Source of the DNA: a virus
Direction: 5' to 3' (one strand)
Virus record (IMG/VR): IMGVR_UViG_3300009509_000023
Span: 1-60,068 of that record
Length of the DNA stretch: 60,068 bases
Under the pieces are notes generated by a model. The model saw only the letters and a list, made by a program, of their open reading frames with translations, was not told the origin of the DNA and did no database searches. Below are positions 1 to 60,068 of the stretch, one piece after another. Each line of letters starts with the position of its first letter. The first letter of the stretch is position 1. The position numbers and the translations under genes were made by a program.

Positions 1-204
1 TGGGGGTGGGTGAGGCAGTGGCGGGAAGGGCACTACGAAGTAGGGTACAGAAGCGCGGGCGGTGGGAACATCTTCTACGCCGACGCTGCGTACATGAACT
101 TAGAGCAACGTCTAGTAGGCGTAGGCTCGATAAGGGAGAAAGTCCAAATCACGAAATCGTGGTTGAAAGAGATCGAGGAGGCACGTGATGCGAGCGGGAT
201 CTGA
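1..204 (+). CDS. C-terminal fragment of an unrecognised protein, cut by the window edge
   Basis: The frame is open from the first base and ends at TGA 202-204, so only the last 67 codons are visible. The fragment ends in a basic and acidic helix-like stretch (SIREKVQITKSWLKEIEEAR). No known domain is recognised. Its stop codon overlaps the start of the replication initiator gene, so it probably belongs to the same transcription unit. An ATG at 10 is in frame, but there is no reason to think the gene begins there. Confidence 0.5.
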   Translation, partial: WGWVRQWREGHYEVGYRSAGGGNIFYADAAYMNLEQRLVGVGSIREKVQITKSWLKEIEEARDASGI

Positions 205-1546
205 AAGCTTTCTTATCAAAGATTCAGCATACTATGCGTCGAAAATGACATCGGCCATAGGGCTGGATGCTGAGAGAATTTACGAGGAGCTTCGAGCGCA
301 CGTGTGGCGATCTCGTACCCAGGGGGCTTTGAAGATGCTCGCTGAAGTCAGAGAGGGCAGGCTCTCCTCCAACATGTGTAGAAAGTCCATCGCCAAGTCT
401 CTCGGACTGAGTGTCCGCACTGTTCAAAGGCGCCTCGACTTTCTGAGGGAGATCGGGTGGGTCCGGTCGGACAACGGGCATCGGACGGGCGAGGCGCTTG
501 TATATCAATTAGGCGTCAAGGGGCCGGGAGGAACAGAGGTGTTTTTTGCAGATGTGGACTGCAGAGAGTTTTACATCTCGCTGGAAGAGCGCGCCTCCCA
601 AGAAGAGCTGCCCTCGGTGAGTCGCCTGTCGGAAGACACAAGAATAGAGCTAGCCAAAGAGTGGATATCGAGAGAAAACAGGGACTTGAATGGGGTAATG
701 CCACAGAGTCACATCCCCTGTGCCACAGAGGCACTCAAACAGAGGGGGGATGTGCCACAGGGGCACTTAGTAATAGATAACCCCTTCGGGGGTATAATAA
801 ATAAGTCCGAGAAATATATGGGGCGCTCCGCGCCCAATAAAAATTCTGGGACTTCTAAAAGTACGCAGCGGCAGGCTAAAAAGCCCCCTGATTCTGGTTT
901 AGAGGACGAGAAAGAGATAACCACGTCTGCTCTTGACACTGGTTCCGATAGGTTAGCGGCTGCTGAGAAAGTGGCTGATACTGCCGCCGAAGAGTCCGAC
1001 ATCCAGATCGATAAAAACAGAATCAAGCGAGAGCGGCGGAAGCGCGTGGATGGAAGTTTGAAGGACCTGTCCCGCAAGGATCAGAACAGGGCGAACCTTC
1101 GCGGCGGTACGAGTAAGACGAACAGTACGAGAAAAGCAGCTCGTAACCTTTGGGATCTCTACGAAGAGCTGATTCACGAGATCGATGAGAGCGCCCCGGT
1201 CGCGCCCTTCAATGCTGATGGTAACGAGAAGGCACGAGGCCAGCTCTACAACCTGATTGGAATGTACGGCGAAGCGACTATCGCTCTGACTCTTCGATAC
1301 GCCTTTCGCAACTGGGAGCCGATCACCAAAAGGCTCTTCAAAAAGGAGACGGGGCTCCCGAATATCAGCCTCATCGTAGCCATGCACGACACGCTCGTGA
1401 GAGAGGCTGCGATCTGGTCGAAGCATCGTGGGGTATTCGATGAATGGGACGACTGGAGTCGAGATAATCCTGCTCTCAGACCACCAGCCGCTATGAGGGA
1501 GAGGTACGCCGACGCTTGTAAAGAGCTGAAGGCCTTGGGGCTGTAG
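188..1546 (+). CDS. Replication initiator protein, lambda O-like organisation
   Basis: This is probably the origin-binding protein that starts phage DNA replication. ATG 188 is preferred to GTG 185 because AGGAGG at 176-181 lies 6 bases before it. The N-terminal part (about residues 60-110) is a winged helix-turn-helix with the recognition segment SIAKSLGLSVRTVQRRLDFL. The middle (about 170-330) is charged, low-complexity linker. The C-terminal part (about 330-450) is a helical domain of the kind seen in phage replisome organisers. The next two genes are a helicase loader and a DnaB-like helicase, the same order as O-P or DnaA-DnaC-DnaB modules. The gene also contains three iterons and an AT-rich stretch in its linker region, as lambda O does. 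The role is inferred from domain layout and neighbours; the family was not identified by a search. Confidence 0.65.
   Translation: MRAGSESFLIKDSAYYASKMTSAIGLDAERIYEELRAHVWRSRTQGALKMLAEVREGRLSSNMCRKSIAKSLGLSVRTVQRRLDFLREIGWVRSDNGHRTGEALVYQLGVKGPGGTEVFFADVDCREFYISLEERASQEELPSVSRLSEDTRIELAKEWISRENRDLNGVMPQSHIPCATEALKQRGDVPQGHLVIDNPFGGIINKSEKYMGRSAPNKNSGTSKSTQRQAKKPPDSGLEDEKEITTSALDTGSDRLAAAEKVADTAAEESDIQIDKNRIKRERRKRVDGSLKDLSRKDQNRANLRGGTSKTNSTRKAARNLWDLYEELIHEIDESAPVAPFNADGNEKARGQLYNLIGMYGEATIALTLRYAFRNWEPITKRLFKKETGLPNISLIVAMHDTLVREAAIWSKHRGVFDEWDDWSRDNPALRPPAAMRERYADACKELKALGL
699..835 (+). other. Candidate replication origin inside the initiator gene
   Basis: Three near-identical repeats lie at 699-712, 721-734 and 753-766, with core TGCCACAGNGGCAC; the first has GTCAC in place of GGCAC. 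The second and third are extended to a GTGCC-N5-GGCAC dyad. Start-to-start spacings are 22 and 32 bases, close to two and three helical turns, so the sites would face the same side of the DNA. An AT-rich stretch (TATAATAAATAAG at 793-805, AATATAT at 813-819) follows. It is bordered by a CCCC-TTCG-GGGG hairpin (781-792) and by GGGCGC-TCC-GCGCCC (821-835). Iterons next to an AT-rich unwinding region within the initiator gene is the lambda ori/O arrangement. Function is inferred. Confidence 0.55.
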
Positions 1547-2140
1547 ATGGACGAGCGAAAACTTGATCGGAACGACATGCGCCGCATGAGCATCCCGAGA
1601 GAGTACTGGGATGTGACGATCGATCACGTGGCGGAATCGGTTCGAGCTAACATAGCGAATTATATAAAGAACTTCGACGAAGCTGCGGATAAAGGAGCGG
1701 GGTTACTGCTCTGCGGCTCCGTCGGTGTCGGCAAAACGACCGCGGCGGTGGTCGTAGCTATGAAGGTTCGCGCGCGAGCGCGCACAGCGTTGTTCACGAG
1801 AGTGTCAGAGCTTCGCGACCTGCTTAGAAGGCGCGAGATGTTCGATGGTGATGTGCTGGTGTCGGAGCGTATTCGGGAGGTCGATCTACTCGTGCTGGAC
1901 GATCTTCAAGAGTCGGACGCGTTGGAGCGGGTTTTTTCTCTATCTGAAATTGGCCAACTGGTTCGATTCAGGTCCTCATGGTGTAGGCCAACGGTTATTA
2001 CAACGAGGGCGAGTGTCGTCAGTCTAGAAGGGATTCCGGACGCAGGTAGATTTCTAGACGTTACGATACCTATCCACGTCACGGGAGAGAATCGATACTC
2101 CGAGCTAGAGGGCGAGATATTGCGGTTAGTACAGGGGTAG
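1547..2140 (+). CDS. DnaC-like helicase loader, AAA+ ATPase
   Basis: This is a 197-residue AAA+ ATPase. Walker A is GSVGVGKT (57-64) and Walker B is LLVLDDL (114-120), with the paired acidic residues typical of DnaC/DnaI/IstB-type loaders. A possible sensor I segment is TVITTRAS (about 150-157). It starts one base after the stop of the initiator gene and ends three bases before the DnaB-like helicase, so the three are almost certainly translated together. The expected role is to load the ring helicase onto DNA opened by the initiator. IstB-like transposition helpers share the fold, but no transposase is nearby. Confidence 0.8.
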   Translation: MDERKLDRNDMRRMSIPREYWDVTIDHVAESVRANIANYIKNFDEAADKGAGLLLCGSVGVGKTTAAVVVAMKVRARARTALFTRVSELRDLLRRREMFDGDVLVSERIREVDLLVLDDLQESDALERVFSLSEIGQLVRFRSSWCRPTVITTRASVVSLEGIPDAGRFLDVTIPIHVTGENRYSELEGEILRLVQG

Positions 2141-2143
2141 GGG

Positions 2144-3484
2144 ATGAGCGCGTCCGATTTGGATATGTGGTTCGTGTCGGCACTTCTGAGAGCTGACATA
2201 TCGTCCACTCGTCAAGCGGTGATACGAGGGGTGGATAGCTCGTATTTGCACGGCAACGGTCGGAAGGTCTGGGAATTCACCCAGGACTACATGAAAAAGT
2301 ACAACGAGCTGCCGGACATTGCGATTGTCGAGGCGCAGCTCAGCGTGACTCTTCCCGTTCCGCCGCCAGCTCCCGAGGACTACTTCACCGATGAAATTCT
2401 CGACCGACGCCTATACAATGAGATCGGGAAGCAGCTGGCCGAAGTCGATCACTGGCATCGGGCGCAGGATCCTCACGCCTCCTACGCGGCTTACGAGGAC
2501 GGCCTTCGCGCTGTGAGAAAACTAGGTGTTGCTACTCAGAGGACGGTGAGCCTGCTATCGCTCGGGCCGGACTTCCGAGAGTACTACGAGAAGATACGAG
2601 ACGGGCATCGAGGCGTTCTGACTCCGTGGCCTACGGTGAATGAGGCTACGCTGGGGTTCTGGCCGGAGGACTTCATCCTCTACGTGGCTCGGCTCGGTGT
2701 CGGTAAGACGTGGGCGCTTGTGATCATCGCGAATCACGCCTGGTCGGTGCAGAAAAAGCGAGTGCTGTTCATCACGACAGAGATGGGCCGCGAGAAGATC
2801 TACCAGCGGTGGATCGCAGTTCACAAAAAGTACCCCTATGACCTGCTGCGCAAGGGGATGCTCGGCGCGTTCTCCGAGCAAGTCATGTTCGACTGGATCG
2901 AGAAGGTTCAACACGATGACGGTCTGTACATCATCGGAGGCGACTTCGACTTCAGAATCGAGAGCGTCGAAGCCGCCATCGAGGAGCGAGAGCCCGACAT
3001 CATTTTTCTCGACGGCGCCTACCTGTTGAAAGTCGAGGGAGCGTCTAGGCAGGAAAGAGCCGCAAACTCTTACGATGAGCTGAAGCGCATAGCCAAGCGC
3101 AACCATCTTCCGTTGGTCGCTTCAACGCAGTTCAACAGAGAGGTGAAGGGGAACAAGACCTCGAGCCTTGGCGCGGAGAAGATCGCCATGTCGGACACTG
3201 CCGGGTGGAACGCCGACCTCATCTATGGTTTGATTCGGACGGAGGACATGGTGCAGGACAATCGGATGCTCCACTACCCGTTGAAATTCCGCGAAGGAAG
3301 AGGCGAGGACCTCGAGACGCATTGGGATTTCGACACCATGAATTTCGACGAGCTGCCGAAGGGCGCGGCCGCGGCAGCAGCTGGAGGAGCTGGAGCGCCT
3401 GGAGCTGCTACGGCTCCAGCGCCAGACCCGGACCCAGACCCCGATGTCGGGGCGCTCTTTGGAGATGATGCGGATCCGTTCTAA
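2144..3484 (+). CDS. dnaB-like: DnaB-type replicative DNA helicase
   Basis: A 446-residue RecA-fold hexameric helicase that would unwind the replication fork. The N-terminal helical domain (about 1-130) is followed by the ATPase: Walker A ARLGVGKTW (182-190), a catalytic glutamate in TTEMGRE (E213), Walker B IIFLDG ending in D290, and the STQFNRE motif near 327-333. The last 30 residues form an Ala/Gly/Pro linker, an Asp-Pro repeat and the tip GDDADPF. This resembles the acidic hydrophobic tail of bacterial SSB and is not usual for DnaB. The gene follows its presumed loader and overlaps the next gene by one base (TAATG). Confidence 0.88.
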   Translation: MSASDLDMWFVSALLRADISSTRQAVIRGVDSSYLHGNGRKVWEFTQDYMKKYNELPDIAIVEAQLSVTLPVPPPAPEDYFTDEILDRRLYNEIGKQLAEVDHWHRAQDPHASYAAYEDGLRAVRKLGVATQRTVSLLSLGPDFREYYEKIRDGHRGVLTPWPTVNEATLGFWPEDFILYVARLGVGKTWALVIIANHAWSVQKKRVLFITTEMGREKIYQRWIAVHKKYPYDLLRKGMLGAFSEQVMFDWIEKVQHDDGLYIIGGDFDFRIESVEAAIEEREPDIIFLDGAYLLKVEGASRQERAANSYDELKRIAKRNHLPLVASTQFNREVKGNKTSSLGAEKIAMSDTAGWNADLIYGLIRTEDMVQDNRMLHYPLKFREGRGEDLETHWDFDTMNFDELPKGAAAAAAGGAGAPGAATAPAPDPDPDPDVGALFGDDADPF

Positions 3485-3930
3485 TGCCAGCAAGACAAAC
3501 GCCAGTACTGGTCAAGCATTGCGCCCTCGCTATTTACAAGAGCGGGTGGTGTACGGGATCGAAGGTGGAGCGAGTACAGCAAGCGTTGGACATCGCTGTG
3601 CACCGTCTGATCGAGTACAAATTTTTGTGGAAGAACGCCGGGAAGGTCGCCCCGGAAAAGATAAAACTCACAGCGAAGGGGCAGAAGGCTGAAGCTCGCC
3701 ATCGAAGGGAGAAGAACGCGAAGATCAAAACAGATGCGTGGAATGCGCTCTACAAGTTGATTCAGGAAGAGGCAGAAGAGGACGACGGTTCAGGAGGCAC
3801 GTCTCAAGAGGCCGGCGATGTCGGAGAGCCCGCGAAAGGCTCGAAGCAGAAGAAGCGCCGCCGGTTGGCGCACTCGGCCAGGCGTCGGCCAAAGAGGGCG
3901 AAGCGTGTAAAGCGTGCCAAGAGAGGGTGA
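3484..3930 (+). CDS. Hypothetical protein with very basic C-terminus
   Basis: A 148-residue protein of unknown function whose start codon overlaps the helicase stop codon. The first 85 residues look helical and globular. Residues 86-115 are acidic and rich in Gly/Ser. The last 30 residues are almost entirely Lys, Arg and Ala, suggesting nucleic acid binding. Its place between helicase and primase implies a role in the replication complex, but no domain is recognised. Confidence 0.6.
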   Translation: MPARQTPVLVKHCALAIYKSGWCTGSKVERVQQALDIAVHRLIEYKFLWKNAGKVAPEKIKLTAKGQKAEARHRREKNAKIKTDAWNALYKLIQEEAEEDDGSGGTSQEAGDVGEPAKGSKQKKRRRLAHSARRRPKRAKRVKRAKRG

Positions 3931-3931
3931 G

Positions 3932-5041
3932 ATGGACATCAAGCACATAGAGAAGTTCGTCAGAGGACTGGGGTGTAGGGAGATTTCTAGCGGGAATGGC
4001 TGGGTGCGCTGCACGTGTCCGGCGGATTATCTGCATGGGGGAGGGAAGGATCGCAAACCATCATTCGCTATCAGAATCGTGCCCGGCGGTGAGAGTCGAT
4101 GTCGCTGCCAGGCGTGCGGTGTTCACGGTTCTTTGACTCACCTGCTTTGGAAGCTGAAGGCGGATACGGGCCTGTCGAAGCCCGAGCTGTTCGAGCTGTT
4201 GACGAAGCACAATCAGATAGACGCCGAAGCCGTGCTTGATAAGCCCGAGCACCACGAGCGAAAGGACGCGCACAAGAGGCAGTACGTTCCGAGAATAGCG
4301 CGCAAAAGCAACTTCGTTCACCCCGACGACGAGCCGCAGAGTGTTGTTCCAGAAGCATACCTAGATCGACTGAGAGACATTCCCGATCATGCGGTGAAGT
4401 ACTTGTACGGTCGAGGAATAGAGCAGGAAACGATAGATAGGTGGGAGCTGGGTTGGCTCGACCAAGACGGGCGCATTGTCATTCCGATACGAGATGAGGA
4501 AGGAAAACTTGTTGCAGTAAGCGGTCGCCTTTTGAACTCGGACCAATGTGTTTGCGGCGGGATGATGGAAGCCTCTTCCAGCGGAAAGACCAGATGCGGT
4601 ATGTGTCATCGCGCTCCGCCGCCAAAGTATCTTCACTCATCAGCGTTTAAGCGAGATCGCGTGTTGTTTGGAGGTCATCTCCGCAACCCTTCCATTCGCA
4701 AGGGATACCTGTTCGAGGGATTTTTCCAGACGATCTTCTCATCGCAGTGCGGGTACTCGAACACGCTCGCGCGTATGGGGACGCATTTGAGCTTTCAGCA
4801 GGCGGAGAAGCTGGTCCGGTGGTTCGACCATCTGATCATCGTTCCCGACGGAGATAAACCCGGGCGCGACGCGGCGGAGAAGGACGCTAAGATGTTGGAG
4901 CTGTTGGAGGTCGAAGGCGATTCGTCTGGCATCCTGAAAATATCAAAGATCGAAATCGCGGATATGCCGGATGGTGCGGACGCTGACAGCCTCGATCCAG
5001 ATAAATTGCGCGAGCTTCTGGGCCCTATAAATTCGGCTTGA
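3932..5041 (+). CDS. dnaG-like: DnaG-type DNA primase
   Basis: A 369-residue primase that would synthesise RNA primers at the fork. The N-terminal zinc-binding domain has Cys27, Cys29, Cys59 and Cys62 around the typical PSFAI segment and ends GVHGSLTHLL. The TOPRIM catalytic core shows the glutamate motif GYLFEGF (about 257-263) and the DxD motif LIIVPDGDKPGRDAA (about 301-315). A second Cys cluster (CVCGGMM ... CGMC, about 205-228) suggests an extra zinc site. ATG 3932 is chosen because it follows the upstream stop by one base and has GAGAGGG before it; a GTG at 3914 is possible but less likely. It is shorter than bacterial DnaG and lacks the helicase-binding C-terminal domain, as is usual in phages. 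Confidence 0.88.
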   Translation: MDIKHIEKFVRGLGCREISSGNGWVRCTCPADYLHGGGKDRKPSFAIRIVPGGESRCRCQACGVHGSLTHLLWKLKADTGLSKPELFELLTKHNQIDAEAVLDKPEHHERKDAHKRQYVPRIARKSNFVHPDDEPQSVVPEAYLDRLRDIPDHAVKYLYGRGIEQETIDRWELGWLDQDGRIVIPIRDEEGKLVAVSGRLLNSDQCVCGGMMEASSSGKTRCGMCHRAPPPKYLHSSAFKRDRVLFGGHLRNPSIRKGYLFEGFFQTIFSSQCGYSNTLARMGTHLSFQQAEKLVRWFDHLIIVPDGDKPGRDAAEKDAKMLELLEVEGDSSGILKISKIEIADMPDGADADSLDPDKLRELLGPINSA

Positions 5042-5066
5042 CAATTGGCCGATCATTAGGTAGTTT
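5038..5066 (+). promoter_or_regulatory. Sigma70-like promoter before the 5115 gene
   Basis: TTGACA at 5038-5043, a 17-base spacer and TAGTTT at 5061-5066. The -35 box overlaps the primase stop codon, and a 70-base gap follows before the next start, which is long for this compact genome. The -35 match is perfect and the -10 match is moderate. Confidence 0.55.
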
Positions 5067-5114
5067 TCCAATTTGCCGTGATGGCGTGTGGTGGCTTTGA
5101 GCCAGGAGGTAAAG

Positions 5115-5705
5115 ATGACTGTTCGGACCACAACGATGCAGACCTGTGATCGTTGCATGAAGCCATTCAACGAGAGGTATTTGAAGGCGGGAGAGGCTGT
5201 ACCCGTGTTCAAACAGAAGGGCCTAGTCGTGACCGAAACGACGGGATCGAGCCAAGAGAAAGAGCCGAAGTACTCCGTGCTCTTCACGTTCGAGGACATG
5301 TGCCCGGAGTGCCAGAAGTCGGTGGCTAACTTGCTGGACAAGGTTCGTCTCGATGCGAAGCCTGCGACCAATAAGCGTGGTCCAGCGAAGAGGAGAAACC
5401 GCAAGAAGAAGGACGAGCCGAAGACTGAGGAGTACACCGAAGCGAAGGTGGTGCCTGAGAAGACCGAGCCAGAGCCGACGCCCGAGCCCGAGAAGACCGA
5501 GCCCGAGAAGGAAGAGCCGGCTGCCGAAACGAAGGCGAAGGACGCCTCGAAGGAAAACTCTGGAGGCAACGGAGCCGATTCCGAGATCAATGAAGACAAC
5601 CTGATTGTCGACCCCGCCACGGGGGACAAGTACGACAAGAACACCGGAGAGGTCGTAGTACGGGGAAAATCCGCTGAAGCCGGCGGAGAAAAGCACCCGT
5701 TCTAG
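5115..5705 (+). CDS. Zinc-ribbon protein with long acidic low-complexity tail
   Basis: A 196-residue protein. ATG 5115 is chosen because AGGAGGT (5104-5110) lies just upstream; a further 27 bases of open frame precede it. The N-terminal part carries CDRC and CPEC pairs (about residues 11-14 and 65-68), a probable zinc ribbon. Residues 85-160 alternate Lys, Glu and Pro and are likely disordered. The C-terminus is GGEKHPF, distantly like SSB tails. It precedes the putative ssDNA-binding protein, so a role in replication is plausible. The function is unknown. Confidence 0.65.
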   Translation: MTVRTTTMQTCDRCMKPFNERYLKAGEAVPVFKQKGLVVTETTGSSQEKEPKYSVLFTFEDMCPECQKSVANLLDKVRLDAKPATNKRGPAKRRNRKKKDEPKTEEYTEAKVVPEKTEPEPTPEPEKTEPEKEEPAAETKAKDASKENSGGNGADSEINEDNLIVDPATGDKYDKNTGEVVVRGKSAEAGGEKHPF

Positions 5706-5753
5706 ATAGGCCGGATGGCCAAACAAGGATCGTGAGATCTACAGGAGGAAGAC

Positions 5754-6533
5754 ATGGGCGGAGCACCGTGGTTGCAACAAGGGTTCGATGGCATCAACAA
5801 GGAAGAGCAACGCCTTGCTGAGCAGTACGGACCCCATCGCTTCTGGATCAAGGGAGGCGACTCGAAAGATCTCGTGTGGGTCGATGACGACACCGCGTGC
5901 ATCTACGAGCACAACCCGAAGATCGGAGGCTCGTACATGAACTGGTTCACCTGCCTCGAAGGTGTTTACGATGAGGTAGTGTGCTGCCAGAAGCTCGGAC
6001 CGAAGAGCCGGACCTACGTCGGATATTTGACCGGCGTGGATTGCACGGCGTGGCAAGACCAGCGCGGGAACACGCATCAGTATGAGATGCGTCTCGTCCC
6101 TCTCAAACTCCGGTCGCTGAAGAAATTCCGCCGGAAGAAGGAAGACCGCGGATCGATGGTCGGCACGATGTGGAAGATGAATCGTGAAGACGACAACGCG
6201 GCGTCGGTTGGAGACGACTGGGACTTTGTTCGTGATGTCGACATGAAGAAAATGTTCGATGTCGTGTGCTATCGAGGGAAGAAGCTCGAAGAGATATGGC
6301 AGGAGGCGGAGAAAGACGCCGAAGCCATGGTTCGGCTTCAGAGGACCTTCAAGATCGAGCCCGGCGAGGACGGCAAGTTGCTTCGTATCGTTCCCCCGTT
6401 CAACTACTTCAAGATCTTGGAGCCGAAGACCCCGAAGGAGCTTCGCTTGCTTCTCGGGGCCGTCGAGCTGGACGAGAAGAAGCCTGGAAAGTCAGGGAAG
6501 GGCGCGGCCCAAGAGGACAACGTTCCTTTCTAG
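5754..6533 (+). CDS. Putative single-stranded DNA-binding protein, gp32-like
   Basis: A 259-residue protein started by ATG 5754 with AGGAGGA just before it. The central part (about residues 30-140) is beta-rich and resembles phage ssDNA-binding proteins placed in replication modules: IYEHNPKIGGSYMNWFTC, then a Cys pair, GYLTGVDCTAWQDQRGN and a SVGDDWDF segment. The C-terminal tail is Lys/Gly-rich and then EDNVPF, very close to the acidic DDDIPF tip with which bacterial SSB recruits partners. It probably coats single strands during replication and recombination. The assignment rests on resemblance and the tail rather than on a full gp32 zinc motif. Confidence 0.65.
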   Translation: MGGAPWLQQGFDGINKEEQRLAEQYGPHRFWIKGGDSKDLVWVDDDTACIYEHNPKIGGSYMNWFTCLEGVYDEVVCCQKLGPKSRTYVGYLTGVDCTAWQDQRGNTHQYEMRLVPLKLRSLKKFRRKKEDRGSMVGTMWKMNREDDNAASVGDDWDFVRDVDMKKMFDVVCYRGKKLEEIWQEAEKDAEAMVRLQRTFKIEPGEDGKLLRIVPPFNYFKILEPKTPKELRLLLGAVELDEKKPGKSGKGAAQEDNVPF

Positions 6534-6618
6534 TTAGTGGTCGGACGGATGGGTCTCAGCTCCTAGGCCTTCTTTGTGGGTAGAGAAGCACGACTGTGCA
6601 TGGGGCACCCCTTACCTT

Positions 6619-6633
6619 GCGACCGCCGGTCGC
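6619..6633. repeat. 15-bp palindrome GCGACCGCCGGTCGC, copy 1
   Basis: A perfect inverted repeat (GCGACC / GGTCGC, 3-base loop) in the gap before the 6650 gene. A second copy differing at one base lies at 34187-34201, also just upstream of a start codon. The role is unknown; possibilities are a protein-binding operator or an mRNA hairpin near the ribosome binding site. Confidence 0.5.
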
Positions 6634-6649
6634 TGACGGGAGGATGGGC

Positions 6650-6883
6650 ATGCCTGATAAGAAACTTCTATTTGTGCGAATTCACTTAGGGAAGCAGAAA
6701 ATGGACGTGGGTGTGGAGGATCGCTCCCAAGACAAGGGACGTATCGTCGAGTACGAGTGGAAGACAAAGGAGCCGTCCGATGTGCCGCCGGAGAAGTGGT
6801 ACGACACCGTCGTTGGGGAGATCGCCTATCAGCGAGCTGAAGATCTGAAGAAGGCTTCGGGTCGGTATATACCCGGAGTGTGA
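6650..6883 (+). CDS. Small hypothetical protein
   Basis: A 77-residue protein with no recognised domain. ATG 6650 is chosen because GGGAGG (6638-6643) is correctly spaced from it; ATG 6644 and an open frame back to 6596 are alternatives. The sequence is mixed alpha/beta with a central charged segment (GRIVEYEWKTKEP). It ends two bases before the SF2 helicase start and is probably co-translated with it. Confidence 0.55.
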   Translation: MPDKKLLFVRIHLGKQKMDVGVEDRSQDKGRIVEYEWKTKEPSDVPPEKWYDTVVGEIAYQRAEDLKKASGRYIPGV

Positions 6884-6884
6884 T

Positions 6885-8225
6885 GTGGATGTGATAGTCG
6901 ACTCGTGGGCGTGGTTGGACAAGTCAGCGCTCACACCGGATCAAATCGTCAACATGGAAAGAATGTTGACGGTCCATCCTCAGAAGATGGGGGACTTTCC
7001 GGGGGACGACCCAGAGCCCATACCCCTCTACGTGAACAACAACGACAGCCGATTCGGAGTGCCTAGAGAGTTCTTTTTCGAGCATCGACGCCCGGTTCAT
7101 CGGGTGGACCTGCGAGTGACAGAGGGGTCTCGAGACTCGTTCTGGATGGCAGAGTTTGTAGGCGTGCTCCGTCCGGAGCAGCGAACAGCAGTGAGAGAAG
7201 TCGTTTCTCAATTCGGAGCTGGGCGACTTGGTGGGATAGTCCAAGCGAAGCCTGGATGGGGGAAGACGGTAGCTGCGCTAGCTATAGTGGCTGAGCTTCG
7301 ACTGCCGACGCTCGTGGTGGTCCACAAAGAGTTCCTCATGAATCAGTGGTCGGAGCGGATACAGAAGTTCCTTCCGGCTGCCAAGATCGGTCGAGTTCAA
7401 CAGGATGAATGCGATTTCGAGGGAAAGACCGTTGTCATGGGAATGGTTCACTCCCTCGGGTCGAAGCACTATCCGAGTGAGTTTTATGAGTGGCCTGGGT
7501 TGGTGATAACGGACGAGTGCCACCGCATAGGGGCGAGGACGTGGAGCGTTGTTCCGCCATTGTTCAGGGCGAAATACAGGCTCGGTTTCACGGCCACACC
7601 TCGGAGAAAGGACGGGGCCGATGCTGTATTCTGGAGGCATATCGGTCCGATCATATTCGCCGGGAAAGAGGAGCGACTGAAGCCTCTGGTAAAGAGGGTG
7701 TGGACGAAGTTCCGGCTGGTGAAGACCGACCGCTTCAACCCGCACCTCGCTCCGCAATCGCTGCTTCTCCGGTTTCTTTGTGGAAGTAAGCACCGGAATG
7801 ATCTGATCGTTGACCAAGTGACGGCGGCGATCTCGGCTGGGAGAAAGTGTCTGGTTCTCAGCTCTCGGCTGAACCATCTGCAGAACCTGGAAGATTTACT
7901 GAAGAAGCAGTGGCCAGGCACGGCGAAAGACATATCCATAGGCAAGTATGTTGGTGGCAGAAACAAAGACCAGCTCGAAGAGGCGTCGGAGCGTCAGGTG
8001 ATTCTGGCAACGGTCCAATACGCAGCCGAAGGGCTAGACATACCTGCACTAGATACGCTGTTTTTGACGGTTCCGATGAGCGATGTGGAGCAGGCTGTTG
8101 GTCGGATACTTCGCCCGTACCACGGGAAGAAGGACCCCATCGTTGTCGATTTCAGAGACGACTCGATACCGATGTTCGAGGCCATGGGGAGAAAGAGAGA
8201 TAGGTTCTACTCGAAGGTAACTTGA
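6885..8225 (+). CDS. SF2 DNA helicase, UvsW/XPB-like
   Basis: A 446-residue superfamily 2 helicase. Motif I is AKPGWGKTVAALAI (about 121-134), motif II is DECH (about 210-213), motif III is TATPRR (about 233-238), and motif VI is QAVGRILRPYHGKKDP near 404-419. The order and the roughly 110-residue N-terminal domain match phage UvsW-like and XPB-like helicases, which remodel forks and Holliday junctions and clear R-loops. GTG 6885 is the first possible start; GTG 6891 and ATG 6954 are alternatives. Neighbouring recombination genes (RecA, RuvC) support a recombination-dependent replication role. Confidence 0.82.
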   Translation: MDVIVDSWAWLDKSALTPDQIVNMERMLTVHPQKMGDFPGDDPEPIPLYVNNNDSRFGVPREFFFEHRRPVHRVDLRVTEGSRDSFWMAEFVGVLRPEQRTAVREVVSQFGAGRLGGIVQAKPGWGKTVAALAIVAELRLPTLVVVHKEFLMNQWSERIQKFLPAAKIGRVQQDECDFEGKTVVMGMVHSLGSKHYPSEFYEWPGLVITDECHRIGARTWSVVPPLFRAKYRLGFTATPRRKDGADAVFWRHIGPIIFAGKEERLKPLVKRVWTKFRLVKTDRFNPHLAPQSLLLRFLCGSKHRNDLIVDQVTAAISAGRKCLVLSSRLNHLQNLEDLLKKQWPGTAKDISIGKYVGGRNKDQLEEASERQVILATVQYAAEGLDIPALDTLFLTVPMSDVEQAVGRILRPYHGKKDPIVVDFRDDSIPMFEAMGRKRDRFYSKVT

Positions 8226-8256
8226 CAATCGAAAGGTATTTGGTAGACCGAGGTGT

Positions 8257-9057
8257 ATGCCGAGCGACACGGAAACTCGTAGCTATTTCCAGAAGTGGTA
8301 CGACCAGCGCAGAGACGCTTTCAACAAAAAACGGCGAGAGCGATATGCTGATGATGAAGAGTACCGAGACAAGGTGAACACCTGGAATCAAGAGACCCGA
8401 GAGAAACGCCGCAAAGAGGCTCAGAGGGAAGAGTCGGAGGCTAAGAGGGCGGTGAAGCTGAAGTCGTCAGGATCGTGGAAAACGATCGAGGTGGAGGTTG
8501 ATGGTGTTGTCGTTCCGATGTACACCATCAGCGCTCTGGCTAAGGCGGTCGGGAAGGGCATCTCAACCATACGCGTGTGGGAGAGGAACGGCACTTTGCC
8601 GGAAACACCGTATAGGTCGGATCGCGGGGACAGGTTGTACACCCTGGAGATGATCGAGAACCTTCAGCGAGCGCTTCAGAAGGCGGGAAAACTCGATATT
8701 GCGGTGCTGAAAGAGAAGAAGAGACCCGCCTACGTCGAACGCTTTGTGAAATTCAAGTTGCTAGATGAGCCGGTGAAGATGCGCCTCTACAAGGTAGGAA
8801 CCTTGGCGAAGGCGCTGGATCGCACTGTGATAGCTGTGGTTCAGATGGAGAAGAGAGGGGTGCTACCCAGGACTCCTCTTGTCGCGTCATCCCTGGAGTA
8901 CAGGCTTTACACTCTCGACATGATCGAGGTAGTGCAGAAGATGCTCAGCAGGTACGGAGGAAGCATCCGAGCAAAAGCCGATTGGAATGACTTTCGGGAT
9001 GACGTTCTGGATGGATGGACGAAGCTAGGAATCATGGAAGCGAGGGTGGTGGAATGA
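8257..9057 (+). CDS. DNA-binding protein with two tandem MerR-like helix-turn-helix domains
   Basis: A 266-residue protein. After a basic, coiled N-terminus (1-70) it has two copies of the same domain. The first begins YTISALAKAVGKGISTIRVW (about 88-107) and ends DRLYTLEMIENLQRAL (about 128-143). The second begins YKVGTLAKALDRTVIAVVQM (about 175-194) and ends YRLYTLDMIEVVQKML (about 214-229). Each resembles a MerR/excisionase winged helix (LAKA-V, ERNGTLP or EKRGVLP wing). Two such heads in one chain could bind a direct repeat. It overlaps the next gene by ATGA. It is likely a transcription or replication regulator; the target is unknown. Confidence 0.68.
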   Translation: MPSDTETRSYFQKWYDQRRDAFNKKRRERYADDEEYRDKVNTWNQETREKRRKEAQREESEAKRAVKLKSSGSWKTIEVEVDGVVVPMYTISALAKAVGKGISTIRVWERNGTLPETPYRSDRGDRLYTLEMIENLQRALQKAGKLDIAVLKEKKRPAYVERFVKFKLLDEPVKMRLYKVGTLAKALDRTVIAVVQMEKRGVLPRTPLVASSLEYRLYTLDMIEVVQKMLSRYGGSIRAKADWNDFRDDVLDGWTKLGIMEARVVE

Positions 9058-9527
9058 AGGCGAAAGCAGTTGGGCCGGGAGACGCTGTTACGACCGTCGA
9101 GGAGCAGCACGCCGAAGACCTGGACAACGTAGAAAAACTCATAGCCGAAGAGGATCGGATATTCGCTGGAGAAGACGGCCCATACAAAGCAGAGCCGATT
9201 GTTCTGACGGTCCGTCGCCAATACAAAGAGGAAGGCGATCTGGTCATAGACCCTGAAGAAGAGACGGAAGAGATCGCCATTCAGGACTTCTACGTTGAGC
9301 CTGCTCACTCTTCATTGAAGGTGAACCACACGCTGAACATGGGCCAGTATTGGTCCGCGTCGGTCCAGGTTGGTATCAACGTTCCACACTACCGAGAGGA
9401 GCACGAGGCGGCCTTCAAATTCGTTGCGAAGACGGTGGCCGAACGACTCGCTAAGGAGATTGTAAAGGCGAAGGACAGGACTGAAGAGCTGCGCAGCCGT
9501 CGTGGTCCCGGATCGGACTTGTTCTGA
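9054..9527 (+). CDS. Hypothetical protein next to RecA
   Basis: A 157-residue protein beginning at ATG 9054, which overlaps the upstream stop (ATGA); its own stop overlaps the RecA start (TGATG). The N-terminal half is acidic. The C-terminal half (about 80-157) contains LNMGQYWSASVQVGINVPHY followed by an amphipathic helix and ends GPGSDLF. Tight coupling suggests it works with the recombinase, possibly as an ssDNA-binding or recombination mediator partner. No family was identified. Confidence 0.6.
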   Translation: MKAKAVGPGDAVTTVEEQHAEDLDNVEKLIAEEDRIFAGEDGPYKAEPIVLTVRRQYKEEGDLVIDPEEETEEIAIQDFYVEPAHSSLKVNHTLNMGQYWSASVQVGINVPHYREEHEAAFKFVAKTVAERLAKEIVKAKDRTEELRSRRGPGSDLF

Positions 9528-10621
9528 TGCCAGACGACAGATTCAAAGCCCTACTCAACAGCGAGCTGATAGCCAGCGTTCGGAAGAAGTATGGTAAGAA
9601 CATCCTCTCCGTGGCCGATGAGCTTCGGCTGCGGAAGTTGCCGCGCATTTCCACCGGGGCTTTTTTTCTCAACTACGCGCTCGGGGGAGGGTTTCCGTGG
9701 GGCCGGACGAGTATCGTGTGGGGGCACAAGTCGACGGGGAAGACGGTCATCTGTTTGAGGACGCTGGGCAACGCCCAAAAGATGTGCTCATCGTGCTACA
9801 CGGTTCCAGACGAAGAGACGGGAAAATGCGAGTGTGGGAATTTCACCGAGACCGTGTGCGCTTATATTGATCCGGAGGGGTCATGGGATAGAGACTGGGC
9901 TCGACTGCACGGAGTGAACACCGAGAGAGTGTTGCTATCTATTCCAGAGTACGCCGAGCAAACTTTCGATATCGCCGAGGCTCTCCTTCGATCCGGGAAC
10001 ATCGACTTCATGGTCATCGACTCGATCGCATTCATGACTCCAGCGAAAGAGATCGAAGAGAAAACGTCGAAAGTGCTTCCAGGCGAGCAGGCGCGCGTGA
10101 TGGGTCGAGGTGTTCGGAAGTTCGTGGCGGCTTTCAACAACCTCGAGAACACGCTCGGGAGGCGCCCCACATTGCTGTTCACCAATCAGATTCGCATGAA
10201 GATAGGGCTCCTATTCGGAAACCCAGAGACCCAACCTGGAGGTCACGCTGCGGGGTTTTCGGCCACGACTGAGGTGAAGACCTTCGGTGGAAAGTACGAG
10301 ATGGACGAAGTGACCGGGCGCCCGATGCACGTCACGATGGGGTTTCGCGTAGAGAAGAACAAGTCTTTCGACGCGAAAATAGAAGGCGAGTGGCGTCTCA
10401 TGCTTGCCGACTCGACGCTCCATAAAAGAGGTTCGGTATACGAAGAAGAGGCGATGGTGAACATGGGCATAAAGTTGGGCCTCGTGGAGAAGAAGGGGAA
10501 CGGCTGGACATGTCTGGGAGAGAATTACAGGACGAAATCTCTTCTATCGACGACGATAGCGTCAACCCCAGAGCTGAAGAAAAAGTACGGGGGGATTCTG
10601 ATGGAGATACTAACGTCGTAG
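9527..10621 (+). CDS. uvsX/recA-like: RecA/UvsX-like recombinase with a zinc-ribbon insert
   Basis: A 364-residue strand-exchange ATPase. Walker A is GHKSTGKT (66-73), the catalytic glutamate lies in YIDPEGSWD (E117), Walker B is FMVIDSIAF (about 164-172), and a loop segment FTNQIRMKIG (about 218-227) resembles the TNQ.r motif of RecA. Between Walker A and the glutamate there are about 44 residues, against about 23 in E. coli RecA. The extra piece carries Cys87, Cys90, Cys101 and Cys103 (CSSC ... CECG), a likely zinc ribbon. The protein should drive homologous recombination and recombination-dependent replication together with the nearby UvsW-like helicase and RuvC. Confidence 0.85.
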   Translation: MPDDRFKALLNSELIASVRKKYGKNILSVADELRLRKLPRISTGAFFLNYALGGGFPWGRTSIVWGHKSTGKTVICLRTLGNAQKMCSSCYTVPDEETGKCECGNFTETVCAYIDPEGSWDRDWARLHGVNTERVLLSIPEYAEQTFDIAEALLRSGNIDFMVIDSIAFMTPAKEIEEKTSKVLPGEQARVMGRGVRKFVAAFNNLENTLGRRPTLLFTNQIRMKIGLLFGNPETQPGGHAAGFSATTEVKTFGGKYEMDEVTGRPMHVTMGFRVEKNKSFDAKIEGEWRLMLADSTLHKRGSVYEEEAMVNMGIKLGLVEKKGNGWTCLGENYRTKSLLSTTIASTPELKKKYGGILMEILTS

Positions 10622-11007
10622 GTCCCCGACCCAAGGCGTTCGATCAGAATTACGACAAGATGAAGAAGTCTCTCCGAGAGGAGAGAAAGATCGCGAAGAA
10701 GCTCGGAGGAAGGACTTACAGGGGCTCCGGCAACCTACCTTGGTCTAAACACGACTCCGCCACCGCTCGTGGGGACATTTCCACGATAGACCTTCACATC
10801 GAGCACAAGCGTATCGAGCCTTCGACGAAGTCATTATCGGTGAAACGAGAGTGGCTGGAGAAAGTAACTTCCGGAGCCCGGAGAGTGTCGAAGGTGCCGT
10901 CTCTCGTATTGCACTATGAAGGAGCAAAGGGCTACGCGGAGGACTGGCTCATGATGCCTCTAGACGTGGCGCAGCGGCTACTTGCCGTGCTGCAGGAGAA
11001 AGACTGA
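10510..11007 (+). CDS. PD-(D/E)XK nuclease-like protein, possible Holliday-junction or structure-specific endonuclease
   Basis: A protein of up to 165 residues that overlaps the recA gene by 112 bases; ATG 10660 is a possible shorter start. The conserved part (about 70-165) reads GSGNLPWSKHD, then GDI and HIEHKR. The spacing of Asp, Glu and Lys (D ... EHK) fits the PD-(D/E)XK fold seen in Hjc-like resolvases and phage endonucleases. Its stop overlaps the next start (TGATG). The assignment is from motif spacing only. Confidence 0.5.
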   Translation: MSGRELQDEISSIDDDSVNPRAEEKVRGDSDGDTNVVGPRPKAFDQNYDKMKKSLREERKIAKKLGGRTYRGSGNLPWSKHDSATARGDISTIDLHIEHKRIEPSTKSLSVKREWLEKVTSGARRVSKVPSLVLHYEGAKGYAEDWLMMPLDVAQRLLAVLQEKD

Positions 11008-11339
11008 TGCCCGGAAAGCCAATGCTATTCAAAGACATTGACAAGATGCGCGCGCATCTCGACATATCGGCGCTAGACAGGGTGCGCGTGTTGATGAGTG
11101 CAGAGGATCGAAAACTCCGTGTAGACATGGAGTGCGTTGCCTGCGAAGAGCTGCTAGAATGGGCTCCGGAAAAAGGATGGTGGGTCTGTCCGTCGTGCCA
11201 GCACGAGACGACGGAGAGCGAGGCAGTTGAGTTGTTGCGGGCCTGCCGAGACGGACTGCAGAGCGTATTAGGGGAAGAGACGCCTACGGACGATGGGAAG
11301 GGGATAGGACGATGGATAAGGGAGCTGGTACGAACCTGA
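11007..11339 (+). CDS. Small zinc-ribbon protein
   Basis: A 110-residue protein whose ATG overlaps the upstream stop. It contains one clear zinc ribbon, CVAC (about 43-46) and CPSC (about 62-65), separated by a short beta-hairpin-like stretch. The N-terminal part has a helical, charged sequence. The C-terminus overlaps the Cas4-like nuclease gene by 28 bases. The function is unknown, but the zinc ribbon and context suggest DNA binding within the recombination module. Confidence 0.6.
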   Translation: MPGKPMLFKDIDKMRAHLDISALDRVRVLMSAEDRKLRVDMECVACEELLEWAPEKGWWVCPSCQHETTESEAVELLRACRDGLQSVLGEETPTDDGKGIGRWIRELVRT

Positions 11340-12163
11340 AGAGAGTCATTCGTCTCGCCATTCCGGAGAATCGTAAACGCCCTCCACACACCGCTGATTC
11401 ATGGATAAGAGTGTCTGGACTTGCGTACCTGTGCGCGCGAGAAGAGGTGCTGTGCTCGCGGCTGCGTAGGGTTCGAGACGATAATATCGACGCCGACCTC
11501 ATGATGATTTTCGAGCACGGACACGGTATGCACTGGGATCTTCAAAATCGTGTGCTGCCGTTGACAGAGGCTCTCTACGGGCGGTGGGTGTGTGCTCGAT
11601 GCGGACAGGTTCACGGCGGAAGAGACGTATGGTTCTCTGACGACATGATGGAGTTTGAAGCCGAGCAGTTGCTTCGCCCTCGAGACTGTCCGAATTGCAA
11701 CGCTCCTTTGGATTCTGGGAATAGCTTGTACATCGAGCAGCATGTGAAGGACAAAAAATACCGACTGATGGGGCATCCGGACGGCTTCCTACGCATGGAG
11801 GGTTTCCCGGGGTTGGGGGTTTTGGAGGTGAAGAGCATAAGTTCTCGAGGCGCATGGGAGGTTCGAGGCTGCCCGAAGCTCGATCACGTCACCCAGGCGC
11901 AGTGCTACATGTGGATGACAGGATGCCGGTGGGGAAAGGTTCTATACTGGGACAAAGGATCGAACGGGATTTCGGCTCTCATCGAGCACACCGTAGAGTA
12001 CGACGAAGATCACGTAGAGGCGATCCAGAACATGGTTAGGGACATCTGGACCGGGGTAGAGAATCCCGATACAAAACTCCCAGAACGTATCTGCGCATCT
12101 CCAGAATGCAATCGAGCGGAGCTATGCTCGTCGGTGGAGGAGTGTTTCGATGCCGCTGCATAA
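11312..12163 (+). CDS. Cas4/RecB-like PD-(D/E)XK exonuclease
   Basis: A 283-residue nuclease. The core shows GHPDGFL (about 154-160), VLEVKSISS (about 169-177) and the QAQCYMWMTG helix (about 193-202), the motifs II, III and QxxxY of the RecB/Cas4/AddB family. An N-terminal SGLAYLCAREEVL segment matches the usual entry helix with a Cys. The C-terminal cysteines (CASPECNRAELC and a final Cys) could complete a 4Fe-4S cluster as in Cas4. An extra CARC ... CPNC zinc pair lies near 93-130. It probably resects DNA ends to make single strands for the RecA-like protein. No CRISPR array is nearby, so this is a phage recombination nuclease. Confidence 0.75.
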   Translation: MDKGAGTNLKRVIRLAIPENRKRPPHTADSWIRVSGLAYLCAREEVLCSRLRRVRDDNIDADLMMIFEHGHGMHWDLQNRVLPLTEALYGRWVCARCGQVHGGRDVWFSDDMMEFEAEQLLRPRDCPNCNAPLDSGNSLYIEQHVKDKKYRLMGHPDGFLRMEGFPGLGVLEVKSISSRGAWEVRGCPKLDHVTQAQCYMWMTGCRWGKVLYWDKGSNGISALIEHTVEYDEDHVEAIQNMVRDIWTGVENPDTKLPERICASPECNRAELCSSVEECFDAAA

Positions 12164-12530
12164 GCCCCTCATCTTCCACCCGAAGGAGCTGCGCCCTTTG
12201 GCCCAGAAACTATGGGACATTGCCTGTGATCGGTGTAATAGACGCCAATCGAGGTGGGAGCTGCCGGACGGAAGAAAGGGGACGCCGCTGTGCTCGATGT
12301 GCTGGCTCTACGAGTCGGAGTGGGCGAAGCCTCGACGAGAAGATCTGGACATGCTAATTCGAGAGGTTGAAATCGAGACAGGGGAGAAGTTCCGGAGGCA
12401 AGAGGACGGTCGTCTGTGGTCGTGCGCGGACGCGGATAGAATACTGGGAGCCATCGCGGTCACGTCGCGCATAGCGCTATATCAGCTGACCGGAATGTTC
12501 GAGTCCAGGAGAGTCGAAGATGAGTCGTGA
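12150..12530 (+). CDS. Small Cys-rich hypothetical protein
   Basis: A 126-residue protein overlapping the nuclease gene by 14 bases. CDRC (about 26-29) and CSMC (about 48-51) form a probable zinc site. The remainder is charged and helical with no recognised domain. Its stop region overlaps the RuvC start by 11 bases, so translation is coupled. The function is unknown; the context is DNA recombination. Confidence 0.58.
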   Translation: MPLHKPLIFHPKELRPLAQKLWDIACDRCNRRQSRWELPDGRKGTPLCSMCWLYESEWAKPRREDLDMLIREVEIETGEKFRRQEDGRLWSCADADRILGAIAVTSRIALYQLTGMFESRRVEDES

Positions 12531-13083
12531 AGTTTACATAATTGGAACCGATCCTGGATTTGCGTCGTTCGGGCTCTCTGTTATACGACTCACGCCGAAG
12601 TCAGAAGAGGTGATCGAGACAGTCGTTATCCGCACCCAGAAGTCGTCGAAGAAGCTGAACGTGAAGGCGGCCGATGATAATTTTCGTCGCGCTCAGGCCA
12701 TAGCTGCGGCCCTCTACGAACTCGTGAATAAGTGGAAGCCGATGGCGCTCACGGCGGAATCGATGTCGTTTCCTCGGAACGCGAGCGTTGCTGCGAAAGT
12801 TGCAATGGTGTGGGGTATTCTGGCTCTTCTGTGCTATATATTCCAGCTTCCGATGGTCCAGGCTACACCACAAGAAATCAAGAAAACGCTGTGCGATAAC
12901 AAGTCTGCGACAAAGGCTCAGATACAAGAGGCTCTCGAGAGAATGTATCCCAATCAGTTCGAGGAGTTCATTCGATCTACAGCTGCCGGACAATGGGAGC
13001 ATGGGTTTGATGCTGCCGGGTCGGTGGTAGCCTGCATGGATACTGACGTGCTGCGGATGGCACGAGGAATGTGCGAGGAATGA
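12520..13083 (+). CDS. ruvC: RuvC-like Holliday junction resolvase
   Basis: A 187-residue RNase H-fold nuclease. The expected four catalytic positions are visible: Asp11 in IIGTDPGFASFG, Glu80 in LTAESMS, and His161 and Asp164 in EHGFDAAGS. The ATPQEIKKTL and SATKAQIQEAL segments also match RuvC. The length is close to bacterial RuvC (about 170). It would cleave four-way junctions formed by the RecA-like recombinase, or debranch DNA before packaging. The gene overlaps both neighbours, the downstream one by ATGA. Confidence 0.88.
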   Translation: MSREVYIIGTDPGFASFGLSVIRLTPKSEEVIETVVIRTQKSSKKLNVKAADDNFRRAQAIAAALYELVNKWKPMALTAESMSFPRNASVAAKVAMVWGILALLCYIFQLPMVQATPQEIKKTLCDNKSATKAQIQEALERMYPNQFEEFIRSTAAGQWEHGFDAAGSVVACMDTDVLRMARGMCEE

Positions 13084-13406
13084 GAGGGCTCAATAAAGCG
13101 CTTCTCGCGGGAAATGTGTCCCGCGAGATAAATTACGGGAAACTCCCAAGCGGAGGATCTGTTTTGACCTTCACGATGGTGTGTGATCGTCGTCGAGCTG
13201 AAGGCGGGGTTGTGACTGCGTGGGTGAAGGTGAACGTTTACATCGAGTCGCTCATAAAGACGTGCAGAAAAATGCTCAACTGCGGCGGCTATGTTATCGT
13301 GGAAGGCGAATTGATGAACCGAGAGGGGAAGTACGAACAACTCACCGAGGTTCGGGCTAGAGAGATAATTTTCTTGCGGGAGGCCAAGAGTGAGCGCGGC
13401 AATTGA
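13080..13406 (+). CDS. ssb: OB-fold single-stranded DNA-binding protein
   Basis: A 108-residue protein with the SSB signature: LNKALLAGNVSREINYGKLP at the start, then VLTFTMVCDR, AWVKVNVY, and GGYVIVEGELMNREG, ending before the usual linker. The acidic C-terminal tip found in bacterial SSB is absent; the chain ends AKSERGN. ATG 13080 overlaps the ruvC stop and has GCGAGGA before it; a GTG at 13071 is less likely. The gp32-like protein at 5754 and the helicase carry SSB-like tips, so partner recruitment may have moved to them. Confidence 0.82.
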   Translation: MRGLNKALLAGNVSREINYGKLPSGGSVLTFTMVCDRRRAEGGVVTAWVKVNVYIESLIKTCRKMLNCGGYVIVEGELMNREGKYEQLTEVRAREIIFLREAKSERGN

Positions 13407-14298
13407 TTTGAGGGAAATACCCGGGTCTGAATCGTGGGGCGTGAAGATAAGGAGGCGAGCGAGGCGACTCGTAAAAGAGATCGATAGGGGGTATATCGAG
13501 CTGGCTGAAATCATTCACACCGTGTGGGCGACCCCGATAGACGGGAAAGGGCACAACGCCTGCGTGTGTGTCGCGTGGGGCTACGACACCTATGTTCAAT
13601 GGGCGGAGCAAGAACTCGGTCTACACAAAAGGAAGATCGAGCGGCTGAAAGCAATATGGCATCATCTGAACGTGACGCTGGAAGGAAAACTCGACGAGGA
13701 CACGAAGAAGAAAATCCTCGATCTCGGATGGACGAAGGTTCGAGAGCTGATTCGGGTTGTGGATGCCAACAACGTGGACCAATGGGTAGAGATGGCTGAA
13801 CACCTGGACCTAAATGAGCTGAGCGCCGCCATTCGACAGGCTCTAATAGAGCAGCAAAAAGAAGATCAAGCGGCTGACGCTGTTGACGATGATGACGACG
13901 ACGAAGAGTGGCGTGGAGCGGACCCCCCAGAAGAGGTCGGGCGATTCAAACAGCTGAAGTTCTATCTGACGCCAGATCAGAAGGCGAACGTCGAGATGGC
14001 GCTGGATCGAGCGGGGCGCATGGCGGAATCGGAGAGCCCGAACCATTGCCTGGACCTGATTTGCACTGACTTCCTCTCGACGAACGACTTCGGAAGGAAG
14101 AAGGACGGCGAGGCTCACCTGCGGATTCTCGCGAAGTTTGAACGCCTGCTCAACAAGCGGCTGGTGGTCATCGACCCGAAGACGTGGGTGATTGAATATG
14201 GACTCGAGGCGCTTGCCAAGGCGGCTGAGCTTCTCGACAAAGAAAGGGAGATGGACGATGGCGATGACACTTCCGATTCATCCGGAGACGATTCATAG
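13390..14298 (+). CDS. Hypothetical protein with acidic linker
   Basis: A 302-residue protein starting at GTG 13390, within the ssb gene. The N-terminal 150 residues are helical (LVKEIDRGYIELAEIIHTVW, then KRKIERLKAIWHHL). A linker with a run of Asp (about 160-175) separates this from a C-terminal domain (about 185-290) containing QLKFYLTPDQKANVEMALDR. The last 15 residues are acidic and Ser-rich. No family is recognised. Operon position next to a ParB-like gene suggests a DNA maintenance role. Confidence 0.6.
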   Translation: MSAAIDLREIPGSESWGVKIRRRARRLVKEIDRGYIELAEIIHTVWATPIDGKGHNACVCVAWGYDTYVQWAEQELGLHKRKIERLKAIWHHLNVTLEGKLDEDTKKKILDLGWTKVRELIRVVDANNVDQWVEMAEHLDLNELSAAIRQALIEQQKEDQAADAVDDDDDDEEWRGADPPEEVGRFKQLKFYLTPDQKANVEMALDRAGRMAESESPNHCLDLICTDFLSTNDFGRKKDGEAHLRILAKFERLLNKRLVVIDPKTWVIEYGLEALAKAAELLDKEREMDDGDDTSDSSGDDS

Positions 14299-14488
14299 CG
14301 AATTGGAGCAGATCGAGGCTCTGGTGACGAAGTGGCGGAAAAAGGTCGGGGCAGGGCTTCCCGGCATTGACCTGCCCGCTCAAGACGCTGAAGAGAAGCT
14401 GGACAACTTTCTGAGAGAGTTCACCGGGGAGCTGCTCTTTGTCGGAGGGAAGTGCAACAACATGGCCCTCATCCTATCCGAACGATGA
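14258..14488 (+). CDS. Small hypothetical protein
   Basis: A 76-residue, mainly helical protein (HSELEQIEALVTKWRKKVGA). ATG 14258 is chosen because AAGGGAG lies 9 bases upstream; the open frame extends to 14192 inside the previous gene. It ends in an ATGA overlap with the ParB-like gene. The function is unknown. Confidence 0.55.
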   Translation: MAMTLPIHPETIHSELEQIEALVTKWRKKVGAGLPGIDLPAQDAEEKLDNFLREFTGELLFVGGKCNNMALILSER

Positions 14489-15300
14489 GCGACGAAGAGC
14501 AGTCCAACGTCCGCTTCAAGATGATCGATCCGAAGCTGTTCGATAACAACAGCTGGAACCCGAATCAGATGGACCAGGACGATTACAATCGCCTCGTGAG
14601 GGAGATTGAAGATGTTGGGTTCATCGAGGCAGTTCAGGCGGTCCCGACAGATGGCGGACGCTACATCCTCATCGGAGGCGAGCACCGGGTAGCCGCCGCG
14701 GTCGAGCTGCGCCTTCCCACGATACCGTCCCTGATTCTCGAGGGTCCGAAGTGGCAGGATATCGATCTTCAAAAGCTGGTCACTGTTCGTCTAAATGTGC
14801 TCAAAGGGCAGCTGAATCCGGAGAAGATGGCCATCCTCTATAATCAGATGGCCAAGAAATACGGGGAGGACGCGCTTCAGAACCTCTTCGCCTTCACCGA
14901 CCAACAGGCCTGGGATAAGCTGGTCAGCGGGATCAAGCAAGGTCTGTCTAAAGCCTCGGTTCCAAAAGACAAACAGCAGGAGTTTTCAGAGAAGGCGAAG
15001 GAGGCCAAGACCCTGAAGGATTTGGAGCGCATTCTCAACGAGCTGTGGTCGAGCTACGGCGACACGGTCCAGCTCTCTTTCATGATCTTCACCTACGGAA
15101 AACGCGAGCATATCTATGTGGCCATGGATCGGAAGACCCGATCGGCGATGAAGAAGGTGGCCGACCATTGCAAGGCTCATGCGAAGGATATCAACTCGGT
15201 GCTCGGCCCCGCTATTCAGGCGCTAGCGACCGTCCTCGAGAAAGAGGACTCGGGGGAGAAGAAGGGAGCCGAATCGAAGCAAGATGACGTTGCCTTCTAA
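14485..15300 (+). CDS. ParB/sulfiredoxin-fold protein
   Basis: A 271-residue protein. The N-terminal domain (about 10-90) has the ParB-like pattern: MIDPKLFDNNSWNPN, LVREIEDVGF, then ILIGGEHRVAAAVEL, the GEHR motif being the CTP or phosphate-binding loop of ParB/Srx proteins. The middle is helical and the C-terminal part is charged, ending SKQDDVAF, which resembles an SSB tip. ATG 14485 overlaps the upstream stop. It may bind or nick DNA or regulate; partitioning is unlikely without a ParA partner, and none is seen in the window. Confidence 0.7.
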   Translation: MSDEEQSNVRFKMIDPKLFDNNSWNPNQMDQDDYNRLVREIEDVGFIEAVQAVPTDGGRYILIGGEHRVAAAVELRLPTIPSLILEGPKWQDIDLQKLVTVRLNVLKGQLNPEKMAILYNQMAKKYGEDALQNLFAFTDQQAWDKLVSGIKQGLSKASVPKDKQQEFSEKAKEAKTLKDLERILNELWSSYGDTVQLSFMIFTYGKREHIYVAMDRKTRSAMKKVADHCKAHAKDINSVLGPAIQALATVLEKEDSGEKKGAESKQDDVAF

Positions 15301-15332
15301 CATGTGGTATTTCTACCTGTACGGAGATCGAC

Positions 15333-18300
15333 ATGAGCATGATGCCGGCAGGAATCCTAATCGAGGCGAAGAAGCCTAACCCCGAGAATTTCGTCCCCGT
15401 CTTCGATTTCAGCTCGAAAGTTGTATGGGTCTGGGTGAAGAACCCCGGAGGCAAGGTTGTCGGGCCCGTAGAGGTGCCTCACAAGAACGTGAATAAGTAC
15501 GCGGGAAAACTGGGCTGGCCTGCAACGAAAATCGAGTACGTGGGGCAGATCGACCCTACCACCTATTCGTCGTGGAAGACCGACATCTTCAATCCGAACT
15601 GGAAGAGCGAGAAAGACCCTGGAGACGAGGATCCTATTGTCGGTGTGTATGCTCCGCCGGTCGTCGCTGAGCCGAAGAAAAAGAAGCCGAAAGGGGCGTC
15701 CAAGGCGTTTCTGCAAGGGCTTGCTTCTCTCTCAGAGCCCGAGCACCCCAAAGAATTCACGCTCACGGGTAAAAAGGACCCGAACGGGCATCCGACGGTC
15801 ATAAATAGTGAGACAGACGAGACTTTCACCGTTCTTCCGAGCGGAGGGTACGGGAAGTGGGAGGACGAAGAGGGAGTTTACTACATAGCGAAAAAATCGA
15901 AGGAAGGCTGGTCCATCCACCTCGATTCCCCGGTGTACGCGCCAGAGGATGTGGTTCTGAAAAAGGAGCCAGAAGCCGCCAAGGAAAAGACCCCTGAAGA
16001 GTTCGAGCTGCCGCCTAACTACTCCGTGTCCAAAGTGGACCCGGACTACGTGATGGCCAAGACTCCGGATGGGACGGAGGTACAGTGGATCAAGATCCTC
16101 AATATGTGGGTCCACGCGGACAACCCGACGAAAGAGCATGACCCGTTGGAGGCCGCTCACACGCCCGAGAAAGCTCCGGAGCCGGAGACGAAGAAGGGGC
16201 AGCCGTCGACGAAGAAGCCGCCACAGAAGGCCGTAGTGGCCTCGGAACCGGAAGAAGAGCCGGCTCTCCTCAAATACACCGGACACGTCGATCCGAACGG
16301 CTTCCCGCTTGTCAACGAATACGATGAAGTAGATGAAGATGAGATTGTGAATATCGAGCTGACGCTTCTTCCAGATGACAGAGCAGCTAGGTGGCGCTCA
16401 TCTTACGGGGACTACCTCCTGTACGAGTATGACCCACACGAGGGCTACATATTTTCGTTATCTGGGGAGACTATGCTCCCAGAGGACGTGAAAGCGTTGA
16501 TGAAGAAGCTGTCTCTGACAGTGAAGAATGGGAAGTACCACAAAGTCTCCTATGCCGGAGCAGAGAAGCCGGAGACACCGAGCTACCAAGTTCCTCTTCC
16601 TGGCCACTGCAAACTCATCGGAAAGAAGGACGCCAACGGCCTTCAGATGGTCGAGACCGTCCCTGAAGATGAAGAGGACGAGGATGTGAAAATCCTGTCC
16701 CTGCTCCCGGACAGCCGTCTCGGGGAATGGGACGAGCAGACCAAGAAGTACCAAATTTGGTCGTGGTTCGCGATCATGGGCTTCTACGACTACTACCCGA
16801 CGCAGCCCTCTGTCTTTGTGGGGCTGAAAGAAGTTCAGAAGCTGATAGCTCAGGTTCCCGCGCCCGCTCCCACGCCGGAGCAGGTTCCGCCTCCACCGCC
16901 ATCCATGCCATACGGAGACTCGAAAAAGAAGTGGTCTTCGAAAGAATTCAAGGCTCTCCAATTCCTTATGAGTCATACGCCGCATTTGAAGGGATACGAT
17001 GTGCAGCCCTACTCGGATCCCAACGGAATGGTGTGGCTGAAAGATAAGCACGACGGCGCGAATCGTACTCTTCTCCCGACCCTAGCAGTGGCTGTTTGGA
17101 ACGGGACAACGTATGAAGCCGTGTCTCCGGACAATTATGGCCTCGTGCATAAGGGAGATTTATTCACGGTCGAGCAGGCCAAAGCACTCAAGGGGAAGGT
17201 CGAAGCGCTCAAAAAAAAGGCAGGCGAGCAAGGTCTTCTCAAGCCGACGGGAGAGACGGACCCGAACGGCTATCCGATCGGCGAGTACAAAAGCGGCACC
17301 TACACCATGCTGCCGGACAATCAGGTCGGAATATGGTTGAACGACAAAGGGTTGTACTCGATCTACGAACTCGATCCAGAGGACGGTTACTATCACCCAA
17401 CATCGAAGGAGTGGCTGGTTCCTGGGAAACACGCTTCGGTAGCCACTGCAAACATATCAGGACTCGATTTAGCTCAGGTGAAGGATAGTGATGGTAACGT
17501 TGCTATTGTTCTACCACACGGGCTGTTTGTCGCTCCGACTCTCACAGGCCCGCACGCAGGACAGTTTGTTCTACAGGCGGTTGACCCGAAAACGAAGCTA
17601 TTCACTCCTACGGATAAAGCTGTATCACCTCAACAGATCAAAGCCGCTTTGGGCGATGCTGACTTCGATGACATGGCGTACAAGTCTCTGAAGCCGACCG
17701 GAGAGGTGGATATCAACGGGCTTCCCACCTACAAAGTGGTGAAAGGGGCGGATGCTGGGAAAAATTTCTCGTTGCTGCCGGATGGGTGGTTTGCGAGTTG
17801 GAGACCGAAGAAGAACGCCTACGTCAAGTTCCAGTTCGTTTCGCTATCGCCCGAATACGACGACTATTGGGAGCCCACAGATAAGTGGGTGCAACTGAGC
17901 GATCTCGACGCTATGTATTTGAAGCAGAGTGAGGTGTCGATTTTAGGTGGCGAAGAAGGCGCGGAAGAGGAAGAGCCCGAGGAGGTCCCAGAGCCGATCC
18001 CAGAGAAGCCTGCTCCGGTGTCGGAGCTGAGCAAAGCGCTCGAAGGAAAACTTCCTGACGTGAGCAAGTTGAAGTACCTTGGGCCCGGGTCGAAATTCGG
18101 TCTTGGTGGCGCGGGGAAGAAGGATATCTACGAGGACAAGTCGACGAAGAAGCGCTACATTTTCAAGCCGGCGTATGTCAAGGGCTCGAAAAAGGTGGAG
18201 GAGTTCCGCGCTCACGCGCAAGAGGCCGCGTCAGCTCTCGCTTTGGCGATTCGCCCAGAGCACGTCCCGGTAAAGATGGTGACCCTCAAAGGCGTTGTCG

Positions 18301-20759
18301 GGACGCTTCAACCGTGGGTGGACCTCGACCCCTCGAAAGGCACTCTCGAGGACGTTTCTCCGAAGTCTCTTACCGACCAGCAAAAGAAGGACGTGGCAAC
18401 AGATCACCTCATGGACTGGGCTCTTTCGCAGCACGACTCCTACGACGGGAACATGGTGTATTCCGCAGACGGTCATATTTTGTCCATCGACAAGGAGCAG
18501 GGCTTCAAGTTTTTCGGGAAGGATGAGCTATCGTCGACGTACAACCCGAACCCCATCGAGCCTTTTTACAACAAGTTCTGGCGCGATTTCGCCGACAACA
18601 AGATGGACTTCGATCCCAAAGTGATGAAGGACGCTCTCGATAAAATTCGAGAGATCAATCCGCAAGACTATGTCAATATGGTCCGGCCTTACGCGGAGAC
18701 CTATTTCAAAGGGGACAAGAAGGCTCAGCGCCAGTTCCTTCGGAAGGTACTCTCTCGAAAGCTCCATCTCGAGGCCGACTTCGAGGAGTTCATCACGGGG
18801 CTCTACAAAAAACGGACGAAGCAGGGTGGGAAGTTCACTTTCGACAAGGGGTGGTTGCCTACCGATGCTCCCGCTGAGCCCGGTGAAGAGGAGGAAGAGG
18901 AGAAGCTAGTCTTTACAGGTAAGAAATCCGTGAATCTCGTAACGGGAAGTGGAAATGCTATTCCTACCGAGGAGTTCCTGAAGCACTTGAAGTTCAAATG
19001 GGGAATCAAAAAATACCACGCGCACAACCCCGACACTGGTGCGGAAGATCCGAGCTATCCCTATGTCACGCTGAAAGTCGAGATTACCCAAGCCGACCAG
19101 CTGAAGCGCTTTCTGAAGAAAGCGGGTTTGAAGCCTCAGCCGATCCTGAAGGACGGCGCTACCGAGTTGACGGGCCAGTACTACTACATGACTCCGGTCA
19201 AAAAATCGGACTGGGAGAATCTGGTATTCGAGGACACGCCATATGTCACGCCTCTCGGTGGGAGCTATGGTTCGTATGATCCTACCACTGCGGAGTTTCC
19301 ACAACAGCCAGACCAACCAAAGCATTTCGGAACCACGGTTGAATTTGAACCTCCAGAAGCGAAGCCTAATGTGCAAATTCTAAATAAAAAGGCAGAGCAG
19401 CTAGCCGAGGACCCGAAAGTGAAGCAGGTGAACGGGACCGTGATTGGATTTGATGGTGGGGACGTGGAAGGGGCTAACGGCCGTCTTAGAAAGTATAAAG
19501 ACGCGAAAGGATTTTACCTACAAAAGCAGTTCAAAATGAGGAGAGAGCAGTGGGAAGATGTGAACAAGGCTCTAGAGGAGCAACCTTCGGATGAGCGAAA
19601 GTGGAAGCCTGAGAGTTTCAAGTTCTACACCGGTCCGTACAGCAAAAAGTCCGGAGCTGTGGAACTTGGAACGACTATGGTTCACAGTTCGGCAGAGTTC
19701 AATGCCTTCAAGTTTTCTTTCAAAGAGGGTGATCTGTATATAGCGAGAATCGGATCAGGCACTGCGAAGTCTTTCACCCCGTACAGCTTCGTGGCTAGTG
19801 TGGTGGCACAGATACGCGATATGAGTGTGGATGCATTGGCGACGTTGAAGAAGTGGTTGAACAAAGTAATGGATGGGCTCGGGGACAAGCTGTTCAAGCC
19901 ACCTACAAAAGCAGAGATCGAGCGGAAAAAGTTGTTCCGCTTGGCGTGGGTCTTTGGTGGGAACAAAGCCCACTCATTGAAGGCGAACAATACGACGAAG
20001 ATAGTTCGTTCTAAAGCTGAAGCCTACCTGCAAGAGCAATCGAAATACATGAAGGATGGAGGCTACACACTGGATGAGGCCCTAGCGCTGATGGAGGAGC
20101 AGGAGGTTCTTCCAGGCTATTCCACGCACGTGCTTCCGGGAAGGTGGAGAAAACTTGCACAGGGAAAGGTGTGGTTTGTACATCAGGGATTCGATTTGGC
20201 GGTTATACCGTCGATAGCTCGATCGGGGCTTCTTGGAATTCATATGCGGAATCAGCTGGGGGTCTATTCTCCATCGAAGGGCAGCTCGTTCGGAACGGAT
20301 ACAAACACCGGTGCCGGAGATCAAACGTTATGTCGTTTGGCTACATCGCAGTACGCCAGCAAGAGCCCAGAGGCGATCAACCTCTACGGGGAGTGCATCG
20401 CCGTCGTTCATCCCGAAGTGGCAGACCGATTGGACACCTATTTTTACAATGGAGACAAGTACGGAAAGTGCTGCCCGACGGCGACGGAGTGGAAACACAT
20501 CCAACCTTTGGAGGAGAAAATTCACTCCACCTATCTGGACGTGAATAACGAAATAATGTTCCGCCAGGGTATTGACGTGAGGAAAATTCTCCGCATCGTG
20601 GTAAAGAACGGAGAGCCGTATCGCCAGAAAGCTCTCAAGATATGCCAAAATGCTAATGTGACAGAAGTGAACGGAATTCCGGTGGCGGAATTCATTGTTA
20701 CCGCAAGTAACGGTCAGGAGATCTGGGATAAATACGTAAAGCCCATAGCGGGGATATGA
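15333..20759 (+). CDS. Giant multidomain protein: tandem repeats, HipA/PI-kinase-like domain, probable ADP-ribosyltransferase
   Basis: An 1808-residue protein, the largest in the window. Residues about 140-870 contain roughly seven degenerate repeats of about 80-100 residues, marked by G-x-x-D-x-N-G-x-P and a later LLPD (for example GKKDPNGHP, GHVDPNGFP, GETDPNGYP, GEVDINGLP), separated by Pro/Lys/Glu linkers. Residues about 910-1140 resemble a HipA/phosphatidylinositol-kinase fold: a Gly-rich loop FGLGGAGKK, His1034-Asp1035 with Asn1040 (HDSYDGN), and a metal-binding Asp1053 in LSIDKEQGF. Residues about 1610-1760 resemble ADP-ribosyltransferases of the DarT/Tpt1 type: FVHQGFDLAVIPSIARSGLL with His1617, and Glu1740 in NEIMFRQGIDVRKIL. 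The function is inferred: it could modify host proteins or nucleic acids. Placement among replication genes, not head genes, leaves it open whether it is packaged in the virion. Confidence 0.72.
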   Translation: MSMMPAGILIEAKKPNPENFVPVFDFSSKVVWVWVKNPGGKVVGPVEVPHKNVNKYAGKLGWPATKIEYVGQIDPTTYSSWKTDIFNPNWKSEKDPGDEDPIVGVYAPPVVAEPKKKKPKGASKAFLQGLASLSEPEHPKEFTLTGKKDPNGHPTVINSETDETFTVLPSGGYGKWEDEEGVYYIAKKSKEGWSIHLDSPVYAPEDVVLKKEPEAAKEKTPEEFELPPNYSVSKVDPDYVMAKTPDGTEVQWIKILNMWVHADNPTKEHDPLEAAHTPEKAPEPETKKGQPSTKKPPQKAVVASEPEEEPALLKYTGHVDPNGFPLVNEYDEVDEDEIVNIELTLLPDDRAARWRSSYGDYLLYEYDPHEGYIFSLSGETMLPEDVKALMKKLSLTVKNGKYHKVSYAGAEKPETPSYQVPLPGHCKLIGKKDANGLQMVETVPEDEEDEDVKILSLLPDSRLGEWDEQTKKYQIWSWFAIMGFYDYYPTQPSVFVGLKEVQKLIAQVPAPAPTPEQVPPPPPSMPYGDSKKKWSSKEFKALQFLMSHTPHLKGYDVQPYSDPNGMVWLKDKHDGANRTLLPTLAVAVWNGTTYEAVSPDNYGLVHKGDLFTVEQAKALKGKVEALKKKAGEQGLLKPTGETDPNGYPIGEYKSGTYTMLPDNQVGIWLNDKGLYSIYELDPEDGYYHPTSKEWLVPGKHASVATANISGLDLAQVKDSDGNVAIVLPHGLFVAPTLTGPHAGQFVLQAVDPKTKLFTPTDKAVSPQQIKAALGDADFDDMAYKSLKPTGEVDINGLPTYKVVKGADAGKNFSLLPDGWFASWRPKKNAYVKFQFVSLSPEYDDYWEPTDKWVQLSDLDAMYLKQSEVSILGGEEGAEEEEPEEVPEPIPEKPAPVSELSKALEGKLPDVSKLKYLGPGSKFGLGGAGKKDIYEDKSTKKRYIFKPAYVKGSKKVEEFRAHAQEAASALALAIRPEHVPVKMVTLKGVVGTLQPWVDLDPSKGTLEDVSPKSLTDQQKKDVATDHLMDWALSQHDSYDGNMVYSADGHILSIDKEQGFKFFGKDELSSTYNPNPIEPFYNKFWRDFADNKMDFDPKVMKDALDKIREINPQDYVNMVRPYAETYFKGDKKAQRQFLRKVLSRKLHLEADFEEFITGLYKKRTKQGGKFTFDKGWLPTDAPAEPGEEEEEEKLVFTGKKSVNLVTGSGNAIPTEEFLKHLKFKWGIKKYHAHNPDTGAEDPSYPYVTLKVEITQADQLKRFLKKAGLKPQPILKDGATELTGQYYYMTPVKKSDWENLVFEDTPYVTPLGGSYGSYDPTTAEFPQQPDQPKHFGTTVEFEPPEAKPNVQILNKKAEQLAEDPKVKQVNGTVIGFDGGDVEGANGRLRKYKDAKGFYLQKQFKMRREQWEDVNKALEEQPSDERKWKPESFKFYTGPYSKKSGAVELGTTMVHSSAEFNAFKFSFKEGDLYIARIGSGTAKSFTPYSFVASVVAQIRDMSVDALATLKKWLNKVMDGLGDKLFKPPTKAEIERKKLFRLAWVFGGNKAHSLKANNTTKIVRSKAEAYLQEQSKYMKDGGYTLDEALALMEEQEVLPGYSTHVLPGRWRKLAQGKVWFVHQGFDLAVIPSIARSGLLGIHMRNQLGVYSPSKGSSFGTDTNTGAGDQTLCRLATSQYASKSPEAINLYGECIAVVHPEVADRLDTYFYNGDKYGKCCPTATEWKHIQPLEEKIHSTYLDVNNEIMFRQGIDVRKILRIVVKNGEPYRQKALKICQNANVTEVNGIPVAEFIVTASNGQEIWDKYVKPIAGI
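15750..17935 (+). repeat. Array of about seven degenerate coding repeats in the giant gene
   Basis: The encoded units share D-x-N-G-x-P near the start, LLPD about 20-30 residues later, then a Trp or Tyr-rich strand. Clear units begin near nucleotides 15756, 16273, 16603, 17233 and 17689; more divergent ones lie near 16995 and 17460. The DNA is not nearly identical between units, so the array is old. Confidence 0.7.
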
Positions 20760-21157
20760 TGTCGTTGAACTACAAACAGACCTATGTGATGCACGACTAC
20801 TCCGATCCTGAGAACAAGGTGACGGTTATCGTGCTGGCTCCAAGGACGATAGATTACGACGGGATACGATACTTGCAGGTGAAGTTTCCTGCGGTAATTC
20901 CGGGGCATGGCGGCCACTCTATTCGTAATCCGATAATTCTAGAGGACAACGAAGACGGATCTGTTCGAGTAGAATCGGATGAAGGTGGAGAGTATCTGTT
21001 TCAGCTTCTCACCGTCGATCTGTTGAAGAGGTATTTTCCGGACGACGCCGCGGACCCGGAAATACTCACACCAGCTACAACAGATTCGTGGTTACGGTGG
21101 TGGTATTACCAGAATTTTGTAGATGAAGAGAGCTGGCCAGAGCATCTTGAAGTATGA
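20756..21157 (+). CDS. Hypothetical protein
   Basis: A 133-residue protein; the first two codons are both ATG and overlap the stop of the giant gene. It is beta-rich at the N-terminus (KVTVIVLAPRTIDYDGIRYL) and acidic at the C-terminus. No domain is recognised. Coupling to the 1808-residue protein suggests a chaperone or an immunity-like partner, but nothing in the sequence proves it. Confidence 0.55.
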   Translation: MMSLNYKQTYVMHDYSDPENKVTVIVLAPRTIDYDGIRYLQVKFPAVIPGHGGHSIRNPIILEDNEDGSVRVESDEGGEYLFQLLTVDLLKRYFPDDAADPEILTPATTDSWLRWWYYQNFVDEESWPEHLEV

Positions 21158-21402
21158 AAGCTCACCTAGCCATAGTCCCCTCAGATCGAGTATCAGCGTC
21201 CGAGTTCTTGTCCATTCTACGAGAGAGTGCTATCCCCGTGGAGGTAGAAGGATGGGGACGGGCAATATCCTCGGTCGAAGGTCGTGTTATTGAAGACGTG
21301 GTCGTGATTCGTCTTCCAAAAGAAGTGAGACGTAGAGTTGAAATTCGAGCCGACCTGTGCGGGATCGGAGTCCACCCCCTAAAACCTGTTGCACTTCAAT
21401 AG
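21154..21402 (+). CDS. Small hypothetical protein
   Basis: An 82-residue protein with an ATGA overlap to the previous gene. The sequence looks like a compact alpha/beta fold (SASEFLSILRESAIPVEVEG). It ends the transcription unit; the next gene has its own promoter, whose -35 box lies in this gene's last codons. The function is unknown. Confidence 0.5.
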   Translation: MKAHLAIVPSDRVSASEFLSILRESAIPVEVEGWGRAISSVEGRVIEDVVVIRLPKEVRRRVEIRADLCGIGVHPLKPVALQ

Positions 21403-21417
21403 CAAACGTGCTACAGT
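21389..21417 (+). promoter_or_regulatory. Sigma70-like promoter before the winged-helix/DNA polymerase unit
   Basis: TTGCAC at 21389-21394, a 17-base spacer and TACAGT at 21412-21417. The predicted leader of about 45 bases holds ATAGGAGAT before ATG 21471. It is one of the best promoter matches in the window and sits in one of the few real intergenic gaps. Confidence 0.6.
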
Positions 21418-21470
21418 ACCTTCATAACTTGCTGGAAGTTGCTACTTCCACCCGGATAGGAGATCGAACG

Positions 21471-21848
21471 ATGGCCGATGAAACGAAGGTAAAGAGCGTG
21501 GCCGAAGCGGTGAGACGAGCCAAGAAGGGACCGGCTAAGAAGAGGTCCTCCAAGAAGGCTCCGAAATCGAAGTCGAAGACAAAGACGAAGCTTTCTGTCA
21601 GCCAGCTGAACGAGAAGGAAGAGCTGGTCTTGTCGATCCTGAACGGGGCCGGCTCAGGCATACGGCTGATTCTCACGATTGCCGAGCTGGCCGAGACGTG
21701 TTTCAAGTCGCAAGGTCCGAAGCAGAGCAACTCGTGGGTTCGCAACTCTCTCCGTCGCCTGGTTCAACAGGGACTAGTCGAGAAGACGGATCGAGGAAAG
21801 TACCGCGTGTCCGACGCAGGCCGACGGGGGCTCGCCAAAGCAGCCTAA
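21471..21848 (+). CDS. Winged-helix DNA-binding protein with Lys-rich N-terminus
   Basis: A 125-residue protein. ATG 21471 is chosen for its GGAGA site; the longer frame to 21357 lies over the promoter. Residues 1-45 are rich in Lys, Ala and Ser, histone-tail-like. Residues 50-125 form a winged helix: ELVLSILNGAG, SWVRNSLRRLVQQGLVEKTD, GKYRVSDAGRRGL. It may be a regulator or a nucleoid-like protein made together with the DNA polymerase, which begins directly after its stop. Confidence 0.68.
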   Translation: MADETKVKSVAEAVRRAKKGPAKKRSSKKAPKSKSKTKTKLSVSQLNEKEELVLSILNGAGSGIRLILTIAELAETCFKSQGPKQSNSWVRNSLRRLVQQGLVEKTDRGKYRVSDAGRRGLAKAA

Positions 21849-23642
21849 ATGGACTACGAATTCATCACCCGTCACGAGGATCTTCCTCGCGTTGCTCAGA
21901 TTCTGAGCGACGCTCCGGTAATAGGGTTCGACATCGAGACCACGGCCCTAGATCCTCGATACGGCGACATCCGCCTTATGCAGTTCATTGTGCCCGGAGA
22001 GAAGAACAACGGGCGAGGTGACATCTACGTCATCGATCTGTTCGAGACGAAGGGGGCCGGTCCGATAGTCCAAGCGCTATCCGACACCGAGGCAGTTTTC
22101 GTGATCCACAACGCCAAGTTCGAGCAGAAATGGATGTGGTGGAAATATCGCCTTCGACTGTGGCCCGTATTCTGCTCTTTCCGTGCGAGCGCATTGATCT
22201 ACAACGGGAAGAAGGGGCTGAAGCACGACCTGGATTCTGTGGTCATTCGCGAGGTGGCGGAGAGGCCCCAGAACACGGGGCAGGGTGCGTCGGACTGGTC
22301 GGGGACGCTATCTCAGAAGCAAAAGGACTACGCCGCGGAAGACGTTCTGCGCCTTCTCATTCTTCGGAACATCCTGAAGCATAAGCTGCGAGAGTACAGC
22401 CTGTTGAAGGTCGCACTGATAGAGTTCAGGGTCGTTTTTCCGGAGTGTCGTGTGGAGCTGAACGGGTTCGCCCTCGACCGAGATCAATGGAAGAAGGTAG
22501 CTCAAGAGTACAGAATAAAGCGAACGAAGCTTCGAGAGGAACTGCTAGAAAAACTCGTACATCCTCAAGAGCAGCTGGCACTGCCGGGCATGGTCGGGGC
22601 GTGGAACATCGACTCACCGAAGCAGATGCTCGATGCGCTGCGCAAGATGGGTCTCAAAATCGAGAGCACCCGAGAGATCGAGCTAGCGCAGCACGTGTCC
22701 CGCCACCCATTTTTGAAGAAGATATTCGACTACCGACACGTGGCCCAGCGAGTGAAGACCTACGGAATGTCGTTTCTTCGGCACGTGGAGTCGGACGGCC
22801 GCATCCACCCCGACTACTATGGCCAGCTTGTCACGGGTCGATATTCCGCGAATAGAAGTTTGCAGCAGATACCTCGAGCGGCGGAGTTCCGAAGGTGCTT
22901 CACTCCGCCGCCGGGTCGGAAGCTCGTCGGATCGGACTACTCCGGAATCGAGATGCGACTGTGCGCCGAGATATCAGGAGACGAGCAGCTCACTTTGGTT
23001 TTTGTGAAGGGGCAGGACGCGCACCGAGCGACGGCGTCGGTAATCATGGAGATACCTCCCGATGAGGTAACAAAGGGTGATCGCCAGAACGCGAAGCCGG
23101 TGAACTTCGGGTTCATCTATGGAATGATGCCCGACAAGCTGGTTCTCTACGCCATGAGCAACTACGGCGTCACCATGTCTACCTCCCAAGCCAAGAAGTA
23201 CCGCGAGCGTTATTTCGAGCGCTACCAGGGCATTGCTCTTTGGCACGCCCGAGTGCTCCGAGACGGGCAACGAGAGGGCTTCTCACGCACATTGAGCGGG
23301 CGCATCCGATACCTCGACCCTAACGAATCTCATAATGAATTTTATAACACACCAGTCCAAGGATCCGGCGCCGACGCGCTGAAAATATCGCTGTCGATCG
23401 TGCAGGACGAAATCGACAAAGTGTTCGGCGTAACCCCGGCGGAAACTCCCGACGGCCCTGTGCAGATCGTCCACCACGTGCACGATGAGATCATTTTAGA
23501 AGCTGATGATGACCACGAGATGATTGCAAAGTCGGAAAATATCCTCCACGACGGGATGAAGGAGGGGATGGAGCAGCTGATGAAGCGCGTACCTACCGAG
23601 GTGGAGCCGTCGAACGGGGCTTCGTGGGCCGATATACACTAA
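21849..23642 (+). CDS. polA-like: Family A DNA polymerase with 3'-5' exonuclease domain
   Basis: A 597-residue replicative polymerase. Exonuclease motifs: VIGFDIETTALDP (about 25-37), IHNAKFE (about 87-93) and DYAAEDVLRLL (about 159-169). Polymerase motif A is DYSGIEMRL (about 364-372), motif B is RQNAKPVNFGFIYG (about 414-427) and motif C is HVHDEIILE (about 544-552). There is no 5'-nuclease domain, as in other phage family A enzymes. It begins one base after the winged-helix gene. It would extend primers made by the phage primase behind the DnaB-like helicase. Confidence 0.93.
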   Translation: MDYEFITRHEDLPRVAQILSDAPVIGFDIETTALDPRYGDIRLMQFIVPGEKNNGRGDIYVIDLFETKGAGPIVQALSDTEAVFVIHNAKFEQKWMWWKYRLRLWPVFCSFRASALIYNGKKGLKHDLDSVVIREVAERPQNTGQGASDWSGTLSQKQKDYAAEDVLRLLILRNILKHKLREYSLLKVALIEFRVVFPECRVELNGFALDRDQWKKVAQEYRIKRTKLREELLEKLVHPQEQLALPGMVGAWNIDSPKQMLDALRKMGLKIESTREIELAQHVSRHPFLKKIFDYRHVAQRVKTYGMSFLRHVESDGRIHPDYYGQLVTGRYSANRSLQQIPRAAEFRRCFTPPPGRKLVGSDYSGIEMRLCAEISGDEQLTLVFVKGQDAHRATASVIMEIPPDEVTKGDRQNAKPVNFGFIYGMMPDKLVLYAMSNYGVTMSTSQAKKYRERYFERYQGIALWHARVLRDGQREGFSRTLSGRIRYLDPNESHNEFYNTPVQGSGADALKISLSIVQDEIDKVFGVTPAETPDGPVQIVHHVHDEIILEADDDHEMIAKSENILHDGMKEGMEQLMKRVPTEVEPSNGASWADIH

Positions 23643-23705
23643 GACTTGATTTCTACCCATCTCACGATGCCACGGAGATGCTCACGAGAAAGAGGAACAG
23701 GACAC

Positions 23706-23978
23706 ATGAGCTACGATCCTTACGATGACATTCGCGCACCAAGGAGCGAGCACGAAGCCGTGGTGCTCGCGCCGCTCGAAGTCGTAGTGCAAGACGGCCG
23801 CCTGGACAAAGCGATCAAGAAGCTCAAGCGGAAGATGGCCGCGGAAGGTGTTCTAAAAGAGTTGAAGCGTCGCCGCCGAGCCATGAAGCCGAGCGCGGAG
23901 AGACGCAGGAAACAGGTCGACGCGGCAAGACGCCGGAGGAAGAGACAACGCGCCGCCGAAAAGGGGAGCAGAAAGTGA
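23706..23978 (+). CDS. rpsU: Phage-encoded ribosomal protein bS21
   Basis: A 90-residue protein that matches bacterial small-subunit protein bS21. After a short N-terminal extension (1-16) it reads LAPLEVVVQDGRLDKAIKKL, then KRKMAAEGVLKELKRRRRAM, then KPSAERRRKQVDAARRRRKR, the same order as the two helices and basic tail of bS21. ATG 23706 has GAGGAACAGGA before it. bS21 sits next to the anti-Shine-Dalgarno end of 16S rRNA and is exchangeable, so a phage copy could bias host ribosomes to phage mRNA; phage bS21 genes are known. The gene's place between polymerase and terminase suggests mid-infection expression. Confidence 0.88.
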   Translation: MSYDPYDDIRAPRSEHEAVVLAPLEVVVQDGRLDKAIKKLKRKMAAEGVLKELKRRRRAMKPSAERRRKQVDAARRRRKRQRAAEKGSRK

Positions 23979-24032
23979 ATCGATCTCACCAGTACTAGCC
24001 CTTCCTGCCAGGTTCCACTATGATAGTCAGTG

Positions 24033-24695
24033 ATGTCACGCATAAGAAAACGAAAGCGAGCGTTGCCTCCTAGCCGATCTGCAAGATTTCAAAAGTTGCG
24101 CGCGTTGGCGTGTTACCAGGAAGTGTATGATCGCATCTGCGCTGGATGGCCTCTCGCTCAAGTGGCTAGATTCATTCAGGAAGAGCGTCACGAATATCCC
24201 TCGATAACCAGGAATGGCTTGGAGCTGCAGCTCTCCGAGTTCCGTAAGACGATTCCGGCTGGAGACCTAGTCCAGAAGCGGTTTCCCGACGTGTTCGATC
24301 AGGCGAAGAAGAAAGTTGAAGAGGGCATCAACGAGCTGAAGGAGCTGGAAGAGCTGTACCGGATTCAAATGCACCGGGTCGGGGTCGACTTCGCCACGGA
24401 GAAGGGGATCAAAAAACTCATGCCGTCGATGACGGCGGAGATACGAGAAGCCAGGAACATTCTGAAGGATATGGCCGATCTGAAGATGGAGCTGGGGATA
24501 CTTCATCGAACGGCAAAAGGTGTCAACGTCAACGTGGATGTTGACGTAGAGGCATCGATGACCGAAGACGTGATGGCGAAGTTCGGGGATGGGGCTATCG
24601 GCGACGTGCTGAAGAATCCAGAATCCAGGCGCAAGGTGATGGGGGTTGTGGAGAGGTTTTTGAAGCTGCCCTCCCCCACAGAAGACACCAACTGA
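24033..24695 (+). CDS. Putative terminase small subunit
   Basis: A 220-residue protein directly upstream of the large terminase. GTG 24030 is an alternative start. Residues 25-75 resemble a helix-turn-helix (CAGWPLAQVARFIQEERHEY). Residues 85-150 are a long helical, coiled-coil-like region (KKVEEGINELKELEELYRIQ), the usual oligomerisation part of small terminases. The C-terminal part holds VNVNVDVDVEASM. A TATGAT box at 24019-24024 could belong to a weak promoter. The assignment relies on position and architecture. Confidence 0.6.
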   Translation: MSRIRKRKRALPPSRSARFQKLRALACYQEVYDRICAGWPLAQVARFIQEERHEYPSITRNGLELQLSEFRKTIPAGDLVQKRFPDVFDQAKKKVEEGINELKELEELYRIQMHRVGVDFATEKGIKKLMPSMTAEIREARNILKDMADLKMELGILHRTAKGVNVNVDVDVEASMTEDVMAKFGDGAIGDVLKNPESRRKVMGVVERFLKLPSPTEDTN

Positions 24696-24702
24696 GCATC
24701 CG

Positions 24703-26709
24703 ATGATAGAGTTTGAAAATGGTCATTGGCGGTCCATACGCACGCTGCAGGAAACGACTGCCCTTCTCGAGAGAGACATGGAGACCCTCACCGAGCCGGA
24801 GCGTGAAGCCATCAAATTGATAGTCGCCGAACTGTCTGATCCGACGGCCTCGGCGCATCTCCTACAGACGCTTGGCGATCTTGAGTGGGTGCGAACGCCG
24901 GTCGACATGGAGACGTTTTGCATGGACCCCTATTATTTGGGGAACACATGCGACACGATCTATCCGACATGGCTTCGAGACCTGTCCGAGATATTCTCTG
25001 GCGGATATCGGGAAGCCGTCTTTACAGGGGCCATCGGTACTGGGAAAACGTTCGCAGCGTCTGTTGGGATATGCCGCCTACTTTACATCCTCTCGTGTAT
25101 GCGAGACCCTCACCGGTCCTTCGGCATTGCGGCCAACTCGAACATCTCGATTGTTTGTCTGTCCGTGAACGAAATTCTGGCGACCAAGGTTGCCTACGAG
25201 AACATCGCCACGAAGATCGAGGCCAGTCCTTATTTCCAGGAAAACTTCCCCTTCGAGAAGACGAAGAAGGAGCTACGATTTCCAAAGAAGGTGTGGGTGG
25301 CCGCGCGCGCGAGCAACGACGGGTCGGTTCTTGGTCTGAACGTCATATCGTGTCTACTCGACGAAACCAACTTCATGCCCAAGGCCAGCAAAGGGCAGGA
25401 CCCTCGGTTCAACCTGCAGGACCGGGCTGAAGTTCTATACAATGCGATTCAGCGCCGGATGAAGTCCAGGTTCGAGCGAAAGGGCCAGCTGCCTGGCATT
25501 CTGTTTGTCGTGTCGTCGAAGCAGACCCATGATGACTTCACAGCCAGACGGATAAAAGAATCGATCAAGGACCCCACTGTGTTTGTGGCTGACTACGCAC
25601 TGTGGGATACCAAGCCTGAAGAATACTATACCGGAGAGTGGTTCCATGTCGTTGTCGGGAACGAACAGGCTCCGAGTCGAATCATCGGGGACGACGAAGA
25701 CATCGATGAAGTGAAGGTGATGCTCCCGGAAGATTGCGTCGTCATCGAGGTTCCAAAGGACTTCTACGTCGATTTCGAGAAGGACATGGAAGGTGCTATC
25801 CGAGACCTGGCTGGTGTGGCTACGGTGTCGGTAAGCCCGTACATTCAAAGACGAACAAAGATCGTCAGCGCCATTGACAAGAAATTGAAGCATCCGTTCA
25901 GCGTCGAGATCTACGACCCCTCACAGCCGGGGCAATTCTACTGGCACAAGATGCTTCGTCCCGCCAACGACGCTGAGGCCGGGATGCGTCCAATCATCAA
26001 TCCCTACGCTCCGAGACATATACACATCGACCCGTCGCTGACAGGGGACTCAACTGGGTTCGCGATGGGCCACATATCTGGGTGGGTAGAAGTGGTTCGT
26101 CGCGATGACGAGGGGAACAAATATCCAGAGAGGGCTCCCGACATCACGGTCGACGTGGCGTTGAGAATAGTCCCTCCCATTGGAAGCGAGATCATTCTAG
26201 GCGATGTAAGAAAACTCGTTTACCAGCTCTCCAAACATGGGTACATGATCACGTGTGTGTCCATCGACGCGTGGAATTCTGCCGACGCGATCCAGAAATT
26301 GAATCAGAGGGGGTTCAACGCGATGCAGCTATCGGTGGATCGGACGATGGGGCCTTACGACCTGCTCAAGACAGCCCTCTATGAGGATCGACTGCACTAC
26401 TACGAGTACGAGCCTCTATTACAGGAGCTTCGAGAGTTGGAGCACGATCGCGCGAAGAAGAAGGTCGACCACCCTCTTCGCGGGAGCAAGGACGTGTCCG
26501 ACGCGGTAGCTGGAATCACATGGACGCTGACTGAGAACTCGTCTTCTCTGCCTCTGTCCATTCTTCGAAGTATTCCGGATCAAGGTGACATGTGGATGCA
26601 GGAGCATCAGCAGGCGGCTCTCGCTCGAAGCTACGGGAGCGAGGACACCTCAGACATGCAAGAAGAGTTGACAGCACTCCCACCATTTTTGATAGGTTCT
26701 GGTGGGTGA
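24703..26709 (+). CDS. terL: Terminase large subunit (packaging ATPase and nuclease)
   Basis: A 668-residue DNA packaging motor. Walker A is GAIGTGKT (109-116) and Walker B is LLDE (218-221) with the following catalytic Glu. The nuclease half begins with HIHIDPSLTGDSTGFAMG (about 443-460), followed by the SIDAWNSAD segment (about 522-530) and the closing DVSDAVAGITW (about 596-606), all typical RNase H-like terminase acidic sites. The portal gene follows after one small gene. It would cut concatemers and pump DNA into the prohead. Confidence 0.93.
   Translation: MIEFENGHWRSIRTLQETTALLERDMETLTEPEREAIKLIVAELSDPTASAHLLQTLGDLEWVRTPVDMETFCMDPYYLGNTCDTIYPTWLRDLSEIFSGGYREAVFTGAIGTGKTFAASVGICRLLYILSCMRDPHRSFGIAANSNISIVCLSVNEILATKVAYENIATKIEASPYFQENFPFEKTKKELRFPKKVWVAARASNDGSVLGLNVISCLLDETNFMPKASKGQDPRFNLQDRAEVLYNAIQRRMKSRFERKGQLPGILFVVSSKQTHDDFTARRIKESIKDPTVFVADYALWDTKPEEYYTGEWFHVVVGNEQAPSRIIGDDEDIDEVKVMLPEDCVVIEVPKDFYVDFEKDMEGAIRDLAGVATVSVSPYIQRRTKIVSAIDKKLKHPFSVEIYDPSQPGQFYWHKMLRPANDAEAGMRPIINPYAPRHIHIDPSLTGDSTGFAMGHISGWVEVVRRDDEGNKYPERAPDITVDVALRIVPPIGSEIILGDVRKLVYQLSKHGYMITCVSIDAWNSADAIQKLNQRGFNAMQLSVDRTMGPYDLLKTALYEDRLHYYEYEPLLQELRELEHDRAKKKVDHPLRGSKDVSDAVAGITWTLTENSSSLPLSILRSIPDQGDMWMQEHQQAALARSYGSEDTSDMQEELTALPPFLIGSGG
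26668..26696 (+). promoter_or_regulatory. Possible promoter within the end of terL
   Basis: TTGACA at 26668-26673, a 17-base spacer and GATAGG at 26691-26696. It would drive the 26735 gene, the portal and the head genes. The -35 is perfect and the -10 is poor except for its ATA core, so confidence is limited. Confidence 0.3.
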
Positions 26710-26734
26710 CGACTTCTCGTGGTAATAGAGGACT

Positions 26735-27076
26735 ATGGACGACAAACTCAGACAGCAATTGAATGAGATCTTCGGCGGGGCCATGAACGTGGCTCCCGGA
26801 GGGACGGGTGCTGTTCTGACTCGTCCTTCGAAGCTGTCCATGGATATAGCCCAGCAGGCCGTGAAGGAAATGCCTCTCGACGGAATTTATCGAGGGCTCG
26901 GCTCCGTCGCAGCGGAAGTTCTAGCAAACGAGTTGGAGATGAAGGCTCTCCGCCCAGCCGACTACGCTAACCTGCCGGATCTTCCAAAGGTTGTGGCGAA
27001 GCGTCTCGTGAGCTATCTTCTTCGATCAGAGAAGTTTGCTCGCTCGTTTTCAGAGAGCCTGGCTGCGAGGGGATAG
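26735..27076 (+). CDS. Small hypothetical protein between terminase and portal
   Basis: A 113-residue, mainly helical protein with AGAGGA before ATG 26735. No domain is recognised. Its stop overlaps the GTG start of the portal gene by one base (TAGTG). The place suggests a packaging or head-assembly accessory protein. Confidence 0.6.
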   Translation: MDDKLRQQLNEIFGGAMNVAPGGTGAVLTRPSKLSMDIAQQAVKEMPLDGIYRGLGSVAAEVLANELEMKALRPADYANLPDLPKVVAKRLVSYLLRSEKFARSFSESLAARG

Positions 27077-28884
27077 TGGGCGCTGTACAAAATGTCATCG
27101 ATCGCCTTCGTGGGGCCTTCATATCCGATAAGGAAAGAGGCGGCCAGCTCCTAGCCAAGGGCAGCACGTCTCCGACTTATCCCGATTCCGGGTACGACTT
27201 GCTGCAGGCCTACGGGTACGATGCGCTGTCTGACTACTTGCGGTTAGAGCACGATTTGCTGAGTCGCTATGTCGACTATGAGGAGATGGATGACTATCCG
27301 GAAGTGGCCTCTTCGGTCGACGTGTACGCAGACGACGCCTCACAACCCGATACGCAGCTTCAACGCACGGTGTGGATATCGAGCCCAGACAAAACGCTCC
27401 AAGGTGTGCTTGATGACCTGTTCTACAAGCGTCTTCGCTTGGATGAAGAGATCTGGGAGATTGTCCGATCCCTTGTCAAATACGGCAATGACTACGAAGA
27501 GATGCTGGTCACGCAAGATGGCGTGGTCGGCCTGAACTTCCTCCCGGCTCCCACGGTGCGCAGGGTCGAAGGTCCGCGCGGGGAGCTGTATGGCTTTGTC
27601 CAGGACTTCAAAGGCCGTTTTGGGTATTCTCCGCAGGAGTTCCAGAAGATACTTGCCCAGCGAACAGACGCGATTCGTCAGGCCATGCAGCCAGGAGCCG
27701 CGCAACCCCCAGGAAACATGCTTCAGCGCGTGTCGGCTCTAGAGCCATGGGAGGTGGCGCACTTCCGACTCCGAGGGAAGCACCGCCGCAGTGTATACGG
27801 CTACTCCGTTCTCGAGCCAGCGAGGTGGATATGGAAGCGCCTCATGATGCTCGAAGACGCGGCGATGATCTACCGCCTCCAACGCGCGCCCGAGCGATAC
27901 GCATTCTATGTGGATGTCGGTGACCTGCCTCCGGCCGAAGCCCTGGCTTTCGTGAATAGGGTGCGCCAACAGCACAAGAAGAAGCGATTCGTCAATCCAT
28001 CTACTGGAAAACTCGATCTGAAGTTCGAGCCATTGTCTCAAGACGACGATTTCTGGGTTCCAGTTCGGAAGGGTGTCGAAGGTACTCGAATCGAGGTGCT
28101 CGGCGGACCGGCGTGGCAGCACATGGATGATGTGCAGTACTTCCAGACGAAGCTGTTTTCTGCTCTGAAGGTCCCGAAAGCGTACCTGGCTCAGGACGAC
28201 AACACAGCAAGGGCTGTTCTCTCGAGCGAGGATGTTCGGTTCGCCCGGTCGGTTCTTCGGGTGCAGAGAGAGGTACGAAACGGACTTCGAAAAGTCGCGC
28301 GCACCCACCTGGCTGCGCTCAACATCGACCCGTACTCAAACGAGTACACGGTGCACATGACCGTTCCGTCGGCGATTTTCGAGCTGGCCCAGCTGGAAGT
28401 TCGAAATGCCCGGGCCGATCTCGCTTCTCGGATGAGGGAGCACGTTTCTCTGAGGTGGGTATTAGAGAATGTGTATCAACTCTCCGACGAAGACATAAAA
28501 ATAATAATACAAGAGCGCTCTGAAGATGTGATCCGAGAGGGGAAGGCCCAGGCCGAAGTAGAAAAACTCAGCGCGATGGCTCAAGCCGCGGCGGAAGGCG
28601 CCACCGGAGGCGCAGGCGGAGGCGGAGGTAGGGGTATGGAGTCGCTGGCCTCACCATCTCCGACGCGGGGTTTGAAGCTTTTGGAGAGAAAGATCGATGC
28701 TCTTCCCAGGCAGTTGCGTGGAGGCATTTCCGAGAAAGAGCTTCTGAAGGGGAACAAAGAGGCTGAGAAACGAGCGGAAGGCAAGTTGGATCGAATTCTG
28801 AGGTCGAACGATGTTCAGACGAAACACCTACGAGAGGTAGGAGCGCTACTCCGAGAGGTTGTGGCAGCTTCGGCCGGAAGATGA
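27076..28884 (+). CDS. Portal protein, T4 gp20-like
   Basis: A 602-residue portal that would form the dodecameric DNA gate of the head. Characteristic segments are YVDYEEMDDYPEVASSVDVY near residues 60-80, the body HFRLRGKHRRSVYGYSVLEP near 230-250, a PERYAFYVDVGDLP strand and AYLAQDDNTARAVLSSEDVR near 370-390. The C-terminal 120 residues are Ala/Gly-rich and then coiled (KLDRILRSNDVQTKHLREVG). Start GTG 27076 overlaps the upstream stop. Gene order terL-portal-protease-capsid matches T4-type phages. Confidence 0.85.
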   Translation: MGAVQNVIDRLRGAFISDKERGGQLLAKGSTSPTYPDSGYDLLQAYGYDALSDYLRLEHDLLSRYVDYEEMDDYPEVASSVDVYADDASQPDTQLQRTVWISSPDKTLQGVLDDLFYKRLRLDEEIWEIVRSLVKYGNDYEEMLVTQDGVVGLNFLPAPTVRRVEGPRGELYGFVQDFKGRFGYSPQEFQKILAQRTDAIRQAMQPGAAQPPGNMLQRVSALEPWEVAHFRLRGKHRRSVYGYSVLEPARWIWKRLMMLEDAAMIYRLQRAPERYAFYVDVGDLPPAEALAFVNRVRQQHKKKRFVNPSTGKLDLKFEPLSQDDDFWVPVRKGVEGTRIEVLGGPAWQHMDDVQYFQTKLFSALKVPKAYLAQDDNTARAVLSSEDVRFARSVLRVQREVRNGLRKVARTHLAALNIDPYSNEYTVHMTVPSAIFELAQLEVRNARADLASRMREHVSLRWVLENVYQLSDEDIKIIIQERSEDVIREGKAQAEVEKLSAMAQAAAEGATGGAGGGGGRGMESLASPSPTRGLKLLERKIDALPRQLRGGISEKELLKGNKEAEKRAEGKLDRILRSNDVQTKHLREVGALLREVVAASAGR

Positions 28885-28890
28885 TTCCGT

Positions 28891-28918
28891 TTGACATGGG
28901 GTTGAGGAAAAAGATACC
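28891..28918 (+). promoter_or_regulatory. Possible promoter after the portal gene
   Basis: TTGACA at 28891-28896, a 16-base spacer and GATACC at 28913-28918, in a 51-base gap before ATG 28936. The -35 is perfect and the -10 weak. It would start about 10 bases before the gene. Confidence 0.35.
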
Positions 28919-28935
28919 TTGATCGCGGATAGCAG

Positions 28936-29769
28936 ATGATCAACGAAGACAACAGTTTGCTTTTCATTGCGGCGTCCGAACTCAGACGATTGAGATGCGG
29001 GAGCTACGAGTCCAAGATAGAGGACGGCGCGGCGATAGCCCGTAAGCATTTCGGAGATCGTCCTTTCGAGGTTGTGGCGACGAGAGAGAACGGCGTGGTC
29101 GTTCTCAGCGAAGGTCGCTGTCAACTCGTATCTGTCGAAGGCGGCGAGACAAAGACCGAGGATCTAGATGTAGCGACGAAGGTCAGTTTCAGTATTGAAC
29201 ACGAAGCTCGAAATATAGTTGATCTGTTTTTGGAAGGGGCTTCCAGGGCCGCTATGTCCAGGTTGGAGGATTTGGTTCCCAACACACCATCGTCGATGTC
29301 TACGATGAAATTCATTGTAGAGGCGAAGCGTCCATGGCGATCACTGTTCGAGGCGCGCCGAGACGAAATGGAGCATTTTGCCTCAAAAGAGGCTACATCC
29401 GATCAGTTGCATCAGAAGTTTGCTAGGTTGTATGATGAACCGACTGATGGTAATGCTCAAAAAGATCTTGAAGGTGTGGTAGATCGAGTGGCGGTTTTGA
29501 AAGAAAGCGTCGAAACAAGTCTCGGAGCTGTAAGCAACTTCCTTCTAACAGAGAAAGAGCCTACGCTCGATCAGTTCAAATTCTTCTCCGAAGATCTGCT
29601 GGATGATCTTCGGATGTTGCATAAGGAAAGTTCAAACGCTATGACAGCGGAAGACGACTTCTACGATCAGGGCGTGTTGGCTGGGATTATTTCCAGCGGC
29701 CTTCCAGAACGAGAGTCGGCGAGTCGCTTTGTCGTTGCGGTGGCCAGTAAGATGATCGAGGCCAACTAG
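28936..29769 (+). CDS. Hypothetical protein in the head module
   Basis: A 277-residue protein between portal and protease. The N-terminal 100 residues are alpha/beta; the rest is helical and acidic (KDLEGVVDRVAVLKESVETS). No domain is recognised. T4-type phages carry prohead core proteins (gp67, gp68) at this place, so a core or scaffold role is possible. It ends ten bases before the next start. Confidence 0.55.
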   Translation: MINEDNSLLFIAASELRRLRCGSYESKIEDGAAIARKHFGDRPFEVVATRENGVVVLSEGRCQLVSVEGGETKTEDLDVATKVSFSIEHEARNIVDLFLEGASRAAMSRLEDLVPNTPSSMSTMKFIVEAKRPWRSLFEARRDEMEHFASKEATSDQLHQKFARLYDEPTDGNAQKDLEGVVDRVAVLKESVETSLGAVSNFLLTEKEPTLDQFKFFSEDLLDDLRMLHKESSNAMTAEDDFYDQGVLAGIISSGLPERESASRFVVAVASKMIEAN

Positions 29770-29778
29770 GAGGATGAA

Positions 29779-30681
29779 ATGAGTTTGCTCAGGCACCCGG
29801 TAGTCATCACCACTATGGAGGAGGACTTCCAGAAGATCGGTATCATCAAAGAGGATCGCCGCGACGACGCCGTTGAGGTTGATGAGGAAGAATTCGACGG
29901 CGAGGTCGACGACGAAGTCGAGGAAGATGTCGACGAAGATGGCGACGAGGACGAGACCGACTCGGAAGAAGAAGATGTCGAAGAGGACATCGACGAAGAG
30001 ACCGAGGCAATGGTAGAGGCTCTTGAGTTCCACGAAGACTTTCAAAAGACGTGGGATACGCTCGGAGAAGAGGGAGTCGAGACCGTCTCTCTCGACGACG
30101 ACCAGATGGTTGAGTTGGAGTCTTTCGCCTCTGAGTCAATTTCCCTCCCCCTCGATGCGATCGGAGAGGATGTCATCGACGATGACGAACTCGACGAAGA
30201 AGACGAGAGCGATGAGGACGACGAAGACGACGAAGAGGTCGAGACCGACAAGACTGCCTATGAGTCTGTGACTCACGCTCTGCATGTCATCGAGAATCTC
30301 ATGGCCGAGAGCGACGACGAGCCGACCAACTCTTTGGAAGAGGCGGTTCCGGCCTTCGCGAACATTGCGCTGATCGCCGAGCACCTCTACGGCTTCTTCA
30401 TGGAGACTGCCGAACAGCAGGAAGACGACGACTACGTGGAGATTGCCAACACGTACAAGTCGATCGCGAAGTACGCGGCCGGCGTGGTTGACACGTTGAA
30501 GACCGAGGACATCGACACCATCGACCAGGAAGCCCTCAACGAGACGTTCCAAGACTATCTGAAGTCGTTGCTGCAAGGTCTCGAGACGTACTCGATTCTT
30601 CGTGAGATGTCGGAGGACGACGAAGACGAAGGCGAGGACGAGGACGAAGAGGTCGAGGAGCAAGAAGAGGGAAACGAATAA
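29779..30681 (+). CDS. Highly acidic head-module protein, possible prohead core component
   Basis: A 300-residue protein with GGAGGA before ATG 29779. It has three acidic low-complexity blocks dominated by Asp and Glu (about 33-75, 133-158 and the last 30 residues) separated by helical stretches. One of these reads AFANIALIAEHLYGFFMETA (near 193-212). Very acidic internal proteins are typical of T4-type prohead cores, where they support assembly and are cleaved. The base composition follows the repeated GAC and GAA codons. Function is inferred from position and charge. Confidence 0.55.
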   Translation: MSLLRHPVVITTMEEDFQKIGIIKEDRRDDAVEVDEEEFDGEVDDEVEEDVDEDGDEDETDSEEEDVEEDIDEETEAMVEALEFHEDFQKTWDTLGEEGVETVSLDDDQMVELESFASESISLPLDAIGEDVIDDDELDEEDESDEDDEDDEEVETDKTAYESVTHALHVIENLMAESDDEPTNSLEEAVPAFANIALIAEHLYGFFMETAEQQEDDDYVEIANTYKSIAKYAAGVVDTLKTEDIDTIDQEALNETFQDYLKSLLQGLETYSILREMSEDDEDEGEDEDEEVEEQEEGNE

Positions 30682-30698
30682 GGCGGCGGCGTCCACTC

Positions 30699-30715
30699 CC
30701 TCCTAAAAAAGGAGG
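30699..30715 (+). promoter_or_regulatory. Hairpin pairing an anti-SD-like CCTCCT with an AGGAGG site
   Basis: CCTCCT (30699-30704), a 5-A loop and AGGAGG (30710-30715) form a 6-bp stem in the 83-base gap before the 30765 gene. In RNA it would hide a perfect Shine-Dalgarno sequence that stands four bases before GTG 30719, which opens only an 18-residue frame. It might regulate translation or be a remnant. Confidence 0.4.
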
Positions 30716-30764
30716 ATCGTGGAGGCGGCGCCGCACGGCGTATTCTTCAGGAAGACGAGAGGCG

Positions 30765-30914
30765 ATGGGGGTTGAAAAGAGCCCGGTGAAGCGAAAGACG
30801 AGAAGCGTCGGATCAAGGCAGGCGGTTCTCGATCGTCCCGGGTACGGCGGGGTGCTGGACACGATAGTCGGCCGCACCCCTTTCCGCTCCAACTTCCGTT
30901 GGAAGAAGGGCTAG
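30765..30914 (+). CDS. Small basic head-module protein
   Basis: A 49-residue reading frame, ATG 30765 to TAG 30912-30914, with GACGAGAGG just upstream. The protein is basic (SPVKRKTRSVGSRQ in the first third, FRWKKG at the end) with a Gly-rich centre. It sits immediately before the protease-scaffold gene (4-base gap). T4 gp67 and gp68 are small core proteins at a similar place, but there is no sequence proof of relation. Confidence 0.55.
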   Translation: MGVEKSPVKRKTRSVGSRQAVLDRPGYGGVLDTIVGRTPFRSNFRWKKG

Positions 30915-30918
30915 GACG

Positions 30919-32556
30919 ATGGGAAAGACCGCGAAAAAGAAGCTCGTTGACGAGCAAGTCCATCACGGCAAACTCGAGTTGGTCGAGGGCGAAGGAGCTA
31001 AGCAGGGTCGTGTTTTTGCTCGGGGAGAGTTCGGTCACGCGGTGAACCCTACCGCCAACAAGCGCCTATATCGCCACTCCATCTGGGAGAAGAATTTTTC
31101 ACGACTCCAACCCAACTTGGAGTCGAAGAAGATCCTCGGGGAATTGGATCACCCGACAGATGGGCGAACAGCCTTGACTCGTGCTTCTCACGTCATCACC
31201 GATCTCCGTTTGGAGGGTGATATCGTGCTGGGAGAGGCCGAAATTCTCGACACCTCAAAGGGCAGAGATTTGAAGGCCATTCTAGCGGCCGGAGTTCCAG
31301 TTGGGATCAGTTCTCGAGGGTACGGAAGCACGAAACCAGGAAATGACGGTATCGAAGAAGTTCAAGACGACTACAGGCTCATGACCTTTGATTTTGTAGC
31401 TGAGCCGGCCGATCCGACGGCGTACCCCGAAGTCGTGTTCGAGAGCGAGTCGGAGAGCAACGCGAGCATGATGTTCGAGGGCGCAACGATAGAGGAAGAA
31501 GAGTCAGAAGAGGAAGAGTCGGAAGAAACTTCCGACGCCGAGGACGCTTCTTCAGACGACGAGACTGAGGATGTCGATGATGAGTCTTCGGACGAAGTCG
31601 ACGAACAGGAGATGGCCAAGCGTTTTGCCGAAAAGGTGTTGGCCGATGCGGGCAAAAAAGAGTCCGTAGAGAACCTTCGCGAAGAGTTCACCTCGAAGAT
31701 CGTAGAGCGCATAACAGCGCTCCGATCGGATGTCGAGAAGCAGGTACGCAAAGAGCTGGAAAGCGATCCAGAGTTGGGCGCGGCTAAGACTGTGCTCGCT
31801 CAGATAAGGGAAACACTCCAACCGCTGTTTTTGAGCGAGGATGTTCAGGAGATCATCGCCGCGAAGGACGCCGAGATCGAAGTTTTACGATCTCAGCTCG
31901 ACGAAGCGGAGTTGAGAATCGGCGGCATGGAGGAGCTGATTGAGAAGCTGACTGAGGCTGCGAGAGAGGCCGGCTACAAGTACCACCTCGAGTGCTTGCT
32001 CCGAGAGAGCGATTCCGACGCCGATCGAGTTCGTGAGATCGTGGGCGATGTGTCGCAGTACGATTCCCCCGACGCACTGAAGGATCGTGTGGAAGAAGCA
32101 CACGCGGAGATGGCGGCGTTCCGGATCGAAGAGGAGCGCTTGGAGCAAAGAAGGCAAGCGGAGTCCAGTCGTTTGCGCAACAAAAACAGGCAGCTGGCAG
32201 AAAGCCTGGAAGAGGCTCTCGTGGCCAACAAAGACATGGCGCTTCAAATATACGCGGCTAAGAGGTTGCAAACTCATCCACAAGGTGCGAAGATCCTTCG
32301 CATGCTGGAACGATCTGGAATCCAAACCAAAGAGCAGGTGGATGAGATGATCGAAGAGTTCAGGGAGCCTGAGCGCGATGTCGATGATCTCGAAGCCATT
32401 CGTGCTCGCGTTCGTTCCCGCCTTCAAAGCGGGAGAGAATACATGGAAGAGGATGTTCAGTCTGCCAGTCGTCGTGGTGGTGGAGGTTCGAGAAACTACA
32501 ACGGTCTCGGAGCCTCCCTAGCGGATTTGAAACATCTTGCCGGTGTGAGAGACTGA
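30919..32556 (+). CDS. Prohead protease fused to scaffold protein
   Basis: A 545-residue protein. Residues 1-190 match the T4 gp21-type (family S78-like) prohead protease: LGELDHPT with His78, TRASHVITDL with His91, and VGISSRGYG with Ser131/132, followed by FDFVAEPADPTAYPE. Residues 195-235 are a Glu/Asp/Ser linker. Residues 235-500 are a long coiled coil (for example AAKDAEIEVLRSQLDEAELR), and the C-terminal 45 residues are Arg/Gly-rich. In T4 the protease (gp21) and scaffold (gp22) are separate genes; here they appear joined in one frame. The product would build the prohead core and then digest it. Confidence 0.82.
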   Translation: MGKTAKKKLVDEQVHHGKLELVEGEGAKQGRVFARGEFGHAVNPTANKRLYRHSIWEKNFSRLQPNLESKKILGELDHPTDGRTALTRASHVITDLRLEGDIVLGEAEILDTSKGRDLKAILAAGVPVGISSRGYGSTKPGNDGIEEVQDDYRLMTFDFVAEPADPTAYPEVVFESESESNASMMFEGATIEEEESEEEESEETSDAEDASSDDETEDVDDESSDEVDEQEMAKRFAEKVLADAGKKESVENLREEFTSKIVERITALRSDVEKQVRKELESDPELGAAKTVLAQIRETLQPLFLSEDVQEIIAAKDAEIEVLRSQLDEAELRIGGMEELIEKLTEAAREAGYKYHLECLLRESDSDADRVREIVGDVSQYDSPDALKDRVEEAHAEMAAFRIEEERLEQRRQAESSRLRNKNRQLAESLEEALVANKDMALQIYAAKRLQTHPQGAKILRMLERSGIQTKEQVDEMIEEFREPERDVDDLEAIRARVRSRLQSGREYMEEDVQSASRRGGGGSRNYNGLGASLADLKHLAGVRD

Positions 32557-32621
32557 ACTGAGTTGTGAGTTACTGGCGGGCGACACGACGATCCGCCGAA
32601 GAGGAGAATAAGGAGGCAACC

Positions 32622-34118
32622 GTGGAAGCTCGACAGATGCTTCAGGAAGAGGGTCGTCGAACGATCGCCGACCAGAGCTATGTCGGAGCCCTTATCCGGA
32701 AGTGGGGAGACTTCCTGGAGGGTCTGGCAGATCGCAGCGAGCAGGATCGGTACATTCTCGGATGTACTGCCATGCTCATGGAGAACGAGTCGTTGTGGCT
32801 CCAGTCCCTCACCGAGGAGACGCGGACCGTCAACGTTGGCTCGTTCACCAAGTTCATCTTTCCCGTTTTGCGGAGAGTTTTCCCGAACTTGATCGCCAAC
32901 GAAATCGTCTCGGTTCAGCCGATGACGGCCCCGATTGGCGCGGTGTTCTTCCTGGACTATGTCTACGGAAGCACCAAGGGCGGGACGACTGAGGGCGCGG
33001 TATTCCCCCGCGACTTCGACCGCGACTACTCCTCGGAGTACGTGAACGGTGAGCCGCTCGTCACTGGCGACGGAACCAACTACGTCGCGGGCCAGACTCC
33101 GCTCGACGCGACGCTGGCCTGGACCCCGGTTCGTCCGCTCGACTCGGCTCGAGGATTCGCAGTGGTCTTGAAAGAGATCGATTCGTCCACGGGCGAGGCG
33201 ATTCCGAGTCAGACGATCCAGGACGACGGCGCGGGCAATTTCGCCTCTCCGGCAACCGCCGGAACGATCAACTACGCCAATGGCCAGATCGTTGGTGTAG
33301 AGTTTCCGGCTGCTCCGGCGTCCGGGAACCAGGTCAAGGCGTACTACTACTTCGACGGAGAGCTGAACACCAAGGTTCCCGAGGTGAAGCTCGATGTCAA
33401 GAAGGCCCCCGTCGAGGCAGTTCCCCGTCGGCTCAAGGCTCTGTGGTCCTCCGAGGCCGCGGAAGACCTTCGCGCATTCCACGGACTCGACGCCGAGACC
33501 GAGATCGTGAGCATCATCGCTCAGGAGATCGCTCTCGAAATCGACCGGGAGATCATCCAGGACCTGTTCCTGTCTTCGACCGGAACTACCGGAACGTTCG
33601 ATCGCGTTCCCCCCGGAGGTATCGCGGAGATCGACCACATCCGTGCGCTGCTCACGCAGATCAGCACCGTGTCGAACCTCATCCACAAGAAGACGCTTCG
33701 CGCGCCCGCGAACTGGATTGTCACGAGCCCCGAAATCTCGGCGCTTTTGACCCAGCTCACGACCCACGGCGACTTCAAGCCGATCTGGTCGTCGGACATG
33801 AACCCGAACAGCCCGACCGACGTTATGCGTCCCCGGACTGCTCACGGTCAGTTCTCGATCTACAAGACCGGCACGCTCATGAACAAGTGGGTTGTGTATG
33901 AAGATCCCTTCTTCACGACCAACAAGATGATGATCGGTCTGAAGGGCGGATCGTTCCTCGAGAGTGGCTTCGTGTGGGCCCCATACGTGCCTCTCCAGGT
34001 CACGCCGACCTTCCTCGATCCGAGCGACTTCAGCTTCCGCAAGGGTCTCCGCACCCGGTACGCGAAGAAGCTGCTGCGGCCCGACTTCTATGGGCAGTTG
34101 ACCATCAACAACCTGTAG
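32622..34118 (+). CDS. Major capsid protein, T4 gp23-like
   Basis: A 498-residue shell protein. GTG 32622 is chosen because AGGAGG (32611-32616) is ideally spaced; the frame is open to 32565. Near the start FTKFIFPVLRRVFPNLIANE and the following VQPMTAPIGAVFFLDYVYGS match gp23-type capsid proteins, as does the C-terminal FVWAPYVPLQVTPTFLDP. Residues about 165-250 are an extra domain (LAWTPVRPL ... TIQDDGAGNF ... TINYANGQIVG) not found in minimal gp23 and similar to two stretches of the tail sheath protein. A hairpin terminator follows. Confidence 0.87.
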   Translation: MEARQMLQEEGRRTIADQSYVGALIRKWGDFLEGLADRSEQDRYILGCTAMLMENESLWLQSLTEETRTVNVGSFTKFIFPVLRRVFPNLIANEIVSVQPMTAPIGAVFFLDYVYGSTKGGTTEGAVFPRDFDRDYSSEYVNGEPLVTGDGTNYVAGQTPLDATLAWTPVRPLDSARGFAVVLKEIDSSTGEAIPSQTIQDDGAGNFASPATAGTINYANGQIVGVEFPAAPASGNQVKAYYYFDGELNTKVPEVKLDVKKAPVEAVPRRLKALWSSEAAEDLRAFHGLDAETEIVSIIAQEIALEIDREIIQDLFLSSTGTTGTFDRVPPGGIAEIDHIRALLTQISTVSNLIHKKTLRAPANWIVTSPEISALLTQLTTHGDFKPIWSSDMNPNSPTDVMRPRTAHGQFSIYKTGTLMNKWVVYEDPFFTTNKMMIGLKGGSFLESGFVWAPYVPLQVTPTFLDPSDFSFRKGLRTRYAKKLLRPDFYGQLTINNL

Positions 34119-34142
34119 TTTCAACAGGTTATGAGACTCCGG

Positions 34143-34180
34143 CGACCGTCAGCTCTTCGTGGGCTGGCGGTCGTCTATGT
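34143..34180 (+). terminator. Hairpin terminator after the capsid gene
   Basis: CGACCGTCAGC (34143-34153) pairs with GCTGGCGGTCG (34163-34173), an 11-bp stem with one G-U, and a short T-rich run (TCTATGTTT) follows. It probably terminates or stabilises the capsid mRNA. Confidence 0.6.
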
Positions 34181-34186
34181 TTAGTA

Positions 34187-34201
34187 GCGACCGTCGGTCG
34201 C
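34187..34201. repeat. 15-bp palindrome GCGACCGTCGGTCGC, copy 2
   Basis: A dyad extended here to 8-bp arms (TAGCGACC / GGTCGCTA, 34185-34203), 17 bases before ATG 34221. It differs at one base from the copy at 6619-6633. Confidence 0.5.
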
Positions 34202-34220
34202 TAATGGTATGGTAAGGACG

Positions 34221-34811
34221 ATGGCTAGAAATGCGGACGAAGTACTGAACGAGCTGAGAAGTGTTGGAGCTGTTGGAGGCTTGGAGAAAACTGCAAGAGC
34301 CTCGAACATCGAAGAGGTCATTATCGATCAGGGCCCCCCGGTGGCGGCTCTTCGAGACCTCAGAGGCCCGAGGGCGGTCGAGGCTATCGACTCGGCCCTT
34401 GTTCAGCTTGGCATTGCTGTAGAGGCGCTGCAAGGGGCCCGAGAAGCGCTGGGCGAGTTGCGGGGTGTCTGGGCCCGTCCAGAGGACTACGACACCCCTG
34501 AGCCCCAGGAGATCGATACAGGAGAAGAAATCGACCCTGCCCCTGAGACAGAAGAGCCTAAGCCTGTTCAAATGGTATCTACCGAGATCGACGAAGACAC
34601 CTACCGGCGGGCAAGGGAGGCGGCTCTCCGAAAGATAAGAGGAGAGGACATATCGAAAGAGCAGCTAGCGCGACTGGAGAAGGAGGACGACGTTCCATTC
34701 GTCGGCCAAGAGCGGGCCTTGCCTCCAGGACAAGAGCCCGAGGAAATATCGTTAGGGACTGTTGGCACGATCAAGCCGAGTTTTCCGTTGGAGGGTGAAA
34801 ATGGCTCGTAG
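34221..34811 (+). CDS. Hypothetical structural-module protein
   Basis: A 196-residue protein; ATG 34221 has TAAGGACG before it. The N-terminal 95 residues are helical (ALVQLGIAVEALQGAREALG). Residues 95-120 are a Pro/Glu linker, and the C-terminal part is charged and helical. No domain is recognised. It overlaps the next gene by 11 bases. Confidence 0.55.
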   Translation: MARNADEVLNELRSVGAVGGLEKTARASNIEEVIIDQGPPVAALRDLRGPRAVEAIDSALVQLGIAVEALQGAREALGELRGVWARPEDYDTPEPQEIDTGEEIDPAPETEEPKPVQMVSTEIDEDTYRRAREAALRKIRGEDISKEQLARLEKEDDVPFVGQERALPPGQEPEEISLGTVGTIKPSFPLEGENGS

Positions 34812-35157
34812 GTTCAGGAAGAAAGCAGGTCTGGGGATCATCAGCCTTCCCGGTCTTCCCGGGATAGGCGACGATGTCGTCGTGGAAGGGGATGAGTACG
34901 CTCGTTTCTGTCCCGCGGTGCTCGAAGAGGTCTTCGATAAGCCGGCGAAACCGGCAGCGAAGAAGGCGGAGGCAAAGGCCCCTCCACCCCCTCCAGAGGT
35001 GGAAGAGGTCGAAGAGGAAGAGATCGAAGTCGAGGCGCCCAACATGAGCTGGAAGAAGGCGGAACTCGTAGAGTACGCTGAAGGTCTCAACCTCGATGTT
35101 GACGGACTCACGAAGGCTCAAATTCTCGAGGCCATCGAGGAAGAAGAGGCCGAGTGA
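34801..35157 (+). CDS. Small protein with C-terminal SAP/HeH-like module
   Basis: A 118-residue protein. ATG 34801 has GGAGGGTGAAA before it. A basic N-terminus is followed by a Lys/Ala/Pro/Glu linker (about 48-80) and a helix-extended-helix module (MSWKKAELVEYAEGLNLDVD, then GLTKAQILEAIEEEE). The same module ends the 39080 gene product. Such modules often bind DNA or cap virion proteins; the function here is unknown. The stop overlaps the next start (TGATG). Confidence 0.6.
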   Translation: MARRFRKKAGLGIISLPGLPGIGDDVVVEGDEYARFCPAVLEEVFDKPAKPAAKKAEAKAPPPPPEVEEVEEEEIEVEAPNMSWKKAELVEYAEGLNLDVDGLTKAQILEAIEEEEAE

Positions 35158-35324
35158 TGCGATGCCCGAAATGCGGTCAGCCCGGTATCATCATCGAGGT
35201 GAAGGGCGAGAAAGGTGACAAGCACATCAAGTGCCCCAAGTGCGGTCTCCACGAGATACGGGATCGTGAGGGGAGAAAACTTCTCCTTGACACTGTAGAC
35301 CGCGGCGAAGTCCTGCTATCCTAA
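35157..35324 (+). CDS. Small zinc-ribbon protein
   Basis: A 55-residue frame, ATG 35157 to TAA 35322-35324, whose start overlaps the preceding stop. It has two knuckles, MRCPKCGQ and IKCPKCGLHE, which form a complete four-Cys zinc ribbon. The first 18 bases are read directly after the upstream gene, so it is translationally coupled. The function is unknown. Confidence 0.65.
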   Translation: MRCPKCGQPGIIIEVKGEKGDKHIKCPKCGLHEIRDREGRKLLLDTVDRGEVLLS

Positions 35325-35340
35325 ATAGCGGGAGGTGAAA

Positions 35341-36078
35341 ATGGCTCGTCCGCCCGGAAATAAGCTGATGAACCGGGAGGAGCTGTACGAGTGGATTCTT
35401 CGTAGGCTCGGAGCACCTTTCTGGGAAATAGAGTTGTGCCAACAACATGTGAAGGACGCAGTAGAGCAAGCCGTTCGCTGGTTTGCGGCGAAAAAGGGCG
35501 TCTCGAAGCTATTCACGATTCGGACGTTGCCGGCGGTCGTCGAATACACACTCGACTCTGAGATAGACCGCGTTATAGACGTGGCCTACGAGACCCACAA
35601 GCTGGACCTGTCTCTCATCTTCTCACCGTTTACCCTACTCGAGGAGAAAATACCCTACGACGTGTTCGCATCGGGCGGGTCGGGCGGCCTCTATTCCAGT
35701 TACGTTCAGGCTCTTCAATACATCGAGATGGCGAAGCGAGTTCTGAGCGCTGAGTTCGAGTGGTACGAGATCAACGACAAACTCTTCATAGCACCAGCAC
35801 CTGTCGATTCTAGGAACCTGATCGTGTGGGCGAAGATCAACTTCACACAGATCGAAGAACTGGAAGAGCGAGACCACGAGCTAATAAAGCGCTACGCTCT
35901 CGCGAAGGCGAGGATTGATCTTGCGTGGATTCGTGGAAAATACGGGGATTATCCGAGCGCTCAGGGATCGACGACTCTGAACTGGGATCGACTACTTGAT
36001 GACGCGAACATGGAGATCGAGAAGCTGGAAGAAGAGATCATGGGAGCTGGCTATCCGATGGGATTGATGAGTGGGTAG
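35341..36078 (+). CDS. Neck protein, T4 gp13-like
   Basis: A 245-residue protein; ATG 35341 has GGGAGGTGAAA before it. Residues 11-50 (LYEWILRRLGAPFWEIEL, then VKDAVEQAVRWFAAK) strongly resemble the N-terminus of the gp13 neck proteins of T4-like phages, and a beta-rich middle and C-terminal helices follow (DHELIKRYALAKARIDLAWI). It would seal the portal after packaging and join head to tail. The place after head genes and before the tail sheath agrees. Confidence 0.7.
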   Translation: MARPPGNKLMNREELYEWILRRLGAPFWEIELCQQHVKDAVEQAVRWFAAKKGVSKLFTIRTLPAVVEYTLDSEIDRVIDVAYETHKLDLSLIFSPFTLLEEKIPYDVFASGGSGGLYSSYVQALQYIEMAKRVLSAEFEWYEINDKLFIAPAPVDSRNLIVWAKINFTQIEELEERDHELIKRYALAKARIDLAWIRGKYGDYPSAQGSTTLNWDRLLDDANMEIEKLEEEIMGAGYPMGLMSG

Positions 36079-36081
36079 CCG

Positions 36082-36666
36082 ATGTCCATCACGAAAAAGT
36101 GCTCCGGAATTGTGAGTTGCGAGTTCGCAAAGCTGAAAACTTCTGGTCCGCAGAAGTGCGGTCCGTTTGCTTTAGACGGCCGCGACGCTGCGATGTACGA
36201 CCATTTCGCTCAAGAGCATGTCAGCGCGGTGGGGACGGACCTTCTGCTGTGGCATCAGAACCTCGAAGAATCGATTCGCGATCCGCTCTACGACGAACCG
36301 ATAGACCGCGTATGGGCCGGACCGTTCAAATTCAAAGGTTTCGTGACGTACATTCCAGGTACACCACAAATGCGGGATGAAGGTCTTGTAGTTCGATGGG
36401 AAGGTACGTTGTGGATTGCTCGGAAAGAATTGGAAGACACGGGCAGCCCAGCCCCTCTCGAGGGCGATGTGATCAAGTTCTGGGATGACAAGTTCTTCGC
36501 GGAGCACGGGGTAAATGCAGAGCACGGGGTTCACGGCGGATACTACTTCGACGTGACGAACGTGGATGACGACGGACACGTTCAGGACTCGGCGTATTTT
36601 GTTGGTCTGACGGTCAACATCCTCAGACGAACGGAGTTTACACCCGAGCGTCGGCTGACGGAGTAA
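36082..36666 (+). CDS. Probable neck protein, gp14-like
   Basis: A 194-residue protein three bases after the gp13-like gene. It has an N-terminal Cys-rich part (KKCSGIVSCEF, QKCGPF), then a beta-rich domain: GFVTYIPGTP, EGTLWIARKELEDTG, PLEGDVIKFWDDKFF and a C-terminal strand-rich region. The PLEGD motif and order relative to the gp13-like gene suggest the second neck protein. The assignment is tentative. Confidence 0.5.
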   Translation: MSITKKCSGIVSCEFAKLKTSGPQKCGPFALDGRDAAMYDHFAQEHVSAVGTDLLLWHQNLEESIRDPLYDEPIDRVWAGPFKFKGFVTYIPGTPQMRDEGLVVRWEGTLWIARKELEDTGSPAPLEGDVIKFWDDKFFAEHGVNAEHGVHGGYYFDVTNVDDDGHVQDSAYFVGLTVNILRRTEFTPERRLTE

Positions 36667-36671
36667 GGACG

Positions 36672-37142
36672 ATGGAGAACATGGACCTCATGAAGATCGG
36701 TGAGGCGGTCAAAGGCGGACTGTCGATTGTGTGCGCGACATGCAGGAAGTACTGGGAGGGACGGAATCGAGAATTACCCGACCCGAAGTGTACCGCGGCT
36801 CGGCCATGTGGTTCGCCCTTTGCCAATATGATATTTCCGGAATACGAGGGCCCTATCAAGGACTTCACTCGGTGGTGCTTCGTGTGTGGGAATAAGCCAA
36901 AATACGGGATAAAAGTGCGAGACGAGCGTCGCATTTTGGCTCTGTGTGAGAGACACATCTACATGCTCGGCGAGACGACGCCCGTGAACTTGAAGATCAA
37001 TGGAAGCGTTGTCGATGTCCACGATAAAGCGTGGCTGACGCAGAAGCAGTTCTTTGGCCCTCCTGTGAAAACTCTTGGACAGGCTATCGCAGAGACAGAG
37101 GCCGAGTTCGCGGCTGAAGAAGAGGCCAAGGACCGCCGGTGA
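36672..37142 (+). CDS. Cys-rich hypothetical protein
   Basis: A 156-residue protein preceded by GTAAGGACG. Cys pairs CATC (about 21-24), a pair near 40-46 (KCTAARPC), CFVC (about 69-72) and a later CERH suggest one or two zinc sites. The C-terminus is a charged helix. The last three bases overlap the next gene start (GTGA). The function is unknown; the connector region context suggests a virion or assembly role. Confidence 0.55.
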   Translation: MENMDLMKIGEAVKGGLSIVCATCRKYWEGRNRELPDPKCTAARPCGSPFANMIFPEYEGPIKDFTRWCFVCGNKPKYGIKVRDERRILALCERHIYMLGETTPVNLKINGSVVDVHDKAWLTQKQFFGPPVKTLGQAIAETEAEFAAEEEAKDRR

Positions 37143-37963
37143 AGATCGTTTTCGATAAGAGAGAATTCGACCGGGCCTATTCTCTAGTTCAACAGTGGAA
37201 AGATCGGGCCCGCGCCGTTCGGAAGCAATTTCTCTACCTGGCTGTCGACAAAATATACGACGATTTGCTCGGGTTCATTCCCTCGGAGCGAAAAACACTC
37301 CGACAATCGCTTCAGATGCAGAAAGTGCGAGGACTTCCAGATTCAGAAGACGCCTATGTGATTCATTCCAGGCCTCGGTCGAGGGAGGTGTCGAAAGAAA
37401 ACTCAAACACAACCGTGATATATGTGTCCTCTAAACCTAATCTGATGCAGAAGGTCCCCGACGCGGTGAAAATTCTGGAGGAGTTCAGCCCATGGACTTT
37501 TGATACGCTGCCTTATGTTCCCGATCCAAAGACATCCGAGGTGATGTCGAGAAAGGTGAGCCCAAGAGAGGTAAATCGGGTTAGAAGGCTTCGTCAGCGC
37601 GACAAACCAGCGTGGCGCAGACAGTTGAAAGAGGCGGGGGTGAGGGAAGTCACGCGGATATTTCAGCCGAGACCGAAAGGGCTGGAGACAGTCCCAGATA
37701 CGGCCTTCGAGTCTCTTCGGCTAGAGTTCGGGCTGGGAGGAGCCCCGTCTAAGCCTCACTGGAGGAGAGCGATCTTGAAGTTGGCTCTACGTGGAGGAGC
37801 TGGTATGATCGCCAGAAAACGGGAGTTTGAGAGAGCGATGACCGACCCCTCATACTTGGTTTGGAAAAGATGGCCCACCAAGACGGAGGGATACGCCACG
37901 GTGGCTGAAGCGAAAAAGTACATCCCATTTCAGAAGCGACTCGGGCTCAAGGTGGGGAAATGA
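37139..37963 (+). CDS. Hypothetical connector-region protein, possibly HK97 gp10-like
   Basis: A 274-residue protein with GTG start. The N-terminal part (ARAVRKQFLYLAVDKIYDDL, then IPSERKTLRQSL) is reminiscent of HK97 gp10-type head-tail joining proteins, in which a helix is followed by a P-x-x-T-x-x-L-R-x-S motif. The rest is basic and helical. The overlap ATGA joins it to the next gene. The function is unproven. Confidence 0.5.
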   Translation: MKIVFDKREFDRAYSLVQQWKDRARAVRKQFLYLAVDKIYDDLLGFIPSERKTLRQSLQMQKVRGLPDSEDAYVIHSRPRSREVSKENSNTTVIYVSSKPNLMQKVPDAVKILEEFSPWTFDTLPYVPDPKTSEVMSRKVSPREVNRVRRLRQRDKPAWRRQLKEAGVREVTRIFQPRPKGLETVPDTAFESLRLEFGLGGAPSKPHWRRAILKLALRGGAGMIARKREFERAMTDPSYLVWKRWPTKTEGYATVAEAKKYIPFQKRLGLKVGK

Positions 37964-38253
37964 TCAAGAAGAAGCTGCAAGAACAGGCTGAGCGAAGAAA
38001 AGCAGAGATCGTTCAGCACGCGTTCGATAGCTATCTTGATTTTGTAGTTGAACGGCTGATCGAAAAAGGTCTCGATTCCAATATGGCTATCGAGTCCATT
38101 TTTTGTACGGTAGAGCATCTTGGGGGGAGCGGAGTTCTTCCCCCGTTTCCCGAAGGGGATGTGAGCTATCGAGAGATGGGTGAATGGCTCGTGGCCGCGG
38201 ATGACTTCAAGTTTGTAGATTTCATGGTTGAGGCTGTGACCGATGACGCATGA
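37960..38253 (+). CDS. Small hypothetical protein
   Basis: A 97-residue protein, mostly helical with an acidic C-terminus. No domain is recognised. ATG 37960 overlaps the upstream stop by ATGA, and its C-terminus overlaps the next gene by 11 bases. Confidence 0.55.
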   Translation: MIKKKLQEQAERRKAEIVQHAFDSYLDFVVERLIEKGLDSNMAIESIFCTVEHLGGSGVLPPFPEGDVSYREMGEWLVAADDFKFVDFMVEAVTDDA

Positions 38254-39064
38254 CCCACAAATACCGCTAGGCGACTTAGAGTCTCGCGCGGCAGGGACTG
38301 CGCCTTCCGGGATTGTCGGTCTTCGGAATTTCGACGCCGGGGTGGTGGAGAGTCTTGGAGCTGAAGTTCACGACGTGGACACCGGGAAAGGCCTACACAG
38401 CAACTACTACATCGAGACTGCTCTTCTCCCGGTAGAGCCTGCTCCAGGACTTCCAGGTGTTCCCGTCACATTCACACACCCCGAAGATGTCTATCTGCGA
38501 TTCCGGAAGCCGGTCATCGTCATTCGACGCGATGACATTTCTCCGGCGATGAACCGATGGCACCCTGGACAAAAATCGTGGCGGGCTCCGGCGCAAAACG
38601 CTAATCCAGTCGCTGTAACCTTTGACGCGGGGACGCGAGCAGAGACAACCGTGACTGGCTACGATCGATACGAGACGAAGGACATGGGGGTGCCCTTCGA
38701 TATCAGTTATACCGTCATGATCTACGCTCGATATCGAGGAAAAGGGCCGATGCCCCCAAAAGGGGTGCCCACGGGATTCGATGGTGCTGCGGGATCGCCG
38801 AGGACCCAAGTCAATAGCATTCTCGACTATGTTCTAAGAAAGTTTGCTCCCTACTGCCAGATCGTGGTAGAGGATAGTCTTGGGGATAAAAGGAAGTACT
38901 CGGCTTTTATGGAAGCGATTTCTCATCTCGATGAGGTTCCCGAAGTCACTGAGCGTGTGCTAGGATTTGCCGTAACGCTGAGAGTGGAAGGGGAACTCGA
39001 TCTCTCTGATCCTGTTGTACGGCGAGCGGCTACGGCATTGACGACTAGGTTTGAAGTGCTGTAG
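38243..39064 (+). CDS. Probable tail terminator or sheath-stabiliser, gp15-like
   Basis: A 273-residue protein placed between the neck genes and the tail sheath. The N-terminal part is beta-rich. The central segment DMGVPFDISYTVMIYARYR and the C-terminal half (NSILDYVLRKFAPYCQIVVE, then TERVLGFAVTLRVEGELDL) have the strand-helix order of tail-completion proteins. Gene order matches gp13-gp14-gp15-gp18 of T4. The assignment is by context. Confidence 0.5.
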   Translation: MTHDPQIPLGDLESRAAGTAPSGIVGLRNFDAGVVESLGAEVHDVDTGKGLHSNYYIETALLPVEPAPGLPGVPVTFTHPEDVYLRFRKPVIVIRRDDISPAMNRWHPGQKSWRAPAQNANPVAVTFDAGTRAETTVTGYDRYETKDMGVPFDISYTVMIYARYRGKGPMPPKGVPTGFDGAAGSPRTQVNSILDYVLRKFAPYCQIVVEDSLGDKRKYSAFMEAISHLDEVPEVTERVLGFAVTLRVEGELDLSDPVVRRAATALTTRFEVL

Positions 39065-39079
39065 GAAGGTATAGGGACT

Positions 39080-39424
39080 ATGGGACGATACTTCAATAAA
39101 ACTCGAGGCCCTGTCACCGTCTCTCTGAAAAACGGGGAGTCGGCGATGGTTGGCCCGAAAAAAGTGCTGGATGTTGGTCCGGATCGAGACGGTTCGGCCA
39201 GCATTCACGCGATGGTTCGACGCGGTGTTTTGATTCCACTCAAAGACGATCCGATTCCACAGGGAGAGAAGGTGGAAGAGGAAGAGGCTCCTCTTGGGGA
39301 AGAAGAGGAACTTCCTTCTATGGAGTGGACCAAAAAACAGCTGGTCGCGCGCGCGGAGTCGATGGGTTTGGAATTGCCCTCAAGCGCGACAAAGGCGGAA
39401 ATTCTGAAGGCGATCGAGGACTGA
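39080..39424 (+). CDS. Small virion-module protein with C-terminal SAP/HeH-like module
   Basis: A 114-residue protein. The N-terminal 60 residues are a beta-rich small domain (RGPVTVSLKNGESAMVGPKK). Residues 62-85 are acidic linker, and the C-terminal 34 residues (MEWTKKQLVARAESMGLELP, then ATKAEILKAIED) match the tail of the 34801 product. The two genes share architecture and flank the neck genes. Confidence 0.6.
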   Translation: MGRYFNKTRGPVTVSLKNGESAMVGPKKVLDVGPDRDGSASIHAMVRRGVLIPLKDDPIPQGEKVEEEEAPLGEEEELPSMEWTKKQLVARAESMGLELPSSATKAEILKAIED

Positions 39425-39487
39425 GGTCGCAGATTTACTAGACGGGCGGGCCTTTGATGAGTCTGCCACTGATTTCGGAGGCAACCG

Positions 39488-42025
39488 ATGGCTGAGATTT
39501 TATCTCCCGGCATATTCATCGAAGAGGTGCCGAGCGCGGTACAGGTGGTTCAGCCTGTTTCCACATCGAACATGGGGATCATCGGCGCGACTCAGAGGGG
39601 CCCGACGGACGAGGCGACTCTGGTCACGTCTTTCGCCCAGTTCACCCGCATTTTTGGTGAGCTGATCGCGGACTCGTGGACCGGCCTCTCCATGGCCGCG
39701 TATTTCGCGAACGGTGGAAGGCGGGCCTACGTGGTTCGCGTCATGCCGGGCGACGCCTCAGAGGCGGACGGCAGAGTCACAAGCGCGCGATACGACTTCA
39801 CGTGCTTCACCGGAAACGCAGTCAAGGTCACCATCACGGACACAGACGCGTCCGGCGTCGTGTTGGCGGATTTCCCCGTGTATGCCCTGTCGGGTACGGC
39901 TGGAGTGACGTGGAGATGGCGCGCTGACGACACGCCCGTGACGACTGAAAACTTGTATGAGAGAGACGGCGTGACCGCTCTCGTCCAGGACACTGTCGGT
40001 CACGTGAATCACCACTACGAGGGCCGAGTCATCACGTCGATGCCGAGCGATGGCGTGGATTCAGCGCTTCCGAGCATCATGCCCGGAGGCACGATCACGC
40101 TGAACTGGGATCCGACCGGCAGTTCTCCACTCACGATGACGCTGACTCAGGTCGGGACGACTCTTCGAGCTGCCGGAACGACTGTGCAGAATTCGGAAGC
40201 GGTGCTCGATCTCGTGACGGGGTATCTGTCCATCACGTTTGCCGGAACCGATGTTCCTGTGGTCGGCGGCGATGGAACCAACATCACGCTCGACTACACA
40301 CCGGGAACGGACGTGTACTCGGTGTCGGACGATGGAACAGGGGCCATTCCCGCGGATGGAACGATTCTGGCGGGTGCTGGAACCGTCACCTACGCGACGG
40401 GCGCGTATTCGTTCACGGTCAACGCCGGGTACGAGCCGGGAACAGACTGCCCTGTCGTGGTCGACTACGATGTGCAGGCGTGGGACCTCGATCCAATCTC
40501 CGTCGGAACGTGGGCGAATAACATGAAGCTGGAGGTCATCGGAAACGACGACTACTACACGGTGGCTACGGACACCTATTCCCGCTTCAATGTCAATGTT
40601 CGACTACTCAACTCTTCGACGAGCCTCTACGACATCATCGAGACCTACGAGGAGATTACCTTCACTGACTCAACGTCGGCGCAGTACTTCCCGGATGTTC
40701 TCAACGACCTGTCGGACTTGGTCAACGTCGTAGAGCCGGCGCTCAACGAGGAAGGACCGCAACACCTCAATGGGCGAGCGCGAAGCCTCGTTATGGCTGG
40801 TGGAGATGAGCTGGCCTCGAATCGTCAAATCACGACCACCCTTCTCGACCTTCCGATCTCTCCGAGGTCTTTCAGCATCTCGTGGACAGATGACACGGGA
40901 ACAGCGAGAAGCATCACAGACGACGGCGCCGGCAATCTCATCGGCGACGTTGACGGTGCTGGCAACAACACCCTCAGCTACACCACGGGCGCTCTCGATG
41001 TGTTGCTGTCGAACGCCATCGGGCAGGACCAGCTCGTCACGGCCGACTACCGTAGCGTTTCCGAGGAGGACAACCACCTCGACATCTTTGCCAACGGCAC
41101 TGACGGCACGTTCGATGCTACCAACTACGGTCGGAACCAGTTCACGGCGATTACCCTCGAGCCGAACTTCCAAGGCCTATACGCCTTGAACAAGATCGAG
41201 GAGCTGATGCAAGTCGTCATTCCGGACTTCGCTGGAGACATCCAGATCACGAAGGACTTGATGGACTACGTGGACAGTCGAGAGGTACTGCCTTCGGGCG
41301 GCGATCGTTTCGCCATCCTCATGACTCCGCAGGGTTCGACGGCGCAAGAAGCGGTGGACTTCCTTCGACTCGACGTTCTTCAAAACACGAAGTTTGCGGC
41401 GATGTACTGGCCGTGGGTGAAGGTCGCGAACCCGCTGGCCGACAACAGACCGATCGTGTTCCCTCCGTTGGGGCACATCGCTGGCATCTACGCGCGCACG
41501 GACTCCACGAGGAACGTGGGCAAGGTTCCGGCGGGCACCGTTGACGGCGCGCTTCGTTTCCTGGTTGGATTGGAGTTCGACGCAATCAGCCAGGGAGAGC
41601 GCGATATCGTCTATCCGGCGAGGATCAACCCCCTCGTGTCGGGGACGCAGACCGGCCTCGCTGTCTGGGGTGCGCGAACAACCTCTCTTCAGAGCGAGTG
41701 GCGCTACATCAACGCGCGCCGTTTGTTCATGTTCGTCGAGAAGAGCGTTTACAACTCGACACACTGGATCGCCTTCGAGAACAACGGGGCGGACTTGTGG
41801 GCGAGGATCAAGGCCCAGCTGCAGGGCTTCTTGACGAACCTCTTCAACGACGGGCTGTTTGCGGGAACGACTCCGGCGCAAGCTTTCTTCGTGACCGTGG
41901 ACGAATCGAACAACGACCAGGCGTCGGTCGACGCCGGCCAGGTCATCATCGACGTGGGCATTGCACCGAACAAGCCGGCCGAGTTCGTGAGATTCAGGTT
42001 CCAGCAGAAGACGCTGGATTCCTAG
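39488..42025 (+). CDS. Tail sheath protein, gp18-like
   Basis: An 845-residue contractile sheath protein with CGGAGGCAACC before ATG 39488. The N-terminus ILSPGIFIEEVPSAVQVVQP and MGIIGATQRGPTDEATLVTS are typical of sheath proteins, as is the C-terminal WRYINARRLFMFVEKSVYNS with the last strand EFVRFRFQQKTLDS. The middle carries an insertion of several beta domains (about 200-340 and 455-525) with the motifs VSDDGTGAIP and ITDDGAGNLIG, like an insert in the capsid protein. These are probably surface decorations. The chain is longer than T4 gp18 (659 residues). Confidence 0.9.
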   Translation: MAEILSPGIFIEEVPSAVQVVQPVSTSNMGIIGATQRGPTDEATLVTSFAQFTRIFGELIADSWTGLSMAAYFANGGRRAYVVRVMPGDASEADGRVTSARYDFTCFTGNAVKVTITDTDASGVVLADFPVYALSGTAGVTWRWRADDTPVTTENLYERDGVTALVQDTVGHVNHHYEGRVITSMPSDGVDSALPSIMPGGTITLNWDPTGSSPLTMTLTQVGTTLRAAGTTVQNSEAVLDLVTGYLSITFAGTDVPVVGGDGTNITLDYTPGTDVYSVSDDGTGAIPADGTILAGAGTVTYATGAYSFTVNAGYEPGTDCPVVVDYDVQAWDLDPISVGTWANNMKLEVIGNDDYYTVATDTYSRFNVNVRLLNSSTSLYDIIETYEEITFTDSTSAQYFPDVLNDLSDLVNVVEPALNEEGPQHLNGRARSLVMAGGDELASNRQITTTLLDLPISPRSFSISWTDDTGTARSITDDGAGNLIGDVDGAGNNTLSYTTGALDVLLSNAIGQDQLVTADYRSVSEEDNHLDIFANGTDGTFDATNYGRNQFTAITLEPNFQGLYALNKIEELMQVVIPDFAGDIQITKDLMDYVDSREVLPSGGDRFAILMTPQGSTAQEAVDFLRLDVLQNTKFAAMYWPWVKVANPLADNRPIVFPPLGHIAGIYARTDSTRNVGKVPAGTVDGALRFLVGLEFDAISQGERDIVYPARINPLVSGTQTGLAVWGARTTSLQSEWRYINARRLFMFVEKSVYNSTHWIAFENNGADLWARIKAQLQGFLTNLFNDGLFAGTTPAQAFFVTVDESNNDQASVDAGQVIIDVGIAPNKPAEFVRFRFQQKTLDS

Positions 42026-42087
42026 GAAGTAGAAAACACTCGATTCCTAATGGGTCGGGATAGCGAGTAGCAGTACAGGAGGCAACT

Positions 42088-42435
42088 ATGTTGGTAACGT
42101 TCACAAACGCATCGTCGGATGACGTTTTCGTCAGCCTGCTCTACAAGAACTTGGCACCCGGTGGCGCGGTTACCGTGTCCAAGTCTCGGTCCGAGCTGGA
42201 CCAGGAGCAGGAGCTGAAGAAGCTCGTTCAGGCGGGAACCGTCGTCCTTTCGTTCGCCACTGAGGACGGCGATAACGCGCAGCTCGGCACCGAGCCGTGG
42301 CCCGCGTTCACGGACTTGACACGGCCCTTGGCCACAGCGTGGCCGGTTTTCGGAGCGATCTGGAACACTGACGACAACGCGCTCAACTGGACCGATGGGA
42401 CGAACTGGCGCGATGCAACAGGGGCTATCACCTGA
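42088..42435 (+). CDS. Hypothetical virion protein between sheath and tube
   Basis: A 115-residue protein with AGGAGGCAAC before ATG 42088, the same initiation signal as capsid and sheath, which suggests high expression. The sequence begins MLVTFTNASSDDVFVSLLYK and is beta-rich; the C-terminus is Trp/Asp/Thr-rich (WNTDDNALNWTDGTNWRD). No family is recognised. Confidence 0.6.
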   Translation: MLVTFTNASSDDVFVSLLYKNLAPGGAVTVSKSRSELDQEQELKKLVQAGTVVLSFATEDGDNAQLGTEPWPAFTDLTRPLATAWPVFGAIWNTDDNALNWTDGTNWRDATGAIT

Positions 42436-42437
42436 TA

Positions 42438-42462
42438 GATCGGCAAACTCGCTAGACCGATC
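42438..42462 (+). repeat. Inverted repeat GATCGG/CCGATC
   Basis: A 6-bp stem with a 13-base loop directly after the stop of the 42088 gene. There is no following T-run, so it is not a typical terminator. It may protect mRNA ends between the sheath and tube genes. Confidence 0.3.
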
Positions 42463-42500
42463 CAATGGTGATGTTGTACTTTTGAGGTAGGAGGCTGTAA

Positions 42501-43052
42501 ATGGCACGGCCAGTAGCAGAAGACTTTCTTCACTCAATGCGGTTCCACGTGCAAGTCATCGACGGGACATCCCCGTCAGGTGAGCGTTTGGGGCCTCCAG
42601 AGGCTGGATTCTCGATGTGCTCGGTTCCAGAAGCCACGGTTGAGGCCGTGGAGTACAAAGAGGGAACCTACATCTACACCCGGAAGCAACCGGGAAACAC
42701 CACCTTCTCCGACATTTCGATGTCTCGTGGGGTGGCGATCACGGATACGGCTTTCTGGATGTGGATCAAGACGGTCATCGAGGGTTCTGGGGAGTATCGC
42801 GAGGATATTCGCATCAAGCACTATCATCGCGAAGAAGCGCTCGTGGGAAGCGGTGATGTCGGAAAGAACTTGACGGCGATTCCGACGGGCGGGGAGACGA
42901 AAGCGGCGAGGGTATACGAGGTCTTCAACGCGTTTCCGGCTCGCCATAAGGTGGCTGGCGACCTCGATGCGACGGCGTCTGAAATCTCCATCATGGAGCT
43001 GGACCTGTCTTACGAGTACTTCAACCTGATAATCAACGCCTCTACTGCCTAG
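42501..43052 (+). CDS. Tail tube protein, gp19-like
   Basis: A 183-residue tube subunit with GTAGGAGG before ATG 42501. It contains GFSMCSVPEATVEAVEYKEG and TYIYTRKQPGNTTFSDISMS, which match T4-like tail tube (gp19) proteins. Further on are VFNAFPARHKVAGDLDATAS and a closing beta strand. It would form the inner tube inside the sheath. A strong terminator follows. Confidence 0.87.
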   Translation: MARPVAEDFLHSMRFHVQVIDGTSPSGERLGPPEAGFSMCSVPEATVEAVEYKEGTYIYTRKQPGNTTFSDISMSRGVAITDTAFWMWIKTVIEGSGEYREDIRIKHYHREEALVGSGDVGKNLTAIPTGGETKAARVYEVFNAFPARHKVAGDLDATASEISIMELDLSYEYFNLIINASTA

Positions 43053-43074
43053 AGGCGTGGTTGATTATGGAGAG

Positions 43075-43105
43075 GGCCGCATGCCTGCGGTGTGCGGCCT
43101 TTTTC
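43075..43105 (+). terminator. Rho-independent terminator after the tail tube gene
   Basis: GGCCGCA (43075-43081) pairs with TGCGGCC (43093-43099), followed by five T (43100-43105 region). It is the clearest terminator in the window. It separates the tube gene from the interrupted second tube-like gene. Confidence 0.8.
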
Positions 43106-43136
43106 ACGATGAGCGTTACCTAAGAGTTGGTGTAAG

Positions 43137-43163
43137 ATGACTCGATCGGCGATTACGGACTAC
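43137..43163 (+). pseudogene. Displaced 5' end of the 44009 tail gene (nine codons)
   Basis: The frame starts ATG 43137 and its first nine codons encode MTRSAITDY, identical to the start of the 44009 gene product. The DNA differs at 7 of 27 bases and every change is synonymous apart from ATG to TTG. After codon 9 the frame runs on without similarity to the tail protein to TGA 43260-43262. It looks like the original start of the tail gene, cut off by insertion of the homing endonuclease gene that begins 33 bases later. Confidence 0.78.
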
Positions 43164-43195
43164 GCCTCGAACAAAATTTGCAGTAGACTCGTGGT

Positions 43196-44008
43196 ATGCC
43201 GTTTCAAAAAGGTAATGTCCCGAAGAACAGAATTGACATACCTATCGAGGAGCGAGAGTTGATTTCGAGTCTATACAGTCAAGGGTATAAGATTCGAGAC
43301 CTGTCTACTCGAACAGGCTTGTCTGTGACGTGGTTGTCCGATCATCTGCGAGCGTGGGGTGTGCAAAGAGACCCTGACGCTGTTCGTAGACGACGAAATC
43401 GTGCTGGGAGTTCGGTAGGGGCGGATACCTCTTTTCTGAAATCTTGGACTCCAGAGAGTGCGTGGGTTTGGGGTTTATGGTTTGGAGATGGGTGGGTTCA
43501 GCGCTATCGAGTATCGATGGCAGCGAGCGAAGAAGTCGCTCGGAAGGTGCAGAGGATTTCGGGAGCATCGAGCGCTTTGAATCCTGGGAATGGATGCGTG
43601 CACTTCGATCTTGGTGGAACGGACGCTGTTCTTCTTGTGGAGGATATGTTTGGTTTGCGTCCGGGTCCTAAGTCAGAAGTTTTATCATGGCCTGACGTAC
43701 CCTCGAATGTAGAGTCTCATTTTCTTCGGGGGCTATGGGACTCGGATGGGTCGTTTTACGTGCAGCTTTCAAAAGGTCGCCCTTATCTTGGAACGACGTT
43801 CTGCTCCAAGTCGGCTGCGCTTGTACTAGGAGTCCAGGATGCCGTGAAGAGGCTCGGCGAACAAAGCAGACCGGTTGAACGGAATCGAGGACTGTATCTC
43901 ATACGATGGAACGGTAGGTACGCGAAGAACCTGGGGGCGCTTCTTTATGCTGATAGTGAGGACCCAATGCGTTGCTCTCGGAAGCATGCTATTTGGGAGG
44001 AGGCGTAA
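43196..44008 (+). CDS. LAGLIDADG homing endonuclease
   Basis: A 270-residue DNA endonuclease with two LAGLIDADG-type helices: AWVWGLWFGDGW (Asp98) and HFLRGLWDSDGSF (Asp184). Two motifs in one chain indicate a monomeric enzyme with a long target. The N-terminal 55 residues have a helix-turn-helix (EERELISSLYSQGYKIRDLS). There is no intron or intein: only 32 bases separate the tail gene fragment from the ATG. The last codons (TGGGAGGAGGCGTAA) contain the Shine-Dalgarno for the following tail gene. The gene should spread by cutting uninterrupted alleles. Its codon use looks less GC-rich than its neighbours, as expected of a mobile gene. Confidence 0.85.
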   Translation: MPFQKGNVPKNRIDIPIEERELISSLYSQGYKIRDLSTRTGLSVTWLSDHLRAWGVQRDPDAVRRRRNRAGSSVGADTSFLKSWTPESAWVWGLWFGDGWVQRYRVSMAASEEVARKVQRISGASSALNPGNGCVHFDLGGTDAVLLVEDMFGLRPGPKSEVLSWPDVPSNVESHFLRGLWDSDGSFYVQLSKGRPYLGTTFCSKSAALVLGVQDAVKRLGEQSRPVERNRGLYLIRWNGRYAKNLGALLYADSEDPMRCSRKHAIWEEA

Positions 44009-44791
44009 TTGACAAGGTCTGCGATCACGGATTACCTCCAGAACTATCCGTTTTGGTTGATGGACATCGCTCCAATTGAGCCTCTAGCTCAGCCGCTCTT
44101 CACACCGCTTCTCGGATTTTCCTCCATATCGGCGCCGGAGCTGACGATCGAGATCACGGACATCACAGAAGCAAACTGGTTTTTCAAGCGTAAGGTGGTT
44201 CGTGGCGGCGACGTGAGCAACATGACGTTTGTCAGAGCTTCGAAGTGGTACGACAGCGACTTTTACCGCTGGGCTTTGTCCGCGCTGATGGGGAACACAG
44301 GAGGGCACGGAGGCTCCCGCTCGATGGCTCTTGGAGGAGCTACGCCGAGACGCGACCTTCTTCTCATTCACTTCTTGTCTCGGAGCCCCCTTCCACCGAT
44401 AGGGACTAACGTGGCAGCGATCTCCGGAACACTGGCCATTCAAGGGACCGCTACAGGCCTCGTAGGGGGCGTGTCGAGTCTGGCTAGTCGAGGCTACCTA
44501 GAACACGCTACCGCGATCACAGGGGCCGGTGCGGCGGCAGCAACAGGCGCGCATATGGGGCCCTTCGAGTTCATCCCCAGACTGCCTGCGAAGGCTTGGG
44601 TTCTCTACGGCTGCATTCCGACGCGATACAAGACTGGAGGAGATTTCGACGCCACGGACGCTTCCATATCGCTACAAGAGTTGGAAGTGGCTCTCGAGGG
44701 GTGGGACGAGCTGACGCTGGGGAGCGATGCTGCGCCACAAGCCCTAGGGTTTGCCATTGCGGACGCGGCCCGAACTGGAACTACGAGGTAA
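44009..44791 (+). CDS. Second tail tube-like/virion tube protein with re-created start
   Basis: A 260-residue protein. TTG 44009 follows the endonuclease stop directly and has GGGAGGAGG about 6-9 bases upstream. The first nine residues MTRSAITDY repeat those at 43137 in other codons. The body (ELTIEITDITEANWFFKRKV, then NMTFVRASKWYDSDFYRW, and a C-terminal VLYGCIPTRYKTGGDFDATD with ASISLQELEVALEG) has the strand order of gp19/gp54-type tube proteins and parallels the 42501 product (compare AGDLDATASEISIMELDLSY). It is likely a tube initiator or tube paralogue linking tube and baseplate. Confidence 0.7.
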   Translation: MTRSAITDYLQNYPFWLMDIAPIEPLAQPLFTPLLGFSSISAPELTIEITDITEANWFFKRKVVRGGDVSNMTFVRASKWYDSDFYRWALSALMGNTGGHGGSRSMALGGATPRRDLLLIHFLSRSPLPPIGTNVAAISGTLAIQGTATGLVGGVSSLASRGYLEHATAITGAGAAAATGAHMGPFEFIPRLPAKAWVLYGCIPTRYKTGGDFDATDASISLQELEVALEGWDELTLGSDAAPQALGFAIADAARTGTTR

Positions 44792-44794
44792 GCC

Positions 44795-44971
44795 ATGAGC
44801 AGCGACTGGGAGACGCTCGATACTGAGAAGGTGATTCGCCGAAACCGCGAGCAGCACGAGCAGACAACCTCTGGTGGGGTCGGCGGGTATGAAGTTCCGC
44901 TCGGACAGCCATTGCGTCCGCCGATTCCTCCACGCAAGCCCGTAGACAAGAAACCCAAGAAGAAGAAGTGA
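44795..44971 (+). CDS. Small basic-tailed protein
   Basis: A 58-residue frame, ATG 44795 to TGA 44969-44971, with GAGGTAAGCC before it and three bases after the tube-like gene. It begins with a charged helix (MSSDWETLDTEKVIRRNREQ), has a Gly-rich turn, then a Pro/Lys-rich tail ending KKPKKKK. Nothing is recognised. Confidence 0.55.
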   Translation: MSSDWETLDTEKVIRRNREQHEQTTSGGVGGYEVPLGQPLRPPIPPRKPVDKKPKKKK

Positions 44972-45056
44972 AGTATTAGAGGCCGCTTTCCGCGGAGACG
45001 GATCAGAGCGATTGGCTTTACATCAAATATGCAGTAAAAGATCATGAGGAGCGAAC

Positions 45057-45620
45057 ATGGACGAAGTTCTGAAGTCAACCCCGAAGGACAGGCAGGAAAC
45101 ATGGGCCACGCGGGTGTGGGAGGCGTGCGGAGGAAGATGTTCAAACTGCGGGTCAACAGAACGGCTCGAGGTGCGGATGATCGTTCCGAAGGAATCGGGA
45201 GGTCAGGAGGTGGTCAGCAACGGCACGCTCCTGTGTAGAACGTGCGAATTGGCTCGGGAGCTGAGCCACAAGCCGGCGGTCTCTGGTGAGAGGACGCGGC
45301 CCATCAACTTTTTCGTCAGCAAAACCCTCCACGAGAAGCTGAAAAATGGGCTCGCGTCGGACTACGGGTTCAAGAGCGTGTCGGCGCTCGTGCGTTTTTT
45401 GATGACGAAGTTTGTCACTCACCCGAGCAGGTTCGACGATCTCGCGATGTACCAGGAAAGCGGATCGGACGTGAAGGTCAACGTTTGGGTCGACCGAGAG
45501 ATGTATGATCGCTTCAAGGCGATCACCGATCGGGACGGCGTGACTGTGACGGATACGCTGAAAGGGCTCATACGCATGTACGAGTCAGAGGCGAAGAGGA
45601 TTGTAGGAAGGACGAGATAA
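45057..45620 (+). CDS. HNH-like zinc protein with two ribbon-helix-helix domains
   Basis: A 187-residue protein with GAGGAGCGAAC before ATG 45057. Residues about 18-65 look like an HNH core (CSNCGSTERLEVRM, then GG and NGTLLCRTCE), but the usual His-His pair is replaced by Arg-Met, so cleavage is doubtful. Residues about 80-120 (INFFVSKTLHEKLKNGLASD) and 138-180 (VKVNVWVDREMYDRFKAITD) look like two ribbon-helix-helix DNA-binding units. It could be a former homing endonuclease turned regulator. The stop overlaps the next start by one base (TAATG). Confidence 0.6.
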   Translation: MDEVLKSTPKDRQETWATRVWEACGGRCSNCGSTERLEVRMIVPKESGGQEVVSNGTLLCRTCELARELSHKPAVSGERTRPINFFVSKTLHEKLKNGLASDYGFKSVSALVRFLMTKFVTHPSRFDDLAMYQESGSDVKVNVWVDREMYDRFKAITDRDGVTVTDTLKGLIRMYESEAKRIVGRTR

Positions 45621-46462
45621 TGAGCGAAGAACATCTGCGGGATGAACTAGCGAAGGGGGCCCCGGTTGGAGGGGCTATCGAGCACATTCACACTGTCAAT
45701 CAGATGGAGACCCCGAAATCGGCGACTGGCGTATTCGAGCTGCCGTGCGGGTATCTCGACCCACAGACACAGGAGCTGGTCACCGAGGTCGAGGTCCGAG
45801 AGATAACGGGTTACGAAGAAGATATGCTCGCATCGGACAACGTTCCGTCGGAGCAGAAAGTGTCGAATCTGATCAGCGGTTGTGTGGTACGCATCGGCGA
45901 AGAGACTCACAAAGGTCGAATTGCCGGGATGCTGCAGAACTTCATGATGGGTGACAGAGTTTTCCTCGTATTCGCGATCCGCCGTGTGACGCTCGGGGAC
46001 GAACTTCCAGTCCGAGAACGCTGTCCCGACTGCAAAACCACCACGCTGTTCATGGTGGACCTCGAAGAAGAGCTTCAACCGAGGGAAATGCCGGACCCGA
46101 GGAAGCGGGTATTCGATGTGCAGCTGCCCTCTGGTTTGTCTGCCCGATTTCGGGTATCGACTGCTGCAGACGAGGTGAATATGGCAAAACTCCGTCGGAG
46201 GCAGAAGCAAAAGTCGGATGTGCTGTCTCAATCGATACTTATGCGATTGGAGCTACTTGGGGATGAAAAGCCCACGCTGAAGATGGTAAAGTCTTTGGGT
46301 ATGAGAGATCGACACTTTCTGCGCGACAAATTCCGAGAGGTGGAAGGCGGGGTGGACACGACGTTGCAGCTGTCTTGCCCTTCGTGCGGAAACGAGTGGG
46401 AGAAGGATCTAGACCTGAGTTCATCGAGTTTTTTCTCCCCTGGGGCTCCGCAGAAGCCCTAG
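45620..46462 (+). CDS. Tail/baseplate assembly chaperone, gp26-like (T4_baseplate family), frame 0 product
   Basis: A 280-residue protein made in frame 0. The region AMETP-like N-terminus is followed by FELPCGYLDPQTQELVTEVE, VREITGYEEDML and MGDRVFLVFAIRRVTLGDEL, which match the T4 gp26-type family; zinc pairs CPDC (about 135-138) and CPSC (about 254-257) are included. Near its end the message holds TTTTTTC, a -1 slippery site, so a longer 341-residue form joined to the next frame is predicted. Its place just before the tape measure gene is that of a tail assembly chaperone. Confidence 0.75.
   Translation: MSEEHLRDELAKGAPVGGAIEHIHTVNQMETPKSATGVFELPCGYLDPQTQELVTEVEVREITGYEEDMLASDNVPSEQKVSNLISGCVVRIGEETHKGRIAGMLQNFMMGDRVFLVFAIRRVTLGDELPVRERCPDCKTTTLFMVDLEEELQPREMPDPRKRVFDVQLPSGLSARFRVSTAADEVNMAKLRRRQKQKSDVLSQSILMRLELLGDEKPTLKMVKSLGMRDRHFLRDKFREVEGGVDTTLQLSCPSCGNEWEKDLDLSSSSFFSPGAPQKP
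46429..46435 (+). promoter_or_regulatory. Programmed -1 ribosomal frameshift site TTTTTTC
   Basis: In the reading frame of the gp26-like gene the bases read AGT TTT TTC, giving T TTT TTC, a canonical X XXY YYZ heptamer. A -1 slip moves translation into the frame that continues without stop to 46644. Frame 0 stops 27 bases later at TAG 46460-46462. Frameshifting before the tape measure gene is a conserved feature of tailed phages. Confidence 0.75.
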
Positions 46463-46644
46463 AGAAGGAAATATTCTACTTGATGGAGTCGTGGAACGGT
46501 CTCCCCTATGAGTCGATCATGATGATTCCGGTCACCCGGCGTCATCGACTGATGCTCCAAAAGAGCAATTTGGAGCGTCGGAGGCAGCAGAACCAGGACG
46601 CTGCCATGGCTCGTGCGAGAGCGCGCTCTAGGCGTCGACGGTAG
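46435..46644 (+). CDS. -1 frame extension of the tail assembly chaperone
   Basis: Sixty-nine residues read after the slip, starting LPWGSAEALEKEIFYLMESW and ending in a very basic tail (RARARSRRRR). The open frame goes back only to a TTG at 46375, and no good ribosome site precedes that. A separate start at ATG 46483 with GAAGGAAA upstream is the alternative. The extension probably binds the tape measure protein, as the T part of lambda G-GT does. Confidence 0.68.
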   Translation, partial: LPWGSAEALEKEIFYLMESWNGLPYESIMMIPVTRRHRLMLQKSNLERRRQQNQDAAMARARARSRRRR

Positions 46645-46652
46645 GAGAGACT

Positions 46653-46667
46653 ATGGGCCTCAACTGG
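46653..46667 (+). pseudogene. Displaced 5' end of the tape measure gene (four codons)
   Basis: ATG GGC CTC AAC (MGLN) stands behind a good site, GTAGGAGAG, exactly where the gene after the chaperone should begin. The tape measure protein starts with the same MGLN, written ATG GGT TTG AAT, 740 bases downstream. The following codon (TGG) already differs, and the endonuclease stop lies at 46671-46673 on the other strand. This fits insertion of the HNH gene right behind the start codon region. Confidence 0.65.
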
Positions 46668-46670
46668 ATA

Positions 46671-47369
46671 CTACTTCTGGCTACGGTATTTTCCTCGGGA
46701 CCAGTTCAACACGGTAACGTCGGAAACTCCAAACTCCTCGGCCAGGATTCGGCTACTCTCTCCGGATTTGTGCCTGTTGATGATCTCTCGGACAGTATTG
46801 TCGTCGATTCGGGCGAGCACGTCGTCTCGTGTCTGACTGTAGGTTTTAGACGGGGTGATTGGGCCTTCGGCGTGCTTCCAGGTTTTTCCAGTGCAAACAG
46901 ACGAGATACACGCCTGAGTAACTCCGTATTCTTCAGCGAGCGCTGTGAGCTTCTCTCCAGATGCTCTGCGTTGGCGAATATTGACAACGTCTTCAGCGCA
47001 GAGCTTCTCTCCAGAACGACGCCGTCCGAGAACTCTGAAGGCATGAAGGGTGTTTTCTCTCACGGTTACAGCTTCAAGATTTTCCAGACGATTATCGTCT
47101 CGCACACCGTTGAGGTGGTTTATTACATATCCTTTTGGAATCGGACCACGAAAGGCCTCCCACATAAGTCTATGTACTCGCCGCGCTATAGCATGGCCGC
47201 CTGGACGAGACAGGCCGACTTGCGCATAGCCGTCCCGGCAGTATCCGAGTTTGAGGAGTCTCCCTGCTTTGGTGCGAGTTACCGATGTGAGCCGGCGTAC
47301 TCGACCTCGACTCGATATTTCATAGGCCTCCGGAAGTTCTACCACTGGTTTCCATGTCTCTTTAGTCAT
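46671..47369 (-). CDS. HNH homing endonuclease (NUMOD4/HNH), the only minus-strand gene
   Basis: A 232-residue protein on the complement. Residues 5-28 are a NUMOD4 domain (WKPVVELPEAYEISSRGRVR). The HNH core is VHRLMWEAF with His66, then INHLNGVRDDNRLENLEAVT with Asn84-His85 and Asn93/Asn97. The C-terminal 110 residues hold two helix-turn-helix units (LTALAEEYGVTQACISSVC and SRILAEEFGVSDVTVLNWSR). The family is typical of phage free-standing homing endonucleases. It sits between the chaperone and tape measure genes, opposite in direction to both. The overlapping 253-residue plus-strand frame is its shadow. Confidence 0.88.
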   Translation of the reverse strand: MTKETWKPVVELPEAYEISSRGRVRRLTSVTRTKAGRLLKLGYCRDGYAQVGLSRPGGHAIARRVHRLMWEAFRGPIPKGYVINHLNGVRDDNRLENLEAVTVRENTLHAFRVLGRRRSGEKLCAEDVVNIRQRRASGEKLTALAEEYGVTQACISSVCTGKTWKHAEGPITPSKTYSQTRDDVLARIDDNTVREIINRHKSGESSRILAEEFGVSDVTVLNWSRGKYRSQK

Positions 47370-47404
47370 GAGCCCAGTGTATCACGAAACAGAAAGGGAT
47401 GCAC

Positions 47405-50400
47405 ATGGGTTTGAATTTTTTAGGACTTGGATTTTCGTTCGGCGCTAAAGATGTCGGACTGGAGTCAGCCCTCGCTGGTTTGAATAACCAATTCAAGCAA
47501 CTCGATGACTCCGTTACGAGCTTCAAAGATGCTTCTTCCGGAGCTTTCTCCCCAGCAGAAGAGGCCATCGAGGGCATAAAAGACCAAGTAGCGGATCTGC
47601 TCGATGTTGGGTTGGACAATCTGTCATTTGACGACGTGGCTGTCGATTCTTCTGACGTGGTTGCGGCGAAGGACGCAGTCGAAGGGCTCGGAAGTTCCAC
47701 CGAGACGGGCGCTACCGAGTTCGGTCGTATGGCGAACAGTGTTCTTGGTGGATCTGGGAAAATAACAGGAGCACTTGGATGGATTGGTTTGGCCATCGGT
47801 CCTGTCATTGGCGGGTTTGGGCAGGCTGCCGAATCGGCTGGAGGGATGATCGATACGCTTGCCGGTATTCCAGGAAGAATAGGTGGAACGATCCACCGTT
47901 TGGCGAACGACGGCATAAATCTTACGAACAGTCTCGAGGGTGAAGCCGTTGGTATGGCGCAGACTGCTCGGCAGGTCGGCGTCAACATGGGTTACGTTGG
48001 ACAGGATTTGAACCGCTTTATAGGCCAGGCGACTGGAATGGCTATGGGCCTCAACATCGGAGCCGATGATGCTGCGAAAGCCATTCGTGGCTGGGATGAG
48101 GCGGCGGAAACGCTCGGAGCCACTGGTATCACGAGCGCGCGAAATCTGGCTCAGCTCACAGCCGGTTTGGGCATTGAAGCTGACGTGCTTCGTAACACCA
48201 CTCTCGAGATGCGCAACTTGGGCGCGTCCGATGACCAGATTCGTCTCATAACTTCTTCATTGGCGGCGATGGGTCAGCAGACCGGAGATGTGGCAGGGGC
48301 TCTAAACCAGCTTCCAGACGTGATCCAGATGTTGGAGCGCCGTAGGGCTCTGGGGGACACTCCCGAGCAAATGGCCGCATTTGCGGCGGATACGGCTGCC
48401 GCGGCGCGGGGATTGTTCGCCTTCACCCAGGACTCCGAGCGCGCGCGAGCTATGGCTCAGCAGTTAGCGGGTACTGTGACAGAGAGTCGCGAGGCCTTCC
48501 AGAACATGTTTGCCGGGGCGGAAGACCAGTTGCCTCAGTTGGTGAGCGAGCTATCGGTTGTTTCTGGGGATGTAGATGCGGCTTTTGAGCATATGGCTGG
48601 AGGCCCCGGTCAACTTATCGAGGGAATGGGCCAACTTGTTCAGCTGACACGCGCACGAGGTGGCAATGTAGGTCAGGTGTTGGAGTTTATGCGCGGACGG
48701 CTCCAGCAGGTTTTTGGCAATGATATGACTGCCACGCTGGTCAATTTCTGGGATCGGATGGACGATAGCACGCTGGCATCTATGGCGAATATTAGAGGTG
48801 CTTCTGTCGACCTCGGAGAGCTGGGAGCGGCAGCTCATTCGACAGGGCGGACGCTGGATGAAGTTTTCGAGCGTATGAGAGCTGGGTTCCAGACGGCCTT
48901 CCGCCGAATCGCAAGGCCCGCGGTTCGAGACTTTGTGCGAGATACTGGGGGAGCGCTTCGGACCCTCCAGCGCCGTATGAATGAGGCGAGAGACGACACA
49001 GGAGCGCTCGGGACGGTCATGGAAACCCTTTCGCTGTCTTCGCAGATCGGCGGTCTGGCTCTAATGCCGCGAGAACTTCGTTCCACGACGATCGCGGCTG
49101 ATGAACTTCAGGGTATGGTGACGCCTCTTATCCAATCCTTCACAACGTGGGGAGGACTGGTCGAGACGGTCGGCTCATATGTTGCCCTCTTCGCTACCGA
49201 GGTCATTCTGGCCAAAGAAGCCGGGATGAGTTGGGGAGCTGCGATCGACAAAGTGGCTGACAAGTTCGCGGGCATATTTGTGAAAATGATCGGAAAAGCC
49301 GAGACATTTCTCACCGACTTTGCAAATAGGTTTGCGACGTTTGATTGGAACACTCTGTTTGGAGGGGCGGAAGAAGGAGCAGGCGAAGAGGGGCCGCTAG
49401 GTCGAATATTCAGAAAACTTGAAAGCGTGGACTGGGGCGGCATTTGGGCGAACATCCGAAAGGGTTTCGAGAACCTCTTCAAATTGATGGAGCCGTGGCT
49501 CACTCAGAAGATGGAGACGTTCAAAACGGTGGTGTGGGAACGTCTTGGGAGGTGGTGGAGCGAGATCGACTGGATGGGCATATTGGGAACCATGGGGGAC
49601 CTGGCAGGGGCCCTGTGGACTGCCGTGCAGCCGGCATTCAGCGAGCTGGGAGACATGATTGGTCAGTGGTTATCTGACCATTGGATCGACATCGTTCTAA
49701 TCTCAAGCGCGGCTCTGGTCGGGGCGTTTGTCGCTCTTGTGCTCGCGGCTATCGGTGCTGCGGTGGCGATTCTTTTGGCTCCTGTTGGCGCCGCTTTCCT
49801 GTTCTGGTCGGAAGCGTGGGAGCGCTGGGGAGACGATATCATCGCCTACTTCGAAGGGCTCGGCGAAGACATAGCCGAAATCTGGCAATTCATAGTGAAT
49901 GAGGTTGGCGATCTTCTTCGGGACTTTGGGGTGTGGATCGAGGAGACGTGGCAAGGTGTTGTCGACTTCTTCACAGGCGCGTGGGACGGCGTTGTCGGCT
50001 TTTTCGAGGGCATAGGCGAGGGTATTCAGGGCACGATTCAGGGGGTCGTAGATTGGCTCTCCGACACGTGGAACGGGTTTATACAGTGGTTCGTAGGCAG
50101 GTTTCCGGAGACATCCCAAGCGGTAGCAGAAGCCGCGGCGAATTGGAGGCGTCGGTTTGAGTCGATTCGAGACTTTGCCATTCGGGCGTGGGACGCAATC
50201 AAGGGGTACATCTCTTCAGCTGTCGACTGGATAACCACAAGGTTCCAATCCCTTGTAGAAGGTGTTTCCAACACATGGATGCAGGTCGGGGCGGCCATCT
50301 CGACGGCGTTGGAGTGGATCAGCGCGAACATCATTCAGCCTTATATCGACAACCTGTCGAGGATTTGGTCTGTGGTGTCAGAGACCGCGTCGACTGCGTG

Positions 50401-51298
50401 GGAATGGATAGAGGGGATCGGGGAGACCATTCAGGAAAACTTAGTCGATGTGGCGACTGTGCTTCAAGACGCGTGGTCGGGGATCGTGACCTTCTTCCAG
50501 GACATATTTGCGAGACTTGGAGAAGCGCTCGCCCCGGTTAGTAGGCTGTTCGGTTCGATTGGGGAGTCGGGCGTGCAGGCGCTCGACTCTATCATGGCGA
50601 CGGCTGTCCGCCTGTTCGGAGGATCGATCAACACCGTGGTTGGCGAGGACATGGCTTCGACCGAAGAAGTCATGACTCAGGCGGCGAACAACGTGTCCGA
50701 GACTATGCAGACCGTTCTATACGAAGCGACTGTGAGTGCCATCGTTGACGGATTTTCAGAGGGCTTCGCTCAAGTAGTCGAGAACATGGGAGAGTTTACC
50801 GACAGCATGGTCGAGGCATTTTCGACTCTGAACGATCGGATTCTGGAAATAACGTCTGACCTGTTCGGGGCAGTGATTTCTCAAGCCGAGATCACGATGA
50901 TCGCTTCCGAGACCGCTGTCGAGGGGATCATTGGACGACTGCGCACCATTACTCAGGCCCAGGCGGCGCTTGCTTCAGCGAGGACTGAGGCCATCGAATC
51001 GTTGTCTAGACCCGCCGACGAAGATGCGATGCGCCGTAGGTTGGCGCAGTTGGCGGGCAATGAAGTTCTTCAGGCTATTCACCATCCTGACTGGTATAGC
51101 GGATTTGGCAGCGTAGAAGGATACAGAACGCTGTTCATACAACACATGAATGCTCTGAAGAACGCTATTGAGGCGCTCGGGACTGCGCCTGCGACCGGAG
51201 CGATGGAGGAGCGCCGTCGAATTATCAGAGAGGCTGCCGAAGCAGTTCGTCGAGGTCCGGGGGGTCAGCCGCGAGTTCCGGGTGGAGCAGGGAGGTAA
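47405..51298 (+). CDS. Tail tape measure protein
   Basis: A 1297-residue protein that would set tail length and help DNA entry. ATG 47405 (MGLNFLGLGF) is preferred to ATG 47399 because AGAAAGGG ends six bases before it. The sequence is mostly helical and Ala-rich, with a hydrophobic patch near the N-terminus (WIGLAIGPVIGGFGQ), a strong membrane-like block near residues 763-800 (LVGAFVALVLAAIGAAVAIL), and Trp-rich repeats further on (WIEETWQGVVDFFTGAWDGV and similar, about 840-1030). The chaperone with frameshift is upstream and baseplate genes are downstream, as expected. The start appears to be a recoded copy of an older one at 46653. Confidence 0.88.
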   Translation: MGLNFLGLGFSFGAKDVGLESALAGLNNQFKQLDDSVTSFKDASSGAFSPAEEAIEGIKDQVADLLDVGLDNLSFDDVAVDSSDVVAAKDAVEGLGSSTETGATEFGRMANSVLGGSGKITGALGWIGLAIGPVIGGFGQAAESAGGMIDTLAGIPGRIGGTIHRLANDGINLTNSLEGEAVGMAQTARQVGVNMGYVGQDLNRFIGQATGMAMGLNIGADDAAKAIRGWDEAAETLGATGITSARNLAQLTAGLGIEADVLRNTTLEMRNLGASDDQIRLITSSLAAMGQQTGDVAGALNQLPDVIQMLERRRALGDTPEQMAAFAADTAAAARGLFAFTQDSERARAMAQQLAGTVTESREAFQNMFAGAEDQLPQLVSELSVVSGDVDAAFEHMAGGPGQLIEGMGQLVQLTRARGGNVGQVLEFMRGRLQQVFGNDMTATLVNFWDRMDDSTLASMANIRGASVDLGELGAAAHSTGRTLDEVFERMRAGFQTAFRRIARPAVRDFVRDTGGALRTLQRRMNEARDDTGALGTVMETLSLSSQIGGLALMPRELRSTTIAADELQGMVTPLIQSFTTWGGLVETVGSYVALFATEVILAKEAGMSWGAAIDKVADKFAGIFVKMIGKAETFLTDFANRFATFDWNTLFGGAEEGAGEEGPLGRIFRKLESVDWGGIWANIRKGFENLFKLMEPWLTQKMETFKTVVWERLGRWWSEIDWMGILGTMGDLAGALWTAVQPAFSELGDMIGQWLSDHWIDIVLISSAALVGAFVALVLAAIGAAVAILLAPVGAAFLFWSEAWERWGDDIIAYFEGLGEDIAEIWQFIVNEVGDLLRDFGVWIEETWQGVVDFFTGAWDGVVGFFEGIGEGIQGTIQGVVDWLSDTWNGFIQWFVGRFPETSQAVAEAAANWRRRFESIRDFAIRAWDAIKGYISSAVDWITTRFQSLVEGVSNTWMQVGAAISTALEWISANIIQPYIDNLSRIWSVVSETASTAWEWIEGIGETIQENLVDVATVLQDAWSGIVTFFQDIFARLGEALAPVSRLFGSIGESGVQALDSIMATAVRLFGGSINTVVGEDMASTEEVMTQAANNVSETMQTVLYEATVSAIVDGFSEGFAQVVENMGEFTDSMVEAFSTLNDRILEITSDLFGAVISQAEITMIASETAVEGIIGRLRTITQAQAALASARTEAIESLSRPADEDAMRRRLAQLAGNEVLQAIHHPDWYSGFGSVEGYRTLFIQHMNALKNAIEALGTAPATGAMEERRRIIREAAEAVRRGPGGQPRVPGGAGR

Positions 51299-51301
51299 AC
51301 T

Positions 51302-51628
51302 GTGGCCACTGTACGAGTTCAGAAGGGCAGCCGCTTACGGTTCGGCGAGCTGGTCGAGGCGGACGGGGTTACGTTTTGGGACGTTCTCGATCTACCAGAA
51401 ATACCGCCTCAGAGGGACGATCTCATTCATCGGGTCATAGGCGAGGATAGGATCGATCTACTGGCCAACGACTACTACAAAGACCCGACAAAGTGGTGGG
51501 TCATTGCCGTGGCCAACGGGATGGAAGAGCTACCGACGGATTTGAATGTTGGAGATGACATCATAATTCCTTCTCCTCGATACGTTGATCAAGTTCTGTT
51601 CGGGAAGGCGAACGTGCAGAGGCAATAG
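51302..51628 (+). CDS. LysM-like baseplate protein, gp53-like
   Basis: A 108-residue protein starting at GTG 51302. It has the LysM pattern near the end (KWWVIAVANGMEELPTDLNV, then GDDIIIP), and the first half resembles T4 gp53-type wedge proteins (GVTFWDVLDLPEIP, then DRIDLLANDYYKDPTKWWVI). It would join the tape measure end or hub to the wedge. The stop overlaps the next start by one base (TAGTG). Confidence 0.68.
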   Translation: MATVRVQKGSRLRFGELVEADGVTFWDVLDLPEIPPQRDDLIHRVIGEDRIDLLANDYYKDPTKWWVIAVANGMEELPTDLNVGDDIIIPSPRYVDQVLFGKANVQRQ

Positions 51629-53019
51629 TGGCAAACTTTGATTTCTCATCTCCCTTTGTTGCGGCGAGGATACGACTTCCGAACGGGGACGCGTTTCCTC
51701 TCTGGACGAATATTGGAGGAGCCGAGCGCAACCTCTACCCTGTTGCCGGTACGGAGGAGATACAGGCTCTCGCTTTTCTTCAGGAGGTACAGGTTGAGTT
51801 GAATCTATCTGAGCTGCCAAAAATAACAGCCCAGCTCAGCCCACCATTTGAAGACGGGATGAAGTTCATCAACTCGCCTTTAGCCGACGGACTGATGAGA
51901 AACACTCTCGAGGTACAGTTCGGGTATTCCGGAGGAACGGGAGACGGGGGAGCCGAGCTATCTCCTCCATATATAGGCACTCTAATGGCTCCAGAAGTTA
52001 CGGTCGATACGGAGATTCAGATATCCCTCAAGGCGCAAGGGTTAGCGAGAAGCGCTCAGACACAGGGCGGTCGAGTTGTAGGAAGAACGAACGAGAAGAT
52101 CGAGAACATAATTCGTAGAATAGCGGAAGGAGAGACCGGAGGGCGCCGAGTACTCGAGGTTGACTTTTCGGAAATTGAGCGCGGGTCTGAGACCTGGAAC
52201 GCCATCTATAATACGTCGGCTGAAAACTATTCCCAAGGTGGAAGGTCGGACTGGGTCGCTTTGTGGGAGCTGGCAGAACGTACTAACTGCGTGATGCTGG
52301 TAACTGGCACGTCGCCCGACGGTGTGGCGCAGCTGCAGTGGATACCGAAAAACGAGAGATGGAGAGGACCGCCTAAGAGACGATACCGACTGTTCCATTT
52401 TCCAGGCGGAGAATTCCGGAGTCACTACGAAGCATGGTCGGAAGCCGAGATGCCGATCATATCGTTTTCCTGCAACACGGAGGCGATATGGAACGCGGTA
52501 ACGTACCAAGATATCCTGAACAGCGGAGCGCAGCTGAACGGGGTGGATGCCGATAATGTGAGTGCGAGCCGCACTCCAGTGACGCTGGAAGGATTGGCAG
52601 AGCCGGTTGACAGCACAGAGGGGGCGCAAACTGCAGAGCCTAGTGACAGGCTTCCTGACTCCCCGATGATTCTTCCCGGAGATCCAGACAACCCAGAGGC
52701 TGTGAGACGAGCTGAAGCTGAAGTCGGAGCTGGGGCTGGAATGGTAGTGGCGATTCAACTCGAGGTGCTCGGCGACCCCACAATTCTTCCTGGCGAAGTG
52801 ATCGCTGTCGGGGGTTTAGGGTTACGGTTCGATCGTCGTGTGTACCACGTGGATACGATATCACATTCGATAGGCATGGGAGGATTCTCAACGACCATTG
52901 TGGCGCACTCGAACATCGACCCGAGAATCCGTGAAGACACGAGACAGCCGACGGGGCAACGGAATAGAGGCGAGGTCGAGACTGTAGCAGGGTACGTAGC
53001 CAGGTCTGAGGGATTGTGA
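51628..53019 (+). CDS. Baseplate hub protein, gp27/gpD-like
   Basis: A 463-residue protein with GTG start. The order (FDFSSPFVAARIRLPNGDAF, VQVELNLSELPKITAQLSPP, ISLKAQGLARSAQTQG, NEKIENIIRRIAEG) is that of late control gpD/gp27 hub proteins: a beta-barrel, then a domain with a short helix, then a second barrel. The C-terminal part ends near GEVIAVGGLGLRFDRRVYHV and SIGMGGFSTTIVAHSN. The spike protein follows directly, as in other contractile systems. Confidence 0.78.
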   Translation: MANFDFSSPFVAARIRLPNGDAFPLWTNIGGAERNLYPVAGTEEIQALAFLQEVQVELNLSELPKITAQLSPPFEDGMKFINSPLADGLMRNTLEVQFGYSGGTGDGGAELSPPYIGTLMAPEVTVDTEIQISLKAQGLARSAQTQGGRVVGRTNEKIENIIRRIAEGETGGRRVLEVDFSEIERGSETWNAIYNTSAENYSQGGRSDWVALWELAERTNCVMLVTGTSPDGVAQLQWIPKNERWRGPPKRRYRLFHFPGGEFRSHYEAWSEAEMPIISFSCNTEAIWNAVTYQDILNSGAQLNGVDADNVSASRTPVTLEGLAEPVDSTEGAQTAEPSDRLPDSPMILPGDPDNPEAVRRAEAEVGAGAGMVVAIQLEVLGDPTILPGEVIAVGGLGLRFDRRVYHVDTISHSIGMGGFSTTIVAHSNIDPRIREDTRQPTGQRNRGEVETVAGYVARSEGL

Positions 53020-53873
53020 TGCCGATCACTGCTGAAGAGATACTGGACAACATCACGCGGTATGGTTTGGAGTTTTATAGGGTGTATCCCGGGCTCTATC
53101 GCGGCATTGTGACTGCGAACGATGATCCTAGAAAGCAGGGCAGGATAAAAGCGCACGTCCCGACGATGCAGGAAGAGGCGCTGAACGTGTGGATCAAAGC
53201 GGCGTTCGACGGCGCGGGAAATAATCGAGGCCTATTCTGGCCTCCAGAGGTCGGCGATCCCGTGTACGTGTCGTTTGCTCAAGGGCAGCCTTCTCGACCT
53301 GAATGCTACATCGGAGGGTGGTTTGGTTACCGAGACAACTCGACCGATGTTCCGGACGATCTTGGCTACTCAGGGGACTATCCGGATATTCGAGGGCTCG
53401 TCACGCGGATGGGCCATAAGCTCATATTTAGCGATGCGGATGGAGATGAGCGAGTCGAGTTGATTTGGAATAAAGCCAACTCGACAGACGACGCGAAAAC
53501 GGACAGGACCGTAACAGCGGGACAGGGGTCGGCGTCCGGAGGCGGTGGCACGGCTTCAATAAAATTCACTCCAGACGGGGCGATAGAGATCGCGGACAGC
53601 GCAACGCCGGCTCAAACAATAAAACTCGATGGAAGTGGAACGATCGAGATAGCGGATAAGAATGGGAACAAGGTGACGTTGAGCGCGTCGGGCGCGAAGA
53701 TAGAAGCTACGGCCATCGACTTGGGAGGAAACGCGACAGAGCCGGCGGTGCTTGGGAATACGTGGCTGCAGTGGGCGGCTACACACACCCACGGGGATTC
53801 GATGGGTGGAACTCTTCCACCTACGACTCTACCGACTATCGCGATGTTATCGCAGACGGTGAAGCTGAAGTGA
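53019..53873 (+). CDS. Baseplate spike protein, gp5/VgrG-like
   Basis: A 284-residue protein; ATG 53019 overlaps the hub stop. Residues 18-120 form the gp5-type OB fold (YPGLYRGIVTANDDPRKQGR, then WPPEVGDPVYVSFAQG). Residues 150-255 hold a beta-helix with repeated short strands (IKFTPDGAIEIADSA, IKLDGSGTIEIADKNGNKVT). The end WAATHTHGDSMG resembles the tip-binding region of spike proteins. There is no lysozyme domain. It would form the membrane-piercing trimer below the hub. Confidence 0.8.
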   Translation: MPITAEEILDNITRYGLEFYRVYPGLYRGIVTANDDPRKQGRIKAHVPTMQEEALNVWIKAAFDGAGNNRGLFWPPEVGDPVYVSFAQGQPSRPECYIGGWFGYRDNSTDVPDDLGYSGDYPDIRGLVTRMGHKLIFSDADGDERVELIWNKANSTDDAKTDRTVTAGQGSASGGGGTASIKFTPDGAIEIADSATPAQTIKLDGSGTIEIADKNGNKVTLSASGAKIEATAIDLGGNATEPAVLGNTWLQWAATHTHGDSMGGTLPPTTLPTIAMLSQTVKLK

Positions 53874-54436
53874 CTTTGAGGGAGACGAAATTGCGACAAG
53901 CGCTCTCGAAGTGGTTCTCTGATCCAAGGGGTGTGCCGTCGGCGAGGCAGGCTGAAGCGAGGTTCGCGTCGGTCTATCACGACTACGCTAAAGAGGTGGA
54001 AGACCTTTCAGGGGATCGAGCCGCGAATTTGGACAAGTCGAAGTTTGAATCGGCTCTGAACTTCAGAAAATCGAGAACAGCAAAACAGTTCTGCAAACAG
54101 CTCGATGAGGCTTTTGTCCGATATTGGTCGGGGACGGTATTTGCTGTGGGATCTCTTCCATCGCCAACGACCTCGTGCCCGAATGTCGGCGGCACAGGCG
54201 TATTTGCAGTCGAAACGTTGTCGACGGTGGTGGGAGTGGCTTCGGGGGTGCTTTATAGGAAGCTTCTACCTATAATCACTCCAACTGGAGGATCGGCAAA
54301 ATCACAGGCGGTGAAAATGGCGAGAGCATTTGATGAGGCGACGAAGAGTGCTGTGACCGTGCTCATAGTTGGCCAGGACACAACGCCCCCGCCGACCGGA
54401 CCGCTCCCGATCTATAACGTGTGCACGGTGTTTTAG
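53870..54436 (+). CDS. Hypothetical baseplate-region protein
   Basis: A 188-residue protein. GTG 53870 overlaps the spike stop (GTGA); the longer frame back to 53762 runs within the spike gene. The N-terminal half is helical (LRQALSKWFSDPRGVPSARQ). The C-terminal half is Ala/Val/Thr-rich and ends with a Pro run and a Cys near the end. The function is unknown; it is probably a wedge or spike partner. Confidence 0.55.
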   Translation: MTLRETKLRQALSKWFSDPRGVPSARQAEARFASVYHDYAKEVEDLSGDRAANLDKSKFESALNFRKSRTAKQFCKQLDEAFVRYWSGTVFAVGSLPSPTTSCPNVGGTGVFAVETLSTVVGVASGVLYRKLLPIITPTGGSAKSQAVKMARAFDEATKSAVTVLIVGQDTTPPPTGPLPIYNVCTVF

Positions 54437-54811
54437 ATGACCACGCCCATCATATACCAAGGAATCAAGTTCCCATTTCAGAGAGGGTCTACGTCTTTTC
54501 CAGCGTCGGCTACGGACGATGAGCTGATTCAGGATTCGCTCATCCAGCTGATACTCACCCGAAACGGCGAGCGGATCATGCGCCCGGACTGCGGCACGAA
54601 CGCGCTCTCATTCGTGTTCGAGAACAACGAGGCCATTCTCGGCAATCTTCTAAGGTCGGAAATTCAGGGAGTGGTGGCGAGGTACGAGCCGAGGATACAG
54701 ATCACCGATATCGTGGTGGAGCAGCGCGATAGCGAGGTTATTCTCACAATCGTCTACATCATTCTGGCCACACGACGAGTGGCGTCGGCGCTCGTAGCAG
54801 TGCCGAAGTGA
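54437..54811 (+). CDS. Baseplate wedge protein gp25-like
   Basis: A 124-residue protein that matches the gp25/GPW family: GIKFPFQRGSTSFPASATD, then LIQLILTRNGERIMRPDCGT and the closing VVARYEPRIQITDIVVEQ. It would join wedge to sheath and trigger sheath polymerisation. It begins immediately after the previous stop and is followed by the gp6-like gene. Confidence 0.85.
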   Translation: MTTPIIYQGIKFPFQRGSTSFPASATDDELIQDSLIQLILTRNGERIMRPDCGTNALSFVFENNEAILGNLLRSEIQGVVARYEPRIQITDIVVEQRDSEVILTIVYIILATRRVASALVAVPK

Positions 54812-54818
54812 GGAAGTC

Positions 54819-57008
54819 ATGGCGAACGGACTGGCATTAGGGTCTCTCAATCGCGCGCGGTATGCGGGGCTGGATTTCGACACTCACAATGACGATCTGC
54901 TGTCCCGTCTTCAGGTGAAATTCGCAGCGGACTTCAACGACTTTTCAATCTCCTCTCTGGGAATAATGCTGATCGACCTCACAGCCTACGGGTTGGACAC
55001 GCTCAGCTTTTATGTAGACCGCAGAGCTACCGATACCTACCTCTCGACGGCCAGGACGAGAAAGAGTGTCTCGAGGACATCGCGACAGCTCGGATACAAG
55101 ATGGGTGGGGCTGTTGCTTCGTCGGTAGACGTGGAGGTCGGAGTCACCGAGGTCTTCTCATTCGATGTGACGATCCCGGAACGGTTCCAGTTCGATGGCC
55201 CAGACGGGTTGATATTCGAGTCATCTCGAGATGTGCTCTATACCCCGTCGGAGCAAGGTATCAATGCTGGAACGAAATTCATTCCTTGCTACGAAGGCGA
55301 GACTCTCCAAGAGAGCTTCGTGTCTGATGGTACGTCGGCTCAGGTTTTTGATCTACGCAGAGTACCGGACGGGAAGTTTGTAGTTCAGGGCACTGTTATA
55401 GTTACAGTGGACGGGGCTGAGTGGGATGAGGTTGGACTTTTCGAGTACGGAGCGACTGACCAATTCGAGGTCGGGTACAACGACGAACCTGCCACGGTTC
55501 GGTGCGGGGACGGCATAGCTGGTAACATTCCTCCGGCCGGCGCTTCGGTCGTCGTGACCTATGTCGCGTCGAGAGGGAAGGCCGGGCAGGTTTCGAGAGA
55601 CACCATCCAACAAGAGACGAACAGCCTCGTGGTGTCGTTCACTGAGATACCGCTATCCATCAACAACCCAGCCGGTTCGGTAGGTGGGGATGATCGAGAG
55701 ACGCTCGCTAGCGCGAAAGCGTTTGCCCCTCTCGTGAGAAAGTCTGGCGGAGTAGCAGTTGTCGATGAGGATTACTACTCGATTGCTGGGTCCTACGCTG
55801 ATCCGCTTTTCGGTCGCGTAGCTGTTGCGAAAGCAATCTCCTCTCGATCGGCCGCCACAGACTTGACGGTTCAGAACTACCTCACTGCAATTTACAACGC
55901 TGTGAGTGTGCTGAATGCGTCCCTGGTTTCATCGACGGATGCCATCGATTCCGATCTCGACGATATAGATACGGCGGTGGCGAACATCGCCGCGGAAGTT
56001 ACTTCCATCACCTCGAACAACTCTACGATTACGTCAGAGGCTACGTCGGCGCGGACATACGCTAGGACCGTGAAAGATAATACCGGAGAAATATCGGTCG
56101 ACGCTACGGATATCGGCGACCGGGTCACGTCCGGAAAGGCAGCTGTGGACGCGATCACTACGCACGCGACGACGAGCCAACTCACGACGGCGGACAAGGA
56201 TATCATCAAAGGATGGTTCAATCTGATCGATGACGAGGCGGACAACATTGGAATAGCTGCTGGGAATGCCGAGTCGGCGGCAAACTCCATAGTCAGCGAC
56301 GCGAACAGCATTCTCGATGAGGTTGCAGAGGCGGCTACCAGTCTGTCGACCGTCTCAACGAACAACTCGACTGTTTCAGCTCGCAGCGCTTCAATACGCT
56401 CCGAGACCGGGACCATTGACACGGAAAATGCCACGCTCGTGGCGGTGGTCAATCCCAGCGACTCGGACAGTGCGGCCTACGGGATCAACGAGCACTTCGA
56501 TAAAATTCTGTCAGCGGACTGCAAAGCGAATCTGGTAACGGTGCCTATTCTGGTCCGCGATTCTGGCGGATTTTATACAGCGCCGTCGTCCGGTCTGATC
56601 GACTCTCTGCAGACTCACCTGGACAGCAAGAAAGAGGTCACGCAGACCGTAGCGGTAACGTCGGGCGAGAATTTCCTCATTCGGGCTGTAATTCGCGCGC
56701 GAGTTGGTGTTCTGGACAACTACTCTGAATCGTCGATACAGAAGGCGGTGGAGTCGGTGATAAACGGCGTGCTTCGAGATCGGAAGTTTGGAGTAGCTCT
56801 GAAAGAGTCCGACCTCGACAAGCCTATTCTTGAGATAGAAGGTGTTGATTTTGTTATTGTTCGCATCGAGGGGTATTTGGCTTCGGACGGGGTTACTGTT
56901 CTGACGGATAAGCTGGACGATGGGAATTTGATCATCCTCTCGAGTGAAATAATCACTCGTGGAACAACTACGATCACAACCGAGGTCGTGTCTACGTCTA
57001 CCACATAG
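54819..57008 (+). CDS. Baseplate wedge protein gp6/gpJ-like with long helical insert
   Basis: A 729-residue protein. The N-terminal part (DFNDFSISSLGIMLIDLTAY, then GLDTLSFYVDRRATDTYLST) and the C-terminal part (YSESSIQKAVESVINGVLRD, then KFGVALKESDLDKPI) are the gpJ/gp6 wedge pattern. Between them, at about residues 350-545, lies an Ala/Ser/Thr-rich helical insert (for example TAVANIAAEVTSITSNNSTI). It reads like a trimeric or antiparallel coiled coil and is not usual for the family. The insert may reach out to hold fibres. Confidence 0.82.
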   Translation: MANGLALGSLNRARYAGLDFDTHNDDLLSRLQVKFAADFNDFSISSLGIMLIDLTAYGLDTLSFYVDRRATDTYLSTARTRKSVSRTSRQLGYKMGGAVASSVDVEVGVTEVFSFDVTIPERFQFDGPDGLIFESSRDVLYTPSEQGINAGTKFIPCYEGETLQESFVSDGTSAQVFDLRRVPDGKFVVQGTVIVTVDGAEWDEVGLFEYGATDQFEVGYNDEPATVRCGDGIAGNIPPAGASVVVTYVASRGKAGQVSRDTIQQETNSLVVSFTEIPLSINNPAGSVGGDDRETLASAKAFAPLVRKSGGVAVVDEDYYSIAGSYADPLFGRVAVAKAISSRSAATDLTVQNYLTAIYNAVSVLNASLVSSTDAIDSDLDDIDTAVANIAAEVTSITSNNSTITSEATSARTYARTVKDNTGEISVDATDIGDRVTSGKAAVDAITTHATTSQLTTADKDIIKGWFNLIDDEADNIGIAAGNAESAANSIVSDANSILDEVAEAATSLSTVSTNNSTVSARSASIRSETGTIDTENATLVAVVNPSDSDSAAYGINEHFDKILSADCKANLVTVPILVRDSGGFYTAPSSGLIDSLQTHLDSKKEVTQTVAVTSGENFLIRAVIRARVGVLDNYSESSIQKAVESVINGVLRDRKFGVALKESDLDKPILEIEGVDFVIVRIEGYLASDGVTVLTDKLDDGNLIILSSEIITRGTTTITTEVVSTSTT

Positions 57009-57109
57009 TCCTGAGATTGCTCATAAAAGTTCCATGTTCGGGTGGCGCGACGTTCGATCTGGGTGGTATATTGAATCATCTGACGGGGGAAATTTAGTGG
57101 AGGCAACCA

Positions 57110-58726
57110 ATGACCCGAACCGCTGTTAGACAAGAGGAACAAGTCCAACCCTCTGAAACCTACGACGACACCATAGCGCCGTCGCAGGCGAACTATGAGA
57201 CGAACACGTCTCATGCTGAGGACGACTTCAACTCCGTCCGCTCACAGCTCTACAACCTGATGAAGGTGCAGACGGGCGGTAACTGGTACGACGACCTGTC
57301 AGTGCCTTCCTCGTTCACGGGTGAAGGTGAGGTGAAGCGAGGCGTCGACAATCTCAACTCGGACCTCCACGAGCTGGAGAGGAAGAGAATCCTTCGTCGG
57401 CGTCAAGTCGTTGGTGCCAATATCGGTCCAATCGCAACCAACGCGCGACATGTCGTTCTCGACGCGTCTGGGGAGTTGCCAGGAAACACGACAGCGGCAG
57501 TCGGTGCGGTGACGACTCGTGGAACGGTCGTCGCCTACGAGGCCAGTTTCGACACAGCGACGCTTACCGAGGTCACTGGCGGAGATGCGCTCACCCCGAA
57601 GAACCTCGTCAAGATCGCCGACTCCGCGTCTGGAGACATCATCACGGACGGGTCTGGTCGCGAAGTTCACGGCCTGCTTCAGTCCGAGAGCAACACCGAC
57701 GGCCACACCATCAGCATATCGACGCCAAACCGGGTGCAAATCTCCTTCGTCGTTCACAACGCCACAAATGATGACTTGGAATTGGCAGCGGCGGGAGTCA
57801 TGGACGGCAAGACCATCGACTACAGCCCAGTCGAACGGTTTGCCTTCGACGACATTCCCGAACACGCGTGGCTCTCCGACACCGACTTCATCGATGCGGG
57901 AGCCGGTGCGGTCACTCGGCAGCAAGCGTACAACAACCAGGGAACGACCCCGGTTGATCTCACGACCAACGCGACTCTTGATCTCGAAGGCGCAGGACTC
58001 GTCTGGGCTGTTCGAGACGACCTCGAAGCGATTCTGCTTCGGATCATCGAAGGTTCGGCTGGTGGAACTTCCGAGATCGAGTTTGGAGCCGATGTCGACT
58101 CTTTCGACAACGACGCCATCACCAACGACTTCGCCAACGAGTTGAAGGTTGATACCGGGACAACTCCTATTCACATCGGTGTCACCGCCGGTCACGTTGA
58201 GACGACCAGCACCGACAACTTGCATCTGCAGGCTGGCGGCGAGATGTACCTAGACGATGGGAACCAGACCGGATCGACGTGGGCGCAGACCGATGGTATC
58301 AAACTCTCCGAGACCACAGCCGAATGGGACGCTTTCGAGACGGAGTTCGGTGAGGTCTCCCTGCTCAACGCCATCGTTCAGGCTTCCGAAGGTGTCACGC
58401 GCTGCAAGGCTGTTGCTCAGGTCAGCGCGGGAGACATCACCGCGAACACACTGATCGAAGGTCCGAGCGGACCGGGAACGCAGAACATCTCAGCCGACCT
58501 ATGCGACTATCGCGCGCTGACGTTTGTCAGTGACGTGGACATATTTGTCAATGGACTTCTCCAACGCAACGGAGCGGATGCGGCGGCGAACCACGATGTG
58601 TATCCGAGCGCGGTCGCGGCGGAGAGACAGTACGGCTGTTTCTACTGCGAGTACAACCTCGCGTATCGCGGTGGTCTACGACCGGATGTCATCACGATGC
58701 TCACGTGGGGCGACCCGGTTCCGTAG
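57110..58726 (+). CDS. Tail fibre or baseplate-attached virion protein
   Basis: A 538-residue protein with GGAGGCAACC before ATG 57110. The N-terminus (EDDFNSVRSQLYNLMKVQTG, then NWYDDL) resembles the attachment segments of phage fibre and baseplate proteins. The middle is beta-rich and Thr/Asp-rich, with an intermediate ELHLQAGGEMYLDDG-like fibre strand. The C-terminal part (DVDIFVNGLLQRNGADAAAN) ends in a compact domain. It precedes other fibre-like genes. The exact role is unknown. Confidence 0.62.
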   Translation: MTRTAVRQEEQVQPSETYDDTIAPSQANYETNTSHAEDDFNSVRSQLYNLMKVQTGGNWYDDLSVPSSFTGEGEVKRGVDNLNSDLHELERKRILRRRQVVGANIGPIATNARHVVLDASGELPGNTTAAVGAVTTRGTVVAYEASFDTATLTEVTGGDALTPKNLVKIADSASGDIITDGSGREVHGLLQSESNTDGHTISISTPNRVQISFVVHNATNDDLELAAAGVMDGKTIDYSPVERFAFDDIPEHAWLSDTDFIDAGAGAVTRQQAYNNQGTTPVDLTTNATLDLEGAGLVWAVRDDLEAILLRIIEGSAGGTSEIEFGADVDSFDNDAITNDFANELKVDTGTTPIHIGVTAGHVETTSTDNLHLQAGGEMYLDDGNQTGSTWAQTDGIKLSETTAEWDAFETEFGEVSLLNAIVQASEGVTRCKAVAQVSAGDITANTLIEGPSGPGTQNISADLCDYRALTFVSDVDIFVNGLLQRNGADAAANHDVYPSAVAAERQYGCFYCEYNLAYRGGLRPDVITMLTWGDPVP

Positions 58727-58780
58727 GTCGTGACCGTTTAGCCAACTAGCCTAAAACAAGGACGAAAGGTGTGGATTAGG

Positions 58781-59380
58781 ATGAATGTGAACAAGGCTAT
58801 CTTCAAAGTCGACTTCTCGAAATCACTGGGCTCGAAGTTTGCTGGTATGCGAGAGGCCGCGAACAGGGACCTGCTTCGGCAGGAGGGCGCTAGGGATGCT
58901 CTGAAAATGGCCGCCCAGCGTGTTGGCGATTTGGGAACGACCCTCCGAAAAGATCTTGAAGAGGGTGTTCTGAGCGCCTCCGATCTGAAGGACGCACAAA
59001 AGGTCAAGGAGTTCATCCACCGCTACATAAAAAGAGCGGTGGGGGTGATCGACAACCTGGCCACGACGGCGGAAGTTGCTCGCACCATCGCGAGCGGGCG
59101 CCAAAAGGGATTGCAGGCGGCAGAAGACCACGTTCGAGAGATCGGAGAGTCGGAAGTCAAGAAGCTGGAAGAGCTTCAAAAGCAGCTCAGCTCGGGCGAC
59201 ATTGTGGTCGAGGACCCCGAAGGTACGAATTTCGGTCATCCGGGACTGCCTCTGAAGTACCAACGTGAAGACGAGGCCAAAGCCGACCAGGCAGAGAAAG
59301 CTCCGACGAAGGCCCCTCCGAGGAAGAAGCCTACTTTGAAGAAGAAGCCCGTTCCGAAGAGGCCTGTAAAGAAGGGATGA
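58781..59380 (+). CDS. Hypothetical protein with Lys/Pro-rich tail
   Basis: A 199-residue protein. ATG 58781 (MNVNKAIFKVDF) is preferred, with AAAGG upstream; GTG 58769 is an alternative. Residues 20-140 are helical (REAANRDLLRQEGARDALKM). The last 40 residues are rich in Lys, Pro and Ala and probably disordered. No domain is recognised. It lies between two fibre-like genes. Confidence 0.55.
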   Translation: MNVNKAIFKVDFSKSLGSKFAGMREAANRDLLRQEGARDALKMAAQRVGDLGTTLRKDLEEGVLSASDLKDAQKVKEFIHRYIKRAVGVIDNLATTAEVARTIASGRQKGLQAAEDHVREIGESEVKKLEELQKQLSSGDIVVEDPEGTNFGHPGLPLKYQREDEAKADQAEKAPTKAPPRKKPTLKKKPVPKRPVKKG

Positions 59381-59381
59381 G

Positions 59382-60068
59382 ATGGGACGAACCCCAGATG
59401 CCTATGACGGTCCGCGGATCGACGAAGCGATAATCTGGGAAGAGCAGCCCTCTGACCCTTCGGAAAATCTACGTCAGCAGTACGTTCAGAATAAAGGTCA
59501 AGTAATTCTTGAAGATGGTGTTCTTCGAGGTCTCGGAGAGTCTCGTGTGAACATCCATCAATACCCGGTGGACGATCGCGACGTGGACTCTCCTCCAGGG
59601 TCTCCGACGACGGGATACCGTGTGATTGTGGGAGACAGCCCGACGGGCGACTTTGTCGGGCACGAGGGGGAGATTGCCCAGTATAATGGCTCGGATTGGG
59701 TATTTACTGTTCCAAAGGAGGGTATGTCTGCGTATGTCAAGGATGAGGATGTTGCCTATGTTCAGACAGCTATTTCGTCACCTTGGAGTTGGGGCTCTTC
59801 CTCTGGAGTTACGGAAGCGCAGCATCGAGTTTTGCGTCAGTTGATTCATTTCATCGAAGAAGGTCCAGCTGAAGGATTTGTGAGTGGGGCCTACAAGGTA
59901 ACGTTACCTACTGGTCCTTTTCCGACTAGTATGACTTGGTGGGAATCAAGCTCGAAGCTCAAGAAGATCGTTGAGCGACTTGTTTCTTGGACTGGAACGC
60001 TCGTTACGACTGACCAATGGAAAATCTACGACACTGATGGTTCGACGGTGTTATGGATTATCACAGAT
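59382..60068 (+). CDS. Tail fibre-like protein with DUF2793-like segment, cut by the window edge
   Basis: The frame starts at ATG 59382, two bases after the previous stop, and stays open for 229 codons to the window end. Residues 70-120 (TGYRVIVGDSPTGDFVGHEG, then IAQYNGSDWVFTVPKEGMSA) fit the DUF2793-type domain of phage fibres. The following region (RVLRQLIHFIEEGPAEGF, then VSGAYKVTLPTGPFPTSMTW) is a distinct fibre-associated domain, perhaps receptor-binding or attachment. The full length and end are outside the window. Confidence 0.65.
   Translation, partial: MGRTPDAYDGPRIDEAIIWEEQPSDPSENLRQQYVQNKGQVILEDGVLRGLGESRVNIHQYPVDDRDVDSPPGSPTTGYRVIVGDSPTGDFVGHEGEIAQYNGSDWVFTVPKEGMSAYVKDEDVAYVQTAISSPWSWGSSSGVTEAQHRVLRQLIHFIEEGPAEGFVSGAYKVTLPTGPFPTSMTWWESSSKLKKIVERLVSWTGTLVTTDQWKIYDTDGSTVLWIITD

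What the first reader, a model, noticed from the sequence alone, without database searches (positions are those of the whole stretch)
20160..20700. Probable ADP-ribosyltransferase domain at the end of the 1808-residue protein
FVHQGFDLAVIPSIARSGLL (His1617) and NEIMFRQGIDVRKIL (Glu1740) match the NAD-binding His and catalytic Glu segments of DarT/Tpt1-like transferases in order and spacing. Phages use such enzymes (for example T4 Alt and ModA) to redirect host proteins. Here it is the tail end of a giant chain, which is unusual.
Basis: inference. Interest (0 to 1): 0.66.

Follow-up and report, generated by a model that had tools for sequence, protein, structure and literature searches.

The report
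Phage DarT-like enzyme with coupled partner
The end of this giant phage protein folds like DarT, an enzyme that attaches ADP-ribose to DNA; it sits behind a kinase-like domain, and its gene is followed by a small partner gene found only beside this ART domain, a layout that looks like an injected phage effector with its own neutraliser.

Summary
Residues 1589-1808 of the 1808-aa protein form a confident predicted fold (pLDDT 87.7) whose best solved matches are DarT enzymes (Z 11.6 to 9.2). Glu1740 is invariant in 49 of 49 non-redundant rows and aligns with DarT's catalytic Glu. The His is wrong: His1617 occurs only in this protein. The neighbouring column 1618 holds His in 9 of 48 rows and Gln here. 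The usual Tyr position is mostly Arg.

Three facts go beyond the finding.
(1) Residues 904-1175 are a PI4K/HipA-type kinase fold with the main catalytic residues kept. The kinase plus C-terminal ART pair recurs across tailed phages; many relatives carry an N-terminal MuF head domain instead of this protein's repeats, which points to virion delivery.
(2) Directly downstream, overlapping the stop codon (20756-21157), lies a 133-aa gene of a new partner family. It accompanies this ART domain, not the kinase.
(3) ART and kinase diverge much faster than their syntenic neighbours.

Best reading: a phage-delivered NAD-dependent effector whose ART is held off by a dedicated immunity or chaperone protein. 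Fold and partner gene are shown computationally; activity, target and delivery are inferred. It is a new variant of a known kind.

The parts
15333..20759 (+). Giant gene, 1808 aa: N-terminal repeats, kinase-like domain, unassigned middle region, C-terminal DarT-like ART domain
   Evidence: ORF; syntenic in dozens of viral contigs between ParB and PolA/TerL/portal; upstream AGGAG-like motif at 15322-15327 seen in the start context printed
15756..17897 (+). Six diverged ~65-75-aa repeats (residues ~142-855; motif DxNG...LLPD...W)
   Evidence: Iterated HMM finds 6 copies here and 6-14 in the giant proteins of close relatives L165, L169, L176
18042..18857 (+). Kinase-like domain (residues ~904-1175), PI4K/HipA type; K945, D1035, D1053 retained
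   Evidence: AF2 model of 904-1600: PI4KIIalpha Z 14.6, CtkA Z 13.7, HipT Z 10.1, HipA Z 9.0; HipA_C 4.4e-5 and PI3_PI4_kinase 2.8e-4 as best E among the four aligned members, none in the window itself; conservation
20097..20756 (+). DarT-like ADP-ribosyltransferase domain (residues 1589-1808)
   Evidence: AF2 model pLDDT 87.7; DarT matches; 126 matches in stop-to-stop ORFs, C-terminal in the proteins
20181..20186 (+).
20319..20336 (+). Asp1663 (counterpart of the invariant DarT Asp) to Arg1668 (position of DarT2 Tyr71 / DarT1 Ser63; Arg in 39/49)
   Evidence: register is by spacing, inferred
20454..20456 (+). Asp1708, invariant 49/49, by spacing at the base-reading position of DarT (DarT1 Asn104, DarT2 His119)
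   Evidence: residue roles from PMC11543638; register inferred
20550..20552 (+). Glu1740, ART-characteristic glutamate
   Evidence: invariant 49/49; aligned with the DarT catalytic Glu
20756..21157 (+). Partner gene, 133 aa, overlaps the giant's stop codon (ATATGATG); putative immunity protein or dedicated chaperone of the ART domain
   Evidence: Window protein E 1.5e-14 to an HMM built without it; adjacent to 56/73 distinct ART genes; absent beside 12 kinase genes with other C-termini

Best explanation
The C-terminal 220 residues are a DarT-like, NAD-dependent mono-ADP-ribosyltransferase: Glu1740 polarises NAD, and the conserved Arg/Asp loops (R1639, D1656, D1663, D1708) hold NAD and the acceptor. 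It is one of two enzyme modules of a phage effector; the other is a PI4K/HipA-type kinase. The protein is made with the phage's packaging and head genes, carried in or with the virion, and injected to modify host (or rival phage) macromolecules; nucleic acid is the first guess for the ART target because DarT is the nearest relative. The 133-aa protein encoded in an overlapping frame directly after it binds the ART domain and keeps it inactive while the producing cell makes particles. Shown computationally: fold, conservation of the Glu, architecture, synteny, partner-gene association with the ART rather than the kinase. Inferred: catalysis, target, virion delivery, partner function.
For: Fold: AF2 pLDDT 87.7/pTM 0.87; DarT1 8baq Z 11.6 over 162 residues, DarTG 7omu Z 11.3, Thermus DarT 10.0, far above Tpt1 7.1 and other ARTs at 5-6; Foldseek E 6.1e-4, probability 1.00. 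Profile: probability 87% against DarT, controls at most 1.9%; weak Pfam DarT hits in 5/31 members, best E 0.012. Active site: E1740 49/49 and G1650, D1656, G1660, R1699, D1701, D1708, G1711 all 49/49. Kinase: Z 14.6 to PI4KIIalpha, catalytic K/D/D kept. Delivery: relatives with the same kinase + ART carry Phage_Mu_F above the Pfam cut-off (L018 4.1e-15, L054 1.1e-13, L059 6.8e-11, L202 1.8e-9, L016 4.8e-9, L066, L056); L184 and L209 show a sub-cut-off MuF match + ART without a detected kinase; a mycobacterial prophage protein is VG15 minor capsid + kinase + a different ART (ADPrib_exo_Tox 1.5e-15). Context: conserved order RuvC-p302-ParB-giant-p163-PolA-p221-TerL-p113-portal in a Gp23-type contractile-tailed phage. 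Fast evolution: versus L176/L177 and their contig-mates L087/L086, ART 30% and kinase 45% against PolA 69%, portal 89%, MCP 85%. Partner.
Against: No residue-level structural superposition was available, so roles of R1668 and D1708 rest on spacing. The window protein has Ile at 1723 where all 46 other rows have Arg; this could weaken activity. The family lacks a conserved H-Y pair, so a non-transferase use (NAD cleavage, ADP-ribose binding) is possible. The window's own protein has no detectable MuF or other head domain, so delivery is argued from relatives. The partner HMM fails beside one clade of ART genes (L018-like and others, 17 of 73), where a different ~170-aa ORF follows, and the sequences of L006, L209, L211, L212, L213 fail leave-one-out.
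Confidence: 0.68

Rival explanations
1. Catalytically dead or non-transferase ART fold: the domain binds ADP-ribose/NAD-derived signals or acts as a scaffold in the virion; conservation reflects binding.
For: His of strand 1 not conserved and Tyr position mostly Arg; window loses an otherwise invariant Arg (I1723).
Against: The ART Glu is invariant across 49 very divergent rows together with eight other polar or glycine columns; DarT1 itself has Ser in place of the Tyr and is active (PMC11543638); a partner specific to the ART domain fits an activity that must be restrained.
Confidence: 0.15
2. An intracellular, not injected, DNA-modifying toxin: expressed late to shut out competing phages or to finish off the host, with the 133-aa protein as classical antitoxin.
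For: DarT is a DNA-acting toxin of a toxin-antitoxin system (PMC11543638); adjacent coupled partner; no MuF domain detected in the window protein.
Against: Same domain pair is fused to MuF head proteins in many relatives; kinase, repeats and 1808 aa are far beyond a simple toxin; gene lies in the packaging-gene neighbourhood.
Confidence: 0.17
3. The partner is not an immunity protein but a chaperone that keeps the C-terminal domain unfolded or loaded for packaging.
For: Translational coupling and co-occurrence are equally expected; partner extended to 397-580 aa in some phages.
Against: Partner is as divergent as the ART and follows it even without the kinase, as immunity proteins do; small ORFs follow 89.4% of MuF toxin genes (PMC5576092).
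Confidence: 0.35
4. RNA 2'-phosphotransferase (Tpt1/KptA) repair enzyme.
For: Tpt1 structures appear next after DarT, Z up to 7.1.
Against: Large gap to DarT; invariant catalytic Glu, whereas Tpt1/KptA is of the H-H-h clade (PMC9503650); no RNA-repair genes identified among the window proteins searched.
Confidence: 0.02

Closest known systems
DarT (DarTG toxin; PF14487; E. coli C7 DarT1 8baq, Thermus DarT 7omv)
   Same: Overall fold (Z 11.6-9.2), strand order, catalytic Glu, conserved Asp before the second strand, small adjacent partner gene
   Different: About 11% identity; no conserved strand-1 His, Arg in place of Tyr/Ser, Asp at the base-reading position; fused to kinase and giant N-terminal region; partner has no Pfam or PDB match seen here and is not a recognised macrodomain or NADAR
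MuF polymorphic toxins of temperate phages (PMC5576092)
   Same: N-terminal head (MuF) domain in relatives, variable middle, C-terminal effector, small ORF directly downstream
   Different: Window subfamily has no detectable MuF; carries a PI4K/HipA-like kinase; lies in contractile-tailed Gp23-type phages; the reported MuF toxins are mostly from siphophages
Polyvalent proteins with Tox-ART-HYD2 ARTs (PMC5512222)
   Same: Large multi-domain phage proteins combining an ART with other enzymes, predicted to be injected
   Different: Those ARTs have H-Y-D active sites; their kinases are a truncated Ser/Thr/Tyr type, not the PI4K/HipA-like type found here
Mycobacteriophage kinase-ART proteins: Onyinye gp16, prophiFVLQ01-1 gp56
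   Same: Homologous kinase-like domain followed by a C-terminal ART; next to terminase/portal or fused to a minor capsid domain
   Different: Their ART is the R-S-E exoenzyme type (PF03496), and the downstream small ORF is not of the partner family
T4 Alt
   Same: Phage ART thought to be a model for head-delivered host modification
   Different: R-S-E clade; no sequence or close structural relation found here

Membership tests
ART (ADP-ribosyltransferase) superfamily | Split beta-sheet ART core by structure | tested here: met
   DarT and other ARTs fill the structural match list, best Z 11.6
ART (ADP-ribosyltransferase) superfamily | Conserved acidic residue of the last motif | tested here: met
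   E1740 49/49 and aligned with DarT Glu
ART (ADP-ribosyltransferase) superfamily | NAD-dependent ADP-ribose transfer | not testable with these tools
   needs an enzyme assay
DarT (PF14487) | Significant match to the family HMM | tested here: not met
   Window: none; 5/31 relatives weak, best E 0.012. So DarT-like fold, not filed as DarT
DarT (PF14487) | H-Y-E (DarT2) or equivalent strand-1 His and NH2-terminal HxTH...NL motif | tested here: not met
   Column 1617 His only in window; column 1618 His 9/48; Y position Arg 39/49
DarT (PF14487) | Adjacent macrodomain (DarG) or NADAR antitoxin | tested here: inconclusive
   Adjacent 133-aa partner has no Pfam hit and no PDB sequence match; its fold was not predicted
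Tpt1/KptA | H-H-h active site without catalytic Glu | tested here: not met
   Invariant Glu, no conserved His
PI3/PI4-kinase / HipA superfamily (residues 904-1175) | Kinase fold of this type | tested here: met
   PI4KIIalpha Z 14.6, CtkA 13.7, HipA 9.0; Pfam HipA_C 4.4e-5 best among homologues
PI3/PI4-kinase / HipA superfamily (residues 904-1175) | ATP Lys, catalytic Asp, metal Asp | tested here: met
   K945 31/32, D1035 32/32, D1053 31/32, all present in window
MuF polymorphic toxin | N-terminal Phage_Mu_F domain | tested here: not met
   Absent in window, present in at least seven relatives with the same kinase + ART
MuF polymorphic toxin | Small immunity-like ORF directly downstream | tested here: met
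   20756-21157 and homologues; immunity function itself not tested

The most novel reading that the evidence does not exclude
A so far undescribed, widespread phage toxin-immunity module: a DarT-derived ART with its own active-site signature (no His-Tyr pair, invariant Asp at the base-reading position, hence perhaps a new acceptor), paired on one virion-delivered chain with a lipid/protein-kinase-like enzyme, and restrained by a dedicated small protein family that travels with it. It recurs in MuF-type phages and in contractile-tailed, Gp23-type phages.
Probability: 0.35. Interest if true: 0.75.

Novelty: new variant of a known kind. Interest (0 to 1): 0.6.

Why it matters
It adds a DarT-type branch to the enzymes phages are thought to inject, joins it to a PI4K/HipA-type kinase, and supplies a testable neutraliser gene. 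DarT is best known as a bacterial anti-phage toxin; finding its fold on a phage effector with a coupled partner suggests the same chemistry is used by both sides. The rapid divergence of the effector against well-conserved neighbours marks it as a likely front line with the host. The partner family gives a direct handle: express the two genes together and apart.

Tried and rejected
Sequence searches with the window domain alone: Pfam, PHROGs, PDB, phage collection, one viral-contig scan; all empty or chance. The two phage-collection hits at E 0.3 and 9 (H13, H14): H14 lies in an antisense, unrelated gene, H13 is unannotated and was not pursued. NCBIfam, PHROGs and PADLOC on 31 members gave only noise. 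Tpt1-like reading rejected (lower Z, invariant Glu). His1617 as the catalytic His rejected by conservation. hhalign of a 14-sequence DarT profile against A3 gave only 16% probability; it rose to 87% with the larger, more diverse alignments plus solved DarT sequences, and the shuffled control was run to guard against over-reading it. The middle region 1176-1588 has no assigned fold: the structure matches covered only model residues 2-272, so it was not properly tested. Idea that the partner belongs to the kinase rejected: 0 of 12 kinase genes with other C-termini have it.

Full report
OBSERVATION. The 1808-aa ORF at 15333-20759 (+) and both quoted segments are present at the stated places. Nothing in Pfam, PHROGs or the PDB sequence set recognises the C-terminal domain from the window sequence alone.

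RELATIVES. A tblastn of the whole protein found only residues ~982-1169 in 12 mycobacteriophage records, several annotated as ADP-ribosyltransferase or minor capsid/ADP-ribosyltransferase fusions. An alignment of that region recovered 80 viral loci and the portal protein another 80; 39 of these encode the window's C-terminal domain. A scan with the domain alignment A3 added 49 viral loci and two bacterial genome contigs. In all, 126 matches were found in stop-to-stop ORFs of the loci, at the C-terminus of the proteins, nearly all with one or two kinase-like domains upstream.

ACTIVE SITE. In 49 non-redundant rows G1650, D1656, G1660, R1699, D1701, D1708, G1711, E1740 and G1781 never vary. Column 1618 has His in nine rows and Gln here. 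By spacing, G1632, D1663 and E1740 correspond to the three invariant DarT columns G16, D58 and E156 of alignment A4; R1668 then falls on DarT2 Tyr71 / DarT1 Ser63 and D1708 on DarT2 His119 / DarT1 Asn104, residues whose roles are described in PMC11543638 (DarT1 sequence). These two assignments are inferred. The window is the only row with Ile instead of Arg at 1723.

FOLD. AlphaFold2 on A3 gave pLDDT 87.7 and pTM 0.87. Foldseek ranks E. coli DarT1 first (E 6.1e-4, probability 1.00) and DarT chains fill the top six. VIA-align 2 gives DarT1 Z 11.6 (162 residues, rmsd 3.9), T. africanus DarTG 11.3, Thermus DarT 10.0 to 9.4, another DarT 9.2, then yeast Tpt1 7.1 and the rest below 7. Profile comparison with DarT: probability 87%, E 3.8e-6, against at most 1.9% and E 0.026 for 60 column-shuffled DarT profiles. 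I conclude DarT-like fold, but do not file it as DarT, because the family HMM is not met and the His/Tyr pair is absent.

KINASE-LIKE DOMAIN. The model of residues 904-1600 (pLDDT 82.6, pTM 0.61) matches PI4KIIalpha (Z 14.6), CtkA (13.7), VPS34 (10.6), HipT (10.1) and HipA (9.0) over model residues ~1-272. Pfam HipA_C and PI3_PI4_kinase hit homologues at 4.4e-5 and 2.8e-4. K945, D1035 and D1053 are conserved and present. The middle region 1176-1588 remains unassigned.

N-TERMINAL HALF. Six diverged ~70-aa repeats; 6 to 14 copies in the giant proteins of near relatives. No tblastn match to this half was found in 160 relatives' loci.

CONTEXT AND DELIVERY. The gene lies in a conserved order RuvC, p302, ParB, giant, p163, PolA, p221, TerL, p113, portal, in a phage with Gp23-type capsid, tail sheath, tape measure and baseplate genes. 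In relatives from other phages the same kinase + ART pair follows a Phage_Mu_F head-morphogenesis domain above the Pfam cut-off. A mycobacterial prophage has VG15 minor capsid + kinase + R-S-E ART on one chain. The literature describes MuF and polyvalent fusions as packaged, injected effectors (PMC9503650, PMC5512222, PMC5576092). Virion delivery is therefore likely but inferred for this protein.

DIVERGENCE. Against L176/L177 and their contig-mates L087/L086, identity is ART 30%, kinase 45%, ParB 71%, PolA 69%, portal 89%, capsid 85%. The effector evolves much faster than its neighbours.

PARTNER GENE. The 133-aa ORF 20756-21157 starts inside the giant's stop codon (ATATGATG). An HMM of 44 ORFs that sit directly downstream of other ART genes, built without the window, finds it at E 1.5e-14; 34 of 45 members pass 2e-8 in leave-one-out. 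In 22,731 ORFs of the loci, 91 of 95 matches are adjacent to an ART gene. Of 73 distinct ART genes with sequence downstream, 56 have the partner, 22 with the same ATGA-type overlap (the full model includes seeds, and five sequences, L006, L209, L211, L212 and L213, fail leave-one-out). Twelve kinase genes with other C-termini have none (best E 86), whereas ART genes without a detected kinase do. So the partner belongs to the ART. The exceptions are mostly one clade (L018-like), where another ~170-aa ORF takes the place. The partner has no Pfam or PDB match.

MECHANISM. Most likely: NAD-dependent mono-ADP-ribosylation by the C-terminal domain, probably of nucleic acid, possibly protein, after injection, together with a phosphotransfer by the kinase-like domain, with the partner holding the ART inactive in the producing cell. 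Fold, conservation, architecture, synteny and partner association are shown; catalysis, target, delivery and neutralisation are inferred. A literature search for MuF + HipA + phage + ADP-ribosyl in the held library found no paper, which is weak evidence that the combination is undescribed.

Noticed in passing
15756-17897: Six diverged ~70-aa repeats (DxNG...LLPD...W) fill the N-terminal half of the giant protein; copy number varies 6 to 14 in close relatives.
   Followed up: partly
L007, L008, L009, L012, L013, L136, L176: The partner family is the N-terminal part of a longer 397-580-aa protein in these phages.
   Followed up: no
L018-like loci (L018, L021, L028, L041, L082 and others): In this clade the ART gene is followed by an unrelated-looking ~170-aa ORF (MENII... 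/ MTMKDFIEQEK...), perhaps an alternative partner.
   Followed up: no
L215:2838-8630: A Myxococcota contig encodes the ART domain on a 1931-aa protein with an Annexin domain (E 6.9e-16).
   Followed up: no
L004:5749-11838: Mycobacteriophage Phrappuccino gp195 (2030 aa, hypothetical) has the kinase-like domain followed by what look like several R-S-E-type ART repeats by eye.
   Followed up: no
L016, L056, L059, L066, L202: MuF-type relatives carry a Rho_N domain between kinase and ART.
   Followed up: no
39488-42025: Tail sheath gene is long (845 aa); matches to sheath families lie mainly at the two ends, suggesting a large insertion.
   Followed up: no

Follow-up and report, generated by a model that had tools for sequence, protein, structure and literature searches.

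A predicted LAGLIDADG endonuclease gene within the 5' end of a phage tail gene, followed by a second, silently different copy of the gene's first nine codons

The locus described here lies in IMGVR_UViG_3300009509_000023, a single metagenomic contig of 60,068 nt that was analysed over its whole length and is called the window below. A predicted homing endonuclease gene stands between two copies of the first nine codons of a tail gene, and the features of the locus are as follows.

42501-43052, plus strand: tail tube protein gene (T4 gp19 family), the upstream flank (Pfam PF06841, E=5.6e-24; PHROG 4542, tail tube)
43076-43104, plus strand: terminator-like hairpin with T-run between the tube gene and the tail gene (consensus scan, weak)
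43116-43129, plus strand: TTACCTAAGAGTTG, conserved 14-mer marking where the tail gene ancestrally began (one exact copy in the window and in the record of each of five relatives)
43137-43163, plus strand: displaced native start of the tail gene, codons 1-9, MTRSAITDY (from sequence, and from homology and position in relatives)
43164-44035, plus strand: inserted segment, consisting of leader, endonuclease gene and second copy of codons 1-9 (from comparison with uninterrupted relatives)
43164-43195, plus strand: 32-nt untranslated leader of the endonuclease gene, without a strong Shine-Dalgarno (from sequence)
43196-44008, plus strand: predicted LAGLIDADG homing endonuclease gene, 270 aa (PF14528, E=2.2e-11; phrog_4645, endonuclease)
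43994-44003, plus strand: TGGGAGGAGG, putative Shine-Dalgarno for the restarted tail gene, within the last codons of the endonuclease gene (from sequence)
44009-44035, plus strand: second, silently different copy of codons 1-9, with a TTG start (from sequence)
44009-44791, plus strand: restored tail gene, 260 aa, T4 gp19 family (full length relative to its relatives, at 68-76% identity)

The product of the gene at 44009 belongs to the T4 gp19 family (PF06841), and the gene is paralogous to the tail tube gene at 42501 (27% identity); the two gp19-family (tail tube) paralogues, 42501-43052 and 44009-44791, adjoin in this phage group. Alignment with its relatives shows the restored gene to be intact and full length. 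It has no match in annotated phages or in bacterial and archaeal genomes, so the phage appears to have no cultured relative, and the AlphaFold model of its product is nowhere confident. At the position of the hairpin, most relatives have an analogous GC-rich stem-like sequence with a T-rich end, as read by eye. In a distant relative (L010), the tail gene homologue is immediately preceded by a tRNA-Thr gene (3856-3931 of that record), and three tRNA-Ser genes are located ahead of that; no tRNA genes were found in the window.

The first copy of the tail gene start (43137-43163) reads ATG ACT CGA TCG GCG ATT ACG GAC TAC and the second (44009-44035) TTG ACA AGG TCT GCG ATC ACG GAT TAC. Both 27-mers encode MTRSAITDY and are mismatched at 7/27 bases, six of them silent and the seventh in the start codon (ATG/TTG), as a preliminary description made from the sequence had reported. 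That description had also placed the endonuclease gene exactly between the copies; it does lie between them, but the 32-nt leader intervenes between the first copy and the ATG of the endonuclease gene. The two copies share no direct repeat as long as 12 nt. Among about 97,000 8-mers in the six frames of the window, TRSAITDY is one of just 18 that are repeated, and the remaining ones look low-complexity or off-frame by eye. The peptide match scores 47 against a maximum of 38 in 20 shuffles, its second occurrence falls exactly at the start of the homologous tail gene, and MTRSAITDY closely resembles the peptide that opens the tail gene in five uninterrupted relatives. Because of this rarity, position, score and resemblance, a chance origin of the repeated peptide is excluded.

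Scans of viral contigs yielded these five independent close relatives together with near-duplicates (L004, L005/L006, L007/L008, L009 and L011=L019); a further candidate, L016, was rejected as a chance pattern match in an unrelated phage. In the record of each of the five, TTACCTAAGAGTTG is followed after 4-23 nt by an uninterrupted tail gene whose product opens (M)xRSxLTDY|LQNYPFW (5/5), and none carries the endonuclease. In the window, TTACCTAAGAGTTG is followed after 7 nt by the ATG at 43137. Since the same 14-mer precedes the uninterrupted gene in all five relatives, the comparison identifies 43137 as the ancestral start of the tail gene and 43164-44035 as an insertion. The preliminary description had held that a mobile gene inserted itself near the start of an essential gene; for this conserved tail gene the five relatives display the empty site, and the starts of their tail genes match 43137-43163, a comparison on which it had staked that view.

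The insertion is 872 bp long (2 mod 3), with edges ambiguous by 3 bases (TAC), and it falls between codons 9 and 10, within the most conserved block of the gene. The insertion point is surrounded by a stretch of residues, T7-F15, that does not vary within the close family, as expected of the kind of site that homing endonucleases usually choose. The reading frame that remains behind 43137 closes at a stop at 43260-43262. At the level of sequence the insertion and the restored start are secure; an assembly chimera in this single contig, which would be rare, is the other conceivable origin of the layout. The 14-mer itself is identical in the window phage and the five relatives, between which silent sites are near-saturated, and it always lies just before the tail gene start, so that it looks like a strongly constrained control element. 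In the L004 record a further copy that deviates at one base, TTACCTAAGAATTG, occurs a short way ahead of the HNH-like gene.

The endonuclease frame contains a TAG at 43184 with no further start codon behind it, so 43196 is its earliest start. Its match to LAGLIDADG_3 is above the cut-off, and the acidic residue is retained in both of its acidic motifs, WGLWFGDG and LRGLWDSDG; by domain match and acidic residues, the product is predicted to be a LAGLIDADG homing endonuclease. Its N-terminal region (residues about 17-53) resembles a helix-turn-helix, and the AlphaFold model is confident only for these N-terminal helices. A sequence search of solved structures gave no match, and a search of viral contigs found no relatives of the enzyme; in annotated phages only Staphylococcus phage enzymes of about 26% identity match, many of them annotated as intron-encoded. 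The 10-mers of the leader are repeated within the window not more often than expected. The gene is absent from ten related records, some of which are fragmentary or near-duplicate, and on this sampling its presence is sporadic at a site empty in relatives, as for homing endonuclease genes.

Two other genes downstream touch on the same subject. The gene at 45057-45620, conserved in relatives, fuses an HNH-like zinc-finger part (CxxC...CxxC) to a ParG-like ribbon-helix-helix part, and its product may be a domesticated endonuclease, since the histidines expected of an active HNH site are seemingly missing. A NUMOD4-HNH endonuclease gene (46671-47369, minus strand) runs against the direction of the tail operon and separates the gene at 46375 from the tape measure gene. 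L005 carries such a gene in the corresponding position and L004 seemingly does not, which gives it the appearance of a second homing gene with sporadic occurrence in the tail operon.

The TAA of the LAGLIDADG gene directly abuts the TTG of the tail gene, and GGAGGAGG lies in the last endonuclease codons, 5 nt ahead of TTG 44009. The claims that the endonuclease gene supplies the Shine-Dalgarno of the restarted gene from its own last codons, and that the whole N-terminus is thereby kept without splicing, are both in agreement with this arrangement, in which a second start and a Shine-Dalgarno at the end of the endonuclease gene would restore the N-terminus.

Between the two copies, 5/8 sense codons are spelled differently and 25% of nucleotides are changed, with the same peptide encoded. 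When sister phages are compared in pairs at identical residues of the tail gene, the differences amount to 40-63% for codons and 14-23% for nucleotides, and codons redrawn from the phage's own usage give a mean of 4.8/8 changes. The proposal that the second copy had been specially recoded is thus not borne out, since its divergence matches what silent change ordinarily produces between sister phages. If six changes fell at random, the probability of all being silent would be about 6.5e-5, which indicates that both copies were under protein constraint while diverging, and their silent sites are near-saturated (6 differences over 6.7 sites). Drift over as long a time would have cost a stranded copy its peptide. 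The remnant has kept its peptide and its neutral divergence since the insertion is at most 0.17 per site, which argues that the insertion is recent. The native copy is nearer than the second copy to each of the five relatives (34 vs 46 differences of 105). Both copies share SAI where all close relatives differ (SNL, SSL, SAL), so donor and recipient must be close in protein. Because the divergence equals the ordinary level between sister phages, the simplest reading is that the second copy is likely a sister phage's allele imported with the endonuclease gene. At 27 bp it is too short for a tree test of foreign origin, gene-by-gene identity to relatives gives no sign of how far a foreign tract reaches into the tail gene, and searches of viral contigs found no donor phage with the endonuclease or with a TTG ACA AGG start.

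We therefore favour, with a probability of roughly 0.7, the recent entry of a free-standing LAGLIDADG gene between codons 9 and 10 of the tail gene together with the 5' end of a sister phage's gene, the tail protein being restarted intact. The enzyme would cut the uninterrupted tail gene at or near codon 9/10, and repair of the cut would copy in the endonuclease gene and a complete gene start (at least codons 1-9) from the sister phage. The native codons 1-9 would be left stranded upstream behind the old start, ribosomes would restart at TTG 44009 from the strong Shine-Dalgarno at the end of the endonuclease gene, and the intact tail protein would be encoded by the imported start together with the remainder of the gene.

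One route by which this could have happened, to which we give somewhat short of an even chance, doubles as a rival that does not exclude the favoured reading. In a sister phage, the endonuclease gene may originally have been intergenic, immediately ahead of the tail gene, its enzyme cutting the early codons of that gene in other phages; one-sided, partly illegitimate repair would then have joined the recipient's broken codon 9 to the leader and copied the donor's whole gene start, making the remnant a by-product and no part of a cassette. The abutting stop and start and the Shine-Dalgarno inside the endonuclease gene are as in a settled intergenic layout, and T4-type homing has been documented to involve co-conversion of flanking sequence as well as illegitimate, one-sided repair at sites of microhomology (PMC2988022). 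However, no donor with such a layout was found in the searches, and the precise fit to codon 9/10 on both sides is also explained by a simple one-segment insertion.

Alternatively, the recoded start might be part of a co-evolved cassette that travels with the endonuclease gene, its silent changes giving resistance to the enzyme, as the preliminary description proposed, and removing the homology that would let repair skip the endonuclease gene. Native codons at the restored junction would rebuild the presumed homing site, two of the seven changes (-4 and -10) lie within 11 bp of the insertion and so inside a typical 22-bp LAGLIDADG site, and the absence of longer direct repeats between the copies also fits. 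Nevertheless, this is unlikely, as the divergence does not exceed what sister phages or redrawn codons give. Immunity to cutting by silent changes is possible, because -4 and -10 fall within the typical site, but doubtful, because both are wobble positions, where the LAGLIDADG enzyme I-AniI can tolerate substitutions (PMC3943268), and because -4T occurs naturally in the uninterrupted relative L019. The window case makes self-resistance by silent change testable in vitro. More doubtful still is the general proposition that phages host self-complementing homing elements, each consisting of an endonuclease gene, a Shine-Dalgarno and a silently rewritten target start, which enter essential genes at their 5' ends with no need of splicing and whose rewritten start both restores the protein and blocks re-cutting.

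An old tandem or target-site duplication followed by drift, without horizontal transfer, would also leave two copies flanking an inserted gene, and we consider it very improbable. A non-functional copy would gain amino-acid changes, whereas there are 0 in 8 codons despite near-saturated silent sites, and the silent-only divergence contradicts such an origin unless strong selection drove the recoding. LAGLIDADG cuts leave 4-nt overhangs and no 27-bp duplications, so a target-site duplication is disfavoured. Least probable of all is that the segment is removed from RNA or protein, leaving the upstream start real: LAGLIDADG genes often reside in group I introns or inteins and the flanks do join in frame (TAC|CTC), but an intein, which would be an open in-frame insertion, is excluded by a length that is not a multiple of 3 and by the stop at 43260, and a recognisable group I intron is unlikely since no Rfam intron family matched, either at the gathering cut-off or with E relaxed to 10, the non-endonuclease sequence amounts to only 32 nt ahead of the ORF and 27 nt behind it, which leaves insufficient space for an external group I core, and a full second start with its own Shine-Dalgarno would be needless.

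The favoured reading, an imported gene start behind a recently inserted endonuclease gene, predicts a signature of short, silently diverged duplicate start codons flanking a homing endonuclease gene (HEG), which can be scanned for in all phage genomes. In a mini-survey of 12 contigs with LAGLIDADG ORFs, in which similar peptides were sought on both sides of the ORF, no score exceeded those of shuffles and no second example was found. One candidate, L026/L028/L032 (LSRKITHVSLF / LSNMISHINLF), was rejected because of a TTA start, neighbouring genes on the opposite strand and a score within the null. If true, the favoured reading would mean that an essential phage gene can harbour a homing gene in its coding region without an intron or intein, through restart on an imported gene start.

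Known phage HEGs that split genes include mobE in Aeh1 nrdA and mobA in T4 gene 60 (PMC2988022). Like these, the window case would be a free-standing phage HEG inside an essential reading frame; unlike them, where the gene stays split into separate polypeptides (PMC2988022), here the duplicate start would make the protein whole. We found no description in the open-licence literature of a phage HEG that restores the 5' end of its target. Tremella mitochondrial introns with host-gene duplications are mobile elements that import a foreign part-copy and exchange gene fragments, and they resemble the window case in bringing a foreign copy of part of the host gene (PMC7315562). Their 'N-terminal' copy lies at the element's 5' end, resembles the following exon and has a greater length in insertions close to the gene's 5' end (PMC7315562). 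On our reading of that paper, these 'N-terminal duplications' appear to duplicate the part downstream of the insertion; the 3' part is thus apparently replaced, unlike in the window case, and one Tremella case is truly spliced (PMC7315562). In the case of the HEGs in the intronic rps3 gene of Ophiostoma, too, a protein gene is invaded by a LAGLIDADG gene and a small part of its coding sequence is shifted (Sethuraman et al. 2009, cited in PMC4019555); as represented in that citation, the case differs from ours in being C-terminal and mitochondrial.

The closest parallel is provided by the fungal mitochondrial mORF 'gene hybrids' of Allomyces atp6, Glomus atp6, atp9, cox2 and nad3, Rhizopus atp9 and Mortierella cox2 (PMC3630166). 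The mORFs carry a foreign, silently diverged C-terminal end of the target gene that displaces the native end (PMC3630166; PMC4019555); at the DNA level the inserted ends share 64-81% identity with the corresponding ends in a close relative, and the two atp6 ends share 91% identity in protein (PMC3630166). As in those hybrids, an endonuclease ORF (theirs LAGLIDADG or GIY-YIG) is flanked by the native copy and a second copy of part of the target gene, and the second copy is diverged in DNA and conserved in protein, which points to a foreign donor. In mORF hybrids, however, it is the C-terminal end that is exchanged, which leaves the native C-terminus stranded downstream, whereas here codons 1-9 are replaced and the native start is stranded upstream, in a phage and with apparent reliance on bacterial translational restart. 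Because the N-terminal rather than the C-terminal end is replaced, the window case is, as far as its sequence tells, a variant and no strict member of that class. It is the 5' mirror image of an mORF hybrid in a phage, and if our reading is true, it would extend the mitochondrial 'replacement end' strategy to the 5' end of genes and to polycistronic genomes.
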